Program-made: the position numbers and the translations under genes
Notes under the pieces: generated by a model
Told to the model about the DNA's origin: nothing
What the model saw: only the letters and a program-made list of their open reading frames with translations
Databases searched by the model: none
Virus record (IMG/VR): IMGVR_UViG_3300042868_004831
Span: 1 to 49,144 of that record
Strand: one strand, 5' to 3'
Source of the DNA: a virus
DNA length: 49,144 nt
Shown: positions 1-49,144 of the stretch, piece after piece
Numbering within the stretch: the stretch's first letter is position 1
Layout: every line of letters starts with the position of its first letter

Positions 1-92
1 TCCAGAAGCCAAACTGAAAAACCAAGATCGATATCACAAACGAAAGTATCCCCGTCGATAACTCTCTTGTATTTGATCCCGTACTCATACAT
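1..92 (-). CDS. Staphylococcal nuclease-like protein, N-terminal fragment
   Basis: The minus strand opens with ATG at 92-90 and reads off the left edge for 30 codons. The visible residues include RVIDGDTFVCDIDLGF followed by VWL, which matches the N-terminal beta-barrel strand of SNase-fold nucleases (VxDGDTxxVxxDLGFxxW). Family members cut DNA and RNA in a calcium-dependent way. The Asp of DGD corresponds to a metal-binding region, but the catalytic Arg and Glu lie outside the window. The start codon shares one base with the stop of the upstream gene (TAATG), which implies translational coupling. Identity rests on a short stretch, though the motif is distinctive; activity cannot be judged. 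Confidence 0.75.
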   Translation of the reverse strand, partial: MYEYGIKYKRVIDGDTFVCDIDLGFSVWLL

Positions 93-454
93 TACTTCTT
101 GATTCCCATAAGTTTGGACATCGGTGCACGTTTTGCGTCCATATACTTTTTAGTATCTCTATTCATAATTTCATGCAGTTTGTACTCAGCATTATTGGCT
201 GCTTTAGCAGTTGGATACCGAGCATACAACCCAGTTTTTTTTGCATGGGAAATAGTTTCTTCATCACTATTAACACGATCATTAAAATAGGTTGGTGCAT
301 ATAAGGTTTCTCCTTCTTCTGTGTCACCAATCCCAAATCGCATACCCCTAAATGTAGTAATATTGTTGCCGTCTTTCATTCCACCTTTAGCCAGATTAGC
401 ACGATGGTAATTAATTAACCTGCGTTCATCAGGGCGTAGTGGATCATTCATCAT
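92..454 (-). CDS. Hypothetical protein (120 aa), upstream of the nuclease gene
   Basis: I do not recognise this protein. It is soluble and basic at the C-terminus, with a probably helical second half (residues 75-115, including TAKAANNAEYKLHEIMNRDT). Its stop overlaps the start of the SNase-like gene by one base. Two in-frame ATGs open the frame (MMNDP); no strong ribosome site precedes them, only a weak purine stretch. A strong minus-strand terminator lies just upstream at 481-509, so the gene needs read-through from the tRNA transcript or a promoter I cannot see. Confidence 0.7.
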   Translation of the reverse strand: MMNDPLRPDERRLINYHRANLAKGGMKDGNNITTFRGMRFGIGDTEEGETLYAPTYFNDRVNSDEETISHAKKTGLYARYPTAKAANNAEYKLHEIMNRDTKKYMDAKRAPMSKLMGIKK

Positions 455-480
455 TACTTATCTTACCCTAGGTAGACAGC

Positions 481-509
481 AAAAAAGACCAGTGTGGCTG
501 ACTGGTCTT
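481..509 (-). terminator. Rho-independent terminator of the tRNA/ncRNA transcript
   Basis: A perfect 9-bp stem (485-493 with 501-509, AAGACCAGT with its complement) has a 7-nt loop. Read on the minus strand it is followed by six T (481-486), a textbook intrinsic terminator. It ends the transcript that starts upstream of tRNA-Asn and separates it from the gene at 92-454. Confidence 0.85.
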
Positions 510-681
510 CCTTGTTTGCAGAGTACGAATATGTCGGGCGAGAAGGGAGGGTTCTGGCCTTTCAAAGCTCACCTCTCGGTGGCGACTCCACTTTATCACA
601 ACGCTACATCCCGTAGTTGAAAGAGTATGAAAGACCTACGGGACATAGCGCGGTCCCCAGTGCGTTTACATGCATGGGGGA
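481..681 (-). ncRNA. Candidate structured non-coding RNA downstream of tRNA-Asn
   Basis: Between the tRNA 3' end and the terminator lie about 200 nt with no convincing ORF and several hairpins when read on the minus strand. Hairpin 1 pairs 655-659 with 675-679, extended by 661-663 with 672-674 around one bulge. Hairpin 2 is a continuous 15-bp stem, 602-616 with 636-650, closed by a 19-nt loop; two of its pairs are G-U on the minus strand but C-A mismatches on the plus strand, so the functional RNA is probably the minus one. Then comes CACC-GAGA-GGTG, a GNRA-capped stem around 565-580, and finally the terminator. The stretch could be only a long tRNA trailer, or a discrete RNA released when the tRNA is processed. 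I do not recognise its family. Confidence 0.6.
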
Positions 682-753
682 CTCCTACTGCTGGGATCGA
701 ACCAGCGACCATTCGGTTAACAGCCGAAGGCTCTACCGCTGAGCTAAGTAGGA
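682..753 (-). tRNA. tRNA-Asn (anticodon GTT)
   Basis: The minus strand folds into a full 72-nt cloverleaf: acceptor TCCTACT/AGTAGGA (747-753 with 683-689), D-arm stem GCTC/GAGC, anticodon stem TTCGG/CCGAA with loop CTGTTAA (anticodon GTT), and T-arm GCTGG/CCAGC with loop TTCGATC. The discriminator base is G, as expected for tRNA-Asn. CCA is not encoded, so the host nucleotidyltransferase would have to add it. A sigma70-like promoter lies 11 bp upstream and a terminator about 170 nt downstream, so this is an independent transcription unit. Confidence 0.95.
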
Positions 754-763
754 ACATACCGTA

Positions 764-792
764 AGTATATCCATATTAGAGCAGTGTGACAA
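764..792 (-). promoter_or_regulatory. Sigma70-type promoter for tRNA-Asn and the structured RNA
   Basis: On the minus strand a -35 box TTGTCA (787-792) is separated by exactly 17 bp from a -10 box TATACT (764-769). The predicted start, near 757, is only a few bases before the tRNA 5' end at 753. Match and spacing suggest the host housekeeping polymerase transcribes this unit. Confidence 0.75.
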
Positions 793-1390
793 GTAGTTCT
801 CCGTAGGGAGATGATGTTCTCCGCTGGGAGAAATAGATGATAGAGAAGAGAAAATATAGCTGTCGGAGTCCCAAACACTCCATTGAAGGGGGGCAGGGGC
901 TTGCCATGTGGGGGGTGGGTGTGGGTGGGGGCTACCCCCTCCTTACACTCCTTTGTATGTGGGTGTGCTACCTTTAACCAGTCCGCTGTTAGCGGCTCAA
1001 AACTTTACCGCTACATACTAGCGATTCCAACCCGGTTTTATAGCCTACTACAGGTTATATACCGGGTTTTGCTTTGCTTTGCGTTGATTCTAACGTCAAA
1101 ACCCGCCAAACTATCACCTAAAACCATCACGGTTACGAAGTTTACAAACCGTTTTGCCATGTTTCAAGCCGTTGTAGCGGACACATAAACCAAAACTTTC
1201 CCTTTATCTGCTATCGGTATCATCTGATAGCAGGTTGCCCTGCGCTAATGAAGTCATAGTGTCTTGCTACGTTTCGTAGAAGGCATCCGAGCGTTACGGA
1301 CGCGGGTGTATCCACCTAAGCATGTGTATAAACTGCTATCACGGGCGTGTATACCTTTCCTATACACAACACAAAGGGTTAGTTAGAATT
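793..1390. other. Divergent non-coding control region
   Basis: This stretch of about 600 bases separates the leftward tRNA unit from the rightward gene block. I see no credible gene in it. It holds two adjacent small hairpins (797-811 and 817-832), a G-quadruplex motif (910-931), a long-loop hairpin (1029-1036 with 1061-1068) followed by a T/G-rich tract, an 8-bp hairpin (1208-1215 with 1226-1233), CTACG-TTT-CGTAG (1267-1279) and GGTG-TATC-CACC (1305-1316). The last ones may form a structured leader for the gene at 1391. No clear -35/-10 pair was found for the rightward transcript, so its promoter may be phage-specific or activator-dependent. A replication origin is possible but unproven. Confidence 0.5.
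910..931 (+). other. Canonical G-quadruplex motif
   Basis: Four G-runs (910-915, 917-919, 923-925, 927-931) are joined by loops of 1, 3 and 1 nt, the kind of short-loop arrangement that forms very stable parallel quadruplexes. The last run can also pair with a C-run at 935-939 through a CTA loop, so a hairpin competes. Two further G-runs lie just upstream (888-893, 896-899). Confidence 0.7.
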
Positions 1391-1744
1391 ATGATTACAA
1401 AAGCATTGGTTGCCAAGTTCGTCTCCGCACAGTCAACAACAATCAGCGCAGGACCTATCACCTTCACCAAGGTGGAGCCTATTGCTGATAGCGTGAACAA
1501 CCTGTTCGTAGCGTGGCAAGCAAAGGATATCAAGGCTACTGCATTGGTAGCGACTGTTATCCGCCAGATGGACACATCTGTACTCACGAAGGCACAGAAG
1601 AACCTGTGTGATGACCTTATCAAGGTCGTGTTTGAATCTGCTACTAATGGGGAGTTGGTTAGCGTTGGCGTCACTAAGTTGGACGCTGCTGGTGAGTTGG
1701 CTGCGCAGATGCGCAAGGCTAACGCTGCCGCTCGCAAGAAGTAA
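1391..1744 (+). CDS. Hypothetical protein (117 aa), first gene of the rightward block
   Basis: Unrecognised. The ATG at 1391 is preferred over the more upstream in-frame ATG at 1322 because the sequence between them is part of a structured non-coding leader. The protein is Ala/Val-rich and probably helical, with a basic C-terminal tail (RKANAAARKK). It has no membrane segment or motif I can name. Base composition in the gene looks slightly more GC-rich than in the following small genes. Being first after the control region, it may be a highly expressed early protein (inference only). Confidence 0.7.
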   Translation: MITKALVAKFVSAQSTTISAGPITFTKVEPIADSVNNLFVAWQAKDIKATALVATVIRQMDTSVLTKAQKNLCDDLIKVVFESATNGELVSVGVTKLDAAGELAAQMRKANAAARKK

Positions 1745-1789
1745 GTAGACAATCTGGGAGTTTGGTGCATCTCCGGCAAAATGCATCGT

Positions 1790-1833
1790 TGGGCGAACAG
1801 GTGTTTGATCAGGGTTCGATTCCCTGACGTCCA
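1790..1833 (+). other. tRNA-like element (acceptor stem plus T-arm)
   Basis: In the gap after the gene ending at 1744, a 6-bp stem TCAGGG/CCCTGA (1809-1814 with 1822-1827) carries the 7-nt loop TTCGATT, the consensus of a tRNA T-loop. The next bases, CGTCCA (1828-1833), pair with TGGGCG (1790-1795), as an acceptor stem would, leaving 13 unpaired bases where D and anticodon arms should be. No acceptable anticodon arm exists, so this is not a working tRNA. It may be a tRNA remnant or a minihelix mimic. Confidence 0.45.
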
Positions 1834-1888
1834 TTACCCTCACAAGGGGAACACGGGTAGTGACCTACCACTAACACAAGGAGACATT

Positions 1889-2131
1889 ATGGTCATCCAA
1901 TCAGGGTCTATCACGGCCGGAAACTTTGACATCGACATGACAAAGGACGGGCTGGGTCTCATGACCACCGTCACACATACGAAATCCAAGAAGGGCATCA
2001 CGGTCAAGTTGTACTACAACAATCTTGATCACCTCAAGCGTCAGATCAACGACTTGGCATCACTCTACAATGCCAGCGAGCATGACCAGACCGCTATCCG
2101 TAAAGCACTTACATTGATTGCAGGGAGATAA
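1889..2131 (+). CDS. Hypothetical protein (80 aa)
   Basis: Unrecognised small protein. The start at 1889 is fixed by a good ribosome site (AAGGAG) 7 bases upstream; the longer reading frame back to 1781 would run through the tRNA-like element. Residues 1-45 look beta-rich (SGSITAGNFDIDMTKDG), the rest helical. The gap before it also contains the small hairpins 1837-1849 and 1856-1869. Confidence 0.75.
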   Translation: MVIQSGSITAGNFDIDMTKDGLGLMTTVTHTKSKKGITVKLYYNNLDHLKRQINDLASLYNASEHDQTAIRKALTLIAGR

Positions 2132-2133
2132 TA

Positions 2134-2319
2134 ATGAGAACATTGAGCAAGGTAGCCGTCAAGGGCTACATCGTAATGAGTTGTATTGCATTGGCATTCG
2201 GCATTTTTGCCATATACCAACAGTCTGTTATTCAGGCAGCTGAGTTCCGTGCCCATGTGGCAGAGGAACTGCTTGAGAAGTCTCAAGACCGTTTGGTTAA
2301 TCAGGAGGTGGCAAATTGA
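2134..2319 (+). CDS. Small single-pass membrane protein (61 aa)
   Basis: One hydrophobic segment (about residues 10-27, GYIVMSCIALAFGIFAIY) follows a basic N-terminus; the C-terminal half is a charged helix. This suggests an inner-membrane protein with its tail in either compartment, or a non-cleaved signal anchor. The gene starts two bases after the previous stop, in the AATAATG context, and its last bases overlap the next start. Function unknown. Confidence 0.65.
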   Translation: MRTLSKVAVKGYIVMSCIALAFGIFAIYQQSVIQAAEFRAHVAEELLEKSQDRLVNQEVAN

Positions 2320-2597
2320 CAGTGTATATTGCCGATTTCCGTAAGGGTGAGTGGAAGGTGTATGCCAACAAAGGGCGTACACCTATCGTCGTTCCTGATT
2401 GGGCAACACATGTCCAGTTTGGACAAGCGTTCGTCACATTCAAGGGTGACGATCGTGTGGAAACTGAAGGCACAGCAGAGACCACTGGTTGGAATGAGTG
2501 GTCACTTGTTCCCGCAATGAGTGCGGGAATACTACGTCCCGGTACATGGGACGAAACCCTTGAGCGTTCGTACTTGATTGAAAGAGAAGGAAAGTAA
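2316..2597 (+). CDS. Hypothetical protein (93 aa), TTG start
   Basis: Unrecognised soluble protein rich in Trp and acidic residues. It starts with TTG at 2316, overlapping the stop of the previous gene (ATTGA) and preceded by a strong AGGAGGTG ribosome site, so initiation is convincing despite the rare codon. No nameable domain. It ends directly against the GTG of the next gene. Confidence 0.7.
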   Translation: MTVYIADFRKGEWKVYANKGRTPIVVPDWATHVQFGQAFVTFKGDDRVETEGTAETTGWNEWSLVPAMSAGILRPGTWDETLERSYLIEREGK

Positions 2598-3104
2598 GTG
2601 AAAGACTACACCAAACCAGCAGGTACATTGACACTAGCTGTTGTGTACATTGCACAACGAGTTGAATCAGGGGACTACGATGAGCCATCGGAAATCCACC
2701 CTATCGCTATTGGCCCTGACAGAGACACTGTCTACAACGCATTGATTAATGCATTGCCATCCAGCATCGTGACATGGAGTAAGCGTTACGAGGAATGGAA
2801 CGAAGAAACGTACCTCAATGTGTTGGATATCTGCCCTGATATCCCTGACCTGCCATGGGTACACGTCACCAAAGGTAACAGCATGTATGCCATGAATGAT
2901 GACGAAGGACAGGATCAGTACTACACCCTAGACTACAACTGGGATGTGTACAACTCTGCTGATGAGAACAATCACAAGCTGACCAATGAACAGAAAGACA
3001 AGCTGTTCAAGTTACTTGGTGGTCACTGGGATTGCAGTAGAAGCACGTCAATGTCATACAGCATGCACCGCTGTGTGCTAGTACCAACGGAAGTAATTGA
3101 ATAA
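2598..3104 (+). CDS. Hypothetical acidic protein (168 aa), GTG start
   Basis: Unrecognised. The GTG start immediately follows the previous TAA, with a GAAGGAAAG ribosome site inside the preceding gene. The middle part is very acidic and aromatic (YAMNDDEGQDQYYTLDYNWD around residues 97-116), and the C-terminus contains HWDCSRS and HRCVL, so Cys and His could bind metal, though this is speculative. No membrane segment. Confidence 0.7.
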   Translation: MKDYTKPAGTLTLAVVYIAQRVESGDYDEPSEIHPIAIGPDRDTVYNALINALPSSIVTWSKRYEEWNEETYLNVLDICPDIPDLPWVHVTKGNSMYAMNDDEGQDQYYTLDYNWDVYNSADENNHKLTNEQKDKLFKLLGGHWDCSRSTSMSYSMHRCVLVPTEVIE

Positions 3105-3119
3105 GGAGAAAGACACAGT

Positions 3120-3377
3120 ATGAAAAGTGTAGACTTTACCCGCTGTAATCACAGGTGGGCAATCGTTGACGTTAAAACCGGCAGGGCTTTTAGTTGCGAC
3201 TCAAGCAAATATGCTGAAGTCATTGCTCATAGCAAGTCGTACAGTGATCCGTGTGTCATCATTGACCTGCACACAAAGCAGATTTGTGATGTGTTTGTTG
3301 AAGATGGACATATGTCCGTCGGCCTGTTAGGTATTCAGTTCCGTGAGGAACATTTAGACTTGACGATCATTAAGTAG
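3120..3377 (+). CDS. Hypothetical protein (85 aa)
   Basis: Unrecognised soluble protein with four Cys residues in its first two thirds, including FTRCNHRWAIVD near the N-terminus. The start follows an AAGGAG ribosome site with a spacing of about 10 bases. Its stop codon lies inside the 5' strand of the second tRNA-like element, so translation would pass through that structure. Confidence 0.7.
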   Translation: MKSVDFTRCNHRWAIVDVKTGRAFSCDSSKYAEVIAHSKSYSDPCVIIDLHTKQICDVFVEDGHMSVGLLGIQFREEHLDLTIIK

Positions 3378-3415
3378 AGCTGATGCTAATCCGGGGTTTG
3401 ATTCCTCGGCTACCC
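3374..3415 (+). other. Second tRNA-like element (short acceptor plus T-arm)
   Basis: A 6-bp stem CCGGGG/CCTCGG (3391-3396 with 3404-3409, one G-T pair) encloses the 7-nt T-loop-like TTTGATT. It is followed directly by CTAC (3410-3413), which pairs with GTAG (3374-3377) at the end of the preceding gene. The unpaired insert is 13 nt, the same length as in the element at 1790-1833. A separate hairpin, TTCTCC/GGAGAA, follows near 3418-3434. Confidence 0.4.
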
Positions 3416-3452
3416 TTTCTCCTTAGCGGAGAAGTTTGGAAAGGTAAACACA

Positions 3453-3725
3453 ATGAATAAATTAGACTACAAAGTACAACAGTCGAACCTTGCGTCTGTT
3501 GTTAGCAACCTGATTAACATTCAGGACTCAACCAAGCGTGATCGTCGCACTCCAAGTGACATCGTCACCAGCATCACACTCATTATCTCTGCTCTCCGTA
3601 AGAACAAGAGCATTGCAGAGGCTAAGCTGTATGACCTTGAAGACAACATGTGGATGGTCAGCGCTGCTCTTGAAAGACTGCTCGGCATCGGGCTTGAACT
3701 CAAGATGATTGAGGTTGTTGAGTAA
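3453..3725 (+). CDS. Hypothetical helical protein (90 aa)
   Basis: Unrecognised, all-helical in appearance, without motifs. The start is preceded by GGAAAGG and the A-rich spacer AACACA, a start context that recurs in this phage. The stop TAA shares a base with the ATG of the next gene (TAATG), so the two are probably co-translated. Confidence 0.7.
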   Translation: MNKLDYKVQQSNLASVVSNLINIQDSTKRDRRTPSDIVTSITLIISALRKNKSIAEAKLYDLEDNMWMVSAALERLLGIGLELKMIEVVE

Positions 3726-3955
3726 TGCCACAAACACACTACGCAAGAAGGATTAAACTCGATGATGGATGGGAAGTATCTATCATCTGTAAGCATCTCA
3801 TCAGTCACGGTGAGGACGAGAAGTTATTTGAATGCGCTATGGTTAACCCAGATAACTACATCGATAACGATTCTGTGACTGGCTACCTTGACTTCCATCA
3901 GGTAGCCGAATACATTCGCAAGGCTAGGGAAAAACACGACGAGGTAAAGATATGA
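3725..3955 (+). CDS. Hypothetical protein (76 aa)
   Basis: Unrecognised small soluble protein; the N-terminal half looks beta-stranded (RRIKLDDGWEVSIICKH) and the C-terminal part is a charged helix. It is coupled to both neighbours by start-stop overlaps (TAATG at its start, ATGA at its end). Confidence 0.7.
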   Translation: MPQTHYARRIKLDDGWEVSIICKHLISHGEDEKLFECAMVNPDNYIDNDSVTGYLDFHQVAEYIRKAREKHDEVKI

Positions 3956-4443
3956 AGAACTTAATCCGCTACTACATAGCACTGATTGGTTTCAGTGCTC
4001 GCCTAATGTTCATGAAAGTATTCATGCCATCTAAACACAAACAGACAGTGCTTGCACTCAAAGATATTGAAGATGCATTCGACGCAGCAATGCAAAGACA
4101 ACGGGACACAGAGTTTCACGACATCTCATTCCCATCAGAAGTATATGCACTCTTCACTGAGGGTGGAGGCATCACGGATTGGGGTGAACACAGAGAACAC
4201 AATGAAGGCACGTTCGTTGTTCATCAATCAGATGATGATGAAACATACGTGCTGTTCTTTGATAACCTTGATGATGCTATGGAGATTGCAGACTCATACA
4301 AAGAAGAGACACAAGACGAGTGCACAATACGAAGGACTAAGGTCCAGTGCCTTAAAGATGATCAGAACGTACGGTTCTATCACATGAACGGCAACGTCTA
4401 TGATGTAAGCCGAAACAACTTTCTCAAGCTTGTAAAAGACTGA
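3952..4443 (+). CDS. Hypothetical protein with N-terminal hydrophobic segment (163 aa)
   Basis: Unrecognised. Residues 5-25 (IRYYIALIGFSARLMFMKVF) form a hydrophobic, weakly basic segment that could anchor the protein in the membrane. The rest is soluble and acidic, with a run of Asp around QSDDDETYVLFFDNLDDA. It ends a run of coupled genes; a terminator begins 7 bases after its stop. Confidence 0.7.
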   Translation: MKNLIRYYIALIGFSARLMFMKVFMPSKHKQTVLALKDIEDAFDAAMQRQRDTEFHDISFPSEVYALFTEGGGITDWGEHREHNEGTFVVHQSDDDETYVLFFDNLDDAMEIADSYKEETQDECTIRRTKVQCLKDDQNVRFYHMNGNVYDVSRNNFLKLVKD

Positions 4444-4449
4444 GTAAGG

Positions 4450-4482
4450 GGAGGGGTTAAATTTTATACCCCTCCAATTTTT
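4450..4482 (+). terminator. Rho-independent terminator
   Basis: GGAGGGGT (4450-4457) pairs perfectly with ACCCCTCC (4468-4475) around a 10-nt loop and is followed by AATTTTT. A second G-rich/C-rich hairpin (about 4491-4515) of similar sequence follows without a T-tract, as if the element had been duplicated. It ends the first rightward transcript. Confidence 0.75.
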
Positions 4483-4520
4483 ACTAGGGGGGAGGGGTCA
4501 AATTCTACCCCCCTCATATA

Positions 4521-4549
4521 TTGAATAACAATCATACTAACAATATGAT
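4521..4549 (+). promoter_or_regulatory. Sigma70-type promoter with a very short leader
   Basis: TTGAAT (4521-4526) and TATGAT (4544-4549) are separated by exactly 17 bp, right after the terminator. The predicted start, near 4556, is only about seven bases before the ATG at 4563, so the mRNA would be almost leaderless. It would drive the second block of small genes. Confidence 0.65.
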
Positions 4550-4562
4550 TTAGGACAACACA

Positions 4563-4796
4563 ATGACAAAGACACAAGCCCTTGAGGCACTTAAGGTTTA
4601 CAGCGAGTGGACATATGACACAACCATGGAGTTGTGGTCCAAGTGTACAAAGGACAAGTACATTGACATCATCATGGAAGGTTTAAACAAACTTGATGAT
4701 TCAGTACTTATCCAAATTGGTGAAGATGCTAAGCGTCGCATGGAGAATCCTGTCGGCATGTTAGTTAATCAATTGAGGGAGATGCAAAATGCTTGA
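4563..4796 (+). CDS. Hypothetical protein (77 aa), first gene after an internal promoter
   Basis: Unrecognised helical protein. The start lies about seven bases from the predicted transcription start, in the context AACACAATG. If that promoter is right, the AGGA upstream would not be in the mRNA and initiation would be leaderless-like. It overlaps the next gene by 8 bases. Confidence 0.7.
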   Translation: MTKTQALEALKVYSEWTYDTTMELWSKCTKDKYIDIIMEGLNKLDDSVLIQIGEDAKRRMENPVGMLVNQLREMQNA

Positions 4797-5103
4797 AATA
4801 GGACAACGTGTTCGTAATGTACGCCGCCCCGATGTTATCGGGGTGGTTGTATCTTTGGATGCACCAAATAATAAGTGGGCTACAAGACCACAGGATCACC
4901 GTGTGCTAGTCAGATACCCACGAGTGACCAAGTTATCCAACGGGACTTGGAAGGGAGGCGTGTTGGACGAATTACATGCAGACATTCTCCCTACAGGAGA
5001 GAAGATTCACGAGGCGTTTTCCAAGTACAAACGCAGCGGTGATGAAGCTGGCAACGCTGATAGAAAAATTGCACATCAAAGAACAAGGAGGCGCTCAAAG
5101 TGA
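4789..5103 (+). CDS. Hypothetical basic protein with SH3-like N-terminus (104 aa)
   Basis: Residues 1-70 look like a small beta-barrel: IGQRVRNVRRPDVIGVVVSL resembles the KOW/SH3-like fold often seen in phage accessory proteins. The C-terminus is strongly basic (HQRTRRRSK), so nucleic-acid binding is plausible but inferred. GAGGGAG provides the ribosome site within the previous gene. Its TGA overlaps the GTG of the next small gene. Confidence 0.65.
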   Translation: MLEIGQRVRNVRRPDVIGVVVSLDAPNNKWATRPQDHRVLVRYPRVTKLSNGTWKGGVLDELHADILPTGEKIHEAFSKYKRSGDEAGNADRKIAHQRTRRRSK

Positions 5104-5210
5104 TTATCTTTTGCATGTGCATACTTTTAGCATCAATCATTTTTTTAATTGCATGGTTCTTTCATGCAATCGAAGTCGCACAGAAAGAAATAGACAACAA
5201 AGATGAATAA
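5100..5210 (+). CDS. Very small membrane protein (36 aa), GTG start
   Basis: A 36-codon frame starts with GTG at 5100, with a near-perfect AAGGAGG ribosome site about 9 bases upstream. The start overlaps the stop of the previous gene (GTGA), and the end overlaps the start of the next by 8 bases. Residues 2-22 form one transmembrane helix (IIFCMCILLASIIFLIAWFF), followed by a charged tail ending KEIDNKDE. Such proteins can modulate host membrane functions or lysis; here the role is unknown. Confidence 0.6.
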   Translation: MIIFCMCILLASIIFLIAWFFHAIEVAQKEIDNKDE

Positions 5211-5595
5211 ACAAATCATTAGTGCTCATGAGTTGGCACGTAACGTAATTAAAGCCTACGAGATAGCTGACGCTCTCATCACGGGCGTTGAGTTCCATAA
5301 CTCAGAGAATGGTAGGTCAAAGCATCGATCGACGATCAATGGCGTACTTGAAGTCAGATTACACATGCATTATGAACGCATGGCTTCTGCTGTGTACACA
5401 ATCTACATTCAGATACATGACAACAAGTGGACACTGACAACACATGGTTATCTTGATGAGGTCAATGTCGAGTATTCAAGTACTAATACTGATCTGACAT
5501 ATAACTATCTTGATCTTAAAGAATGGGTCAATGACTTTGTTGCTACTGTATATCAACTCAAGGTTGCAGAAGTACACGGCATCGTAGCCGACTAA
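5203..5595 (+). CDS. Hypothetical protein (130 aa)
   Basis: Unrecognised soluble protein, probably alpha-beta, with a beta-rich centre (EVRLHMHYERMASAVYTIYI) and a C-terminal helix. The start overlaps the end of the small membrane protein gene. The first copy of the 28-nt repeated element begins seven bases after its stop. Confidence 0.7.
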   Translation: MNKQIISAHELARNVIKAYEIADALITGVEFHNSENGRSKHRSTINGVLEVRLHMHYERMASAVYTIYIQIHDNKWTLTTHGYLDEVNVEYSSTNTDLTYNYLDLKEWVNDFVATVYQLKVAEVHGIVAD

Positions 5596-5601
5596 TCAAA
5601 C

Positions 5602-5629
5602 TGAGGGATGCGTCTCAGTAACAACGCAT
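5602..5629 (+). repeat. 28-nt intercistronic element, copy 1 (possible pseudoknot)
   Basis: TGAG (5602-5605) can pair with CTCA (5613-5616), and ATGCGT (5608-5613) can pair with ACGCAT (5624-5629). Because CTCA lies inside the second hairpin, the pairings interlock as an H-type pseudoknot. The first base of CTCA is shared, so the outer stem may be shorter by one pair. Near-identical copies occur at 6477 and 7020, each just before a start codon. Confidence 0.65.
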
Positions 5630-5642
5630 GAAAGAGAACACA

Positions 5643-5972
5643 ATGACAGATCTTACACATTACAGGACTATCATCCTGCGATTCGCGTATTTACACATTC
5701 ATCCCGGTGGTGGTCTTGCCGCGATGATTATGCTTAAGCCCGGCTTTGAAGCCCGGCTTGATCACATAGCACAAGCTAATCTGTGTGAGTTGCTTACTTT
5801 TGCAAGTGGTCATGTACCACATGACACACGCAATGCACAGGGATTCAATGACTGGCTTGGCGAGGAGCCAAACATGTTTGAGAAAGAGTCATTCGATAAG
5901 TGGATGTCGGCAATCACGCCAATGCCACGACCTACACCTGCAGGATGGGAGGAGGTAGATACAAGTGCCTAG
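5643..5972 (+). CDS. Hypothetical protein (109 aa) downstream of element copy 1
   Basis: Unrecognised. The second in-frame ATG (5643) is chosen because it has the AGAGAACACA context seen at other starts and sits 13 bases after the repeated element; the ATG at 5628 lies inside that element. The protein is soluble, with MIMLKPGFEARLDHIAQANL in the centre and a Trp/Pro-rich end. A GGGAGGAGG near its 3' end serves the next gene. Confidence 0.65.
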   Translation: MTDLTHYRTIILRFAYLHIHPGGGLAAMIMLKPGFEARLDHIAQANLCELLTFASGHVPHDTRNAQGFNDWLGEEPNMFEKESFDKWMSAITPMPRPTPAGWEEVDTSA

Positions 5973-6213
5973 ATACACTTATCACAATCAGATGCATGAC
6001 TATCAGGGCCGAGCAATCGGCCCTGTTGGTGTCTATAAGAACGCATTGACTGCACGAGCAGTTGCTATGGTTCATGTCTATATGCAACCAGAGGTTATGC
6101 AAATCAGAATTTCACGTTGTCTTGAACATACATACGAATTTAAACCATACATGGTGGTTTATATGAACATCGTGACTAATAAAGCAATGACCAGTAGAAG
6201 GAACATATTTTAA
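5965..6213 (+). CDS. Hypothetical protein (82 aa), GTG start
   Basis: Unrecognised small basic protein, rich in Tyr, Met and His. The GTG start overlaps the previous gene by 8 bases and follows a strong GGAGG site. The next gene begins immediately after its TAA. Confidence 0.65.
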   Translation: MPRYTYHNQMHDYQGRAIGPVGVYKNALTARAVAMVHVYMQPEVMQIRISRCLEHTYEFKPYMVVYMNIVTNKAMTSRRNIF

Positions 6214-6468
6214 ATGAGATTTAAATACGAAGTACTTTATGGAAGCTTAGTTATTGAAGCGCTTCTCAAAGAGAAATTGATTACAAAGGATCATTACGAT
6301 CACATGTGGGATAGGTTTAATGAGCATAGTAATGAGTTAAATTACACATTAATTGACTTAGCTGATGTCTTAATTAATCTTGAGCAAGTTGATTGCGAAA
6401 TGATTGTTAATTACATGACAGCCAACCATAACTTAATCGAGTTTTATACAACTAAACTCGCTATCTAA
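6214..6468 (+). CDS. Hypothetical helical protein (84 aa)
   Basis: Unrecognised, mainly helical and acidic, without motifs. It starts directly after the previous stop and has little ribosome site of its own, so translational coupling is likely. Its coding sequence is noticeably AT-rich. Copy 2 of the 28-nt element follows 8 bases after its stop. Confidence 0.65.
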   Translation: MRFKYEVLYGSLVIEALLKEKLITKDHYDHMWDRFNEHSNELNYTLIDLADVLINLEQVDCEMIVNYMTANHNLIEFYTTKLAI

Positions 6469-6476
6469 TGTTTGTG

Positions 6477-6504
6477 TGAGGGGTGCGTCTCACTAACAAC
6501 GCAT
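6477..6504 (+). repeat. 28-nt intercistronic element, copy 2
   Basis: This copy differs from copy 1 at only two positions. TGAG/CTCA and the TGCGT/ACGCA stem are both kept, and the flanking pair changes from A-T to G-T, which preserves pairing. It ends 16 bases before the ATG at 6521. Confidence 0.65.
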
Positions 6505-6520
6505 AGAAAAGAAACACATC

Positions 6521-7012
6521 ATGTCTATCGAATTGTACACAAAGTATTTCCGCGAAACTCTTCTTGGTATTCCTGCTAAAGTAGCAGACGGCACACTGTA
6601 TTCGTACGGTGGCTATCACACCACATCACATACAGATACCGTTGAACTCAACGGGCATTACATATCAATGGAGTACAAGCTGCGTATGGACGTAGCTAAT
6701 GGTGAAGAGAAGACTCTTCATCCTATTCCTCTTGTTCAAATTGAACTGACTATGACATTGCGTCCTGACAAGGATAGCCGTGAAACATCTTCAATCATGA
6801 GTAAAGTAATCAAGGTTCAGTTGAACTCTGAGACTCTTGAAGAGCAGATTGATGAAGCGATCCAGACACTGGAACGTGTCATCATTGATGTCAAGCTGCC
6901 AACCATAGCTTTTGACTTCTGGAAGTATGTGTCTACTGCAATGCCAGACTTTGAGAAGCAAGTCAGTAAAGCGGTTGTGACTAATCATAATCGTCTGTCT
7001 TACAAGGACTAG
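6521..7012 (+). CDS. Hypothetical protein (163 aa) downstream of element copy 2
   Basis: Unrecognised. The first 110 residues look beta-rich with alternating hydrophobic residues (VELNGHYISMEYKLRMDV, LVQIELTMTLRP); the rest is helical. The start has only a weak GAAAAGAAAC site, which fits possible control by the repeated element upstream. Confidence 0.7.
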   Translation: MSIELYTKYFRETLLGIPAKVADGTLYSYGGYHTTSHTDTVELNGHYISMEYKLRMDVANGEEKTLHPIPLVQIELTMTLRPDKDSRETSSIMSKVIKVQLNSETLEEQIDEAIQTLERVIIDVKLPTIAFDFWKYVSTAMPDFEKQVSKAVVTNHNRLSYKD

Positions 7013-7019
7013 TTAGATG

Positions 7020-7047
7020 TGAGGGGTGCGACTCACTAACAACGCAC
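7020..7047 (+). repeat. 28-nt intercistronic element, copy 3
   Basis: This copy matches copy 2 except at two positions: the T of TGCGT is A (one base pair lost from the inner stem, leaving TGCG/CGCA), and the last base is C. TGAG/CTCA is intact. It lies 23 bases before the ATG at 7071. Confidence 0.6.
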
Positions 7048-7070
7048 ACTACACAATGAAAGACAACACA

Positions 7071-7316
7071 ATGGAAAAAGTTATTTGCTTGGTAAGCGTA
7101 GAGATGTTCAATGCACCGGGAATGCTCCGGTGGGCACGTCATTTCTATCGCATGACTAACTGCTCGAAGAAAGACAAGAAGTATTTCTTAGGTGTCATGC
7201 AAGCATGGGTAAAAGATAAGTCAACTGCTAAATACTGTCTTGAATGTCCTGATGATGTCATTGAATGGGATGACACAGCACAAACAGCAACAATAACAAT
7301 AAAGGTAACAAAATGA
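7071..7316 (+). CDS. Hypothetical protein (81 aa) downstream of element copy 3
   Basis: Unrecognised alpha-beta protein. Of three in-frame ATGs (7026, 7056, 7071), the first lies inside the repeated element; 7071 has the recurrent AACACAATG context and begins a natural beta-strand (KVICLVSVEMF). The end overlaps the next gene (ATGA). Confidence 0.65.
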   Translation: MEKVICLVSVEMFNAPGMLRWARHFYRMTNCSKKDKKYFLGVMQAWVKDKSTAKYCLECPDDVIEWDDTAQTATITIKVTK

Positions 7317-7630
7317 GTTTTGAATTTAGACCTATCAAGTACACATTCTGGAATACGTTTGGGGATAACACCCCGAATGATTTCGTTTGTATGTATATCG
7401 AACCGCATTACGGTGAGCCATGCCTTATCAAAATTAGGCGTAGGCTTGCAGCAGAAATTGGATGCACTAATTTGCGTAAAGGAGTTGAGTGGTACGTCAA
7501 CGATACTGACTGCTCCATGTGGAGTGAAAGACATGCTGTCATTGGTTATGCTGAAGTGTTAGCACCAGTGACAGTTGAGTCAAAGAAACAAGCTCTGGCG
7601 GTGTGTGAGTTTATGGAGTTAAAACAATAA
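7313..7630 (+). CDS. Hypothetical protein (105 aa)
   Basis: Unrecognised soluble protein, probably beta-rich in the first two thirds (VCMYIEPHYGEPCLIKIRRR), with a C-terminal helix. Start and stop overlap the neighbours (ATGA and TAATG), so it is co-translated with them. Confidence 0.7.
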   Translation: MSFEFRPIKYTFWNTFGDNTPNDFVCMYIEPHYGEPCLIKIRRRLAAEIGCTNLRKGVEWYVNDTDCSMWSERHAVIGYAEVLAPVTVESKKQALAVCEFMELKQ

Positions 7631-7878
7631 TGAAAGCTGTCGAAGGTGCTGGATTAATCATTGCAAGCCCAGTGTTAATGGGATGTGGGTGTTGTTTAGC
7701 ACCTGTTATTGCATTTATCGTAATGACAATATTCTCTACTGTTGCAATCGGTACAAGTGGATTAATAGGTGTACTAATTCACAACAAACAAACTGTACTA
7801 ATAACTCTTTCAATAGGGTTAATCATTACTGGTGGAATGATTTTATTTAAATATTTTGGAGAAAAACCTAATGAGTGA
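7630..7878 (+). CDS. Membrane protein with three hydrophobic segments (82 aa)
   Basis: Almost the whole chain is hydrophobic: an N-terminal segment with a Cys cluster (VLMGCGCCLAP, residues 16-26), a long helix at about 24-48 and another at about 54-74, then a charged tail. The size and topology are compatible with a holin-like or other small inner-membrane protein, but its position among early genes argues against lysis. Function unknown. Confidence 0.65.
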   Translation: MKAVEGAGLIIASPVLMGCGCCLAPVIAFIVMTIFSTVAIGTSGLIGVLIHNKQTVLITLSIGLIITGGMILFKYFGEKPNE

Positions 7879-8269
7879 CAACATAATGTTACAAGCGTGG
7901 GAAGAAATCATGGTAGATGCACAAGAAGCTGAAGAGTGCATTGTTTCCATGTATAGCATTGAACCGTACTATGGTGGCCCAGAGGAAGGAGGTTGGTGGG
8001 GCACCCTGTACATACTCAGAGAATATGTTCGATGCAGCAATCGTGAAGCAGCAGAAAGTCTACGAACAAAGCTGCAAGAAAGATGCTCGCAGTTAAATTA
8101 TGAAGCAAAAATAGCAGACGGAGAACACTGTTTACGTCAGATCGAACGTGCTGATGCACGAGGTTTAGACGTCGATGATTATGGTTATGATGGACCAAGT
8201 TCATACAATGTAATCATTGAGAAGTTTCCCGGCGAGAATCAAGTAACAGAAAGATCACACTACGAATAA
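7871..8269 (+). CDS. Hypothetical acidic protein (132 aa)
   Basis: Unrecognised. The ATG at 7871 is preferred because GGAG lies nine bases upstream, whereas the ATG at 7856 has no site. Residues 30-45 contain PYYGGPEEGGWWGTLYI, a Gly/Trp motif that looks like a substrate or partner surface; the remainder is helical and acidic. It overlaps the previous membrane protein gene by 8 bases and the next gene by one. Confidence 0.65.
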   Translation: MSDNIMLQAWEEIMVDAQEAEECIVSMYSIEPYYGGPEEGGWWGTLYILREYVRCSNREAAESLRTKLQERCSQLNYEAKIADGEHCLRQIERADARGLDVDDYGYDGPSSYNVIIEKFPGENQVTERSHYE

Positions 8270-8778
8270 TGCCACTTAAGAAACTGACGCCTGAACAAAC
8301 CGCGTCAATACGACATCAAGCAAATAATGGCGTAAGTGTAGTTGCACTTGCAGCTAAATACAAGTTGTCTCAACAACACATATATCGAATCAAGAATAAC
8401 GAGCGGCGAGATAGAAAGACAAAACAAATGAGTACATATAACGGCTGGACAAATTACGCAACGTGGTTGTTTTACCTACATCATCAAGAGGATGTAACAA
8501 ACTGGTACATGGATCACGATGAGGAATCACGTGAATCTCTTGATGCATCAGACATCGAGTCTTATTTTGAAGACATGTACCAAGAGCTAATCGAGGGCAT
8601 TGCAAACATATATATTACCGATGTCATCCTTGGTGAATTACGTGATGTCAATTGGAGGGAGATACTTAAAACACAACGAGAAGACGAAGATACATATGAC
8701 GCCAACTGGACAGAAGAAGGCGCACTTACAAACTACTTAGATCATGTAGCAGAAAACAAAGATAGAGAGAGAAACTAA
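8269..8778 (+). CDS. Fusion of a resolvase-type HTH and a NGWTNYxTW-type phage domain (169 aa)
   Basis: Residues 3-43 form a helix-turn-helix like those of Hin-type recombinases and transposases (LTPEQTASIRHQANNGVSVV, then LAAKYKLSQQHIYRIKN), which bind DNA. From about residue 54, MSTYNGWTNYATWLFYLHH matches a small phage family (DUF7249 as far as I recall) usually seen as a separate protein starting with this motif. An internal ATG at 8428 could make the second part alone, but no ribosome site precedes it, so I read it as a natural fusion. A role in DNA binding or regulation is inferred. Confidence 0.6.
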   Translation: MPLKKLTPEQTASIRHQANNGVSVVALAAKYKLSQQHIYRIKNNERRDRKTKQMSTYNGWTNYATWLFYLHHQEDVTNWYMDHDEESRESLDASDIESYFEDMYQELIEGIANIYITDVILGELRDVNWREILKTQREDEDTYDANWTEEGALTNYLDHVAENKDRERN

Positions 8779-9671
8779 TGACAGCACAACAATACCTCGC
8801 TAAGTTCGGGCTGGATGCAAATCCAGCCCTTTTCACTAATGTACACAATGGCAAACACATGAAGCCAAAGTACAACTCATACTGTATCTACGATGGCGTT
8901 AGCCAACTAGACAGACGGTCTCGCATTATCTGCGTCATGTCTAACTGTGAGACCAATACAGCAGACTGGAACGTCAAGACTGGTGACATGATTCAGACGT
9001 ACATCATCATGCGTGATGTGCATCCACAAGTTGCCATTGACCAACTACTCGATGGTTGTATCTGTGGTAACTGCACACACCGGAAGCGACGAAAGCGACA
9101 CACTCGTACTGCCAAAGTCAAGGATGTACGTACTTGCTACGTCAATATCGGCAAGGGCACATCAGCTGTATGGGAGTCATTCCAGAAAGGCAACATACCA
9201 ATTGTGTCTAGTACTGTTGCTGCTACCATTCAGGTAGTTGCTGGCAAGAAACTACGCATGGGTACATACGGTGACCCAGTTGCTGTGCCATTCCCAATCT
9301 GGGGTGACATGCTACGCTATGAGCTTGGTCATACTGGCTATACACATCAATGGCGTATGCCAATAGCCAAGCCGTTCCGTGGTGTGCTTCAAGCATCATG
9401 TGACTCATACACAGATCGATGGGAAGCCAAGGAAGCTGGCTGGGGTACATTCCTAGTCCGTCCACACGATGGCTATGTTGACAAGCGCCACACTGCTTAT
9501 GCTCGTGGCTGTAAGCAGTGCCCAAGCGATCCATTCATTAACGAGATACGAGCAATGCGCAACATGCTACCAATGCATTCAACGTGCGACAGTTGCCCTA
9601 CATCTCTACGCTGTGATGGCGATAGCGATATTGTCATCCGTGCCCACGGTTCAGCTGCGCTGTGGGTTTAA
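8778..9671 (+). CDS. Cysteine-rich conserved phage protein (297 aa)
   Basis: The protein has a Cys4-like cluster near residue 94 (CICGNCTHRKRRKR), then TCYVNIGKGTSAVWESF and, around residues 165-200, YGDPVAVPFPIWGDMLRYEL and TGYTHQWR. A second Cys set lies near the end (CKQCP, CDSCPTSLRC). This order is that of a family common in phages and plasmids of several bacterial groups (DUF7227, from memory), with no known function. The paired CxxC sets suggest zinc or an Fe-S cluster. The start overlaps the previous stop (TAATGA). Confidence 0.65.
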   Translation: MTAQQYLAKFGLDANPALFTNVHNGKHMKPKYNSYCIYDGVSQLDRRSRIICVMSNCETNTADWNVKTGDMIQTYIIMRDVHPQVAIDQLLDGCICGNCTHRKRRKRHTRTAKVKDVRTCYVNIGKGTSAVWESFQKGNIPIVSSTVAATIQVVAGKKLRMGTYGDPVAVPFPIWGDMLRYELGHTGYTHQWRMPIAKPFRGVLQASCDSYTDRWEAKEAGWGTFLVRPHDGYVDKRHTAYARGCKQCPSDPFINEIRAMRNMLPMHSTCDSCPTSLRCDGDSDIVIRAHGSAALWV

Positions 9672-9701
9672 TTAAACACAATAAACACGAGGTAAATAAA
9701 C

Positions 9702-10115
9702 ATGTTCTATTCAATATGCGAAGAAGACGAATGGTCATCTGACCACTGGGATGGACAAGGTCACTACACAAAGGATGGTGAGTGTCACTCGCCATCTAAC
9801 GGTGTGTACTTGGCCTACTACATTGCTCAACGTATCTTTGCAGACATTAGAGTTAAGTACACAGACGAAGGTGTAAAGCGATTCATTCAGGAAGAATGCG
9901 ACAAAGGCAAATGCCGCGTTGATTCTGACGAGATCGATAAGTTCTGTGCAGAAGTACGTAATACGTACGAATCTGAAACAGTAGAAGAATTCAATGAGGC
10001 GCTATGGGATTTCGTTCATGATAGCGACTTCAGTGAGTGGAACGACATATTTTGCGGAAATGACCTTGCTTATGCTTGCAAGTTAGAAGAACCAGAAGGG
10101 TGGCCAGTGCCATGA
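9702..10115 (+). CDS. Hypothetical acidic protein (137 aa)
   Basis: Unrecognised, very acidic, with several Cys and His residues in the N-terminal 30 residues (ICEEDEWSSDHW, HYTKDGECHS) and EECDKGKC in the middle. Strong negative charge is typical of DNA-mimic or protein-binding phage accessory proteins, but nothing more can be said. GAGGTAAATAA precedes the start; its stop overlaps the next ATG. Confidence 0.65.
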   Translation: MFYSICEEDEWSSDHWDGQGHYTKDGECHSPSNGVYLAYYIAQRIFADIRVKYTDEGVKRFIQEECDKGKCRVDSDEIDKFCAEVRNTYESETVEEFNEALWDFVHDSDFSEWNDIFCGNDLAYACKLEEPEGWPVP

Positions 10116-10405
10116 CAGTAGAAGAGATTGATCAAGACGAAGAGAACTTCCAGAACGAGTTGCGATGGCTGCGGGAGAAATACCCGCAGTTTTATATTGA
10201 AGTATGGGGGCCATACGATTTTGCATTGCAACTTAATCATGATGGATACCCGACTGGAGACGAGCTTGCACAGGCTGCAGCAGACAACTGGGATAAATGG
10301 GGAGGTGTAGTTGAAGTATTACACGACACATTTGATGCTCATGTTGGGACAAATTGGGATCGGCTTACACAAGCAATAAAGGAGATAGACCGAGATGGTA
10401 AATGA
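10112..10405 (+). CDS. Hypothetical acidic protein (97 aa)
   Basis: Unrecognised. The start at 10112 (ATGA overlap with the previous stop) is preferred to the upstream in-frame ATG at 10076, which would add a basic tail and overlap the neighbour by 40 bases. The protein is helical and acidic with many Trp residues. Confidence 0.65.
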   Translation: MTVEEIDQDEENFQNELRWLREKYPQFYIEVWGPYDFALQLNHDGYPTGDELAQAAADNWDKWGGVVEVLHDTFDAHVGTNWDRLTQAIKEIDRDGK

Positions 10406-10724
10406 TTACACACCTGAACACATGACGTTTACTATTCAATCCATCAACACGGAGTGGTGGTACGAGATGATGATGGACATGATCCAATACAACGATTGGG
10501 TCAAGAATGTACGCACCGTTGAACATACAGATACAAACTGGGTGCTTGAGATTATTGATGATGAATGTGAAACACATCTCATATCAGATCTAAATCTATT
10601 GGAACATTTACGCAAGAGCTGGTCAATTGGCGACCGCACGTTCATAGAGCCACAGAACATCGACTACGACATTATTGATTGCATAGTGCAAGAACTATGC
10701 TTTGGTGAGTTAGTTTACGGTTAA
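10395..10724 (+). CDS. Hypothetical protein (109 aa)
   Basis: Unrecognised, acidic, with a Trp/Met-rich N-terminal part (TEWWYEMMMDMIQYNDW) and a helical C-terminus. It overlaps the previous gene by 11 bases and is followed after 11 bases by the Api92-like gene, for which its last bases supply AAGGAG. Confidence 0.65.
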   Translation: MVNDYTPEHMTFTIQSINTEWWYEMMMDMIQYNDWVKNVRTVEHTDTNWVLEIIDDECETHLISDLNLLEHLRKSWSIGDRTFIEPQNIDYDIIDCIVQELCFGELVYG

Positions 10725-10735
10725 GGAGTAACACA

Positions 10736-11242
10736 ATGCCGAATTGGTGCGATAACACATTTATAGTTTCTGGTGACAACATCGACGATGTAACAAAATG
10801 GCAAACAGAAAACACAACTGTAGATAAACACGGTCTTTACCAAGTGGATTTCAATGGCTCAGTACCTATGCCAGATGAAGAAGATGGCAATAACTGGTAC
10901 ACATGGTCGTTAGATAACTGGGGTACTAAGTGGAATGCATGTTACGGATGCATACTAGAGAGTATTGGTAACGATAATGAGTTACGGTATTCGTTTGATA
11001 CAGCATGGGGTCCGCCACGTGAGTGGTTCATAACCATGAGTGCAAAGTATCCCAAGCTCAATTTTGCAATGCACTACTCAGAACCCGGCATGTGCTTTGC
11101 TGGCACTATGTCTAGACAAGATGGTTACTTTGACGAAGTGCAGCGAGTAAATGAAGAACTGACTGATGAAGACAAAGAAGCCATGGGCTACACACCGTGC
11201 GAGTGCTGCAAAGGCTGGGAAGAAGAATGCATGTGTGATTAG
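10736..11242 (+). CDS. Api92-like / DUF1281-type ferredoxin-like fold protein (168 aa)
   Basis: The order of motifs is that of the Api92-like family found in phages and plasmids: MPNWCDNTFIVSG at the N-terminus, NWGTKWNA near residue 62, TAWGPPREWF near 90, then YPKLNFAMHYSEPGMCFAG. The family has a ferredoxin-like fold and no assigned activity. This copy also has a Cys-rich tail (CECCKGWEEECMC) that could bind metal. It has a strong AAGGAG site and is the last gene before the regulatory gap at 11243-11334. Confidence 0.8.
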   Translation: MPNWCDNTFIVSGDNIDDVTKWQTENTTVDKHGLYQVDFNGSVPMPDEEDGNNWYTWSLDNWGTKWNACYGCILESIGNDNELRYSFDTAWGPPREWFITMSAKYPKLNFAMHYSEPGMCFAGTMSRQDGYFDEVQRVNEELTDEDKEAMGYTPCECCKGWEEECMCD

Positions 11243-11245
11243 TTA

Positions 11246-11265
11246 CCTACGGTATAATCCGTAGG
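11246..11265 (+). promoter_or_regulatory. Palindrome centred on a TATAAT box
   Basis: CCTACGG (11246-11252) and CCGTAGG (11259-11265) form a perfect inverted repeat around TATAAT (11253-11258), the -10 consensus. No good -35 box lies 16-18 bp upstream. This arrangement would suit a promoter whose -10 is covered by a dimeric regulator, but it may equally be a hairpin in a transcript from upstream. Confidence 0.4.
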
Positions 11266-11278
11266 GAAATACCTATAT

Positions 11279-11319
11279 CTTGTGGAGCCTAAACTGCATT
11301 TCAGGCTCCACAAGTTTTT
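11279..11319 (+). terminator. Strong rho-independent terminator
   Basis: A perfect 12-bp stem (11279-11290 with 11303-11314) with a 12-nt loop is followed by TTTTT. It lies only 15 bases before the next ATG, with the AAGGAG site of that gene in between, so genes from 11335 on depend on read-through, antitermination or a distant promoter. Confidence 0.85.
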
Positions 11320-11334
11320 AACACAAGGAGAATT

Positions 11335-11733
11335 ATGCTAGAAGATTTGGCAAGCATTATTAATGCAATGTCCATTACAAGTGATTATCGGGGTGGCTGG
11401 AAGTTACTAGAGCCTACAATTGGATACGGTCATATCGTTACGTTGACGTGGCCTAAGTTTAAATTAAAAGTAGTGTCATTCAAAATGCCTGATGACTGGA
11501 ACAATGAAACTGCATTTGCTGAAATGATTCGTACTATTGATCCCTTATATGACGTTGATGGGCAAATTATATGGAGGACAGTAAAAACGGAAAACACCCG
11601 TGACTGGGACGGCACAGACAAAGCGTTTGTTATAGATGTAGTTGATGCATTCTTATCTGGAGAATGGACTCCGCCTTGGAAGTGTGGGTTCTGCCAACAG
11701 CGTCACAATAAAAAAATTACACCTAGATGGTAA
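11335..11733 (+). CDS. Hypothetical protein with C-terminal CxxC (132 aa)
   Basis: Unrecognised. The first 100 residues look alpha-beta; the end carries WKCGFCQQRH, a possible half zinc-finger. The start follows AAGGAG at good spacing, just downstream of a strong terminator. It overlaps the next gene by 7 bases. Confidence 0.7.
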   Translation: MLEDLASIINAMSITSDYRGGWKLLEPTIGYGHIVTLTWPKFKLKVVSFKMPDDWNNETAFAEMIRTIDPLYDVDGQIIWRTVKTENTRDWDGTDKAFVIDVVDAFLSGEWTPPWKCGFCQQRHNKKITPRW

Positions 11734-12329
11734 CTAAATACAGTGAGGTGTCCAGAACCTCGCGACCAATCTTTTACGAAGTGGCATGGAACGATGACAA
11801 GTTTTATATACAAAGCAGTTGGACTGCCCATGTTGTATATGACACGTGGAAGAAAATAGCGCACAACAACAAACGCACAGTAACCATATCCTTGTCTTCT
11901 GTCCTGTCTCCATATCCAAACAAAGCTTACAACGCACAGCAAATAGTTAGATTACTAAATGGTTGCTGGGACTCTGACTTAATAGAAAGAGAAGTTGTTA
12001 TTGCTGGAGAGGTTACTGATTTATTTAATAGGAATAGAGGAGGTGATTACAACTATGGGTTTAAACGATTAAAGATTACAACATTGCAATTAAACGATGA
12101 CTTTAAAAAAGCAATAGAGTTTACATGTAGGGATATATCGTTGATGCAGTTATGCTTTTCAGCCCAAGCTGCTAACGTATTTAGTTCCGCTGTTAATCTT
12201 ATGGATGAAAATGAGTTAGAGGGTATACACCTAATCAAGAAACACAGCAGGGCTATATACAAATTTATGAAAAGAGAAGGAGCTTACAATAGTAAAAGAC
12301 ACACACGGCGTAAATTGCGGGTGTCGTGA
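11727..12329 (+). CDS. Hypothetical protein (200 aa)
   Basis: Unrecognised soluble alpha-beta protein with a strongly basic C-terminus (KRHTRRKLRVS), which could touch nucleic acid. No catalytic motif is visible. The small frame at 12289-12438 overlaps its last 41 bases. Confidence 0.7.
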   Translation: MVTKYSEVSRTSRPIFYEVAWNDDKFYIQSSWTAHVVYDTWKKIAHNNKRTVTISLSSVLSPYPNKAYNAQQIVRLLNGCWDSDLIEREVVIAGEVTDLFNRNRGGDYNYGFKRLKITTLQLNDDFKKAIEFTCRDISLMQLCFSAQAANVFSSAVNLMDENELEGIHLIKKHSRAIYKFMKREGAYNSKRHTRRKLRVS

Positions 12330-12438
12330 TTGCCAAGAACGTAGACGAATTAACAAGCGTACTATCGACCTTATAGAATCAATCGGAACGATAGTTTTAT
12401 GGGTGGTTATAGTATGCGTGTCTCTACTACTGAAGTAA
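12289..12438 (+). CDS. Possible small Cys-motif membrane protein (49 aa), ATA start
   Basis: An uninterrupted 49-codon frame follows AAGGAG (12277-12282) at ideal 6-base spacing, but the codon there is ATA and no ATG, GTG or TTG lies early in frame. The product would have a CGCRDCQ motif near residues 10-16, a basic stretch (ERRRINKR) and one transmembrane helix at about 33-48 (GTIVLWVVIVCVSLLL). The coherent layout argues for a real gene; the start codon argues against it. Confidence 0.4.
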   Translation: MVKDTHGVNCGCRDCQERRRINKRTIDLIESIGTIVLWVVIVCVSLLLK

Positions 12439-12830
12439 TACCTGAGAAGGCGTTACAGCATCATGTTTACACATTGGCGGTTACTCTTGGTTACACAGTC
12501 ATGGAGACTGGCAAGGCAAGAGGTAAGAGTAAGTGTCGATCATGTGGCTCATTGCAATATGCAACTGGGTGGCAAGGTAACACTCCGGGGTTGCCAGACA
12601 TTTATATACATTCATCACGATGGGGTAAAGGCATTGCCTTAGCCATCGAATTAAAAACAACAATAGGAAAGGTGCGGGATACACAACTTGAGTTAGAAAA
12701 AAAAGACAACTCATACATATGCAGAACTATGGCTGATGTCATAGATGCACTGACAATAACTGAACAACAACACGGCCAAGAACAAATGGTCACACGATTA
12801 AAGCAAGTGAAAGATATAAATGGATATTAA
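12414..12830 (+). CDS. VRR-NUC domain nuclease (138 aa)
   Basis: The VRR-NUC core of the PD-(D/E)XK superfamily is clear: PGLPDIYI (Asp62), AIELK (Glu79, Lys81), then a Gln (Gln91), with a conserved N-terminal helix containing Glu11. Such stand-alone phage VRR-NUC proteins act on branched or damaged DNA, for example as Holliday-junction resolvase-like enzymes. A CRSC pair (41-44) sits between the first helix and the active site and may bind zinc. An ATG at 12399 would add five residues. It opens the recombination and replication block. Confidence 0.8.
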   Translation: MRVSTTEVIPEKALQHHVYTLAVTLGYTVMETGKARGKSKCRSCGSLQYATGWQGNTPGLPDIYIHSSRWGKGIALAIELKTTIGKVRDTQLELEKKDNSYICRTMADVIDALTITEQQHGQEQMVTRLKQVKDINGY

Positions 12831-13461
12831 TTACCCATGCAGTGAAGAGCGTATGGATTACGTTCTGCCGATGAAGGCACAAGACAAAGTTTATATAGCA
12901 GTACGAGATGGCGGAGATGACGTACTCTCAGTAGAGGCTAACAATACATTCACCTATGTGTTCGTAGGTGATTCACCAGAAGATCTTACCGAGACTGTCA
13001 GTAAGTTTTTGCCTGATAGTAATGACTGGACTGCAACACCAATCAGTGTTTACGAGTTACTAGATAACTGGCGATCAGTCATGTACAAGGAAGAGCCAAC
13101 ACTTCTCATTGGATGTGACAACAGGTTTGCCACGACGTCTCTCCTTGTTGCAAATGGACATGTGTACCCGCACGTCTATCAACTACTTACATACCTGACA
13201 GACTTAGAAGGAGTCCCTTACAAACATAACAATGCTCTTGTGTGTTCATCTACACCGCAAAAGTTACAGGCACTAATGTATGCATTAAACAATGACGTAC
13301 TTAATGAGTTCTTCTCAGGTAACTACAAGATGACTACTGAAACACTACTAGAGATAGGCCGAAAGAATCCTATTGTTTACTGCGACGGGTCTTTGTCTCA
13401 CGTTGGGCAATCACTCGGCGTGTCGCTTCACTACAGAAAGATGAGAGATAACAATGTTTAA
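12820..13461 (+). CDS. Hypothetical protein of the replication block (213 aa)
   Basis: Unrecognised. It overlaps its neighbours by 11 and 8 bases, so it belongs to the same operon as the nuclease and the annealing protein. The sequence looks alpha-beta, with TLLIGCDNRFATTS near residue 93 and NPIVYCDGSLSHVGQ near 182; the acidic residues in beta-strand contexts recall nucleic-acid enzymes, but no family motif is complete. Confidence 0.7.
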   Translation: MDINYPCSEERMDYVLPMKAQDKVYIAVRDGGDDVLSVEANNTFTYVFVGDSPEDLTETVSKFLPDSNDWTATPISVYELLDNWRSVMYKEEPTLLIGCDNRFATTSLLVANGHVYPHVYQLLTYLTDLEGVPYKHNNALVCSSTPQKLQALMYALNNDVLNEFFSGNYKMTTETLLEIGRKNPIVYCDGSLSHVGQSLGVSLHYRKMRDNNV

Positions 13462-14038
13462 TCCAAGAGACCACTTCATTAACCTAAAAGGCAAGCAGTA
13501 CTTGCCAGTCGCAGCTCGCATTGCTTGGTTTAGAGAAGACCATCCAGACTGGACAATCATGACGTATGCAGTACCCGATCTTTCGGGTGCTGACTACACT
13601 ACATTTGCCGCAGAAATCTTAGATAGCACAGGAAGGCTTATTGCCAAGGCTCATAAGACAGAGCACGAGAAACACTTTGCTGATTACCGAGAGAAAGCAG
13701 AAACGGGCGCCATTGGGCGAGCGTTAGCCTTGTGTGGGTATGGCACGTTGTTTGCTCAGGAGCTAGAAGAACCTATTACACCAGCTGGTGACATGCGAAT
13801 TGTTGACGCACCACAACCAAGTAAGGCTTCCACACTTACACCGGGTAAGCAGTTTGGTTTAGAGTGCAAGCGAATCTGGGGTTCTGGTATTACGCCATCA
13901 GACATGAAGCGTGTATTTACTAAATTGGCTGGCAACATAGATACAACAGACGAAAACTTACGCCTTGTAATAGAAGTACTGCAAGGTTTCAATACACCGG
14001 AAGAAGCAGAGTCGGTGTTCTTGGCAGAGGAGGATTAA
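13454..14038 (+). CDS. Rad52/ERF-like single-strand annealing protein candidate (194 aa)
   Basis: Residues 12-100 carry the signature of a large phage family related to ERF/Rad52-type annealing proteins: YLPVAARIAWFREDHPDW, a beta-sheet with IAKAHKTEHEKHF, and EKAETGAIGRALALCGYGT. These proteins bind single-stranded DNA and anneal complementary strands in phage recombination. The C-terminal 80 residues look like a separate helical domain joined by a Pro/Ser linker. Directly followed by a Gam-like gene, which supports a recombination role. The family call is from motif memory, not alignment. Confidence 0.65.
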   Translation: MFNPRDHFINLKGKQYLPVAARIAWFREDHPDWTIMTYAVPDLSGADYTTFAAEILDSTGRLIAKAHKTEHEKHFADYREKAETGAIGRALALCGYGTLFAQELEEPITPAGDMRIVDAPQPSKASTLTPGKQFGLECKRIWGSGITPSDMKRVFTKLAGNIDTTDENLRLVIEVLQGFNTPEEAESVFLAEED

Positions 14039-14039
14039 A

Positions 14040-14609
14040 TTGGACCCAAATAAATTTGACATTATTGGCGATAGTTATTATGAGATTGAGACCGGCGAAT
14101 ATGCCGGTCCAGTTGATGGCTGGCTAGGCGAAGAACTTAAAACAGAAGATGACGTTCTTTTAGCTTTACAGCGTTTACTAAAATACGAGACTGAATTAAA
14201 AGCTGAACAACTTTCTACTCAATCAATCATTGATCGATGTAAGTCAATGGTCAAAGACAAAGAGCGTAAGGTGTTATGGTTACAAGCACGTTATGGTGCA
14301 CAGATTGCTGCGTTTGCTAAATCACAGTTGCACGGCAAGGTTAAGACATGGAAATGCCCATGGGGTCAAGTAGCATTTCGCACATCATCACCTTTGTTTT
14401 CTGTGCTTGACGATGAGAAGGCTGCCATGGTTATCCCTCTTAATCTTGACGCTGTCAAAATAGAATCCAAAATATACAAAAGCAAGATACCAAAAGAAGT
14501 GCAACTTACACTGGTTGAAGAGTATCCAGAGTTGTTTAGTATGACAGACGCTTCCGAAAACTTCAGCATAAAGTCATTGATAGCAAACGAGGTCACAGAT
14601 GAGGGATGA
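14040..14609 (+). CDS. Gam/Gp157-like protein (189 aa), TTG start
   Basis: A long acidic helix with coiled-coil character (about residues 45-90) is followed by LQARYGAQIAAFAKSQLHGK and then a small beta part (TWKCPWGQVAFRTSSPLF). This is the layout of host-nuclease inhibitor Gam-like and siphovirus Gp157-like proteins, which protect DNA ends or aid recombination. The TTG start at 14040 follows the previous stop by one base and has GAGGA upstream. Its place after the annealing protein fits. Confidence 0.6.
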   Translation: MDPNKFDIIGDSYYEIETGEYAGPVDGWLGEELKTEDDVLLALQRLLKYETELKAEQLSTQSIIDRCKSMVKDKERKVLWLQARYGAQIAAFAKSQLHGKVKTWKCPWGQVAFRTSSPLFSVLDDEKAAMVIPLNLDAVKIESKIYKSKIPKEVQLTLVEEYPELFSMTDASENFSIKSLIANEVTDEG

Positions 14610-15213
14610 GATAGTACACATAGGTAGTCTTCCTGATTCAGTACACGTAAGTGATGTCGGCATTACATTTAGTGCCGACATTGACTTTGATCAATGGTAC
14701 AGGTTGATGATGACGTTGCAGAGGTTAGAGACTGCTTTCCAATTTGGCATTGGTGACGTACTTAACTACGGAAGTATTAAGTACGGAGAGAAGTACAGTC
14801 AAGCTATGAGTGCTACTGGATATGCATATCAGTCACTTGCAAACTGGGCTTGGGTAAGCAAATCTATTCCTATAGAAAATCGCATGTCTGGCTTAAGTTG
14901 GACACACCACAGGATAGCGGCATCGCTTCCAGTTGATCAGCAAGTCGGTGCTCTATCAATGGCCATGAGAGACGATATGTCCGTAGGTCAATTCAAAGAT
15001 GAAGTAAAAGGAGTTTCAGAACACAAAGAAATACCAACAAAATCTGTAGCCATACCAGCAGGATGGACAGTAGATGATGTGAACAAAGCACTAGAACTTA
15101 TAAGCACGTCACCCATTCCACTTGCCGATGTATACGAAGCAGGACTCACAAAATTATCAGAAGAAGAAGTGAAGGTGCAGAGGTACTGCGACCAATGCCC
15201 ATATAACAACTAG
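14599..15213 (+). CDS. Conserved phage protein with YGExY...LSWTHH motifs (204 aa)
   Basis: The centre contains FGIGDVLNYGSIKYGEKY, SLANWAWVSKSIP and GLSWTHHRIAASLP, a helical motif order I recall from phage and plasmid proteins near ParB-like or replication genes. No activity is known to me. The C-terminus has CDQCPYNN, a CxxC pair. It overlaps the Gam-like gene by 11 bases and precedes the winged-helix initiator, so a replication or DNA-binding role is likely. Confidence 0.6.
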   Translation: MRDEIVHIGSLPDSVHVSDVGITFSADIDFDQWYRLMMTLQRLETAFQFGIGDVLNYGSIKYGEKYSQAMSATGYAYQSLANWAWVSKSIPIENRMSGLSWTHHRIAASLPVDQQVGALSMAMRDDMSVGQFKDEVKGVSEHKEIPTKSVAIPAGWTVDDVNKALELISTSPIPLADVYEAGLTKLSEEEVKVQRYCDQCPYNN

Positions 15214-15221
15214 AGGTAGTT

Positions 15222-15935
15222 ATGATTACAGTATTCAACGGCAAGTCGTTCGGCTTGTCCGGTGAGCGGTCGTCTGGATTCGTCCAGATAGACCGCTTAT
15301 TAGTTGACCACATTGCATCTTTTACACCATCAGGATTTGTCGTATTCATGGCTCTTGTCATGCACGTAGACAATGATGGTTATTGTTGGCCAAGTATCAA
15401 GAGGCTTATTGAGTGCACAGGTTTGTCCGAGACAACAGTTAAGACTGCACTTCATTACCTATCTGGAATGAAGGTTAATGACAAGAGATTGCTTGAAGTC
15501 AATGGACGAACTTCTCCTAATGGGAGAACAACAAGCAATGGTTATAAGTTATTTCCTGATTCGGTTGATCATGACTCTAACGTAAAGGTTACGTCTGTCA
15601 AGCAAGTGAAGGCAGACGCAGTAAAGGAAGATGATCCAGCATTTCCTTTATACAAAGCATTTAAGCGAGCACGGTGGGGGATAGTGTCTGAGGCAGCAAT
15701 TACAGATAAGGAGTGGAAAGATGTACGTCTTACTATATGGCAGATGCACAAGGCTGGAGTCACATCAGATGACGTGGAAATACGAGTAAGTACTTTACTA
15801 AGAAAATGGAAAAATGAAGAGATGGTAACAGTTCGATCATTGTGGAAACACTGGACAACATATGCCCTTCCACAGGTTCTGATCAATGCTTTACCAACAA
15901 ATATAGAGGAGTGGTTCAATGACAACAACGGATAA
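15222..15935 (+). CDS. Winged-helix replication initiator-like protein (237 aa)
   Basis: Residues about 30-90 form a winged helix-turn-helix (VVFMALVMHVDNDGYCWPSI, then LSETTVKTALHYL) as in phage replication initiators and plasmid RepA-type proteins. A charged linker leads to a second helical domain (residues 130-237). With a loader and DnaB directly downstream, it probably binds the phage origin and recruits the helicase. The start has an AGAGG site; the end overlaps the loader gene. Confidence 0.65.
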   Translation: MITVFNGKSFGLSGERSSGFVQIDRLLVDHIASFTPSGFVVFMALVMHVDNDGYCWPSIKRLIECTGLSETTVKTALHYLSGMKVNDKRLLEVNGRTSPNGRTTSNGYKLFPDSVDHDSNVKVTSVKQVKADAVKEDDPAFPLYKAFKRARWGIVSEAAITDKEWKDVRLTIWQMHKAGVTSDDVEIRVSTLLRKWKNEEMVTVRSLWKHWTTYALPQVLINALPTNIEEWFNDNNG

Positions 15936-16353
15936 GTTATTGGCTGTGCTGTCACAGTTGCCAAGTAGTATTCAGTGGAATGACACAAGTCAGACGGTGT
16001 ACCGTGTGGCTATCACAGGGATTAGTGATGAAGACATCAGGGACGGAGCTAAGCGTATCCTCACACGTGCAAAGTTTCGCCCAACACCATCGGAGGTACT
16101 CATTAGTATTGCAACCGTGAAGTACGGTGATTACTTACCACACGTTGTGATTAATGACATTGCTGAAGCAATACGCCTTGGTACTCCATACCACAAGTTG
16201 CATCCAACACTTCAGCATGTTGTAGCCAAGACTGGTGGACTGAAGGCATGGAGAGTAGAGCCTCCAGTCAAGGGGCAGCAACTACAAGAGGTGCTCAACG
16301 ATGTCTTATTGACAAGAATACAGGAACATATAGATGAGCAACGTTCAGAATAA
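15919..16353 (+). CDS. Probable replicative helicase loader (144 aa)
   Basis: A small helical protein located between an initiator-like gene and DnaB. The motif RILTRAKFRPTPSEVL resembles the segment of SPP1 G39P-type loaders and related phage proteins that load DnaB-type helicases. The C-terminal 40 residues are extended and charged, as in loaders that bind helicase with their tail. It has a strong AGAGGAG site and overlaps the DnaB gene by 20 bases. The call rests mainly on context. Confidence 0.55.
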   Translation: MTTTDKLLAVLSQLPSSIQWNDTSQTVYRVAITGISDEDIRDGAKRILTRAKFRPTPSEVLISIATVKYGDYLPHVVINDIAEAIRLGTPYHKLHPTLQHVVAKTGGLKAWRVEPPVKGQQLQEVLNDVLLTRIQEHIDEQRSE

Positions 16354-17713
16354 AAGCCTAGGCTTTAATATAGAAATCCCATCGGACGTTATGAGTGAGC
16401 AATCACTTATAGCGTCTGTGCTTCTCGGTGGTCGGAAGTTATTTAAGAATGTATCTAACATAGACAAGGGTATGTTCTACAGGGTCTCACATAGCCTTAT
16501 ATGGGATGCATATACATCCATTGATGCATCGGGCCAAGACATAGATATTGTGACCGTGAATGAGGAATTGACAAAGCGCAACTCACTCGAAGCGTGTGGT
16601 GGTCTAGGTTACATCATGCAGTGCGCAGAACTACTGCCTACTACGTCTAACTATGAGAGCTACGTCAATCTAGTCGTTGAGTATCACAGGCGCAGGGAGA
16701 TTATTTTTGCATCTGAACATGCTAGTAAACGTGCTTCAGTTGGCGATGACAGCATAGACACAATCGTTACTGATTTAAATAAATCTGTTTCTGGAACCTA
16801 TTCCGGAAACACCACGGACGATTTATCTAAATTAATTTTGTCGGTATCTGACATAGCCATACATCGAGAAGAAGATGAGACAACGTTTAGTGTTGCCAGC
16901 GGGTTTAATGAAGTAGATTCTATAACAGGAGGGTGGCGTGATGGCGAGTTAATCATTGTTGGTGGACGGCCTTCTATGGGTAAGTCTAGTCTTGGGTTGC
17001 AGTATGCATGGAACGCTGCTCGTTTCATGCGTCAACTAGATGAGAAGGTAGGAGTCCTTATTGTTAGTGCAGAGATGTCCAAGGACATGGTTACTGCACG
17101 TATGTTGTCGATCTACAGTGAAGTAGACAGCCAAGTTATTCAGACGAAGAAACTGAATAACTATCAGAAAGATAAGCTACACGGTGTAGCTCAGGAGGCT
17201 AAGTCACTTCATGTCAGAATTGTCGCAGATAAAACTGTCACCCTTGGAGGAATCCGAGACGCCATTAGGGATACGCAAAAATCTTTTCATGTTGGCTTGG
17301 TGGTTGTTGATTACTTACAGATGATTGCAATGCCATCGTCATACAAGTCAGAGAATAGGACTCGTGATATCGGCGTAATCAGCCGTGGACTCAAGGACAT
17401 AGCCCGTGAGTACAAATGCCCAGTCATCGCGTTATCGAGTCTATCTAGGGCTGTAGAGCAAAGGCAGGATAAACGACCGATGATGTCTGACCTTAGAGAG
17501 TCAGGCGATATTGAGTCGGACGCTGACGTAATCCAGTTCATATACAGAGCTGGGTATTACGAACGCAGTCAAGATGGGCAACAAGAAGAGGAAGATAAAG
17601 CCGAGATCATTACAGCAAAGAACCGTAACGGCAAGACTGGAATGTCATTACTTAAATTCCAATCTAAGTTTGCTAAGTTCAGCGACTTTATCCTTGGCGA
17701 GTTTGACCTTTAA
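16334..17713 (+). CDS. dnaB: Replicative DNA helicase, DnaB family (459 aa)
   Basis: The length and motifs are those of DnaB, the hexameric 5'-3' helicase of the replication fork: an N-terminal helical domain (MSEQSLIASVLLGG, GYIMQCAELLPTTSNY), Walker A GGRPSMGKSS at residues 210-219, the AEMS region, Walker B LVVVDYLQM with Asp326, and LSSLSRAVEQRQDKRPMMSD with the arginine-rich motif. No primase domain is attached. It ends the rightward block and overlaps the endolysin stop by 4 bases on the opposite strand. A weak AT-rich hairpin (17712-17730) marks the convergence. Confidence 0.95.
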   Translation: MSNVQNKSLGFNIEIPSDVMSEQSLIASVLLGGRKLFKNVSNIDKGMFYRVSHSLIWDAYTSIDASGQDIDIVTVNEELTKRNSLEACGGLGYIMQCAELLPTTSNYESYVNLVVEYHRRREIIFASEHASKRASVGDDSIDTIVTDLNKSVSGTYSGNTTDDLSKLILSVSDIAIHREEDETTFSVASGFNEVDSITGGWRDGELIIVGGRPSMGKSSLGLQYAWNAARFMRQLDEKVGVLIVSAEMSKDMVTARMLSIYSEVDSQVIQTKKLNNYQKDKLHGVAQEAKSLHVRIVADKTVTLGGIRDAIRDTQKSFHVGLVVVDYLQMIAMPSSYKSENRTRDIGVISRGLKDIAREYKCPVIALSSLSRAVEQRQDKRPMMSDLRESGDIESDADVIQFIYRAGYYERSQDGQQEEEDKAEIITAKNRNGKTGMSLLKFQSKFAKFSDFILGEFDL

Positions 17714-18495
17714 GAAAGAAAAACTTTCTTGGCTTCAGCGTTTACTGTCAGTGTCTTACCTAAAACCTTAGCAAGACTACGTATAGAAACATACGTAACA
17801 CTGTTTCGTTGAATGTATTGCACTGGCAGTGGCTTCCCGTTAAGCGAAGGACCTTCAGCGCCCCAACCTAAACTTGTATCAACTTCATTCTTATCCATAA
17901 ACAGTTCTAATGATTTACGCAACGGTGCAAATGTTCTACCGTTTTCAACAAGGGCTTCAACAAACTTATTGTTGGACGCATTACATATCTTCCAATCAAT
18001 ATCAGGCGTAACTAAACCCCAAGGTTTAATGAAGAAAACGTTTGATTTATTTCGACCACGGTATAGATTAGATCTCCTAGCAACCATGTAACCGTTACGA
18101 CTTCCATCATTGTTACTATTACCCTCGACCGACGTTAGCGCCCCATCTTCATTACGACCTGTGACAATACCGATATGATAAGCATCATCACCAGTAACCA
18201 AAAGCACGATGTCACCGGGTGAACCTTGCGCTTTAAGAACGCCGTGCTTCCTAGCGCTACTAAGCCATACGTCACAATCAGCACTAAAACATAACGGCCA
18301 GTCAAGTCCACTTTGATCCTCCCATTCCATAGCAACGCCACTGACAAATGACGCACACCAAAAACTACCAATAGGAGCGCGGACGTTCGTATTCCATCGA
18401 TCAATTAATGGACCACGATTACTTCCAGTAGGTGACTCTTCTGTCCCTACGTACTTGTTTGCTATGTCAATCAACAACTTCCCTAAATCAGTCAT
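17710..18495 (-). CDS. Endolysin: CHAP-type peptidase with CuAO-N-like C-terminus (261 aa)
   Basis: Residues 1-165 form a CHAP-like NlpC/P60-superfamily amidase/peptidase that cuts peptidoglycan: nucleophile Cys47 in SFWCASFVSG, His107 in AYHIGIV and an acidic residue at Glu124 in SVEGNSN. Residues about 190-261 contain two modules like the copper amine oxidase N-terminal domain (VENGRTFAPLRKSLELF; SVTYVSIRSLAKVLGK), typical of secreted proteins of Gram-positive bacteria and probably used for wall binding. There is no signal peptide, so a holin would be needed. It is the last late gene, 24 kb from the holin candidates. Confidence 0.8.
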   Translation of the reverse strand: MTDLGKLLIDIANKYVGTEESPTGSNRGPLIDRWNTNVRAPIGSFWCASFVSGVAMEWEDQSGLDWPLCFSADCDVWLSSARKHGVLKAQGSPGDIVLLVTGDDAYHIGIVTGRNEDGALTSVEGNSNNDGSRNGYMVARRSNLYRGRNKSNVFFIKPWGLVTPDIDWKICNASNNKFVEALVENGRTFAPLRKSLELFMDKNEVDTSLGWGAEGPSLNGKPLPVQYIQRNSVTYVSIRSLAKVLGKTLTVNAEAKKVFLS

Positions 18496-18499
18496 CTAC

Positions 18500-21400
18500 T
18501 TATTCCTTGATACCACTACCTGCCGGATTAAATAAACCACGTACTCCAGACTCGCCAACAACGTCAACAGCAGATTGCGGACGAAGCGATTTAAGTTCTT
18601 CTTCAGCTTGCTTGTATCTTGCGCTACCGCCAACTCGTTGACGTAACCATTTCTGATAGTCATCATCAAATTGTGTTGCTCCAGAACCAAAGAAGTTCAT
18701 GATGAACGGAACAATGTTCTGCCTTGAAATGTCTTCTGAAGAAAGTTCTGTCCCCATACCAGAGTCAAAATTACGAGTAGACATATATTCCATATCTGAG
18801 AGCATGTCCTTTGTATTTACGTTGTTCAATGCGTCAATAGCAAAGCGCGTCATCTTATCTGGCATAGCCTTCTTGATGTTTTCCTCAATAGTTAAGTACC
18901 CCGGTATGTTTTTGGCTGCATCAGGTATTCCATATAGGCGAAGGTTAGGGTCAACCTTTAACTGCTTGACATATTCTTCATAGCCTAGATGGCTTTCAAA
19001 TGCTGGCTTCCCAGTAAAGTCTCGCCCAGTAACAGCCTCTTTGACAGTGGCTGCATACGGAGCAAGCATGTTTAATCCAAACTGCTTTACCCAGTACTCA
19101 ATGTTTTCAGGAATAGAGTGAGTACGCCATTTAGTAGACGCTCGTCCTGCCTGTCGTACTGCTCTACCTTGCGCACCCGGTAAGGTCTGCATGTACGTCG
19201 TACCAAGAATATCTACCTTCATCATTCCTGAGTCATCAAGGAATAATTCATCATAGATTTCTTCCCAGACTTGACCCTTAACCTCTGCTCCACCAGACGC
19301 AGCTGCCAATGCAGCAAGTATCTTAGGAGATCGAGTAATGATTTGTGTTGCTTTGGAAGACAGATATGCTGAAAGCCATTTCTTGGTTACATACCACTTA
19401 ACTTCTGAACTCCAGCCACCCTTATCCTGACCCAACCAAACCTTATCTTCAATGGTGGTGTTTGCAATCTTATCGAAGCCAAATGTTTCTGCTACGTTGT
19501 TGATTGCGTGTTTACCAAGGGTGTAAAAAGGACCTAAAGGACTAAGTACTAGCCTTGACTTGGCATACTTTGTTGAGATGACAGCCTTTGCCATAACACT
19601 TTGTAGTGCAGCAACCTTTGCATTTTCTGATGGAGAGCCACCATCATTGCCAGTCATGAAGTTAATTGCCTCAGCGTATTCACGGCGCAACTTCTCACGG
19701 TAGTTATCAGCCGTCATATTTAACTTTGCTGGAGGTATGACATTCTCCGTGGCCTGATACATTTGTTGGAATGCAGAGATGATTGCAAGGTCTTTATACA
19801 AAACGTTTGCTCTCTCAATTGCACTTTGCATAGGAACTATCTTTCGAGCAAACTCTCCAGATCCATAATAATCACTCATTCGCATATGCAACGGAATGTC
19901 TTCAGGTCTAATGTTTGGATTATCCTGTAGGGCTGCTTGATAAGTCCTGTAGTGATCTAAGTATTCAACTCCAAGCCCATAACTAGCAAGTCTGTCCATA
20001 GATAAATCAGGTACTTGCTCAATCAGTCTAGCCATCTGCAAGTGTACGTACTTGTCACCAAAAGATGTATCACCATGTTGCGCAAACGGATCTGACCCAG
20101 CCCTAAACACAACGTTCATATCCGGCGTGTTCGGAATCATCGCAGGTAAAGCACTCATGGCCCATGCCATCGATCCAACTTTCCTGTGTTTGATCATATA
20201 CATTAGGTCAGACATAGGATTTGCAATTAGCCATGCTTGGTTCGATGCAACACCAATATCTCTACCTAGTGCAAGAACACGAGTCATAGTGTTTAGTTCA
20301 TCAAGTAATTTTGCAGCTCCAGTTATTACGCCAGACGAATTCTCTTTGATTGCGTCATTTAATTTAGAACCCGCACGGACCTGAACAATGCCACTCTTGT
20401 CAGCATCAATCACAAGCTGAGTTGGAGACAGTGTTGGATCACTGAATACTTCTGTATTACCCTGTTGATCAATCATTGCCTCATCAATAACACCAACTGG
20501 ACCATTGGCCTTAGCCTCATCTAGGGTCTGGTTGGATACACCTAGAGAAGAGAACATATCTTGTGGGTCGAATCCACCAGAGAATACAGAGTGTCCAAAC
20601 TTCTCATCACGTCCGGGGACTGGACTCTGTTGATTTGCTGCGTGAGTAATACCTGCAAGGATTCCGTCATCACCCTTTTCCATATCCTCATGAACAAGTA
20701 TCTTAGCGATGTGGACTTCAGGTAACGCAACTGGAAGAGTGTCACCTATGTGAGGCTTCATTCCACCAAGCCGTCGCTCGATACCAACGACTTCATTCCC
20801 GCCAATACCTAAGTCAGTAATCTCAATAGTGTTATCTTTTAAAATCGTAATTTTTACATTACGTAACACGGCTGCATCGTAATCAGCCTGTCCAGTCATA
20901 GCCTTAAGGACCTCATCAAAATCCTTAAACTTCTGTTCTGGAGTTAACGTTTGCTTTACTGATGGATTATTCGGGTCATAACCCCATCGATGTGGGAGGG
21001 AAACAGTTACAACTGCGGATGTACCCGGCTTTCTCTTAGATAACCCATCGATGGTATTTAGTAAAGTCTGAGCAGATGCCTCTGGTATTTTCAATAAAGC
21101 AGCTCGGATGCCAGCAATCCCATACTTAAACCTAGACTCGTATTTAGTTTTTACGTTGTCCGTAAGTTCCTTCTCAGGGTTGTAGCATAGTGCCCCAGCC
21201 TTATTGAAGTTGGTGGACTTCTCAGGGTTTCGTGAAGAGCGATCAATACTAGAGTAAGCCGACCGTCCTTGCCCTTGTTTTAACGCAACCCATTTAAGGT
21301 CTCCGTTGCTATCTTTTTTCTGTGTAACAAACGCTATTTCGCCAGATGCCTTGTTAACTGCAATGTGATACGTAGACGGCACGGCTGAATTGGCGTCACG

Positions 21401-24400
21401 GCTGACTCCACTAGTGTCTGATCCAGATGCCCTGACGTCATGGCGTAGAACGTACCACGGAGTAGATTTCCTAAAGAGGTAGATTGAATCAACTAATTGA
21501 TACTCGCCTCTAGATTTCAGTGCTGTGGCTCGGTGGCTTATATCAACGCTCAATGCCTGAGCAAATGCAGATATTGCTGTGTACTCTTGTGAAAACGGAT
21601 TAGCAGCAGCCTCCAACACATCAGCCTCACTCATGGCTTTGCCTAATCTATTTTGAGACTCAGCATATGCACGTACAGCAAATGTAATGATTGCACGTTG
21701 GTTATGTGCTAACGGTATTGGGTCATCTCCATCAAAGCCTTCAACAACATCTTGCAGGTTTTGTGAGAATGCAGATGGTCCAGTATCCCCATCAGCGTCA
21801 CTAATGAAGTTAACTGAACCCTTAGCAAAGTCACGTGCAATAGTAAACGCACTATCCATAGACAACGCTACACCAGTTGGCATAGATTCATCAGTTGCTG
21901 ATTCTATAGCAGATAACGCATCTGAAATGAATGTGTCATCATAACCCTTGCGTTGCAACTGCTGACCAAACTCAATAACACTGCGTGACTTTACTAATGC
22001 TTCACCAATGTCGTTAAGTTCATCCGATGAATCAAAGTCTTCAGTCAAACGACGTGCAATCCTAGACAACGTGTAGGACGTTGGATCTCCGTCTCCTGTG
22101 CCCTCACCCTTATTTAAATAGATCGGAGCAGAAGAAAGAGTATTACCGCTCTTGTTACCAAAGAAACTAGAGATGTGAACGTTTGTTGTATCTCCTGATG
22201 TTTCACTTTTAGAAGATAAGACAATAGGTCTGTTGTCAGCAGGACGAATACCAAATAGTGATGTTCGTAGATTCTCCATACCTTGTCTAGCATTGTTAAT
22301 CTTCTTCCGTACTTCTTCCTGTGCTTTTTGATCATCGTGACCTATTGCTTGCTTAAGACCATTATTGTAAACAATAGAAATTGCGTCGGTAGTAGTGTCA
22401 GCTACAGCAAGAACATTTTCGGCAGAGTTTACTTTGCTAGTGGCAATAGCTTTAGCAATAGGACTGTCCGAATATGCTTTTCGGATTTCGTCTAATCGAT
22501 CTTGTGCTTCTTGAGCATCTTCTGGGCTACCGTTTTTAATAATAGAATTTAGGTCGCTGATTTCGTTACTACTAACTCCAAATGTTGTGCCAGCAACATC
22601 AGGCATTAATCCCGGAGCTGGACCCGACATAAACGCATAGCCTTTAAGAATGCGCTGTTGTCGTTGGTCAGCCATACCCATTAACACCTGTTGGGCCTCA
22701 GATACACGACCATAAGAACTGTACAAGATTCCTGCTACAGTTGGAGATGCAGACCCACTGCTTCCACTAACACGTACGTTTGGTTGCATTGCAACAACGT
22801 CACCATACGTTATGTATCGCTTCCTCTTACCGCCTTCAGTATCTGCTTCAACCACATATGCGTACTGAGGACGCTTATCCCTAATGGGTACTCCACCTAC
22901 TGAATTGACTGGCATTCCAGTGTCAGACACATCCATCTCAAACCAGTTCTTGTTTTTTCCGCCAGTTGCAACTGGCTTTATGCCCTTTGCGCGTAGTTTG
23001 TTGAACGTGTCACTTTTACTATCTACAAAAATTAATGATCGATGAACCTTGAATGGCATATCAATATGCTCAAATCCACCGAACTGTCCAAATATAGATG
23101 GGCCACGTTTAACATCAGAGAGGTCAGCTTCACCGCCAATATTATTCTGTGCTAACCCATCTGGTGTAGCCGTTAACGGTTGTAGAACATTCTGAGCGCG
23201 TGTGCTACGGTCCGTGAATCGCAATGTCCATCCAGACATCATAGGTGTTGCTATTGGATTACCAGCAGCATCTACATGGAAGAAGGACTTTCCTCCAAGT
23301 GTCCACCTGTGACTAGAGCCTGTCTCTGCGCCAACCCAGTCTGATTGAACCGTGTTACCACGTGTCATTACTCCAATGGCTTGATTCAATGCAATACCAA
23401 GCCTAGACATCGCACCAGATGCATAGTGGGCAATATTAGAGTCATCACTGTAAATCAGTGGATCCTGCATTGCCGTTGACATCAGGTAACTAACAACCAC
23501 TTCATTTATGGTTGGGTCTGTATAAAGAAAACTATTGGTATCTCCATGCATGTCTACCGTGTAGTGATACTCAAGCTCGGCGAGTTTCTTTCGTGCCTCG
23601 TCAACTTCATCATCTGTTCCTTCTGCTATTACCTTCTTGAGGTTTGCAACTTCCTTGTTGTAATCAGATAACTCTGTAGTCACGTTACGCAAAGCAGCAC
23701 TTAATGAGTTGTTTGTTTTGTCTCCAAACATTGCCAATGCATTCTTTGCAATACGGAGTTTGTCATGTAAAGGCATCGTGTGATACACGCCATGGAATAA
23801 CTCATGACCAACACTGAGTGCGTTACGACCAGCATTCTTATCCTTATTGATATGCAACATAAGGTTTACGATTGCTCGTTGCGAACCCGGTATCTCGATG
23901 ACTGGACCAGTCGTTAGGCTTCCATAACTCCCACGGATTAAACTTGCTTCCGAGAACTGGTTGACAGCAGCAGATGACATATTCACTTGTGCATTTGTCG
24001 TATAGAAATCATGTACCAACTGAGCCATACGATGCGTTGATAGCCATTTACCAAACTGGATACCGTAATCTTTGTTGACTTCACGGAACGCGTCTGCAAC
24101 TACAGAGTTTGCATCTTTACTGAACTTCTTTGTTCCTGTGTCAACGAGCAATGTGCCTGTATCTTGAACGTGATCGTAAACCTTCTGCATTGCCGACCGA
24201 ATACCGGGATCACTTTCTGCTTCCATTGCAGATCTGATTAACTCGGAATAAAACTTCTTTGCGTCAATACTGTTGCCAGTCTTTAACTCGTATTCCATAT
24301 GACGGACTGCATACCCATGGGCATGTACATCCCACATATCTGCATATGTGTTAGCCATGTCATCAACCATTTGATTGAGGCCGATGTTGCTAAATTCCTG

Positions 24401-27400
24401 ACCGCCAGTAAGCATGTCTTTGATAACAGCGACCATAGAGTCTCTGTTTAAACCACGCTGTTGTTTCAAGCCGACACGTGCATTACCTTGCTCATCAGTT
24501 GAATAGATAACACCCTTACCTTGAACTTCTCCATTAATGCCCTGTTCAACTACGCTTCTTGGAGGAGTTGCACCCATAAGTGCTTGCGCTCCGGGTAGTG
24601 GTAATGTCCACACTTGATCTGCAATAGAACGTTGATTAAAAGCCTTAAGCCAAGGAGCAGCATCAGACAGTATTTGACGGCTGACCGCTAAACGCTCTTG
24701 TGATACACGGCTACCATTACTAGCTTGCACTGCATTATCTGCAGTCATATCTACAAACTGACTAATGACATCCTGTGGCAATAACCGTACGCCACCTTGC
24801 CTTACAGATCCATCGCCTGATGGCAAACTTCCTGCTTCTTCAAGGAATCGTTTAGCTGCGAGGCTAACCTTTTCAGGTGACGTATTACGAGCAATGTACT
24901 CTTTGTTAATGGCAGCAGCAGTTTCAGCTGCACCAGCAATAGCATCCTTAGTAGCAGCTTTAGCCATGTGAGACACAAAGCCTTCGACCTCAGTACCTAC
25001 TTGTAATATGTAGTCAGCTGGATTCTTTTTGTATGCCTCATCAAGTCGCTCAAGAATATCTGTTTCGTTATCCTCAAGGTATTTACGTGCAGCTGGACTA
25101 GTATCTCCTAAACGAGTGAAAATGTCGTTGTACATTGACTGCGGTGTAATGTCTACATCTGTCGTAATGTTCTGAAGCGTTTGCTTCATACTATTATTGA
25201 GGCCTGTTAAATCATCAATGCCGTTATTTTTTAGAACACGAGCAATGTCAGAGATAGTTAATTTACTGTTAGGGAAACGTACGTCACTAAAGAATTTATT
25301 AAACGTCTCTGCGTCTAAATCTTGAGACGCGAGGTTGCTAATAATTTCCTTCATTGCCGCAGGGTCATTCTGAATCATGTCCATTGCATGTTTTAATTCA
25401 GTGATAGATGTATTTGGATCAGAAGACTTTGCAACAGTTACTTCAACAACCTTACCGCTTACCTTTGCAGCAAAAGCTTCAAGCTCAGAAGTTACCTTTT
25501 CTCTATATGCTTTAACGTCATATTTTTTTCTTACTCTAGTAAGCGGAGATACCTGTGATGCAACGTATCTGAAATCTTCAGCAAATTGCCGTTGACTTGT
25601 TGGCATAGTGCCAGTCTTTTCGGCATATTTTAACTGTGCCTCAACCTCAGCTTGTTGTTCTGGAGACATAAAGCTAACGGATGCCCAGAAGTCATTTGCT
25701 GTAACGCCAATGTTTTTTAACCGGGTACGTAACGTAGTGCCAACGTGCTGCATTTGCACTGCTCGTTGAACAACCGCAGCTTCCATTGCAGCTTTTTCAG
25801 TTGCTGGCAAATCCAACTTACTGACAATGTTGCGCACATGAGTTTCAAGGCGTCCACGTCGCCATCTATCAAGTGCTTCAGATGCAAGGGTATTAACTGT
25901 GTTTGCGTATACTTTACGACCAGCTTGAGTCATACCCTCAGACATGTGAGAAACAAAGTCATCAGTGTAATTGACTGCTACATCGCGATCTTTATTCCAG
26001 CTAATCATTGCATCTAAAACAGCATTCAACCTAGTAATCTCATTGATTTCTAAAGGTCGGTCTACATCAAATGTCAAGACGGCATGAACAAGATTGTCAC
26101 GGACTTCCGGTGTTGCATTAGCAAATGCTTCTCGGTAAACACGCCCAATAGTATTTGGGGTAACACTCAAATCACCAAGGGCATACTCAAGGTGATTTTG
26201 CGCTGATTCAATTGTAGTTGATTCAATAGCACGTTGATAAATCAAATCAGGTGCAGGATTAACGCTATCAACAGGCATTGGTGCAGCTGGAGTTGCATCC
26301 GCAGGTGTTGTATCTAAGGGTGCTGTTACAGGCTGACCGTTTTCGTCAAGCACTCCGGGTATGCCAAATCCAGAAGACCCAAAGTTGGTCATGTCTACAA
26401 ATTCAAAACGTTCTGCGTTAGGTTGAAATTGATGACCAGATACCTCATGTACAGGACGTAGTAAGTCAGGGTGAACAATTGCTGCTGTTTCATCTAAACG
26501 ATCTTGCAACGCAATGTGTACGCCATCTTTATCTATTCCTAAAACAACTGCACGTAATTGACCTTCCGGTATACGGGCTGGTCTAGATATAGCACCAAGA
26601 TCATCAGTAGAGCTATTGACAAGCACGACGTCACCAGCCGTAATCTTGCTACCACCAGTTTCAGTTCCGTCGTTATAACGGACATCCGATGGGTCCTCAA
26701 TTTGGCTCATGTTACGTAGGAACTTAGCAACGTCTTTTTCAAACTTCTTTTGACCGACTTCAAGATCTTCGTTATTTTGTAATCGCTTGTCTTGTTTACG
26801 TAAATGCTTTTCGTACATTTTTTCAAGGATATCTTGATCACGCGCATTAATATAGACACGGCGGGTAGAAGTTACATCATCACCAAGTTGAACGTCAATG
26901 AACTCACGTCTTTTGACGTCAGCAACTTGCGTTGTTAAATTGTCTGCATAAACTATTCCAGCAACACGTTCCATGCGTGTATCAATTGGAGTCATTAAAG
27001 TGTCTGTATTTCTTGCAGACCCCATAGATTCCTTACGGACTCTAATTACTCCACCTGTAGGTATTTGATATGAATAGAACTCATTAGTCTTGTTGATTAA
27101 ACGAGCAGGAATAACCTTTCCACCACCAACGGCAACTTGATGTGGGAATTGTACTCTGTCAACGGTTGAGAAATCGGTCGATGAATAAATAGCACCATTG
27201 TTGTCACCAATATCAGAGCCACCAAATTCCCTGTTAATTGCTTCTAGTTGAGAAATAATTTTTTCTTTACTAGATTCAGGCAAGGTCTCGTTAAGTTCTC
27301 GGCGACCAACTCTATACGTGCTGTCTTCAAGTCCGGGTCCGCCACTTAACGACTTTGTAACAACTGGGCCGTCAGCATCAAATCCACGTACGTGATAGTC

Positions 27401-29791
27401 ATATACCTTATTGTCTGAACCACGATGACTCCAACGAATATCGATGTTTTTGCGGTCGTTAAATGTAGGCAAGCCCTTGCGTAAATTATCTGGAGTTAAA
27501 TTATTGACGTCTGTAGTAATAGCCTGTGGCGTAAGTTGCCTGTTAGTTGGATAAGTCACATCGTCAGTAACCCCAATGCGACGCAAGCTATCATCGTACA
27601 CAATGCGCTTTAATCCATCTGGCGTTGTAACAATCATGCTCGTATGAGGCAATGGCCTACGTTGGTTATCAGCAGTTTTCTCTAGTTCTGTTTTTGTAAG
27701 AGGTTTTTTCTGTGACTCTTGCATTGCTAAACGAGATTTTAAAGCAGCAGTCCACTCACGTGTAACTGTAGAGAATCCTTGCAATGGGCCAGTAATTAAA
27801 TCGTGTACTGCTAAATCAGCATCCTGACGTCCAGCTATTGGCGCATAACCAAACTGACCAAGCGTTTCATTTTCTGGCTGCGGACCAAGGGCATCAGTTA
27901 TTGCATCGCCAGCACCACGAATTGCACGACCAACACTAAAGCGTTCTTTAGGTCCTTGCATTGGTGGAAGTTTTTGTGTGGGTGATTCTCTCTTGTACTT
28001 GCCAGCATCAAGCACACGACCAAGAATGACACGGTCTAATGACGGATTCATTCCTTGATCAATGCGCCTTGTTTCCGTCATGTCATTGATGTCTTGGAGT
28101 GTACGTATTTCCGGGCGATCTGGAAATTGTTCTTTACGGCTTTGAGATACATATGCTAAAGCTTGATCGTAAGATAACCCACTATTTCTAATTAAGTAGT
28201 CGATTAAGCGAGATTCTTTTTGTAGTTCTCTTCGTAACTCGTTTGATTTTTGTGAAACTGCTAATATAGCGCCAGTCCCAACCTCAGTTGTATCAAACAC
28301 GTTGTTAAACTTACCTAAGATACTGTCTTTGTGTGGTGAGCTAAATGCTATCTGTGCAACGCTGTCAATGACATCCGTAGCACTAGGCATCTCATAGCCT
28401 TTTTTAGTCTTCTCGTCATATGGTTGTGCCACAGCAAGACCTGCTTGTACACCCATTGGAATGGCGCTTTGCACTGCATTTGCAGCCATTGGCCGTAAAT
28501 ACATATCAGGTATTGGAGTTTCTTCGATACCTGCTTTAAAAATACGTGCTCGTGATAATGGTGTAATCTTTCCGCCATCACCAACAGCGCGAGCAGTTTC
28601 AAGTCCATCACGAATAGACTGACGTACACTACGTACGCCTTCTTTTATTTCACTAACAGATCCACCATTTACAATACGACCAGCCGTATTCAAAGATGTG
28701 CCAAGTGCAAGGCCAGCAATATTCAATAAGGTATTTGATACTGCTCCCATTTCTTGAGCTTGACCTGATTGACCCTGCGCCATCTCACGTAAAGCTTTAT
28801 TATTAATTGCTTCCTGTGATGCACCAACCGGATTACCAATAGCGTTATAAACAGGATTCTTCGTTACTACTTCTGCAACACCCGGAGCTAATCCAGTAAC
28901 AAACTCAGCAGCATTTGCAGCTGAAGGAGCAATACCTTTCAATGCGCCAAGTCGCCGAATTCCGGAAAACAAACCACCAGTTGCTAAGTCAACAGCAGCA
29001 GATGGAATACCCATTGCTAAAAGTTGTGCAGCCTGAAAGCCAACCGCCTCACTCTCATTTTCAATAGGCGCTTTAAAATATTCTTCCCCATATTGTTCTG
29101 GCGTTATTTTGGGCGCTGTCTCTAAAGCAAATGCTTGGTTTAGGTTGGGGTTAGTCGTTGCTCCAGACATACCTGTTCCAGAATAAGCCAACCCTTTAAG
29201 TAATGGTCCATTGGGATCCATTAACCCGTCTTTAACTGGGTTTAATACTGCGCCAAGCGAGCCACGCAAGTTTTGTAAACCCTTACCAGCACCAGAAACG
29301 TTGCTTGCTAAACTTGGGACAATAGTTTCAGGGACAAGCTTGACGTCATCATATGCAGTGTAAGCAGGTGTAGGGCCTTTCTTTAACTGACCACCAATAG
29401 CTTGAGATTTTGCTTGACGTTCAGAAATAACCTCATTAAGGTCACGTTGCCAGTTATAGTTGCCTTCTTTATCAATAAAGGACGTTCTGTTTAATACTGA
29501 CTCTTTACCTGTAGCTGGGTTTTTAAACTTAACAACATTTAAATCACTATCAGTAACAGGACGTCGTGATGCTTCTTTGATTGTGTCAGCATAGGCAGCT
29601 AGGCGTTTTTGATAAGCGTCATTAGTAAGCAAGCCGTTTTCACGAGCAGCGGAAAGAACAGCACGAGTATCTTTAGTAATAATAGATGCGTAGTCTGGAT
29701 TTGTCTTTGTTACCTTTTTAGTAGCAGTATCAAACCTAGACAACCATAACTGTAACTTCTTTTTTTCTGCAGCGGTTAACGGCTTTGCCAT
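18500..29791 (-). CDS. Giant polyvalent internal virion protein with metalloprotease motif (3763 aa)
   Basis: One uninterrupted 11.3-kb frame with a good AAGGGG site. Parts seen in order: helical N-terminus (1-100); Gly/Ala-rich hydrophobic stretches at about 245-310, 345-375 and 435-455 that could insert in membranes; several small beta-barrel-like segments (about 780-1110); a Pro/Ala linker (about 1155-1180); long helical regions; a zincin-like site GHELFHGVYH with His1996, Glu1997, His2000 and a possible third ligand Glu2097; and near the C-terminus (about 3150-3440) a helical domain like the large-polyvalent-protein domain LPD38 (RDIGVASNQAWLIANP). Such proteins of podoviruses are carried in the capsid and ejected with the DNA. 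No N4-type RNA polymerase motif was found. Confidence 0.8.
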   Translation of the reverse strand: MAKPLTAAEKKKLQLWLSRFDTATKKVTKTNPDYASIITKDTRAVLSAARENGLLTNDAYQKRLAAYADTIKEASRRPVTDSDLNVVKFKNPATGKESVLNRTSFIDKEGNYNWQRDLNEVISERQAKSQAIGGQLKKGPTPAYTAYDDVKLVPETIVPSLASNVSGAGKGLQNLRGSLGAVLNPVKDGLMDPNGPLLKGLAYSGTGMSGATTNPNLNQAFALETAPKITPEQYGEEYFKAPIENESEAVGFQAAQLLAMGIPSAAVDLATGGLFSGIRRLGALKGIAPSAANAAEFVTGLAPGVAEVVTKNPVYNAIGNPVGASQEAINNKALREMAQGQSGQAQEMGAVSNTLLNIAGLALGTSLNTAGRIVNGGSVSEIKEGVRSVRQSIRDGLETARAVGDGGKITPLSRARIFKAGIEETPIPDMYLRPMAANAVQSAIPMGVQAGLAVAQPYDEKTKKGYEMPSATDVIDSVAQIAFSSPHKDSILGKFNNVFDTTEVGTGAILAVSQKSNELRRELQKESRLIDYLIRNSGLSYDQALAYVSQSRKEQFPDRPEIRTLQDINDMTETRRIDQGMNPSLDRVILGRVLDAGKYKRESPTQKLPPMQGPKERFSVGRAIRGAGDAITDALGPQPENETLGQFGYAPIAGRQDADLAVHDLITGPLQGFSTVTREWTAALKSRLAMQESQKKPLTKTELEKTADNQRRPLPHTSMIVTTPDGLKRIVYDDSLRRIGVTDDVTYPTNRQLTPQAITTDVNNLTPDNLRKGLPTFNDRKNIDIRWSHRGSDNKVYDYHVRGFDADGPVVTKSLSGGPGLEDSTYRVGRRELNETLPESSKEKIISQLEAINREFGGSDIGDNNGAIYSSTDFSTVDRVQFPHQVAVGGGKVIPARLINKTNEFYSYQIPTGGVIRVRKESMGSARNTDTLMTPIDTRMERVAGIVYADNLTTQVADVKRREFIDVQLGDDVTSTRRVYINARDQDILEKMYEKHLRKQDKRLQNNEDLEVGQKKFEKDVAKFLRNMSQIEDPSDVRYNDGTETGGSKITAGDVVLVNSSTDDLGAISRPARIPEGQLRAVVLGIDKDGVHIALQDRLDETAAIVHPDLLRPVHEVSGHQFQPNAERFEFVDMTNFGSSGFGIPGVLDENGQPVTAPLDTTPADATPAAPMPVDSVNPAPDLIYQRAIESTTIESAQNHLEYALGDLSVTPNTIGRVYREAFANATPEVRDNLVHAVLTFDVDRPLEINEITRLNAVLDAMISWNKDRDVAVNYTDDFVSHMSEGMTQAGRKVYANTVNTLASEALDRWRRGRLETHVRNIVSKLDLPATEKAAMEAAVVQRAVQMQHVGTTLRTRLKNIGVTANDFWASVSFMSPEQQAEVEAQLKYAEKTGTMPTSQRQFAEDFRYVASQVSPLTRVRKKYDVKAYREKVTSELEAFAAKVSGKVVEVTVAKSSDPNTSITELKHAMDMIQNDPAAMKEIISNLASQDLDAETFNKFFSDVRFPNSKLTISDIARVLKNNGIDDLTGLNNSMKQTLQNITTDVDITPQSMYNDIFTRLGDTSPAARKYLEDNETDILERLDEAYKKNPADYILQVGTEVEGFVSHMAKAATKDAIAGAAETAAAINKEYIARNTSPEKVSLAAKRFLEEAGSLPSGDGSVRQGGVRLLPQDVISQFVDMTADNAVQASNGSRVSQERLAVSRQILSDAAPWLKAFNQRSIADQVWTLPLPGAQALMGATPPRSVVEQGINGEVQGKGVIYSTDEQGNARVGLKQQRGLNRDSMVAVIKDMLTGGQEFSNIGLNQMVDDMANTYADMWDVHAHGYAVRHMEYELKTGNSIDAKKFYSELIRSAMEAESDPGIRSAMQKVYDHVQDTGTLLVDTGTKKFSKDANSVVADAFREVNKDYGIQFGKWLSTHRMAQLVHDFYTTNAQVNMSSAAVNQFSEASLIRGSYGSLTTGPVIEIPGSQRAIVNLMLHINKDKNAGRNALSVGHELFHGVYHTMPLHDKLRIAKNALAMFGDKTNNSLSAALRNVTTELSDYNKEVANLKKVIAEGTDDEVDEARKKLAELEYHYTVDMHGDTNSFLYTDPTINEVVVSYLMSTAMQDPLIYSDDSNIAHYASGAMSRLGIALNQAIGVMTRGNTVQSDWVGAETGSSHRWTLGGKSFFHVDAAGNPIATPMMSGWTLRFTDRSTRAQNVLQPLTATPDGLAQNNIGGEADLSDVKRGPSIFGQFGGFEHIDMPFKVHRSLIFVDSKSDTFNKLRAKGIKPVATGGKNKNWFEMDVSDTGMPVNSVGGVPIRDKRPQYAYVVEADTEGGKRKRYITYGDVVAMQPNVRVSGSSGSASPTVAGILYSSYGRVSEAQQVLMGMADQRQQRILKGYAFMSGPAPGLMPDVAGTTFGVSSNEISDLNSIIKNGSPEDAQEAQDRLDEIRKAYSDSPIAKAIATSKVNSAENVLAVADTTTDAISIVYNNGLKQAIGHDDQKAQEEVRKKINNARQGMENLRTSLFGIRPADNRPIVLSSKSETSGDTTNVHISSFFGNKSGNTLSSAPIYLNKGEGTGDGDPTSYTLSRIARRLTEDFDSSDELNDIGEALVKSRSVIEFGQQLQRKGYDDTFISDALSAIESATDESMPTGVALSMDSAFTIARDFAKGSVNFISDADGDTGPSAFSQNLQDVVEGFDGDDPIPLAHNQRAIITFAVRAYAESQNRLGKAMSEADVLEAAANPFSQEYTAISAFAQALSVDISHRATALKSRGEYQLVDSIYLFRKSTPWYVLRHDVRASGSDTSGVSRDANSAVPSTYHIAVNKASGEIAFVTQKKDSNGDLKWVALKQGQGRSAYSSIDRSSRNPEKSTNFNKAGALCYNPEKELTDNVKTKYESRFKYGIAGIRAALLKIPEASAQTLLNTIDGLSKRKPGTSAVVTVSLPHRWGYDPNNPSVKQTLTPEQKFKDFDEVLKAMTGQADYDAAVLRNVKITILKDNTIEITDLGIGGNEVVGIERRLGGMKPHIGDTLPVALPEVHIAKILVHEDMEKGDDGILAGITHAANQQSPVPGRDEKFGHSVFSGGFDPQDMFSSLGVSNQTLDEAKANGPVGVIDEAMIDQQGNTEVFSDPTLSPTQLVIDADKSGIVQVRAGSKLNDAIKENSSGVITGAAKLLDELNTMTRVLALGRDIGVASNQAWLIANPMSDLMYMIKHRKVGSMAWAMSALPAMIPNTPDMNVVFRAGSDPFAQHGDTSFGDKYVHLQMARLIEQVPDLSMDRLASYGLGVEYLDHYRTYQAALQDNPNIRPEDIPLHMRMSDYYGSGEFARKIVPMQSAIERANVLYKDLAIISAFQQMYQATENVIPPAKLNMTADNYREKLRREYAEAINFMTGNDGGSPSENAKVAALQSVMAKAVISTKYAKSRLVLSPLGPFYTLGKHAINNVAETFGFDKIANTTIEDKVWLGQDKGGWSSEVKWYVTKKWLSAYLSSKATQIITRSPKILAALAAASGGAEVKGQVWEEIYDELFLDDSGMMKVDILGTTYMQTLPGAQGRAVRQAGRASTKWRTHSIPENIEYWVKQFGLNMLAPYAATVKEAVTGRDFTGKPAFESHLGYEEYVKQLKVDPNLRLYGIPDAAKNIPGYLTIEENIKKAMPDKMTRFAIDALNNVNTKDMLSDMEYMSTRNFDSGMGTELSSEDISRQNIVPFIMNFFGSGATQFDDDYQKWLRQRVGGSARYKQAEEELKSLRPQSAVDVVGESGVRGLFNPAGSGIKE

Positions 29792-29801
29792 CTAAATCCC
29801 C

Positions 29802-31730
29802 TTATTCTTTTGATGGTAGGCGTGGCTTACCAGTTGTTAAATTTGCATCGCTTACATCGCCAAGGTATTGGCCTAAAACAGGATGTTTATTTACATATTC
29901 TTTTCTAAGATTGTTCCATCTATCATTTAACCCCGCAATTGCATTTGTGTCTCCTGCAAGGGTTTTTGCAATTACGTCTGCTCTAATCTGTTGCATCCTA
30001 GCTTTCATGTTGCCAAGTGCAGGAAATGCTGGACTTCCTTTAGGTGCTCCAGCGCTTCCAGCGCGTGGTCGAGAATATGCGGCACTAGATGTAGGTGCGC
30101 CAGTGATTTGTTTTTCAGCAGATTCAATAAAGTTATAGTAACGATTTAATTCGTTGTCAACAATCTTTGCCACATTGCTTCTTTTTTCATACGCCGGTTT
30201 TTGGGCTTTGACTTCTGCAGCTGCACGTTTAGAAGACGCTAAGTGCTGAGCAGTAATAGCTTTTGTGTTTGCAATACTTACTTTATGCTCCTCCTCCTTC
30301 ATTTCACGAGCCTTGCCAGTTTCATAACCATACTTACCAGCTTCACGGGCCTCAGCCTTAGCTGCAAAACCGGCTGCTGCGTCTGCTCTCTTTTCTGCTT
30401 CACTCTTGTATCTGCGATCAGCAGTTGATGTTGCATCTTCTGTTAATGCTTTACGCACTTCAGCTGGAAGAAACGTTGGGTCATTTTGAAATCGCATACC
30501 CATTCTCTCAAGGATGTGAGGTATGAGTTCACGCTTATTACCATAGTTCATTGCACTAAGTTCTGATTCTAGGAATGCAGGATTAAGCGCACGTTCTCGG
30601 AATTTACTAGCAACTGTTGGTAACCATTTACTAGGATGCAAAGTGTCCTCAACAGGAAATGTAAATCCTTCGCCAGCCTTTTTGATTAATCGATCAACCT
30701 CTTTATCAACTTCAGGAGTTAAGTCACCAAGTTGTGCGTAGTCAAGATAATCTTCTTCAGGGAAGAATCGCTTAGTTAACTTCCCGCGTGACTCATCCCA
30801 CGTTGGAGGAGGTGGCACAGCAGGTCGTGGTGCGACCATAGGAGACCTTGGTGCAGTTGTAGGCAGTATAAACCCTCTATTACCTAACGTAAGCATACTT
30901 GTGTCAGGCAAAAAGTTTCTGGCTGCATTTGGATCAAACGGATACGGTTGTTGTGGTTGCGGAACGGTAGGACGCGGAGGCACATTAGCCCCAATTGGCA
31001 TATTAGGCATACCAATCATAGGTGGGGCAATAAATGGAAGTCCTGCCGATCCTACTGGCGGAGGTGGAGGTGGCGGTGATGGTGACGCAGGTTGCGTACG
31101 CAATGGCCCACCGGCAGGTAGTGTTACACCTGCCTTAGTAGGTTCAACAGCAGGACCAGCAGCACCAGTAACTGGAGCAACCGCACGACTAATACGCGCT
31201 GGGCGTGAAGGAAGATCACCCTTTGGAGCAAATGTATCTATGTATGGATTCCAGTCCTGAATACCATAAGACCTATCTTCTTTAAGTAGTGACTTATTAG
31301 TAGACAAGGCAGATTCATAAGAGCCACGAGTTCTCAATAATTCTTTGTAGGCCTCTTCACGCTTTAAAAAATCTCTAGGGTCAATGGCGTTATAAGCTGC
31401 AATAGCTCCATCGTATTTTACTTTTGCTTCAGCAATAGGAGCTAACGTATTACGAATGTAAGCGCTCTTTTTATTTTCTTCTTCTTTTTTGCGTTCTGCT
31501 TCAATGCGTCTTAGTTCTGCTTGGCGGTCACCCTCTTGAGTCGTTGCACGTGTAGCAGCATCCCTGTTCCATTGCTGAGCTTCGTTCTGTTGGCCCAGTT
31601 GATAAAGTTTCTCAGATTGCTCGCGACTACGATCAATTGATTCCCTCTGAAATGCTCGTCGTTGTTTACCGGCTTCAGTCATTCCACCTAGTAATGCTTG
31701 AAGGCCAGCGTTGAATGCCATTCCACTCAT
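29802..31730 (-). CDS. Probable internal virion protein (642 aa)
   Basis: Mostly helical and charged: coiled-coil-like N-terminus (residues 15-150), then a Pro-rich disordered middle with a run of seven prolines near residue 220, then helical segments to the end (AEKRADAAAGFAAKAEAREA). No catalytic motif. Its position between another Ala/Gln-rich protein and the giant protein matches the internal-core or ejection-protein block of T7- and P22-like phages. AGGAGG lies at ideal distance from the ATG, inside the end of the upstream gene. Confidence 0.65.
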   Translation of the reverse strand: MSGMAFNAGLQALLGGMTEAGKQRRAFQRESIDRSREQSEKLYQLGQQNEAQQWNRDAATRATTQEGDRQAELRRIEAERKKEEENKKSAYIRNTLAPIAEAKVKYDGAIAAYNAIDPRDFLKREEAYKELLRTRGSYESALSTNKSLLKEDRSYGIQDWNPYIDTFAPKGDLPSRPARISRAVAPVTGAAGPAVEPTKAGVTLPAGGPLRTQPASPSPPPPPPPVGSAGLPFIAPPMIGMPNMPIGANVPPRPTVPQPQQPYPFDPNAARNFLPDTSMLTLGNRGFILPTTAPRSPMVAPRPAVPPPPTWDESRGKLTKRFFPEEDYLDYAQLGDLTPEVDKEVDRLIKKAGEGFTFPVEDTLHPSKWLPTVASKFRERALNPAFLESELSAMNYGNKRELIPHILERMGMRFQNDPTFLPAEVRKALTEDATSTADRRYKSEAEKRADAAAGFAAKAEAREAGKYGYETGKAREMKEEEHKVSIANTKAITAQHLASSKRAAAEVKAQKPAYEKRSNVAKIVDNELNRYYNFIESAEKQITGAPTSSAAYSRPRAGSAGAPKGSPAFPALGNMKARMQQIRADVIAKTLAGDTNAIAGLNDRWNNLRKEYVNKHPVLGQYLGDVSDANLTTGKPRLPSKE

Positions 31731-31731
31731 A

Positions 31732-32589
31732 CTAGAATCCTCCTATGTAATCAATTGTATTGGTCATTGGATTCCACATGTATCCATATGGAATAACTTC
31801 GCCATTTGGAGCCATGCCCGGCCTTTGTTCACGGCTACCCGCACCCATATTGCGCATTCTTTCATTAAAGGTATCGCTTGATGCTTTTCTTTGAGCAATA
31901 TCTTTATCTTGTTGACGCATTTCTGCTTGATTGCCAAAATAGCCACCAAGAAGTTGCATCAACTGAGCATGTTGTGCGTCTGCTGCATCACGGGCCGCCT
32001 GTTGAGCAGCTCCAATTTGTTGACCATATTGTGCAACGTTGTTGTAATTGTTTGTTGCTCCGCTTAATGCTTGATCTGCTGATGCAATACCTGTTTGATA
32101 TGCATTACCAGCAGCTTGTGCAGCACCAGCAATTCGAGCAGGTTCAGCAGATTCGTAGTTACCTACATAGTCAGCCATTGATTTAGCAATAGCAGAATTC
32201 GTTGCATTGCGTGATGCATCTACAACGCCTTGCTGTTGACCACCGTACAATCCACGAGATCCAGCACTACGCGCTGCTGCAGCCGACGATGCATCCCCTT
32301 GAGCCTGTAGGATTCCTGCTAGTGGACCAAGGTTTTTATACATGGAAGTATTAGTTACTGGTTTAGTAGCAGCTTCCATTGAACGCTGTTGCAGTTTTTC
32401 ATAAGTGGGACGCATACGATCCGCTTGCGCTCGCTGGTCTTTGAACAACTGCTCGTGATACATTGCTTGTCGCCGAGCGCTATTTTGTGCTGTTTTTTGT
32501 GCCTCAAGATAAGGATTGTTTTGCTTAAACATTCCCTTTAAAGCCATACCGCCAAATTGGCTTATTAAGCCCATTGTCATTGGATCCAT
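31732..32589 (-). CDS. Probable DNA-ejection/internal virion protein (285 aa)
   Basis: An Ala/Gln/Met-rich helical protein: an N-terminal Gly/Met-rich segment (MGLISQFGGMALKGMF), then long helices with many Ala and Gln (residues 40-235). This composition is typical of small podovirus ejection proteins. GGAGG precedes the start; an ATG nine bases further in is an alternative. First of three consecutive internal-protein genes. Confidence 0.6.
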   Translation of the reverse strand: MDPMTMGLISQFGGMALKGMFKQNNPYLEAQKTAQNSARRQAMYHEQLFKDQRAQADRMRPTYEKLQQRSMEAATKPVTNTSMYKNLGPLAGILQAQGDASSAAAARSAGSRGLYGGQQQGVVDASRNATNSAIAKSMADYVGNYESAEPARIAGAAQAAGNAYQTGIASADQALSGATNNYNNVAQYGQQIGAAQQAARDAADAQHAQLMQLLGGYFGNQAEMRQQDKDIAQRKASSDTFNERMRNMGAGSREQRPGMAPNGEVIPYGYMWNPMTNTIDYIGGF

Positions 32590-32604
32590 AATGCCTCCAG
32601 TTTA

Positions 32605-33072
32605 CTACACTACTGCTTTATCAAGCAGCGCTATCCATCCTTGAGTACCAGCAGAATTTACTATTGATAACCATGTTACGGTCTCGTATTGTTTAGTAAG
32701 ACCAGTCCACGTCGAGTAATTCCATAACGTATTACCAGTCTGTGCAACAAATGTAATAGTGTTTGCAGACGAGTCCATTTTAATTACTGTTACTGTTTTG
32801 CCGTAACCAGAACCTGTAGTAGGTAGCGTTATTGCAAAGCCAGCAGTTGTAGCATCACAGACAAGTATTTGTGGGGCGTAACCTAATTCAGTTACAGCGT
32901 TAGCAAATTGCACTTGACTAAACGCTGCGTCATACGGAACAGGTTTTAAACCAAGGAATTCGGATTGCCCAACAACAGCATTGGTTTTACCCGGTCCTGA
33001 AAGACCACCAAACTGCTGGCCTTTTCGTCCACTAATTGCATCATATCCAGAAACTGGTACAGGTATAGGCAT
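32605..33072 (-). CDS. Minor tail protein with beta-rich domain (155 aa)
   Basis: After a flexible N-terminus (residues 1-50), the sequence VCDATTAGFAITLPTTGSGY, then VTVIKMDSSANTITFVAQTG, resembles a beta-domain common in phage tail and fibre proteins (xxDATxxxFTVTLP...). It lies immediately downstream of the nozzle gene, so a tail-tip or fibre-attachment role is likely. Confidence 0.55.
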   Translation of the reverse strand: MPIPVPVSGYDAISGRKGQQFGGLSGPGKTNAVVGQSEFLGLKPVPYDAAFSQVQFANAVTELGYAPQILVCDATTAGFAITLPTTGSGYGKTVTVIKMDSSANTITFVAQTGNTLWNYSTWTGLTKQYETVTWLSIVNSAGTQGWIALLDKAVV

Positions 33073-33073
33073 C

Positions 33074-36000
33074 TTAAATCCTTGGAGTATTACCTTCAGT
33101 AGTTTGTGCGTGTACTGCGTACATGCGCCATTTTGTAGATGATGAACCAGACAGAGTTATATCAAAGGTTTGCTGATCAGATGTACGGCTGACACTTCGT
33201 ATAGATACAACCTTCTCTGTATTACTTGGCCATAAATACGATCCGTTTGTAACATAACCCTTCATGCCAGTTACAGCCCAGTTGATGGCTATATTCTCAG
33301 ATTCATATGTTCTCATGTGCAACAAGATGTTGTGTATCTTATTAGCGCTGTAGTACATAGATCCTTCAGCAAAAGCTTGCCCGTACTGACGTGTTTTAAT
33401 GCTCCACTGAATAGGTGTATAAGCACGAGCCGTTGCGCTAGATGTACTAGAATAAACACCATCTTGGAATTTCTCTAATTTATACAGCCTTCCGTTTCTA
33501 CCACCTGCATATAGTTCTTGTACATCGTCAGCGGAGTCTGCAGCACATAAACTAGTAAATGGCACAGGGTTCAACCAGTTTACCCATGACTGTGATCGGC
33601 TATCAAAAATGTACATTCTAGTATTAGTGCCAGAACTCAACTCTCCGGCAGTGGGTGCTAATACATAAAGACGTCTATCACTGGTACACAAAACAATATC
33701 TGCATAAGCACTTGCATTGATATAGGAAGATGACCCAGTTGCAAAATCTTGCGAGCGAATATTTAAAACGCCCTCTAGTGGTTGTCCTTTAGGTACAAGA
33801 ACAGTTGATTGCAACTCCATGATGCCATTACTAGTTACATATACAAGGCGACCATTTAAAACGTCGGTTCCGCGCTTAGCAATTAGTCCAGTTCCGTTTT
33901 GTTGCAAGAACCCTTGGTTGGCAAAGTTATGTGGACTATCTCCCGTAAGGAGATAAGTACTATGCTCACGCATGATGACCAATGCTGCAGACGTACTGTT
34001 GTCTCGCATTAAGCCATCACCCTGAACGGATATCATTGCTTGTATTTGCTCTTGATCAGTCGAGTTACTTATACTAAAGGATGCACCTTTAATAGCAACT
34101 TCTGGATCAAGCATATCCGGTACAAGTGTTGTGTAAATTCCATACTCATTAGTAGGATCTAAAACCCAGCTTGCGTATATGGTATTCCTTTTACTTGCAA
34201 ACAAACGTTCATTGTAAACAGCAAGGGAATCACATCCAACAGGAAATTGATCTCGGCCTTGCCGTAGTCTATAACCTCGCGTACCGGGACCATTGTCAAA
34301 AAACAGAGTACTGTCTTGTACTTGATCATATATGTTGAGCTGTGTAGTAGTCACTCCAGCTACGGTGTTTGTGACATCCCCAGAAGTGAGGCCAGACCAT
34401 TGAGTAGACGTATACGTAGTCCCATTATCTAGATCAATAAAGCCGATAAGCCTACCCCGGTTGTCTCCACTGAGTATGTTCTTTCTGTATATCAAACAAT
34501 ACTTGTATTTAGAAACAATTCCTGCTCCACCACGTTTAAGTGTGAGGAAGTCATAAGGAAGTGCAATGGTAACTTGATTAATAGCTGCCGTAACTACTAC
34601 TTCTTTACTGTAGGCACTTGGCGGAGTTTCAAATCCACTTGAATTTGGAAGTTCAGCTGATGACCACGTGCCCGGTGATCCAGTAGGTAGCGTGTATGGT
34701 CGCCATAACGTAAAAGCATATTCGTACTTGGACGCTGGCGTCAAGTTTCCTTGTTTCGTTACGTCGCCAAAACTAATGACCCATTCATTATTGAAAAACC
34801 CAGAAAGATCGTAATCTAGTTTAAAGTACAGAGCTGTCACACTAGCACGAGTGTCAGTTGATATGGGAAAAAGCTCAAAAGTTAAATAGCCAATGTCTTT
34901 ATCATAAGTACACTGACCAGTAAATTCCATCTTAGTACTACTTCGCATACCAAGACTAAATGGAGGAACTGCTTGATTAATTTTTTCAGAGAACGCCGCT
35001 TTAATACTAATCGACTCAACTTGACGCAAGTCAGTCGCAGCAGGAAGATTAATTTTTACATACTCGTTTGCCAAGTAGTTAGTAAACGGATCTGTTGGTT
35101 GCGTGTCTGTAATAAATGTTGAGTTGGCTTGATTTGTAACCAGCTTCGCAAGTCCCTTGATGTCATCTTGGACCTCGCTTATTTGCATTCTTGCATTTAC
35201 TGCGTGTAGTGAAAAATCGTCCAAATAGACAAAGCTATCTCCACCTCTGTCAAATGCAGCTTGTACCCTAACCTGTATGCCAGTTAAAATTTGATCATAA
35301 TCTCGGAAGTCAATGTATATCTGAAATTTCTGCCAATCACTTGCAGTTGTAGCTGTTTGAGGTTGAGCACTGTAATAAATTTGAGCTGGGATAATAGCCT
35401 GTCCACTTCCAAATGCAGTCACTGCTGTCTTGGTGTACCCCTGTACCGTTACATCTAATGTATTGTTGCTAATGAAGTTAGTTAAATCATCTTGGTTGTA
35501 CGCATAAAACGTTAAGACATAAGATCCAGCATTGTGCCATGGCTTTATAAAGTTAGCTGAAGATGCAACTGCTGCCGTAAATAGAAACGCACTACCAACT
35601 GTAGTTGAATCTGTAGTTACTGTAAATGTAGTTGATGTAATAGATTTTACGTAATACGTTGTAGATATAGATGTACCGCCAGTTACGGTCGTAAATCTGA
35701 TTGCTTGCCCAACTGCAAAGGAATGGATTGCTGCCGTAGTAATCAACGCAGGTAGAGTGACAGCAAATGTCCCACCAGTTCCACCAGTCGGAACAATCGC
35801 AGCACCTGCTGGTGCAGTTGCAATTCTAAATGTAGTTGGTGTAAGACTAGCAGCAAGAACGTAATAGACTGTGTTGGCCACAATGTTTGTTACTGTTGAG
35901 GTCTTAAACAACACTGGGTCACCAGCAACAAATGAGTTAGTGCCAGATATTGTAGCGTTACCTAATGTAACAGTTGCGCTACAGTTTGTGTTCCACGTTG

Positions 36001-36922
36001 TAAATGCAAGTGGAGTATCATCTTTAACAATACTACTGCCACGTACATCAATATCTTGAAAGATAAAGTCTTGTATGTGGTCAATTTTAATACAGTTACT
36101 GACAGTTCCATCTCTTGTCAGAATGTAGTTGTTCGGATTTTTAGAAGTAATACTAAAAACGTTGTAAGTGTATCCGCCTACCGTTTTAGTAGTACTTGTA
36201 ATGTACTCAGCGTCGCCAGTATTGTAATTCCATTGCCCAAACCCAGTAGCAGTGTTGCTTGCAAAATTTCCATTGGTAATCTGATTTGTTAAAATTGCTG
36301 GAGCACTACCAAAAGATGCCGTGTCAATAGCAGACGTGTTTGATTGACTAATAGATGCAATTGACAATGGGACAGCCGTTGCAATAGGAATTACGTTGGA
36401 AAAATCATCAAGGACTGGTACGCTCTCCGCTTCAATACTAGACCCATTCATGCGCACACGGAACAATGAGTTCGATCCACCAGCTGCGCCGTATATGTAT
36501 CTACCATGCGTAATCATGCGCACGTTCTCGCTGTCTGGGAATGCAAATGACACGTTCCCATTTGTGCGATCCAGTAACTCAATAGGTTGGCTACTAGTTG
36601 TTTCGTACGTAGTTGGATCCCAGTAATACAACTTATTGTTGCAAGTAAATACTAAACGACTTTTAAATCCAGCGTATTTAAGCGGTGTGATTTCATAGAT
36701 AGGTGCATTGGCAATTTGAAAGTTAGTTGTAGATGCAGACCACCAACATGTTTGCCAACCATTGCGAGGCTGTAAAGCATTTCCGTAAACAAATAGATTC
36801 TGTAGGTTTTGAAAATAACCATCCTGTAATCTGTTTGGAGCATTAAACGTATCAATGCCGAGGAATGCTTTTTCACCTAATGTAAATGCTTGTTGATTAT
36901 TTGTTACTTGTTTAGTTGCCAT
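33074..36922 (-). CDS. Tail nozzle-like protein (T7 gp12-type beta-propeller) with inserted domains (1282 aa)
   Basis: The N-terminus (DGYFQNLQNLFVYGNALQPR, then NGW) and the centre-to-end (CDSLAVYNERLFASKRNTIY, YLLTGDSPHNFANQGFLQQN, then repeated YVTSNG and YAGGRNG blade motifs) fit the beta-propeller nozzle protein of podovirus tails. Residues about 310-445 hold two copies of a small beta-domain also present in other virion proteins here. ATG at 36922 is preferred: it forms TAATG with the upstream stop and has AAGGGG; the in-frame GTG at 36931 has no site. At 1282 residues it is larger than T7 gp12 because of the insertions. Confidence 0.65.
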   Translation of the reverse strand: MATKQVTNNQQAFTLGEKAFLGIDTFNAPNRLQDGYFQNLQNLFVYGNALQPRNGWQTCWWSASTTNFQIANAPIYEITPLKYAGFKSRLVFTCNNKLYYWDPTTYETTSSQPIELLDRTNGNVSFAFPDSENVRMITHGRYIYGAAGGSNSLFRVRMNGSSIEAESVPVLDDFSNVIPIATAVPLSIASISQSNTSAIDTASFGSAPAILTNQITNGNFASNTATGFGQWNYNTGDAEYITSTTKTVGGYTYNVFSITSKNPNNYILTRDGTVSNCIKIDHIQDFIFQDIDVRGSSIVKDDTPLAFTTWNTNCSATVTLGNATISGTNSFVAGDPVLFKTSTVTNIVANTVYYVLAASLTPTTFRIATAPAGAAIVPTGGTGGTFAVTLPALITTAAIHSFAVGQAIRFTTVTGGTSISTTYYVKSITSTTFTVTTDSTTVGSAFLFTAAVASSANFIKPWHNAGSYVLTFYAYNQDDLTNFISNNTLDVTVQGYTKTAVTAFGSGQAIIPAQIYYSAQPQTATTASDWQKFQIYIDFRDYDQILTGIQVRVQAAFDRGGDSFVYLDDFSLHAVNARMQISEVQDDIKGLAKLVTNQANSTFITDTQPTDPFTNYLANEYVKINLPAATDLRQVESISIKAAFSEKINQAVPPFSLGMRSSTKMEFTGQCTYDKDIGYLTFELFPISTDTRASVTALYFKLDYDLSGFFNNEWVISFGDVTKQGNLTPASKYEYAFTLWRPYTLPTGSPGTWSSAELPNSSGFETPPSAYSKEVVVTAAINQVTIALPYDFLTLKRGGAGIVSKYKYCLIYRKNILSGDNRGRLIGFIDLDNGTTYTSTQWSGLTSGDVTNTVAGVTTTQLNIYDQVQDSTLFFDNGPGTRGYRLRQGRDQFPVGCDSLAVYNERLFASKRNTIYASWVLDPTNEYGIYTTLVPDMLDPEVAIKGASFSISNSTDQEQIQAMISVQGDGLMRDNSTSAALVIMREHSTYLLTGDSPHNFANQGFLQQNGTGLIAKRGTDVLNGRLVYVTSNGIMELQSTVLVPKGQPLEGVLNIRSQDFATGSSSYINASAYADIVLCTSDRRLYVLAPTAGELSSGTNTRMYIFDSRSQSWVNWLNPVPFTSLCAADSADDVQELYAGGRNGRLYKLEKFQDGVYSSTSSATARAYTPIQWSIKTRQYGQAFAEGSMYYSANKIHNILLHMRTYESENIAINWAVTGMKGYVTNGSYLWPSNTEKVVSIRSVSRTSDQQTFDITLSGSSSTKWRMYAVHAQTTEGNTPRI

Positions 36923-37704
36923 TACAAACACCCCTTGCGAGTAAATTGTTTACTCAGTGTTCCGTCTCTAGTCACTGTGCATATAGTAGAATCATCGCGA
37001 TAATATCCACGACTAGCTATTAATTTACTAATTGAATACATCCTAAATATTGGCAAAGTATACGGTAAATCAGCTGGTTGTCCGTTTGATGTTATGCAAT
37101 TTATACTATTGCCACGATGATATTCACTACCTGATATTACTTGACTGAGATTGTAAATTCTAAAGATAGGCAAGGTAAACGGTAAATCCGCTTGACCCTC
37201 TAAACACTGAACTTGATTGATTAACCAACTAGAAGATAGTGTTGGTGGAACACGCCAAGGCGGGCATTCACATAAATCAGCATATATAGCATTTGATGTA
37301 AAAGATGCACTTGCAGTTATGCTGACTGAAGATGGAGGTATAGGCCCACCAGTCACGATGCCTGAAGCTGCTGATGTTGCAAATGCACTTAATGTTGAAG
37401 AAGATATGTATGTTAGAACAGAACTTACACTTGCTTTTGCAAGAATAGATCCACTCACATTGTAATTGATAACAGATGATGTTGTTGCAAATGCAGACTG
37501 CGTACTAGTTGCTGTTCTTGTAACGTTAGTCGTTACTGTTGCTTTTGCTGTTTGCGCACTACTAACTGATATTGTAGGCGTTGAAGATAGAGTAGCAAAA
37601 GCACTAAGGCTTGCTGATTGATTACCACCGGGAGCAGGTGGTGCTGCAAGTCTTGCGGCTATAAATATCGCTGTTATATAACCAGCGCCAAGTGGTAGTG
37701 CCAT
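36922..37704 (-). CDS. Ser/Thr-rich tail-associated protein with internal repeats (260 aa)
   Basis: Unrecognised. A hydrophobic N-terminus (YITAIFIAARLAAP) is followed by a low-complexity Ser/Thr/Ala region in which SAFAT occurs three times (residues about 30-115), and then by two copies of a roughly 38-residue repeat (ADLPFTLPIFRIYNLSQVIS and ADLPYTLPIFRMYSISKLIA). Placed between tail genes with TAATG overlaps on both sides, it is probably part of the tail or adhesin. Confidence 0.55.
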   Translation of the reverse strand: MALPLGAGYITAIFIAARLAAPPAPGGNQSASLSAFATLSSTPTISVSSAQTAKATVTTNVTRTATSTQSAFATTSSVINYNVSGSILAKASVSSVLTYISSSTLSAFATSAASGIVTGGPIPPSSVSITASASFTSNAIYADLCECPPWRVPPTLSSSWLINQVQCLEGQADLPFTLPIFRIYNLSQVISGSEYHRGNSINCITSNGQPADLPYTLPIFRMYSISKLIASRGYYRDDSTICTVTRDGTLSKQFTRKGCL

Positions 37705-38186
37705 TAGTCTAGAGTAATACTAATGCCTGTATTATTTGGAAACGTAATTGTTTGACCAGCTCCAAGAGTCACTGGCCCACCTGTAATATCACCGTAAAAT
37801 AAAATAGATGGATCTGTGCTGGCTGTGGCGCTAATTGCTTGAGCATTGCAAACAGCGATACCTGCAATAGTAATTGCTCCGGTGGCAGTAAAAGAAACAA
37901 CTGGGATATTAGTCAATGGTCCGGGAGTTGCTGTGCTTGCTGCAGTATTTGCTCCGCCAACTCCAAAAACCTGTGCTGGAGTTGCACCAATAGCAATTCT
38001 GTTTGTTGTGTAACCACCAGTGCCTGATGCGATTTCAGCCAAAGCAGCATCGGATGTTACGTTTGACATTAATGCTAAGTACAATTGACCTGCAGCTCCA
38101 CCACTTGCTGCAAATGTCGTTCCGCGCAATAAATGATTAATGAGATTTGCTTCAGTTGCATTTGTAAACGCTGTTGTTGTTGCCAT
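37704..38186 (-). CDS. Phage tail-fibre-associated protein (160 aa)
   Basis: The sequence starts NATEANLINHLLRG and continues GQLYLALMSN, then GYTTNRIAIG and VSFTATGAITIAGIAV, and ends in ITFPNNTGISITLD. This is the pattern of a small beta-rich structural protein very common beside phage tail genes, whose usual description is tail fibre or tail protein. The start overlaps nothing but follows the previous TAG by 2 bases. Confidence 0.6.
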   Translation of the reverse strand: MATTTAFTNATEANLINHLLRGTTFAASGGAAGQLYLALMSNVTSDAALAEIASGTGGYTTNRIAIGATPAQVFGVGGANTAASTATPGPLTNIPVVSFTATGAITIAGIAVCNAQAISATASTDPSILFYGDITGGPVTLGAGQTITFPNNTGISITLD

Positions 38187-38188
38187 GA

Positions 38189-39082
38189 CTATGTTCCTAC
38201 CTTCACAATTGGATCTGCAGTAATGCTAGTTGTAATTGGTTGTGACCAAATTATTGTAGTATCAGCTTCGTTGTACACATCAACTTGTGTGCCACCTGAC
38301 GCATCTACCTTGTTGCGTAAAATGCGCAACGCATTACGAACTGTCCGCCCACTGGATGTAGTAGATACTTCATTTCCAGAACTATCAAGATTACGTTTAA
38401 GTATAGCATCGGCTATTTCTTCAACCGCGTCAGTAGCTAGCGCATTTGCATTAATAGCACCTGCCGCAAAATCAGCAGCAATGATAACGCCCGGTTGCAG
38501 TTCATGTATATCAGCTGCAATATGATTTGAACCTGTTATAAATGCTTCATTAGATGGCGATGTTGATCTTGCTCTAATAGTTCTTGCACCAAAGGTGTTT
38601 GCCGTTGTGTAAGAAGCAAGCAACGCATTCCACACTTCACTAGCAATAACTCCATCAGTAATCGATGCCGCAGTAATAGCATTAGTTGCAATACTGGCTA
38701 CAGCAACAGAACCCGTCAAGTCACGAGTTGCATATGACCACACATCCGCTGCCGATATACCCGTTGACGCAGTAGGGTCATACGCAACGACTTGCGCCAT
38801 AAGGACAACAGGCCGAATACTAGTGTCGACTACGGTTACTGTTAGAATACCCAAATCACTTAGAAATGAAGATGCCATCTCGTAGTACCAGTGACCATTT
38901 TCAATATGCACAAGTGTTGCAGGTGTAAAAGGTTGAGAAGAAAAAGCAACTCCGTTTTTATACAGGCGGACTGTTGGTCCTGTAAGAGTATTAACTGGAG
39001 TATATCCATCTGCGGGATTTGCAAGAAACATATATATACGTCGATAAGTAGCAGTTGTTTCATTCTGTTTAAACTGTTGCAT
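38189..39082 (-). CDS. Tail protein with a C-terminal RTVRxALRxLRNK domain (297 aa)
   Basis: The N-terminal 110 residues look like a beta-sandwich baseplate or adhesin domain (TVRLYKNGVAFSSQPFTPAT). A central Ala-rich part follows (AADVWSYATRDLTGSV). The C-terminal 75 residues (RTVRNALRILRNKVDASGGT, then VYNEADTTIIW) are shared with the spike at 40424-42052 and occur at the ends of tail proteins in many phages. Probably part of the receptor-binding apparatus. Coupled to the upstream gene by TAATG. Confidence 0.6.
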   Translation of the reverse strand: MQQFKQNETTATYRRIYMFLANPADGYTPVNTLTGPTVRLYKNGVAFSSQPFTPATLVHIENGHWYYEMASSFLSDLGILTVTVVDTSIRPVVLMAQVVAYDPTASTGISAADVWSYATRDLTGSVAVASIATNAITAASITDGVIASEVWNALLASYTTANTFGARTIRARSTSPSNEAFITGSNHIAADIHELQPGVIIAADFAAGAINANALATDAVEEIADAILKRNLDSSGNEVSTTSSGRTVRNALRILRNKVDASGGTQVDVYNEADTTIIWSQPITTSITADPIVKVGT

Positions 39083-40206
39083 TAGTTGATCCCCGCATTA
39101 ATTGTATATCGTGGAGCAGTAGCCGCTCCACTACCAGCACTTACTGGATTGTTCTCTGCCACACCTACAGATGGAGGACTAGGACGTGCATACGAATAAA
39201 TGTCATTAACAGGCGCACCAGTAGCAGTACCATCGCCATTCACAATCCCAGTTAAATACGGCTGTACAAACAAATGCCTAGATGAACCCGTTAAGAATCC
39301 AGCACCTAGATCAATGCCAAATGTTCCTACTGTAATTGTGTTTGCACCTGTTACTGAAAATCCAACACGAGGGACACTGAAACACGCTAGTCGATTATAG
39401 TCCTCCGAAATTTGGTCAGTTACGTTTGCTGACATAGCCGTTGTAACTCCCGTAATCAAGCAGTTTCGTACAGTTACAGAGCCAACTGCATATGGAGCAG
39501 TGTTGACAAGTATTCCAGTTGCGCCACCAAATGTCGTACAGTTAGTAATAGTAATTCCGCTTAATGTCCCAGTAGTTCCTGATGACAGCAAAAAGATACA
39601 AGATGACGTACTAGCCATAATAAAGCAGTTTGTAATCGTAATACCTACATTGATTGCACCACTAGAGGCAACAGGAGCTATCTGTAACACGTTAGCCCTG
39701 CCAATTAAAATGCAGTTCTTGACAACGCTGTTTGATGTAGTACCACTAGGAATATCAAATCGGCAAGCACCACTACTTCCAGTAGTAGTCATGTGACACT
39801 TATCGAAAGTTATATTTGTACTCGAACCTTGTACACGAACCGCATAACCCGTGGAGCTTTCAACACGTATATTTTTAAAGGACAAGTACGTCTTGCCTGA
39901 CATACTTAATGTGTCACTAGTAGAACCAGCGGTGTCATCGTTAGTTAGAAATGCAGTAAGTCGAACTTCACCAGCAGTACCAAAAATAACACCATCTGTA
40001 TCACCAATAATATTAGTAGTTGCTGGTGATGTAGTAAAACCAACTGTGACAATCTCACGATAGACACCAGCGGCTATATAGATAGTGTCACCAGAGGCTA
40101 CACCAGACGTTGCACCAAGAGCATAATTGATCGTCTGCCAAGCTGCACCTTGAGATGTACCAGCAGATGCATTACTACCAGTTGTTTTAACGTAGTACGT
40201 TGCCAT
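39082..40206 (-). CDS. Beta-helix tail spike, paralogue 2 (374 aa)
   Basis: MATYYVKTTGSNASAGTSQG followed by AWQTINYAL and SGDTIYIAAGVYRE is the start of a right-handed parallel beta-helix (pectate-lyase-like), with repeated coils such as ISNCxI and ITNCxx through residue 270. Proteins of this type bind or degrade surface polysaccharide. It is a paralogue of the spike at 40424-42052 but lacks the C-terminal domain of that protein. The active site cannot be located by eye. Confidence 0.75.
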   Translation of the reverse strand: MATYYVKTTGSNASAGTSQGAAWQTINYALGATSGVASGDTIYIAAGVYREIVTVGFTTSPATTNIIGDTDGVIFGTAGEVRLTAFLTNDDTAGSTSDTLSMSGKTYLSFKNIRVESSTGYAVRVQGSSTNITFDKCHMTTTGSSGACRFDIPSGTTSNSVVKNCILIGRANVLQIAPVASSGAINVGITITNCFIMASTSSCIFLLSSGTTGTLSGITITNCTTFGGATGILVNTAPYAVGSVTVRNCLITGVTTAMSANVTDQISEDYNRLACFSVPRVGFSVTGANTITVGTFGIDLGAGFLTGSSRHLFVQPYLTGIVNGDGTATGAPVNDIYSYARPSPPSVGVAENNPVSAGSGAATAPRYTINAGIN

Positions 40207-40427
40207 TAATCAGTACCAGCAATCTGGACAGCCATCACCGACATAAAGATGCCTACATACTCAAGTTGAAACTCTTCACTCTGGTTATTCCACCAGTCAT
40301 TGACAGATGTTCCATCTACACCAAAAGTACTAAGCACATTGCCAGCATCGTCCGTAATGTCGGCTTTAATATTCCAGTCAGGAATCGGTTGAGTGACTCT
40401 ACTTATAACCACGTTATTTAGATTCAT
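40206..40427 (-). CDS. Small tail-associated protein, paralogue 2 (73 aa)
   Basis: This is a clear paralogue of the 75-aa protein at 42052-42279: both have a D-x-x-G/N-NxxSTFGxxGTSVxxWW motif, then FQxxY and MAxQI. Each precedes a beta-helix spike in the same operon, with start-stop overlaps on both sides. It may be a chaperone or attachment adaptor for its spike (inference). Confidence 0.65.
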   Translation of the reverse strand: MNLNNVVISRVTQPIPDWNIKADITDDAGNVLSTFGVDGTSVNDWWNNQSEEFQLEYVGIFMSVMAVQIAGTD

Positions 40428-42052
40428 GAAGGGTCTACCGTTACATCAGAAGTATTAGACAACGATCCAGTCCATGCCGTGTCTGCATCGTTCTCCTTGT
40501 ATACGGTCATTGTGCCACTTGCTACGGCTACCTTATTACGCAGTGATCGCAATGCAGAACGGACAGTACGCTCGTTCAACGTACCAGCATTTGTACCGCT
40601 GCCAAGGTCTGCGCTTAGAATGTCGCTTGCGACAGATAAGAGCTTGATAGTCATTACCGCGCCGTTAGTACCTGCAGCACCCTTTACAACAACTGTAACA
40701 TCATCAGCGCCTATGGCTACTGCAGCATCAGGCAGATCTAAACGGTAAACACCCGGCATCGTAGAGGCGTCAACTTCTTTAAATCCACCAGACACCCAGC
40801 TGTCAGTCATATAAGTTAGATTGACAAGAGTTATTGGTACGCGATTACTGCGTGTGCGATTGTAAGTAGCTGTCAACCCAGCGGTTGTCGCTGTTAACCC
40901 TGTAGCACCAAGGTAAAGTTCAATACTTTGTCCTGTACTACCGGGAACTATTGTTATTGCACTAGAGTTGCGCTCTGTAGGATTGTATGGACTTACAGTA
41001 GACATAAGCCTATACGTCCCTACACCCGCATCAGGACTTGTGCCAGTCCAAGCAACGCCATATATATCATTGGTAGGAGCATTAACACTAGTGCCAAATT
41101 GTTTATTTATTGAATTAAAATATGAAGTTAATGGTTGTAACGAAGGTAAGCCAAAAAGGACACTTTCTCCAAAATCCACCCCAACATCTCCAGTAGTAGA
41201 AGAATTTGACGGTATTGACGGAGATACATTTAAATAAGAACCAGATAGTACTCGGTTGTAATCTTCTGTAATTGTACCAACTACACCATCACTTCTGAGT
41301 GCTTCGTTTGAAACGGTTAATATACAATTTTTTACTGTTGTTATAAATGAGGTACTATTTCCAAGAGTATATACACCGTAAGTGCCTCTGTAATAACAAT
41401 TAGAAATTGTGAATCCACCAGTATTATTCTGATTAGTGCAAAACCCAGCTACGTCAAATACACATAATGTAATACTTGTAGTGTCTGCTATTCTTGATGT
41501 CCCACTGGAAGGCGCAAAAAATTCAATAGCAGTATACCCATCTTTAAAAATACACCTTAAAAACGTATAGTTAAACGGTTCGTTTAAAGGTGGAGTACAT
41601 TGTATGTGGACAGTATTTGTTCTTGCGTGAAAAAAACAATCTGTAAAAGACCAATATCTGCATGAATTTGCCTGTATAGCTTTTGAATTTTGTACTTTAA
41701 ACAAAATCTTGTTCCAAGATAAATTATTTTTACTTGTGGCATTAACAATAATACCGCCAAATGAAACACCACTTAAAGACGGATTGTAATTAGTTACTAT
41801 TACGGGGCCAGCCGTCACACCGGTAAACAGCGAAGCTGTTGGGTTACCCATAATAGTAGTAGTTGTAGTTGCGCTAGTCATACCTACAGTTATCTGTGTG
41901 GAATATACACCCGGAGCAATGTAAACCGTATCACCTGATGCCATACCTGATGCACTCAACGCTTTATTTATTGATTGCCATGCAAATGCAGTCCCTTGTG
42001 CTAAACCAGTATTAGAATCGTTTCCGTCCGTTCTGACATAATATGTAGCCAT
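40424..42052 (-). CDS. Beta-helix tail spike, paralogue 1 (542 aa)
   Basis: The N-terminus MATYYVRTDGNDSNTGLAQG, with WQSINKAL and SGDTVYIAPGVYS, matches paralogue 2. Beta-helix coils continue to about residue 260 (VKNCIL, ISNCYY). From about 345 a different beta-domain follows (GQSIELYLGATGLTATTAGL), and the last 70 residues carry the RTVRSALRSLRNKV domain shared with the gene at 38189-39082. A host-recognition or depolymerase spike is the likely role. Confidence 0.75.
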   Translation of the reverse strand: MATYYVRTDGNDSNTGLAQGTAFAWQSINKALSASGMASGDTVYIAPGVYSTQITVGMTSATTTTTIMGNPTASLFTGVTAGPVIVTNYNPSLSGVSFGGIIVNATSKNNLSWNKILFKVQNSKAIQANSCRYWSFTDCFFHARTNTVHIQCTPPLNEPFNYTFLRCIFKDGYTAIEFFAPSSGTSRIADTTSITLCVFDVAGFCTNQNNTGGFTISNCYYRGTYGVYTLGNSTSFITTVKNCILTVSNEALRSDGVVGTITEDYNRVLSGSYLNVSPSIPSNSSTTGDVGVDFGESVLFGLPSLQPLTSYFNSINKQFGTSVNAPTNDIYGVAWTGTSPDAGVGTYRLMSTVSPYNPTERNSSAITIVPGSTGQSIELYLGATGLTATTAGLTATYNRTRSNRVPITLVNLTYMTDSWVSGGFKEVDASTMPGVYRLDLPDAAVAIGADDVTVVVKGAAGTNGAVMTIKLLSVASDILSADLGSGTNAGTLNERTVRSALRSLRNKVAVASGTMTVYKENDADTAWTGSLSNTSDVTVDPS

Positions 42053-42279
42053 TATTCAGCCGTCCCATTTACTATTTGCTGCGCCATAATTGTCCCAAAA
42101 GTTGAGCTGTAAAATGTTTGAAATGCAACGTCTTGTAATGCCCACCACCCAAATACGCTAGTTCCATTTTCCCCAAACGTACTTACAAAGTTATTGTCAC
42201 TATCGTAAATGTCACCAAAGATAAGATAATCATTAGGTACGTCAGGATTAGGTAGTACGAAAAAATTCATTAAATTCAT
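42052..42279 (-). CDS. Small tail-associated protein, paralogue 1 (75 aa)
   Basis: Shares with the gene at 40206 the core FVSTFGENGTSVFGWWALQD followed by FQTFY and MAQQIVNGTAE. The start overlaps the upstream gene (ATGA) and its stop overlaps the spike start (TAATG). An ATG nine bases downstream is an alternative start. Confidence 0.65.
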   Translation of the reverse strand: MNLMNFFVLPNPDVPNDYLIFGDIYDSDNNFVSTFGENGTSVFGWWALQDVAFQTFYSSTFGTIMAQQIVNGTAE

Positions 42280-42458
42280 TTCTTTACCTTCCTATTTGCA
42301 ATAGCAACCAACGTGAGATCACGTAGCATCTCAAGGTCTGATGTACTCATGAAGTCTAGGTTGTCAGCAATCTGACGCAATACCAAAGCCTCACCAAAAG
42401 GTACTTTGACTTCAGGGACGTTAGCGATCTTCTTTACAAACTTGCTTAGCCAAGACAT
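42276..42458 (-). CDS. Hypothetical small protein (60 aa)
   Basis: Unrecognised helical protein with a basic, amphipathic N-terminus (MSWLSKFVKKIANVPEVKVP) and an acidic centre. The ATG at 42458 with AGGTGA upstream is preferred over the in-frame GTG at 42467. Next to two holin candidates, so a link with lysis is possible but unsupported. Confidence 0.55.
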   Translation of the reverse strand: MSWLSKFVKKIANVPEVKVPFGEALVLRQIADNLDFMSTSDLEMLRDLTLVAIANRKVKK

Positions 42459-42459
42459 G

Positions 42460-42738
42460 TTATTCACCTAGCTTCTTTACAATTTTTTCAGCCATTGCAT
42501 TTACCAATTGAACTGATCGTAGTCCTAGTGTCCCAACAGCAAATGCAACACCTACTACCTGTTCAGGCGTTGTCCATTGGAATTGTTTAGCAATAAGTGG
42601 TGTGAGATAAACAGCAGATATCGTGCCGACAACTACACCGGCTAGACCATGCCAAAAGTTTTTCACTTTGGTTTTGTCCCACCAGTCAGTGCCAGCAACT
42701 GCACCAATGGCTCCTGCAATCAGCTGATCTCTATCCAT
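42460..42738 (-). CDS. Putative holin (92 aa)
   Basis: Two hydrophobic segments at about residues 29-50 (GLAGVVVGTISAVYLTPLIA) and 62-80 (VVGVAFAVGTLGLRSVQLV), a Gly/Ala-rich short N-terminal stretch and a basic C-terminus (KIVKKLGE) fit a small holin. The ATG at 42738, with GAGGGA upstream, overlaps the previous stop; the longer frame has no site. Placed among virion genes far from the endolysin. It could also be a virion membrane-fusion or other small membrane protein. Confidence 0.5.
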   Translation of the reverse strand: MDRDQLIAGAIGAVAGTDWWDKTKVKNFWHGLAGVVVGTISAVYLTPLIAKQFQWTTPEQVVGVAFAVGTLGLRSVQLVNAMAEKIVKKLGE

Positions 42739-43027
42739 CGATGTCCCTCGTCGTTTCACTGATCTTGGTAACCTCCGGTAATCGTGTTGAAAACACAGGC
42801 AAGCTACTGTCTTGTCTCATAAAGAATGCAATCAACGCAGTAACCATTGCAGGTATACCAGCACGTAGGCCTTCAATGCCAGATAAAAATAGAGCGCGAG
42901 TCACCGTACCAAATGTAGCATTATCGGCAATATGCTGTGCCTTCCACGAAGCATCAAATTCAGGAGCAGCACTTGCCATAAATGCCGCTAGTACAATTAA
43001 CACTAATCTACCGTAAGCTATTTTCAT
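42731..43027 (-). CDS. Small membrane protein, second holin/antiholin candidate (98 aa)
   Basis: An N-terminal hydrophobic stretch (RLVLIVLAAFMASAAPEFDA, residues 7-26) looks like a signal sequence with a possible cleavage site after ASA, and a second hydrophobic helix lies at about 50-70 (GIPAMVTALIAFFMRQ). Coupled with the holin candidate by an 8-base overlap, it may be a pinholin/antiholin or spanin-like partner. No certain family. Confidence 0.45.
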   Translation of the reverse strand: MKIAYGRLVLIVLAAFMASAAPEFDASWKAQHIADNATFGTVTRALFLSGIEGLRAGIPAMVTALIAFFMRQDSSLPVFSTRLPEVTKISETTRDIDG

Positions 43028-43944
43028 TTACTTGCCTGTGGTACTGGAGGTATTGCAAAAGGTCCGCCGGAAGCTTTTAAGCTGTTGTCAAGTTGTGCCC
43101 ACAACAACATTCTATTATTGTCGTACCAATCTTTCCAGAAAGATCGCCCAACAAGAGATGGATCGTCAAAGTTTTTCATTGCTAATTTTCCGGCTACATA
43201 TGCAGGAATAGTTTTAAGCATTATGTCATCAGGAATAAAACTATATGTATCCGTCGCAATAGTTGCCGTAGCAATTGGTAATGGTATAGCTGCACCAGTA
43301 ATGATTAGAGTAATTGGAGACGATTGAACAGGGTAAATACCCACGTTGTATTGTCCTGATTTGTACCAATACTTTGGAACACCAACTGTAGAATGGTAGT
43401 TCAAATCGTAGGATCGTAACTCCATTTCTCCACAGTGAATTAAATTGTAAGTCAGGTAACCAACATGCATTGGAAACCATATTCTTGTACTAGAGATATT
43501 AGTTACACGAGAAGAAGTAGTACCCGGAGCTGTGTATGTTAATTGCTCAAAACAACATGTGCGACACATATCTGCTGCGGCTTCATTGATGTAATCAAGT
43601 ATCGTGCTGTCACTAAATACAGCAGCGGACACAACAGTAAATGTTCCGCCTGTTCCACCACTTGGTGTTACACCTACAATTTGAAACTGTGACGCAGATA
43701 GATTTGTTGCTGATACTGTATATATCGTTCCAGCCACAACGTTTGTGACAGTTGACGCTAAAAACTTTATTTGATCTCCTGCGGAGAAGTTGTTGTTAGC
43801 AACAATAATAGCGTTGCCAAGGGTAATAGTTGCAGAAATAAATCCTTGACCAACACCTGTGGCTAGTTCTCCAACTACCGATGTATTTGTTTCATTGAGT
43901 AATTTTAACGCCTCGTTGCGAAGCGTAGTGAATCCTAAAGCCAT
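43024..43944 (-). CDS. Head-tail adaptor-like protein with an inserted beta-domain (306 aa)
   Basis: The outer parts (LRNEALKLLNET; STILDYINEAAADMCRTCCF; then YLTYNLIHCGEMELRSYDLN and YNVGIYPVQSSPITLIITGA) are those of the adaptor/TTPA-like proteins that form the ring between portal and nozzle. Residues about 36-105 are an inserted copy of the beta-domain also found in the nozzle-like protein. It is the second adaptor-like gene in a row; both have DYI(I/N)E near the N-terminus. TAATG coupling to the upstream gene. Confidence 0.6.
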   Translation of the reverse strand: MALGFTTLRNEALKLLNETNTSVVGELATGVGQGFISATITLGNAIIVANNNFSAGDQIKFLASTVTNVVAGTIYTVSATNLSASQFQIVGVTPSGGTGGTFTVVSAAVFSDSTILDYINEAAADMCRTCCFEQLTYTAPGTTSSRVTNISSTRIWFPMHVGYLTYNLIHCGEMELRSYDLNYHSTVGVPKYWYKSGQYNVGIYPVQSSPITLIITGAAIPLPIATATIATDTYSFIPDDIMLKTIPAYVAGKLAMKNFDDPSLVGRSFWKDWYDNNRMLLWAQLDNSLKASGGPFAIPPVPQASK

Positions 43945-44591
43945 TAAACTGTCCTCCTTGCATACGTAGCTGCATAAGATTCTAGTTGGCCTAAGCGTTC
44001 CAGATATTCTTTATTAAAGATAGCCATGCCATTTGCATCCATCATTTGCATAGCTCGATTGTACAAAACAAGAAAAACTAAACAGTCGTGTCCAACAACT
44101 GGTAATGGGCACTCACTAGCGTCTGAATTGACAATAGGGTCCCCATTGACGTCGTATTCCCAATAATCACCGGGAATACAAAAACCTTCTACTAACAACC
44201 CATCTGTAATAGCTTCTAGTGGTGTGGGAAGTAAAGTGATGGCATTCATGCCACGTATTACTGCAACATCTGGTACTAGTTGCGAACCAGCATTGCGCCA
44301 GTAATCAATCATTTGGTCGCTGTAATTGTAAATACGAATCTTTCCGTAGTTACCAGCCTGACTAAGTATTTTAATAACACGAATTTTGTAGAGGTCAGGG
44401 GAGCAGTAATCTGCTTTCCCTGCCACTACGGATAGTTTGCGACGACCTACAAGACAGTCTGTTTGTCGTGCAATTTGATTTGCTGATTCAATAATTAAGT
44501 AATCTAGGGCAAACGGATCACGATCAGCATCGGTGCCAAAGTAGTTCTTACCTAGCATCCTAACCTTTTGTTTTATTTGCCCTATATTCAT
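43944..44591 (-). CDS. Head-tail adaptor-like protein (215 aa)
   Basis: The motifs FALDYLIIESANQIARQTDC, then LSVVAGKADYCSPDLYKIRV and NAITLLPTPLEAITDGLLVE, correspond to the helix-plus-beta-barrel plan of T7 gp11/P22 gp4-type adaptors. It follows the capsid and decoration genes and precedes a similar protein, so it probably contacts the portal directly. Confidence 0.6.
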   Translation of the reverse strand: MNIGQIKQKVRMLGKNYFGTDADRDPFALDYLIIESANQIARQTDCLVGRRKLSVVAGKADYCSPDLYKIRVIKILSQAGNYGKIRIYNYSDQMIDYWRNAGSQLVPDVAVIRGMNAITLLPTPLEAITDGLLVEGFCIPGDYWEYDVNGDPIVNSDASECPLPVVGHDCLVFLVLYNRAMQMMDANGMAIFNKEYLERLGQLESYAATYARRTV

Positions 44592-44602
44592 TTTAATTAT
44601 CC

Positions 44603-45607
44603 TTATGGCTGGGCGTTGTCACGTCCGGAAACCAGTGATAGACCCAATCCAAGACTACCACCCGTACCAAACAGGCCAGTACTAGAGGTTTCAGTACGTC
44701 CAACCGAAACAGAAAATCGCAAGAATGGATAATCCGTCTGAATTGGCATAGTACCCAACAGTCCACGTCCATTTACTGGCGTTAGACCATCAGCAAAAAC
44801 CTGAGTAAATGTCTTACTTGTAACCGTACTATATGGAGTACCGTCGAGGTCAGACATTGCACCAGTACTTGCACTAAATCCACGAACATAAGAACCAGTA
44901 CAAGTAACTGTAATATTTTGCAAAGATACAGCGCCAGTAACAGCTGCAAAGTTAACGTTTGTAGGAACAACATTAACCTTTAAGTACATTGGGCGGACAT
45001 ACATTCCGGGCAATGGTTCAGGGAAATTTCCGTTACCAGTTGGTGACTGAGGACCTAAACCACCATTTGCAGCAGTCGTATAGAAAGTAGATGCCGTAAC
45101 GTTTGCAGTCGGAACAATAACCTGTGTAGATTGTCGCTCAGTCAAGTAAAACGTATTTGGGCTAACTACGATTACAGAATAAAGTCTGTTTAACTGGAAG
45201 GCTCCAGCACCACCAGTAATAGCAGTAAATAAAATCAACTGGCCATTAACTAACGGTGTAGAGTTTCCAAGTGTATACGTCCAAAGTCCGGTTGTAGTGC
45301 TTACACTTGTTGGGGCGTTAGCATTGCGAAAACCAAGAGGTGCAGCTGCAAGGCTTAATCCGTCACCCTTTGTTCCATCTGCAACACTATTACTCACTAA
45401 CTGATCAGCAACCTGCTCATCTACAAAGAAGAAGTCGGATGTAGATGCGGTAAATGCTGCAGACGAGCCAGCACTGTTCGATGTCACTGAAAGTGTGTTT
45501 AATCCATTACGGAAAACACCTGTTGGGTTTGTAGCGGCTACACCAAATGCTGTTACACTACCCGTTTGTGTAGGGAAGATAACCGACGATTTAAAATCTC
45601 GTGCCAT
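44603..45607 (-). CDS. Structural protein, capsid decoration candidate (334 aa)
   Basis: A Ser/Thr/Gly-rich, beta-rich protein without recognised family. Around residues 100-165 it has a divergent copy of the beta-domain seen in the adaptor and nozzle (GQLILFTAITGGAGAFQLNR, then SPNTFYLTE). Placed directly after the major capsid gene, where decoration or minor capsid proteins usually lie. The start is preceded by AAGGAGTTAAATT. Confidence 0.55.
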   Translation of the reverse strand: MARDFKSSVIFPTQTGSVTAFGVAATNPTGVFRNGLNTLSVTSNSAGSSAAFTASTSDFFFVDEQVADQLVSNSVADGTKGDGLSLAAAPLGFRNANAPTSVSTTTGLWTYTLGNSTPLVNGQLILFTAITGGAGAFQLNRLYSVIVVSPNTFYLTERQSTQVIVPTANVTASTFYTTAANGGLGPQSPTGNGNFPEPLPGMYVRPMYLKVNVVPTNVNFAAVTGAVSLQNITVTCTGSYVRGFSASTGAMSDLDGTPYSTVTSKTFTQVFADGLTPVNGRGLLGTMPIQTDYPFLRFSVSVGRTETSSTGLFGTGGSLGLGLSLVSGRDNAQP

Positions 45608-45621
45608 AATTTAACTCCTTT

Positions 45622-46668
45622 TTAGTTAACCTTAGCGTTAATTCGGCCAATGGCGCGGACGTGAGGAATCCATAAACCAGCACCCCAGTCAAAGACTACG
45701 TTGTGCATGATTCCGTTTTCCTTGGAAAGACCTAGGTACTGTGGCTTAAACGGACCAGACTGCCATCCCTGTACGTATCCAGTTCCATAACGAACTGCAT
45801 AAATTTGAGATGCTGCACCTGTACCAGTAACACCAGCAATTGTCTGATTGTTGTTAATAACTGGTGTTGTACCATCAGCCTTACGTCCAACAACACGGAC
45901 CGTAGCATTCTTGTATTTCTCTACAGGGCGCTCGTAGCTGTCTTGAGTAATATCAAAACCAGCACCAATACCCATTACACGAATAGCCATTTCCATCTGA
46001 CGCTTTACATGCTCAGAACAATACAGGACAACGCCATCACCATCTGGTGCATTCATGTTGTCAAGTAAAAACTGAAGGTCAGCAATAAAGATGTTTGCAG
46101 CTGCAGCACCAGTAGTAGCACTTGCAGTTGCAAGAAGGTTTCCACGCGAGATGTCAGCCGTAGTATTGATATTCATTTCAGAAGGAATGTCATACTGAGC
46201 TGCGTTGTCTATGCGGTACTTTAGTCCCGGAAAACAATCTGGAGTGTTACCGTTGACAGTAGACGTAGGATCATTATTGATGTACTTATCATTAAAGTCG
46301 TACGCAAAACCTTCCATAAACATCTTGATCTGTGCGTCAACAGGATCGATGATGTTATTCGGCTGATCAAGAAGTACATGGTCCACAGTTAACTTGTTGC
46401 GAACAAGGTACATAGCCTCTTCATAAGACTTTGGCTTACCCTTTACAGCAACAGGCTCGGTGTTGATTCCAGTCCAGTTAGGGGTTGGAATGTTCTGGTT
46501 TAAATACCGAACACCAACCTGCTTGAGCGATGGAGACGTGAAGAATGGAATGTCTTTAATAGCATTCCAAGTTTGGTGAAGGCTCTTTGTGATCTCTTTG
46601 ACCAGTGGATCGTTTGACAGAATCGCTTGGTCAGCAAGAGTAAGAGCGCCGTTAAAATCAATAGCCAT
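45622..46668 (-). CDS. Major capsid protein (348 aa)
   Basis: The length, the position after the portal and scaffold genes, and the sequence features fit an HK97-fold capsid protein: N-terminal helix (ADQAILSNDPLVKEITKSL), E-loop/P-domain region (PKSYEEAMYLVRNKLTVDHV), and a C-terminal A-domain with VVLYCSEHVKRQMEMAIR and NATVRVVGRKADGTTPVI, ending in WGAGLWIPHVRAIGRIN. It will form the icosahedral shell around the scaffold. No obvious cleaved prodomain, so a P22/T7-like uncleaved subunit is likely. Confidence 0.75.
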   Translation of the reverse strand: MAIDFNGALTLADQAILSNDPLVKEITKSLHQTWNAIKDIPFFTSPSLKQVGVRYLNQNIPTPNWTGINTEPVAVKGKPKSYEEAMYLVRNKLTVDHVLLDQPNNIIDPVDAQIKMFMEGFAYDFNDKYINNDPTSTVNGNTPDCFPGLKYRIDNAAQYDIPSEMNINTTADISRGNLLATASATTGAAAANIFIADLQFLLDNMNAPDGDGVVLYCSEHVKRQMEMAIRVMGIGAGFDITQDSYERPVEKYKNATVRVVGRKADGTTPVINNNQTIAGVTGTGAASQIYAVRYGTGYVQGWQSGPFKPQYLGLSKENGIMHNVVFDWGAGLWIPHVRAIGRINAKVN

Positions 46669-46679
46669 TTAACTTATCC

Positions 46680-47564
46680 TTACAATGAATTTTGATTACC
46701 ACCAATACCAAGCAATCTAGAAATAGAACTAAAAGCTCCACCACGAGGTTGCGGAATATTGGATTGAACCACTGCTTGCTGATTAGAATACGAAGTATCG
46801 ATTGGCGTTGGAGCATAACTCCGCGACTGAATCATACTTGTAAGCTCTGGGACAATGGACTCAACGAGACCACTAACGTTATCGTGTACCAATGCTGCTG
46901 CATCGTACGGATTCATACCAGATTGGATCAGGCCGTCAACCATACTTTGTGCTCGACGAGCGTATGGATAGGCGTCTAATGCTTCTTGCCGTTGCTGTGA
47001 AACCATATACTCAGACATTTGGTTCATTACACGATCGTAACGAAACTTCTGAACTTCTGCTTCAGCTTGGGCTTGAGCTACTTCTGGGTGTAAAAGTTCT
47101 GCTGCTTCAAGTTCTGCATATCGTTGCCGAATAGCAGTTTCCTGACCAGCAAGTTGTTGTTGTTGTAATGCGGCTTGAACATCAGCTGCAGATTGAAACC
47201 CTTGAGATTCAAGTTGTGAAATAACATCAGCCCACTTTTCATAGTTGTTCTGAAATTCACGACCCGAACGAGCCTGTTCGTTGACTTCACGAAACCGCTC
47301 ATATGGAACGGCTGCAGGTTCGTCACCCAATAAGTTGTCATAAATCCGCTGTCTGACATCGGCTTCAACATCATAAGATGTATCTTCCTCGCCATAATAT
47401 GCACCATCACTATCGGAAGAATCTTCAGAGTTTAACGCCCATTCTGAATTATCGGGAGAGGCGGAATCCCGTACGTAATCAACCAAAGCATCAGCTGCAC
47501 CGTAACCATCGCCCGTAGCCACTGCTGGTGAATCAGTGGTTCGCATCACCATCTCATCGGACAT
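46680..47564 (-). CDS. Scaffolding protein candidate (294 aa)
   Basis: A very acidic, Ser/Asp-rich N-terminus (residues 1-70) is followed by helices and coiled coil rich in Gln, Ala and Glu (about 95-185), with a small, Arg-containing C-terminal end (FSSISRLLGIGGNQNSL). This is the usual plan of podovirus scaffolding proteins, whose C-terminus binds the capsid protein. The gene sits between portal and capsid and shares TAATG with the portal stop. Confidence 0.65.
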   Translation of the reverse strand: MSDEMVMRTTDSPAVATGDGYGAADALVDYVRDSASPDNSEWALNSEDSSDSDGAYYGEEDTSYDVEADVRQRIYDNLLGDEPAAVPYERFREVNEQARSGREFQNNYEKWADVISQLESQGFQSAADVQAALQQQQLAGQETAIRQRYAELEAAELLHPEVAQAQAEAEVQKFRYDRVMNQMSEYMVSQQRQEALDAYPYARRAQSMVDGLIQSGMNPYDAAALVHDNVSGLVESIVPELTSMIQSRSYAPTPIDTSYSNQQAVVQSNIPQPRGGAFSSISRLLGIGGNQNSL

Positions 47565-49144
47565 TACATATTATCTCCATTTTTCATTGGTCCGCTAGAT
47601 GTCAAACTAGCGGTTTGCGCGGAATAGACTTTGTCCTCTTCCACTGAACTAGCAATTCCAGCCTTAGCAGTTTCAAGTGCTATGTCGGCTTCTAGTTTTG
47701 CTTTAATTTCTCCCACCTTTTTATTTAGCTCAATCTCGGCCTTGGCTTGCTCAACTTCTGGATTGAAGTCGGACCCCGGAGCTGGTGGTGGTTGTTGCTG
47801 TGCAGCCATTTGTTGCTGCATCATTGCTGCTTGCTCTTGTTGCATTTGTTCCATTTTTTGAGCTTGCTCATCAAGGTGCTTGAGGATCTTAGATGTCTCA
47901 GGCATCATGACAAGTTCGACAAACAACTTATTAGTTGCAGGGTCAGCTGGATCACCAAAGATACCCATTTGTCTTAGAGCAGCATATTTCTGCAGTTTCT
48001 GTTCTGGCCCATCTTCCATTGATGATCCCGGTATGTAAACAATCCGGAACTGACCACCATTACGGATAGCATCAAATCGCATGACACCTTGTTTAATTTG
48101 GTCAGATGGAAGCATTCCGCCTTCCATGTTTCCAACAAATGGGACAATCGCAAATTGCTCAACAAGTGATACTTCCCATTCCTTGATCATTGCTGAACTA
48201 ATTTCAATGTCAGCTCGAATAAAACTATGCTGCGTGTTATCAGCGCGTTGCAACAACCGTACTGATTCCGCAGGAGTACCAGCACTTGCCATGCCTTGAC
48301 TTACGTCGTGTAAACCGGCAATGTCCATCATGTCTTTTTCAAACATCTGTAGAAGCGGAAATAAATCTCCGCCAACTCCCGGTGCTCGCTGAATTGATGG
48401 TGGCTGTGAACCTCGGTTGTAATACACCTTACGGTAAATACGGTTCTTGTCTTCAATTTCGTCTGATGTATTGTTGTATGCATCAGCGCCGACATTACTT
48501 AATCGCTCTACTAAGATGTAGTCTTTCTGGCTTTCAAACTGTTCCATCAACCGTGAATAGATACGATTATAAGATTGCTGTAAACCACAAAGGTCAAAGC
48601 CAAGACTGTAACCAAAAGGCGTTCCTGCGCGAGGTTGCCACCTTAATGGAATAAATGGAAACGAGTCTTTCTTTTTATAAGGCCATACGCCAGCATAAAG
48701 TAATGTGTTGTTTGAACACACGATGTATCGACCATCAGGATAAAGTTGTGTTGGTTTTTCCCAATACTCATAAACAACAGCAGACTGCTTGCGTGTATCG
48801 TAGTTATTCATACGAGCAACAGATGGCGGAACCCATCCTTTACCACTACCATTAGCACCCTCAAGGTAACTATCGATATATCCGCTACTGTGTCCCATAA
48901 CGGCATCTGCGGTAACTAGCTTGCCAATGTCTCCGTACGAATCTACAAACCATGATAAAGGCTTAATCATAGCGTGTATCATCCAACGTACTTCATCATC
49001 ACGTTTGGCTGACGGATCCATATAAACATCAAAACACGGAATGATCTGTTCTACGACGTCACCAACAGCAAGTTCTTTATGTCCAATTACTTGCTGTCCA
49101 TCAGATGCAAACTGAGGAACAATTTGTGTTTTTCGAGAATCCCA
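47564..49144 (-). CDS. Portal protein, N-terminally truncated by the window (526 aa seen)
   Basis: The frame stays open to the right edge; ATG at 49021 is internal because 41 more in-frame codons precede it (including KELAVGDVVEQIIPCFDVYM). The sequence DPSAKRDDEVRWMIHAMIKP, then PFIPLRWQPRAGTPFGYSLG and YSRLMEQFESQKDYILVERL, is typical of podovirus portals, which form the dodecameric DNA channel and bind the terminase. The C-terminus is a long Gln/Met-rich helix with a Pro stretch (QQQPPPAPGSD), probably the barrel. The terminase should lie beyond the edge. Confidence 0.8.
   Translation of the reverse strand, partial: WDSRKTQIVPQFASDGQQVIGHKELAVGDVVEQIIPCFDVYMDPSAKRDDEVRWMIHAMIKPLSWFVDSYGDIGKLVTADAVMGHSSGYIDSYLEGANGSGKGWVPPSVARMNNYDTRKQSAVVYEYWEKPTQLYPDGRYIVCSNNTLLYAGVWPYKKKDSFPFIPLRWQPRAGTPFGYSLGFDLCGLQQSYNRIYSRLMEQFESQKDYILVERLSNVGADAYNNTSDEIEDKNRIYRKVYYNRGSQPPSIQRAPGVGGDLFPLLQMFEKDMMDIAGLHDVSQGMASAGTPAESVRLLQRADNTQHSFIRADIEISSAMIKEWEVSLVEQFAIVPFVGNMEGGMLPSDQIKQGVMRFDAIRNGGQFRIVYIPGSSMEDGPEQKLQKYAALRQMGIFGDPADPATNKLFVELVMMPETSKILKHLDEQAQKMEQMQQEQAAMMQQQMAAQQQPPPAPGSDFNPEVEQAKAEIELNKKVGEIKAKLEADIALETAKAGIASSVEEDKVYSAQTASLTSSGPMKNGDNM

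Follow-up and report, generated by a model that had tools for sequence, protein, structure and literature searches.

A short element that occurs in three near-identical copies in the linear record of 49,144 bases analyzed here (the window, by which we mean this whole stretch of phage DNA) is almost certainly an H-type RNA pseudoknot, judging from the pairing and covariation described below, and its constant neighbor is the stop codon of the preceding gene. A sequence-only reading of the window had assigned the element to the start codons that follow, an assignment that is not borne out. We favor a role as a barrier at the 3' end of an mRNA, or of an mRNA segment, over that of a translational operator, a preference drawn from sequence to which we attach slightly less than even probability.

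Among the products encoded in the window are a DnaB-like helicase and, of the structural proteins, a P22-type portal and a major head protein. The last of these is only remotely similar to proteins of other phages (23%, in Paenibacillus and Streptomyces phages), and a megablast search with positions 4800-8000 against cultured phages gave no match. The three copies lie exactly where the sequence-only reading had placed them and its distances to the following starts are likewise correct, 13 nt (ATG 5643), 16 nt (ATG 6521) and 23 nt (ATG 7071); with up to three mismatches allowed, TGAGGGNTGCGNCTCANTAACAACGCA occurs 3 times in the window versus 0 times in 100 shuffles. Other details of that reading needed revision. 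The element had been described as 28 nt long with a 4-bp pairing of TGAG with CTCA; the pairing holds but the length does not, because the base 5' of TGAG pairs with the base 3' of CTCA, so that stem 1 (S1) comprises 5 bp and the element 29 nt (Table 1). The reported change from A-T to G-T at the stem end is real, with G-C at that pair in copy 3, whereas the inner T-A pair said to be lost from copy 3 is better described as a one-base junction, since T, A or C occupies this position opposite an A that is invariant in 81 copies; copy 3 therefore keeps 10 of 10 conserved pairs. In copy 1 a C-G replaces the G-C at the base of S1, a compensatory change, and the outer pair of stem 2 (S2) is A-T.

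Table 1. Positions of the pseudoknot copies, their flanking genes and other features of the window
Feature	Positions	Strand	Description
Pseudoknot copy 1	5601..5629	+	S1 CTGAG (5601-5605)/CTCAG (5614-5618); S2 ATGCG (5608-5612)/CGCAT (5625-5629)
Unpaired parts of copy 1	5613; 5619-5624	+	Loop 1 (L1) GG; junction T 5613; loop 3 (L3) TAACAA 5619-5624
Pseudoknot copy 2	6476..6504	+	S1 GTGAG/CTCAC; L1 GG; S2 GTGCG/CGCAT, outer pair G-T
Pseudoknot copy 3	7019..7047	+	S1 GTGAG/CTCAC; L1 GG; S2 GTGCG/CGCAC, outer pair G-C; junction A
Gene upstream of copy 1	5203..5595	+	130 aa; no PHROG or significant Pfam match; stop 5 nt before the element
Leader from copy 1 to start codon	5630..5642	+	GAAAGAGAACACA; weak Shine-Dalgarno (SD) sequence AAAGAG
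Gene downstream of copy 1	5643..5972	+	109 aa; longer reading possible from ATG 5628 inside the element
Gene upstream of copy 2	6214..6468	+	84 aa; stop 7 nt before the element
Gene between copies 2 and 3	6521..7012	+	163 aa; stop 6 nt before copy 3
Gene downstream of copy 3	7071..7316	+	81 aa; one of several unrelated families in this slot among relatives
tRNA-Asn (GTT) gene	679-754	-	Near the left end of the record
Two tandem hairpins	4448-4527		GGGGAGGGGT..ACCCCTCC, 77% alike; terminator-like; between genes ending at 4443 and starting at 4563
Open reading frame	18500-29791	-	3763 aa; structural half of the genome

Fold and covariation

In its general form the element is 29-30 nt long, with an S1 of 5 bp and free sequence, an L1 of GG, an S2 of 5 bp (RUGCG/CGCAY), a 1-nt junction and an A-rich L3 of 6-7 nt, and it can be recognized with the pattern N5-GG-RTGCG-N-N'5-N6..7-CGCAY. 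A search pattern covering only the 3' two thirds retrieved 39 viral-contig stretches, mostly from phages with a DnaB 71-100% identical to that of the window, and GTGAGGG, which lies outside the pattern, was nonetheless present in nearly all of them. The window family that emerges from the gathered loci (some 40 contigs) numbers 81 distinct copies, each matching GTGAGGGGTGCGTCTCACTAACAACGCAC at 25-29 of 29 positions as against 21 for the closest sequences outside it, and its longer records carry 2-3 copies each, close together. Between these phages the element diverges by 3.7-6.2%, as against 41-56% for the final 60 nt of the gene in front of it, and the upstream proteins fall to 23-34% identity; at the level of sequence divergence the element is demonstrably under strong purifying selection.

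All 10 pairs are kept in 81 of 81 window-family copies. Variation is confined to the unpaired positions 12, 18, 19 and 21 (counting from 0) and to pairs 0/17 and 7/28. The former pair, at the base of S1, is G-C in 79 copies and C-G in 2, with no mismatches, while the latter, the outer pair of S2, is G-C in 49, A-T in 16, G-T in 16 and never A-C (Fisher 2e-8, a value that ignores relatedness). The stems of homologues are constrained and do not vary freely, as the pairing proposed in the sequence-only reading would lead one to expect.

Stronger evidence for the fold comes from outside the family. A first scan blind to S1, using GGRTGCGNNNNNNYAACAACGCAY, returned ten new loci, 8 of which carry a different and fully complementary S1 (5/5). 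A second, using GGGRTGCGNCNNNNNNANAACGCAY, returned 109 stretches from partly redundant contigs, and outside the window family 60 of the 70 matches listed pair 5/5, against about 8 of 70 expected after shuffling of the S1' strands, it being understood that the pattern fixes the innermost S1 pair. Over 57 distinct sequences from the S1-blind pattern, 8 non-pairing ones included, pairing is kept in 97.2% of cells; the covariation score, 0.433, compares with 0.128 after shuffling and no more than 0.133 when the partners are slid. Two-sided changes occur at 4 of the 5 S1 pairs (94.4% paired); S2 is 100% paired, its outer pair being G-C, A-U or G-U, with C-G and U-A also occurring in the full scan. 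The four inner S2 pairs are invariant, but were fixed by all scans except two; neither of these, one of them a scan of the RCGAG S1 class with S2 left free, revealed an alternative S2. A full scan of the gathered loci yielded 157 element contexts, of which 69 lie outside the window family; 26 S1 pairs occur overall, and L3 has 6 or 7 nt (9 nt in one case). Control cores of the same geometry gave 0-1 matches versus these 157, a count selected on S1. A pattern one base longer caught a subfamily with a 7-nt L3 plus many chance matches. The H-type pseudoknot is strongly supported because many compensatory S1 sequences, more than 20 with an identical core outside the window family, occur in unrelated phages.

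That the knot acts as RNA is indicated by the acceptance of G-U pairs and by an orientation that follows that of the genes. The energies of the single stems are modest, -5.3 to -7.0 kcal/mol for S1 and -3.3 to -4.5 kcal/mol for S2. A DNA-level or evolutionary element with no function as RNA, for instance an operator bound by protein or a recombination boundary traveling with gene cassettes, would account for the exchange of downstream genes beside it, as at other phage boundary sequences; we nevertheless consider it very improbable, since neither DNA binding nor spread explains two interlocked pairings, over 20 compensatory S1 sequences and G-U pairs. Sequence is conserved in S2, in L1 and at the adenines of L3 but free in S1, and a free, P1-like S1 around a conserved L1, S2 and L3 is the usual look of a small aptamer. 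A ligand-binding riboswitch is still improbable: the genes behind the element share no function, no expression platform is seen and 2-3 copies stand before unrelated genes in one genome. The Rfam 15 covariance models gave no match to the element at the gathering threshold, only tRNA and hammerheads elsewhere in one contig, and no related family, riboswitches included, appeared even at E<=10. The hammerheads are two type II ribozymes (RF02276) at L208:7193-7256 and 7512-7575 (-), in a knot-bearing phage contig.

Several further matches were set aside. The element is all but missing from the bacterial genomes sampled, as a search of 794 Actinomycetota and Pseudomonadota genomes gave one match, rejected as its S1, GATGG/CGATG, does not pair along its length; 6 matches from a scan of genome contigs were judged to be chance, and one (L130, S1 TTGGT) lies deep within a long open reading frame and is probably chance as well. 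One window-family phage carries an extra knot on the reverse strand of its locus (L023 from 116; G030:C1:40022-40045) with S1 CCGAG/CTCGG and a 7-nt L3; a long hairpin immediately precedes this knot and a 109-aa gene follows it.

Placement relative to genes and possible roles

In the window family the element follows a stop codon by 5-8 nt in 80 of 81 copies and by 11 nt in one, at a spacing that is constant across 6 unrelated upstream families, and it precedes the usual start by 13-26 nt; in the window itself the distance from the stop is 5-7 nt, a tighter spacing than that to the next start. Outside the family 55% of elements sit 4-20 nt after the stop of an open reading frame, as compared with 4.4% of random positions, the distance usually being 5-18 nt, and the upstream genes include those for SSB-like and major head proteins, with a knot 5 nt after the latter in one contig (L184). 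What lies 3' of the element varies: it may be a T-run (L212), a tRNA or tRNA-like RNA, or a start codon. Repeats found before start codons may, as a general caution, belong to the preceding gene.

Six upstream and eleven downstream protein families flank the element in the window family, and because one upstream end occurs with different downstream genes, genes are exchanged at this site. Proteins of the 163-aa family diverge to about 23-30% identity between phages, while both flanking elements stay nearly identical. Element variants track neither the upstream nor the downstream gene significantly (Mantel r <=0.08).

The spacing to the stop invites comparison with recoding signals. The BWYV pseudoknot is laid out with a short S1, a 2-nt L1, a 1-nt junction and an A-rich last loop. 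The luteovirus-type knots of BWYV, PLRV and PEMV-1 (cited in PMC3835772) are similar to the element both in build and in distance from the A site; recoding pseudoknots typically lie at the tunnel entrance behind a spacer of 6-9 nt (PMC3835772), and this distance of about 6-9 nt to the A-site codon is matched by the element, which in 80 of 81 copies lies 5-8 nt from the stop. Unlike these knots, the element has an S2 of 5 bp and comes with neither a slippery site nor a conserved open frame past the stop. A signal for programmed stop-codon readthrough or frameshifting in the upstream gene, with its like spacing and geometry, was rejected on these grounds and is barely conceivable: no slippery heptamer is shared, no conserved frame runs through the knot, the upstream frame continues past the stop for variable lengths (0, 2, 3, 8 codons and more) and there is no common frame into the next gene. 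The knot might instead act on the ribosome as an insulator, abutting the mRNA entry tunnel when the stop is in the A site, so that sliding and re-initiation are blocked and neighboring genes uncoupled. Such a device would be in keeping with the 5-8 nt spacing, which does not change with the unrelated genes upstream, and with a compact build (5-bp/2-nt/5-bp/1-nt/6-nt) that resembles that of recoding pseudoknots. We think it unlikely, however, as it leaves unexplained the knots before tRNAs, behind hairpins or behind a promoter, and no stop codon or last codons are conserved.

The initiation signals downstream provide a different perspective. Predicted anti-SD duplexes are worth -5.8, -3.6 and -4.9 kcal/mol for the genes starting at 5643, 6521 and 7071, as against a median of -7.3 kcal/mol, and values down to -18, for other genes of the window, and genes behind window-family knots have uniformly weak SDs (-2.2 to -6.5 kcal/mol). 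These weaker SDs keep a translational role alive. In some relatives, moreover, the knot is found nearer the next start: in the CGCAG S1 class and a few singletons it lies 50-65 nt from the stop, with a GC-rich hairpin in front of it, and in the CGCAG class 11-32 nt upstream of SD and ATG. In the CTGTG S1 class TATAAATA, which resembles a T4 late promoter, lies just upstream of the knot, and a hairpin follows. We observed TATAAATA before the knot in L216, L217, L219, L226, L245, L247, L256 and L261, with a hairpin and T-run between knot and SD, and tblastn with the gene behind this class found no cultured phage.

An operator or 5'-UTR regulator, in which a phage or host protein would bind the knot and repress or license downstream initiation, in the manner of gp32 at the leader of T4 gene 32, would fit the 13-26 nt separation from usual starts and weak SDs of the window family, the placement of the CGCAG class and the sequence conservation of S2, L1 and L3 adenines expected of a binding site. 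Set against this are the relatives in which a tRNA, a tRNA-like RNA or nothing comes next, with the start 80-110 nt off and the stop 5-14 nt away. In addition, the genes behind the knot are unrelated and freely exchanged, no common RNA-binding protein was identified and other classes carry strong SDs, so that we regard an operator as doubtful.

The largest group outside the window family is informative in this regard. Here the gene before the knot is SSB-like, with weak PHROG matches to single-strand DNA binding proteins, and the distance from this gene to the knot is generally 5-14 nt, though 21-24 nt in a few cases; a tRNA-like RNA begins 3-5 nt after the knot, and a primase-like gene comes next. 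What comes after the SSB-side knot changes from phage to phage, from tRNA-Asn (L220) or tRNA-Thr (L218, 34 nt from the stop), both ordinary tRNAs recognized by eye from sequence, to the tRNA-like RNA or a small open reading frame (L252). The tRNA-like RNA lacks a D arm, with CTGG at the place of the D loop, and is made up of an acceptor stem, a stem closed by a pyrimidine-rich loop, and a T arm. It is well supported in that two-sided changes occur at 16 of its 18 predicted pairs, with covariation in the acceptor, middle and T arms, and ARAGORN did not call it. It was seen at L224:4900-5030 (-) and in L199, L204, L206, L209, L214, L246, L248, L258 and others, and the SD of the gene that follows it (e.g. 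AGGAGAG, L199) appears to be complementary to its pyrimidine-rich loop (e.g. CTCTCCTTT).

Where a knot ends 2-5 nt before a tRNA or tRNA-like RNA, cleavage by RNase P would leave it at the 3' end of the ssb mRNA, which is what a barrier to 3' exonucleases needs. In the barrier model that we favor the knot would be a mechanical roadblock marking the end of one mRNA segment, placed right behind the gene at a spacing that would let the terminating ribosome just reach it and not melt it. The polycistronic transcript would be cut downstream of the knot, with RNase P as the enzyme wherever a tRNA or tRNA-like RNA begins 3-5 nt beyond it and, in the window phage, another nuclease acting in the A-rich leader; the upstream message would then end in the knot, which would stop 3'-to-5' exonucleases. 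The knot may also insulate translation of the two genes, and in the window's phages the conserved gap is additionally a site of downstream-gene exchange. In the window family we found no tRNA or obvious nuclease site 3' of the element. An RNA processing site, another of the roles named in the sequence-only reading, would fit best in the tRNA contexts.

Position behind stops and before tRNAs is the sole observation from which we infer a barrier, and several points count against one. The location of the CGCAG class, nearer the start, suits a 5'-UTR role equally; the CTGTG-class knot, behind TATAAATA, may be a 5' leader; any gap element falls near a stop in compact genomes; and conservation of sequence in S2 and the GG exceeds what a plain roadblock needs. 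A still broader reading, which we advance as tentative, is that of a general punctuation of phage mRNA in which a minimal pseudoknot would cap the 3' end where an operon is cut and a tRNA or D-arm-less tRNA-like RNA would be the cutting signal. If true, phages of many groups would share a terminator-independent way of forming mRNA 3' ends that is portable between genes.

Related systems and cultivated phages

We found no earlier description of the element in the literature, and no single known system can be said with certainty to work like it. Type III toxin-antitoxin RNA antitoxins (ToxI) are short repeated H-type pseudoknots that occur in phage contexts; unlike these, copies of the element are not tandem, and no toxin gene was seen adjoining. 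The PeSL mobile regulatory cassettes of T4-type phages reportedly combine an early promoter with a stem-loop (Arbiol et al. 2010) and, like the element, are intergenic regulatory repeats with gene exchange alongside, but no promoter is evident in the 50-70 nt gaps of the window family.

In Cluster K mycobacteriophages the SAS, a 13-nt asymmetric sequence, lies within a few nt of the start, and the inverted repeats of the ESAS have little support as an RNA hairpin (PMC3203893). Like the element, both are short conserved repeats found at the starts of some genes only, within the non-structural half of phage genomes; the element, however, is a covariation-supported, stop-anchored pseudoknot that is present in many phage groups. 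An association with start codons, as in SAS/ESAS, holds throughout the window family and fails in relatives with a tRNA, tRNA-like RNA or non-coding DNA behind the knot.

Pseudoknots acting in cis in phage mRNA are known as a kind: in the gene 32 mRNA of T4, T2 and RB69 a knot serves gp32 autoregulation, present as one copy upstream of the phage's own SSB gene, 67 nt before the start, and followed by an A+U-rich stretch over the RBS (PMC3014915). The element shares with it the H-type fold in tailed-phage mRNA and, in some relatives, adjoins SSB genes. It differs in occurring as 1-3 copies per genome, mostly after stops and before unrelated genes or tRNAs, in its conserved GG-RUGCG core and in lying behind the SSB gene and not in front of it; the window copies themselves flank small uncharacterized genes. 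Judged by the libraries searched, the family and its placement are new, adding to phage biology an unlisted RNA family with covariation support that can be found in many phages with a simple pattern.

A comparable arrangement is found in cultivated Arthrobacter phages. In Amavida and Rings an H-type knot with an S1 and S2 of its own (ACAGAC/GTCTGT and TGAGCA/TGCTCA) stands behind an SSB-like gene and ends 2 nt before a tRNA, and none of 600 random windows scored as high. Molivia has the same S2 strands, and its S1, read by eye, appears to be CGTC/GACG. From the sequences we take the Arthrobacter knot as an analogue at the corresponding place, its homology to the element being unproven. With these cultivated phages, whether such knots end, protect or insulate messages in crowded operons becomes directly testable. 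The gaps concerned in these three phages (L272:5255-5457, L275:2756-2957 and L277:3254-3446) hold the pseudoknot and then tRNAs, one of which is annotated as tRNA-OTHER or with conflicting identity and is possibly the tRNA-like RNA.
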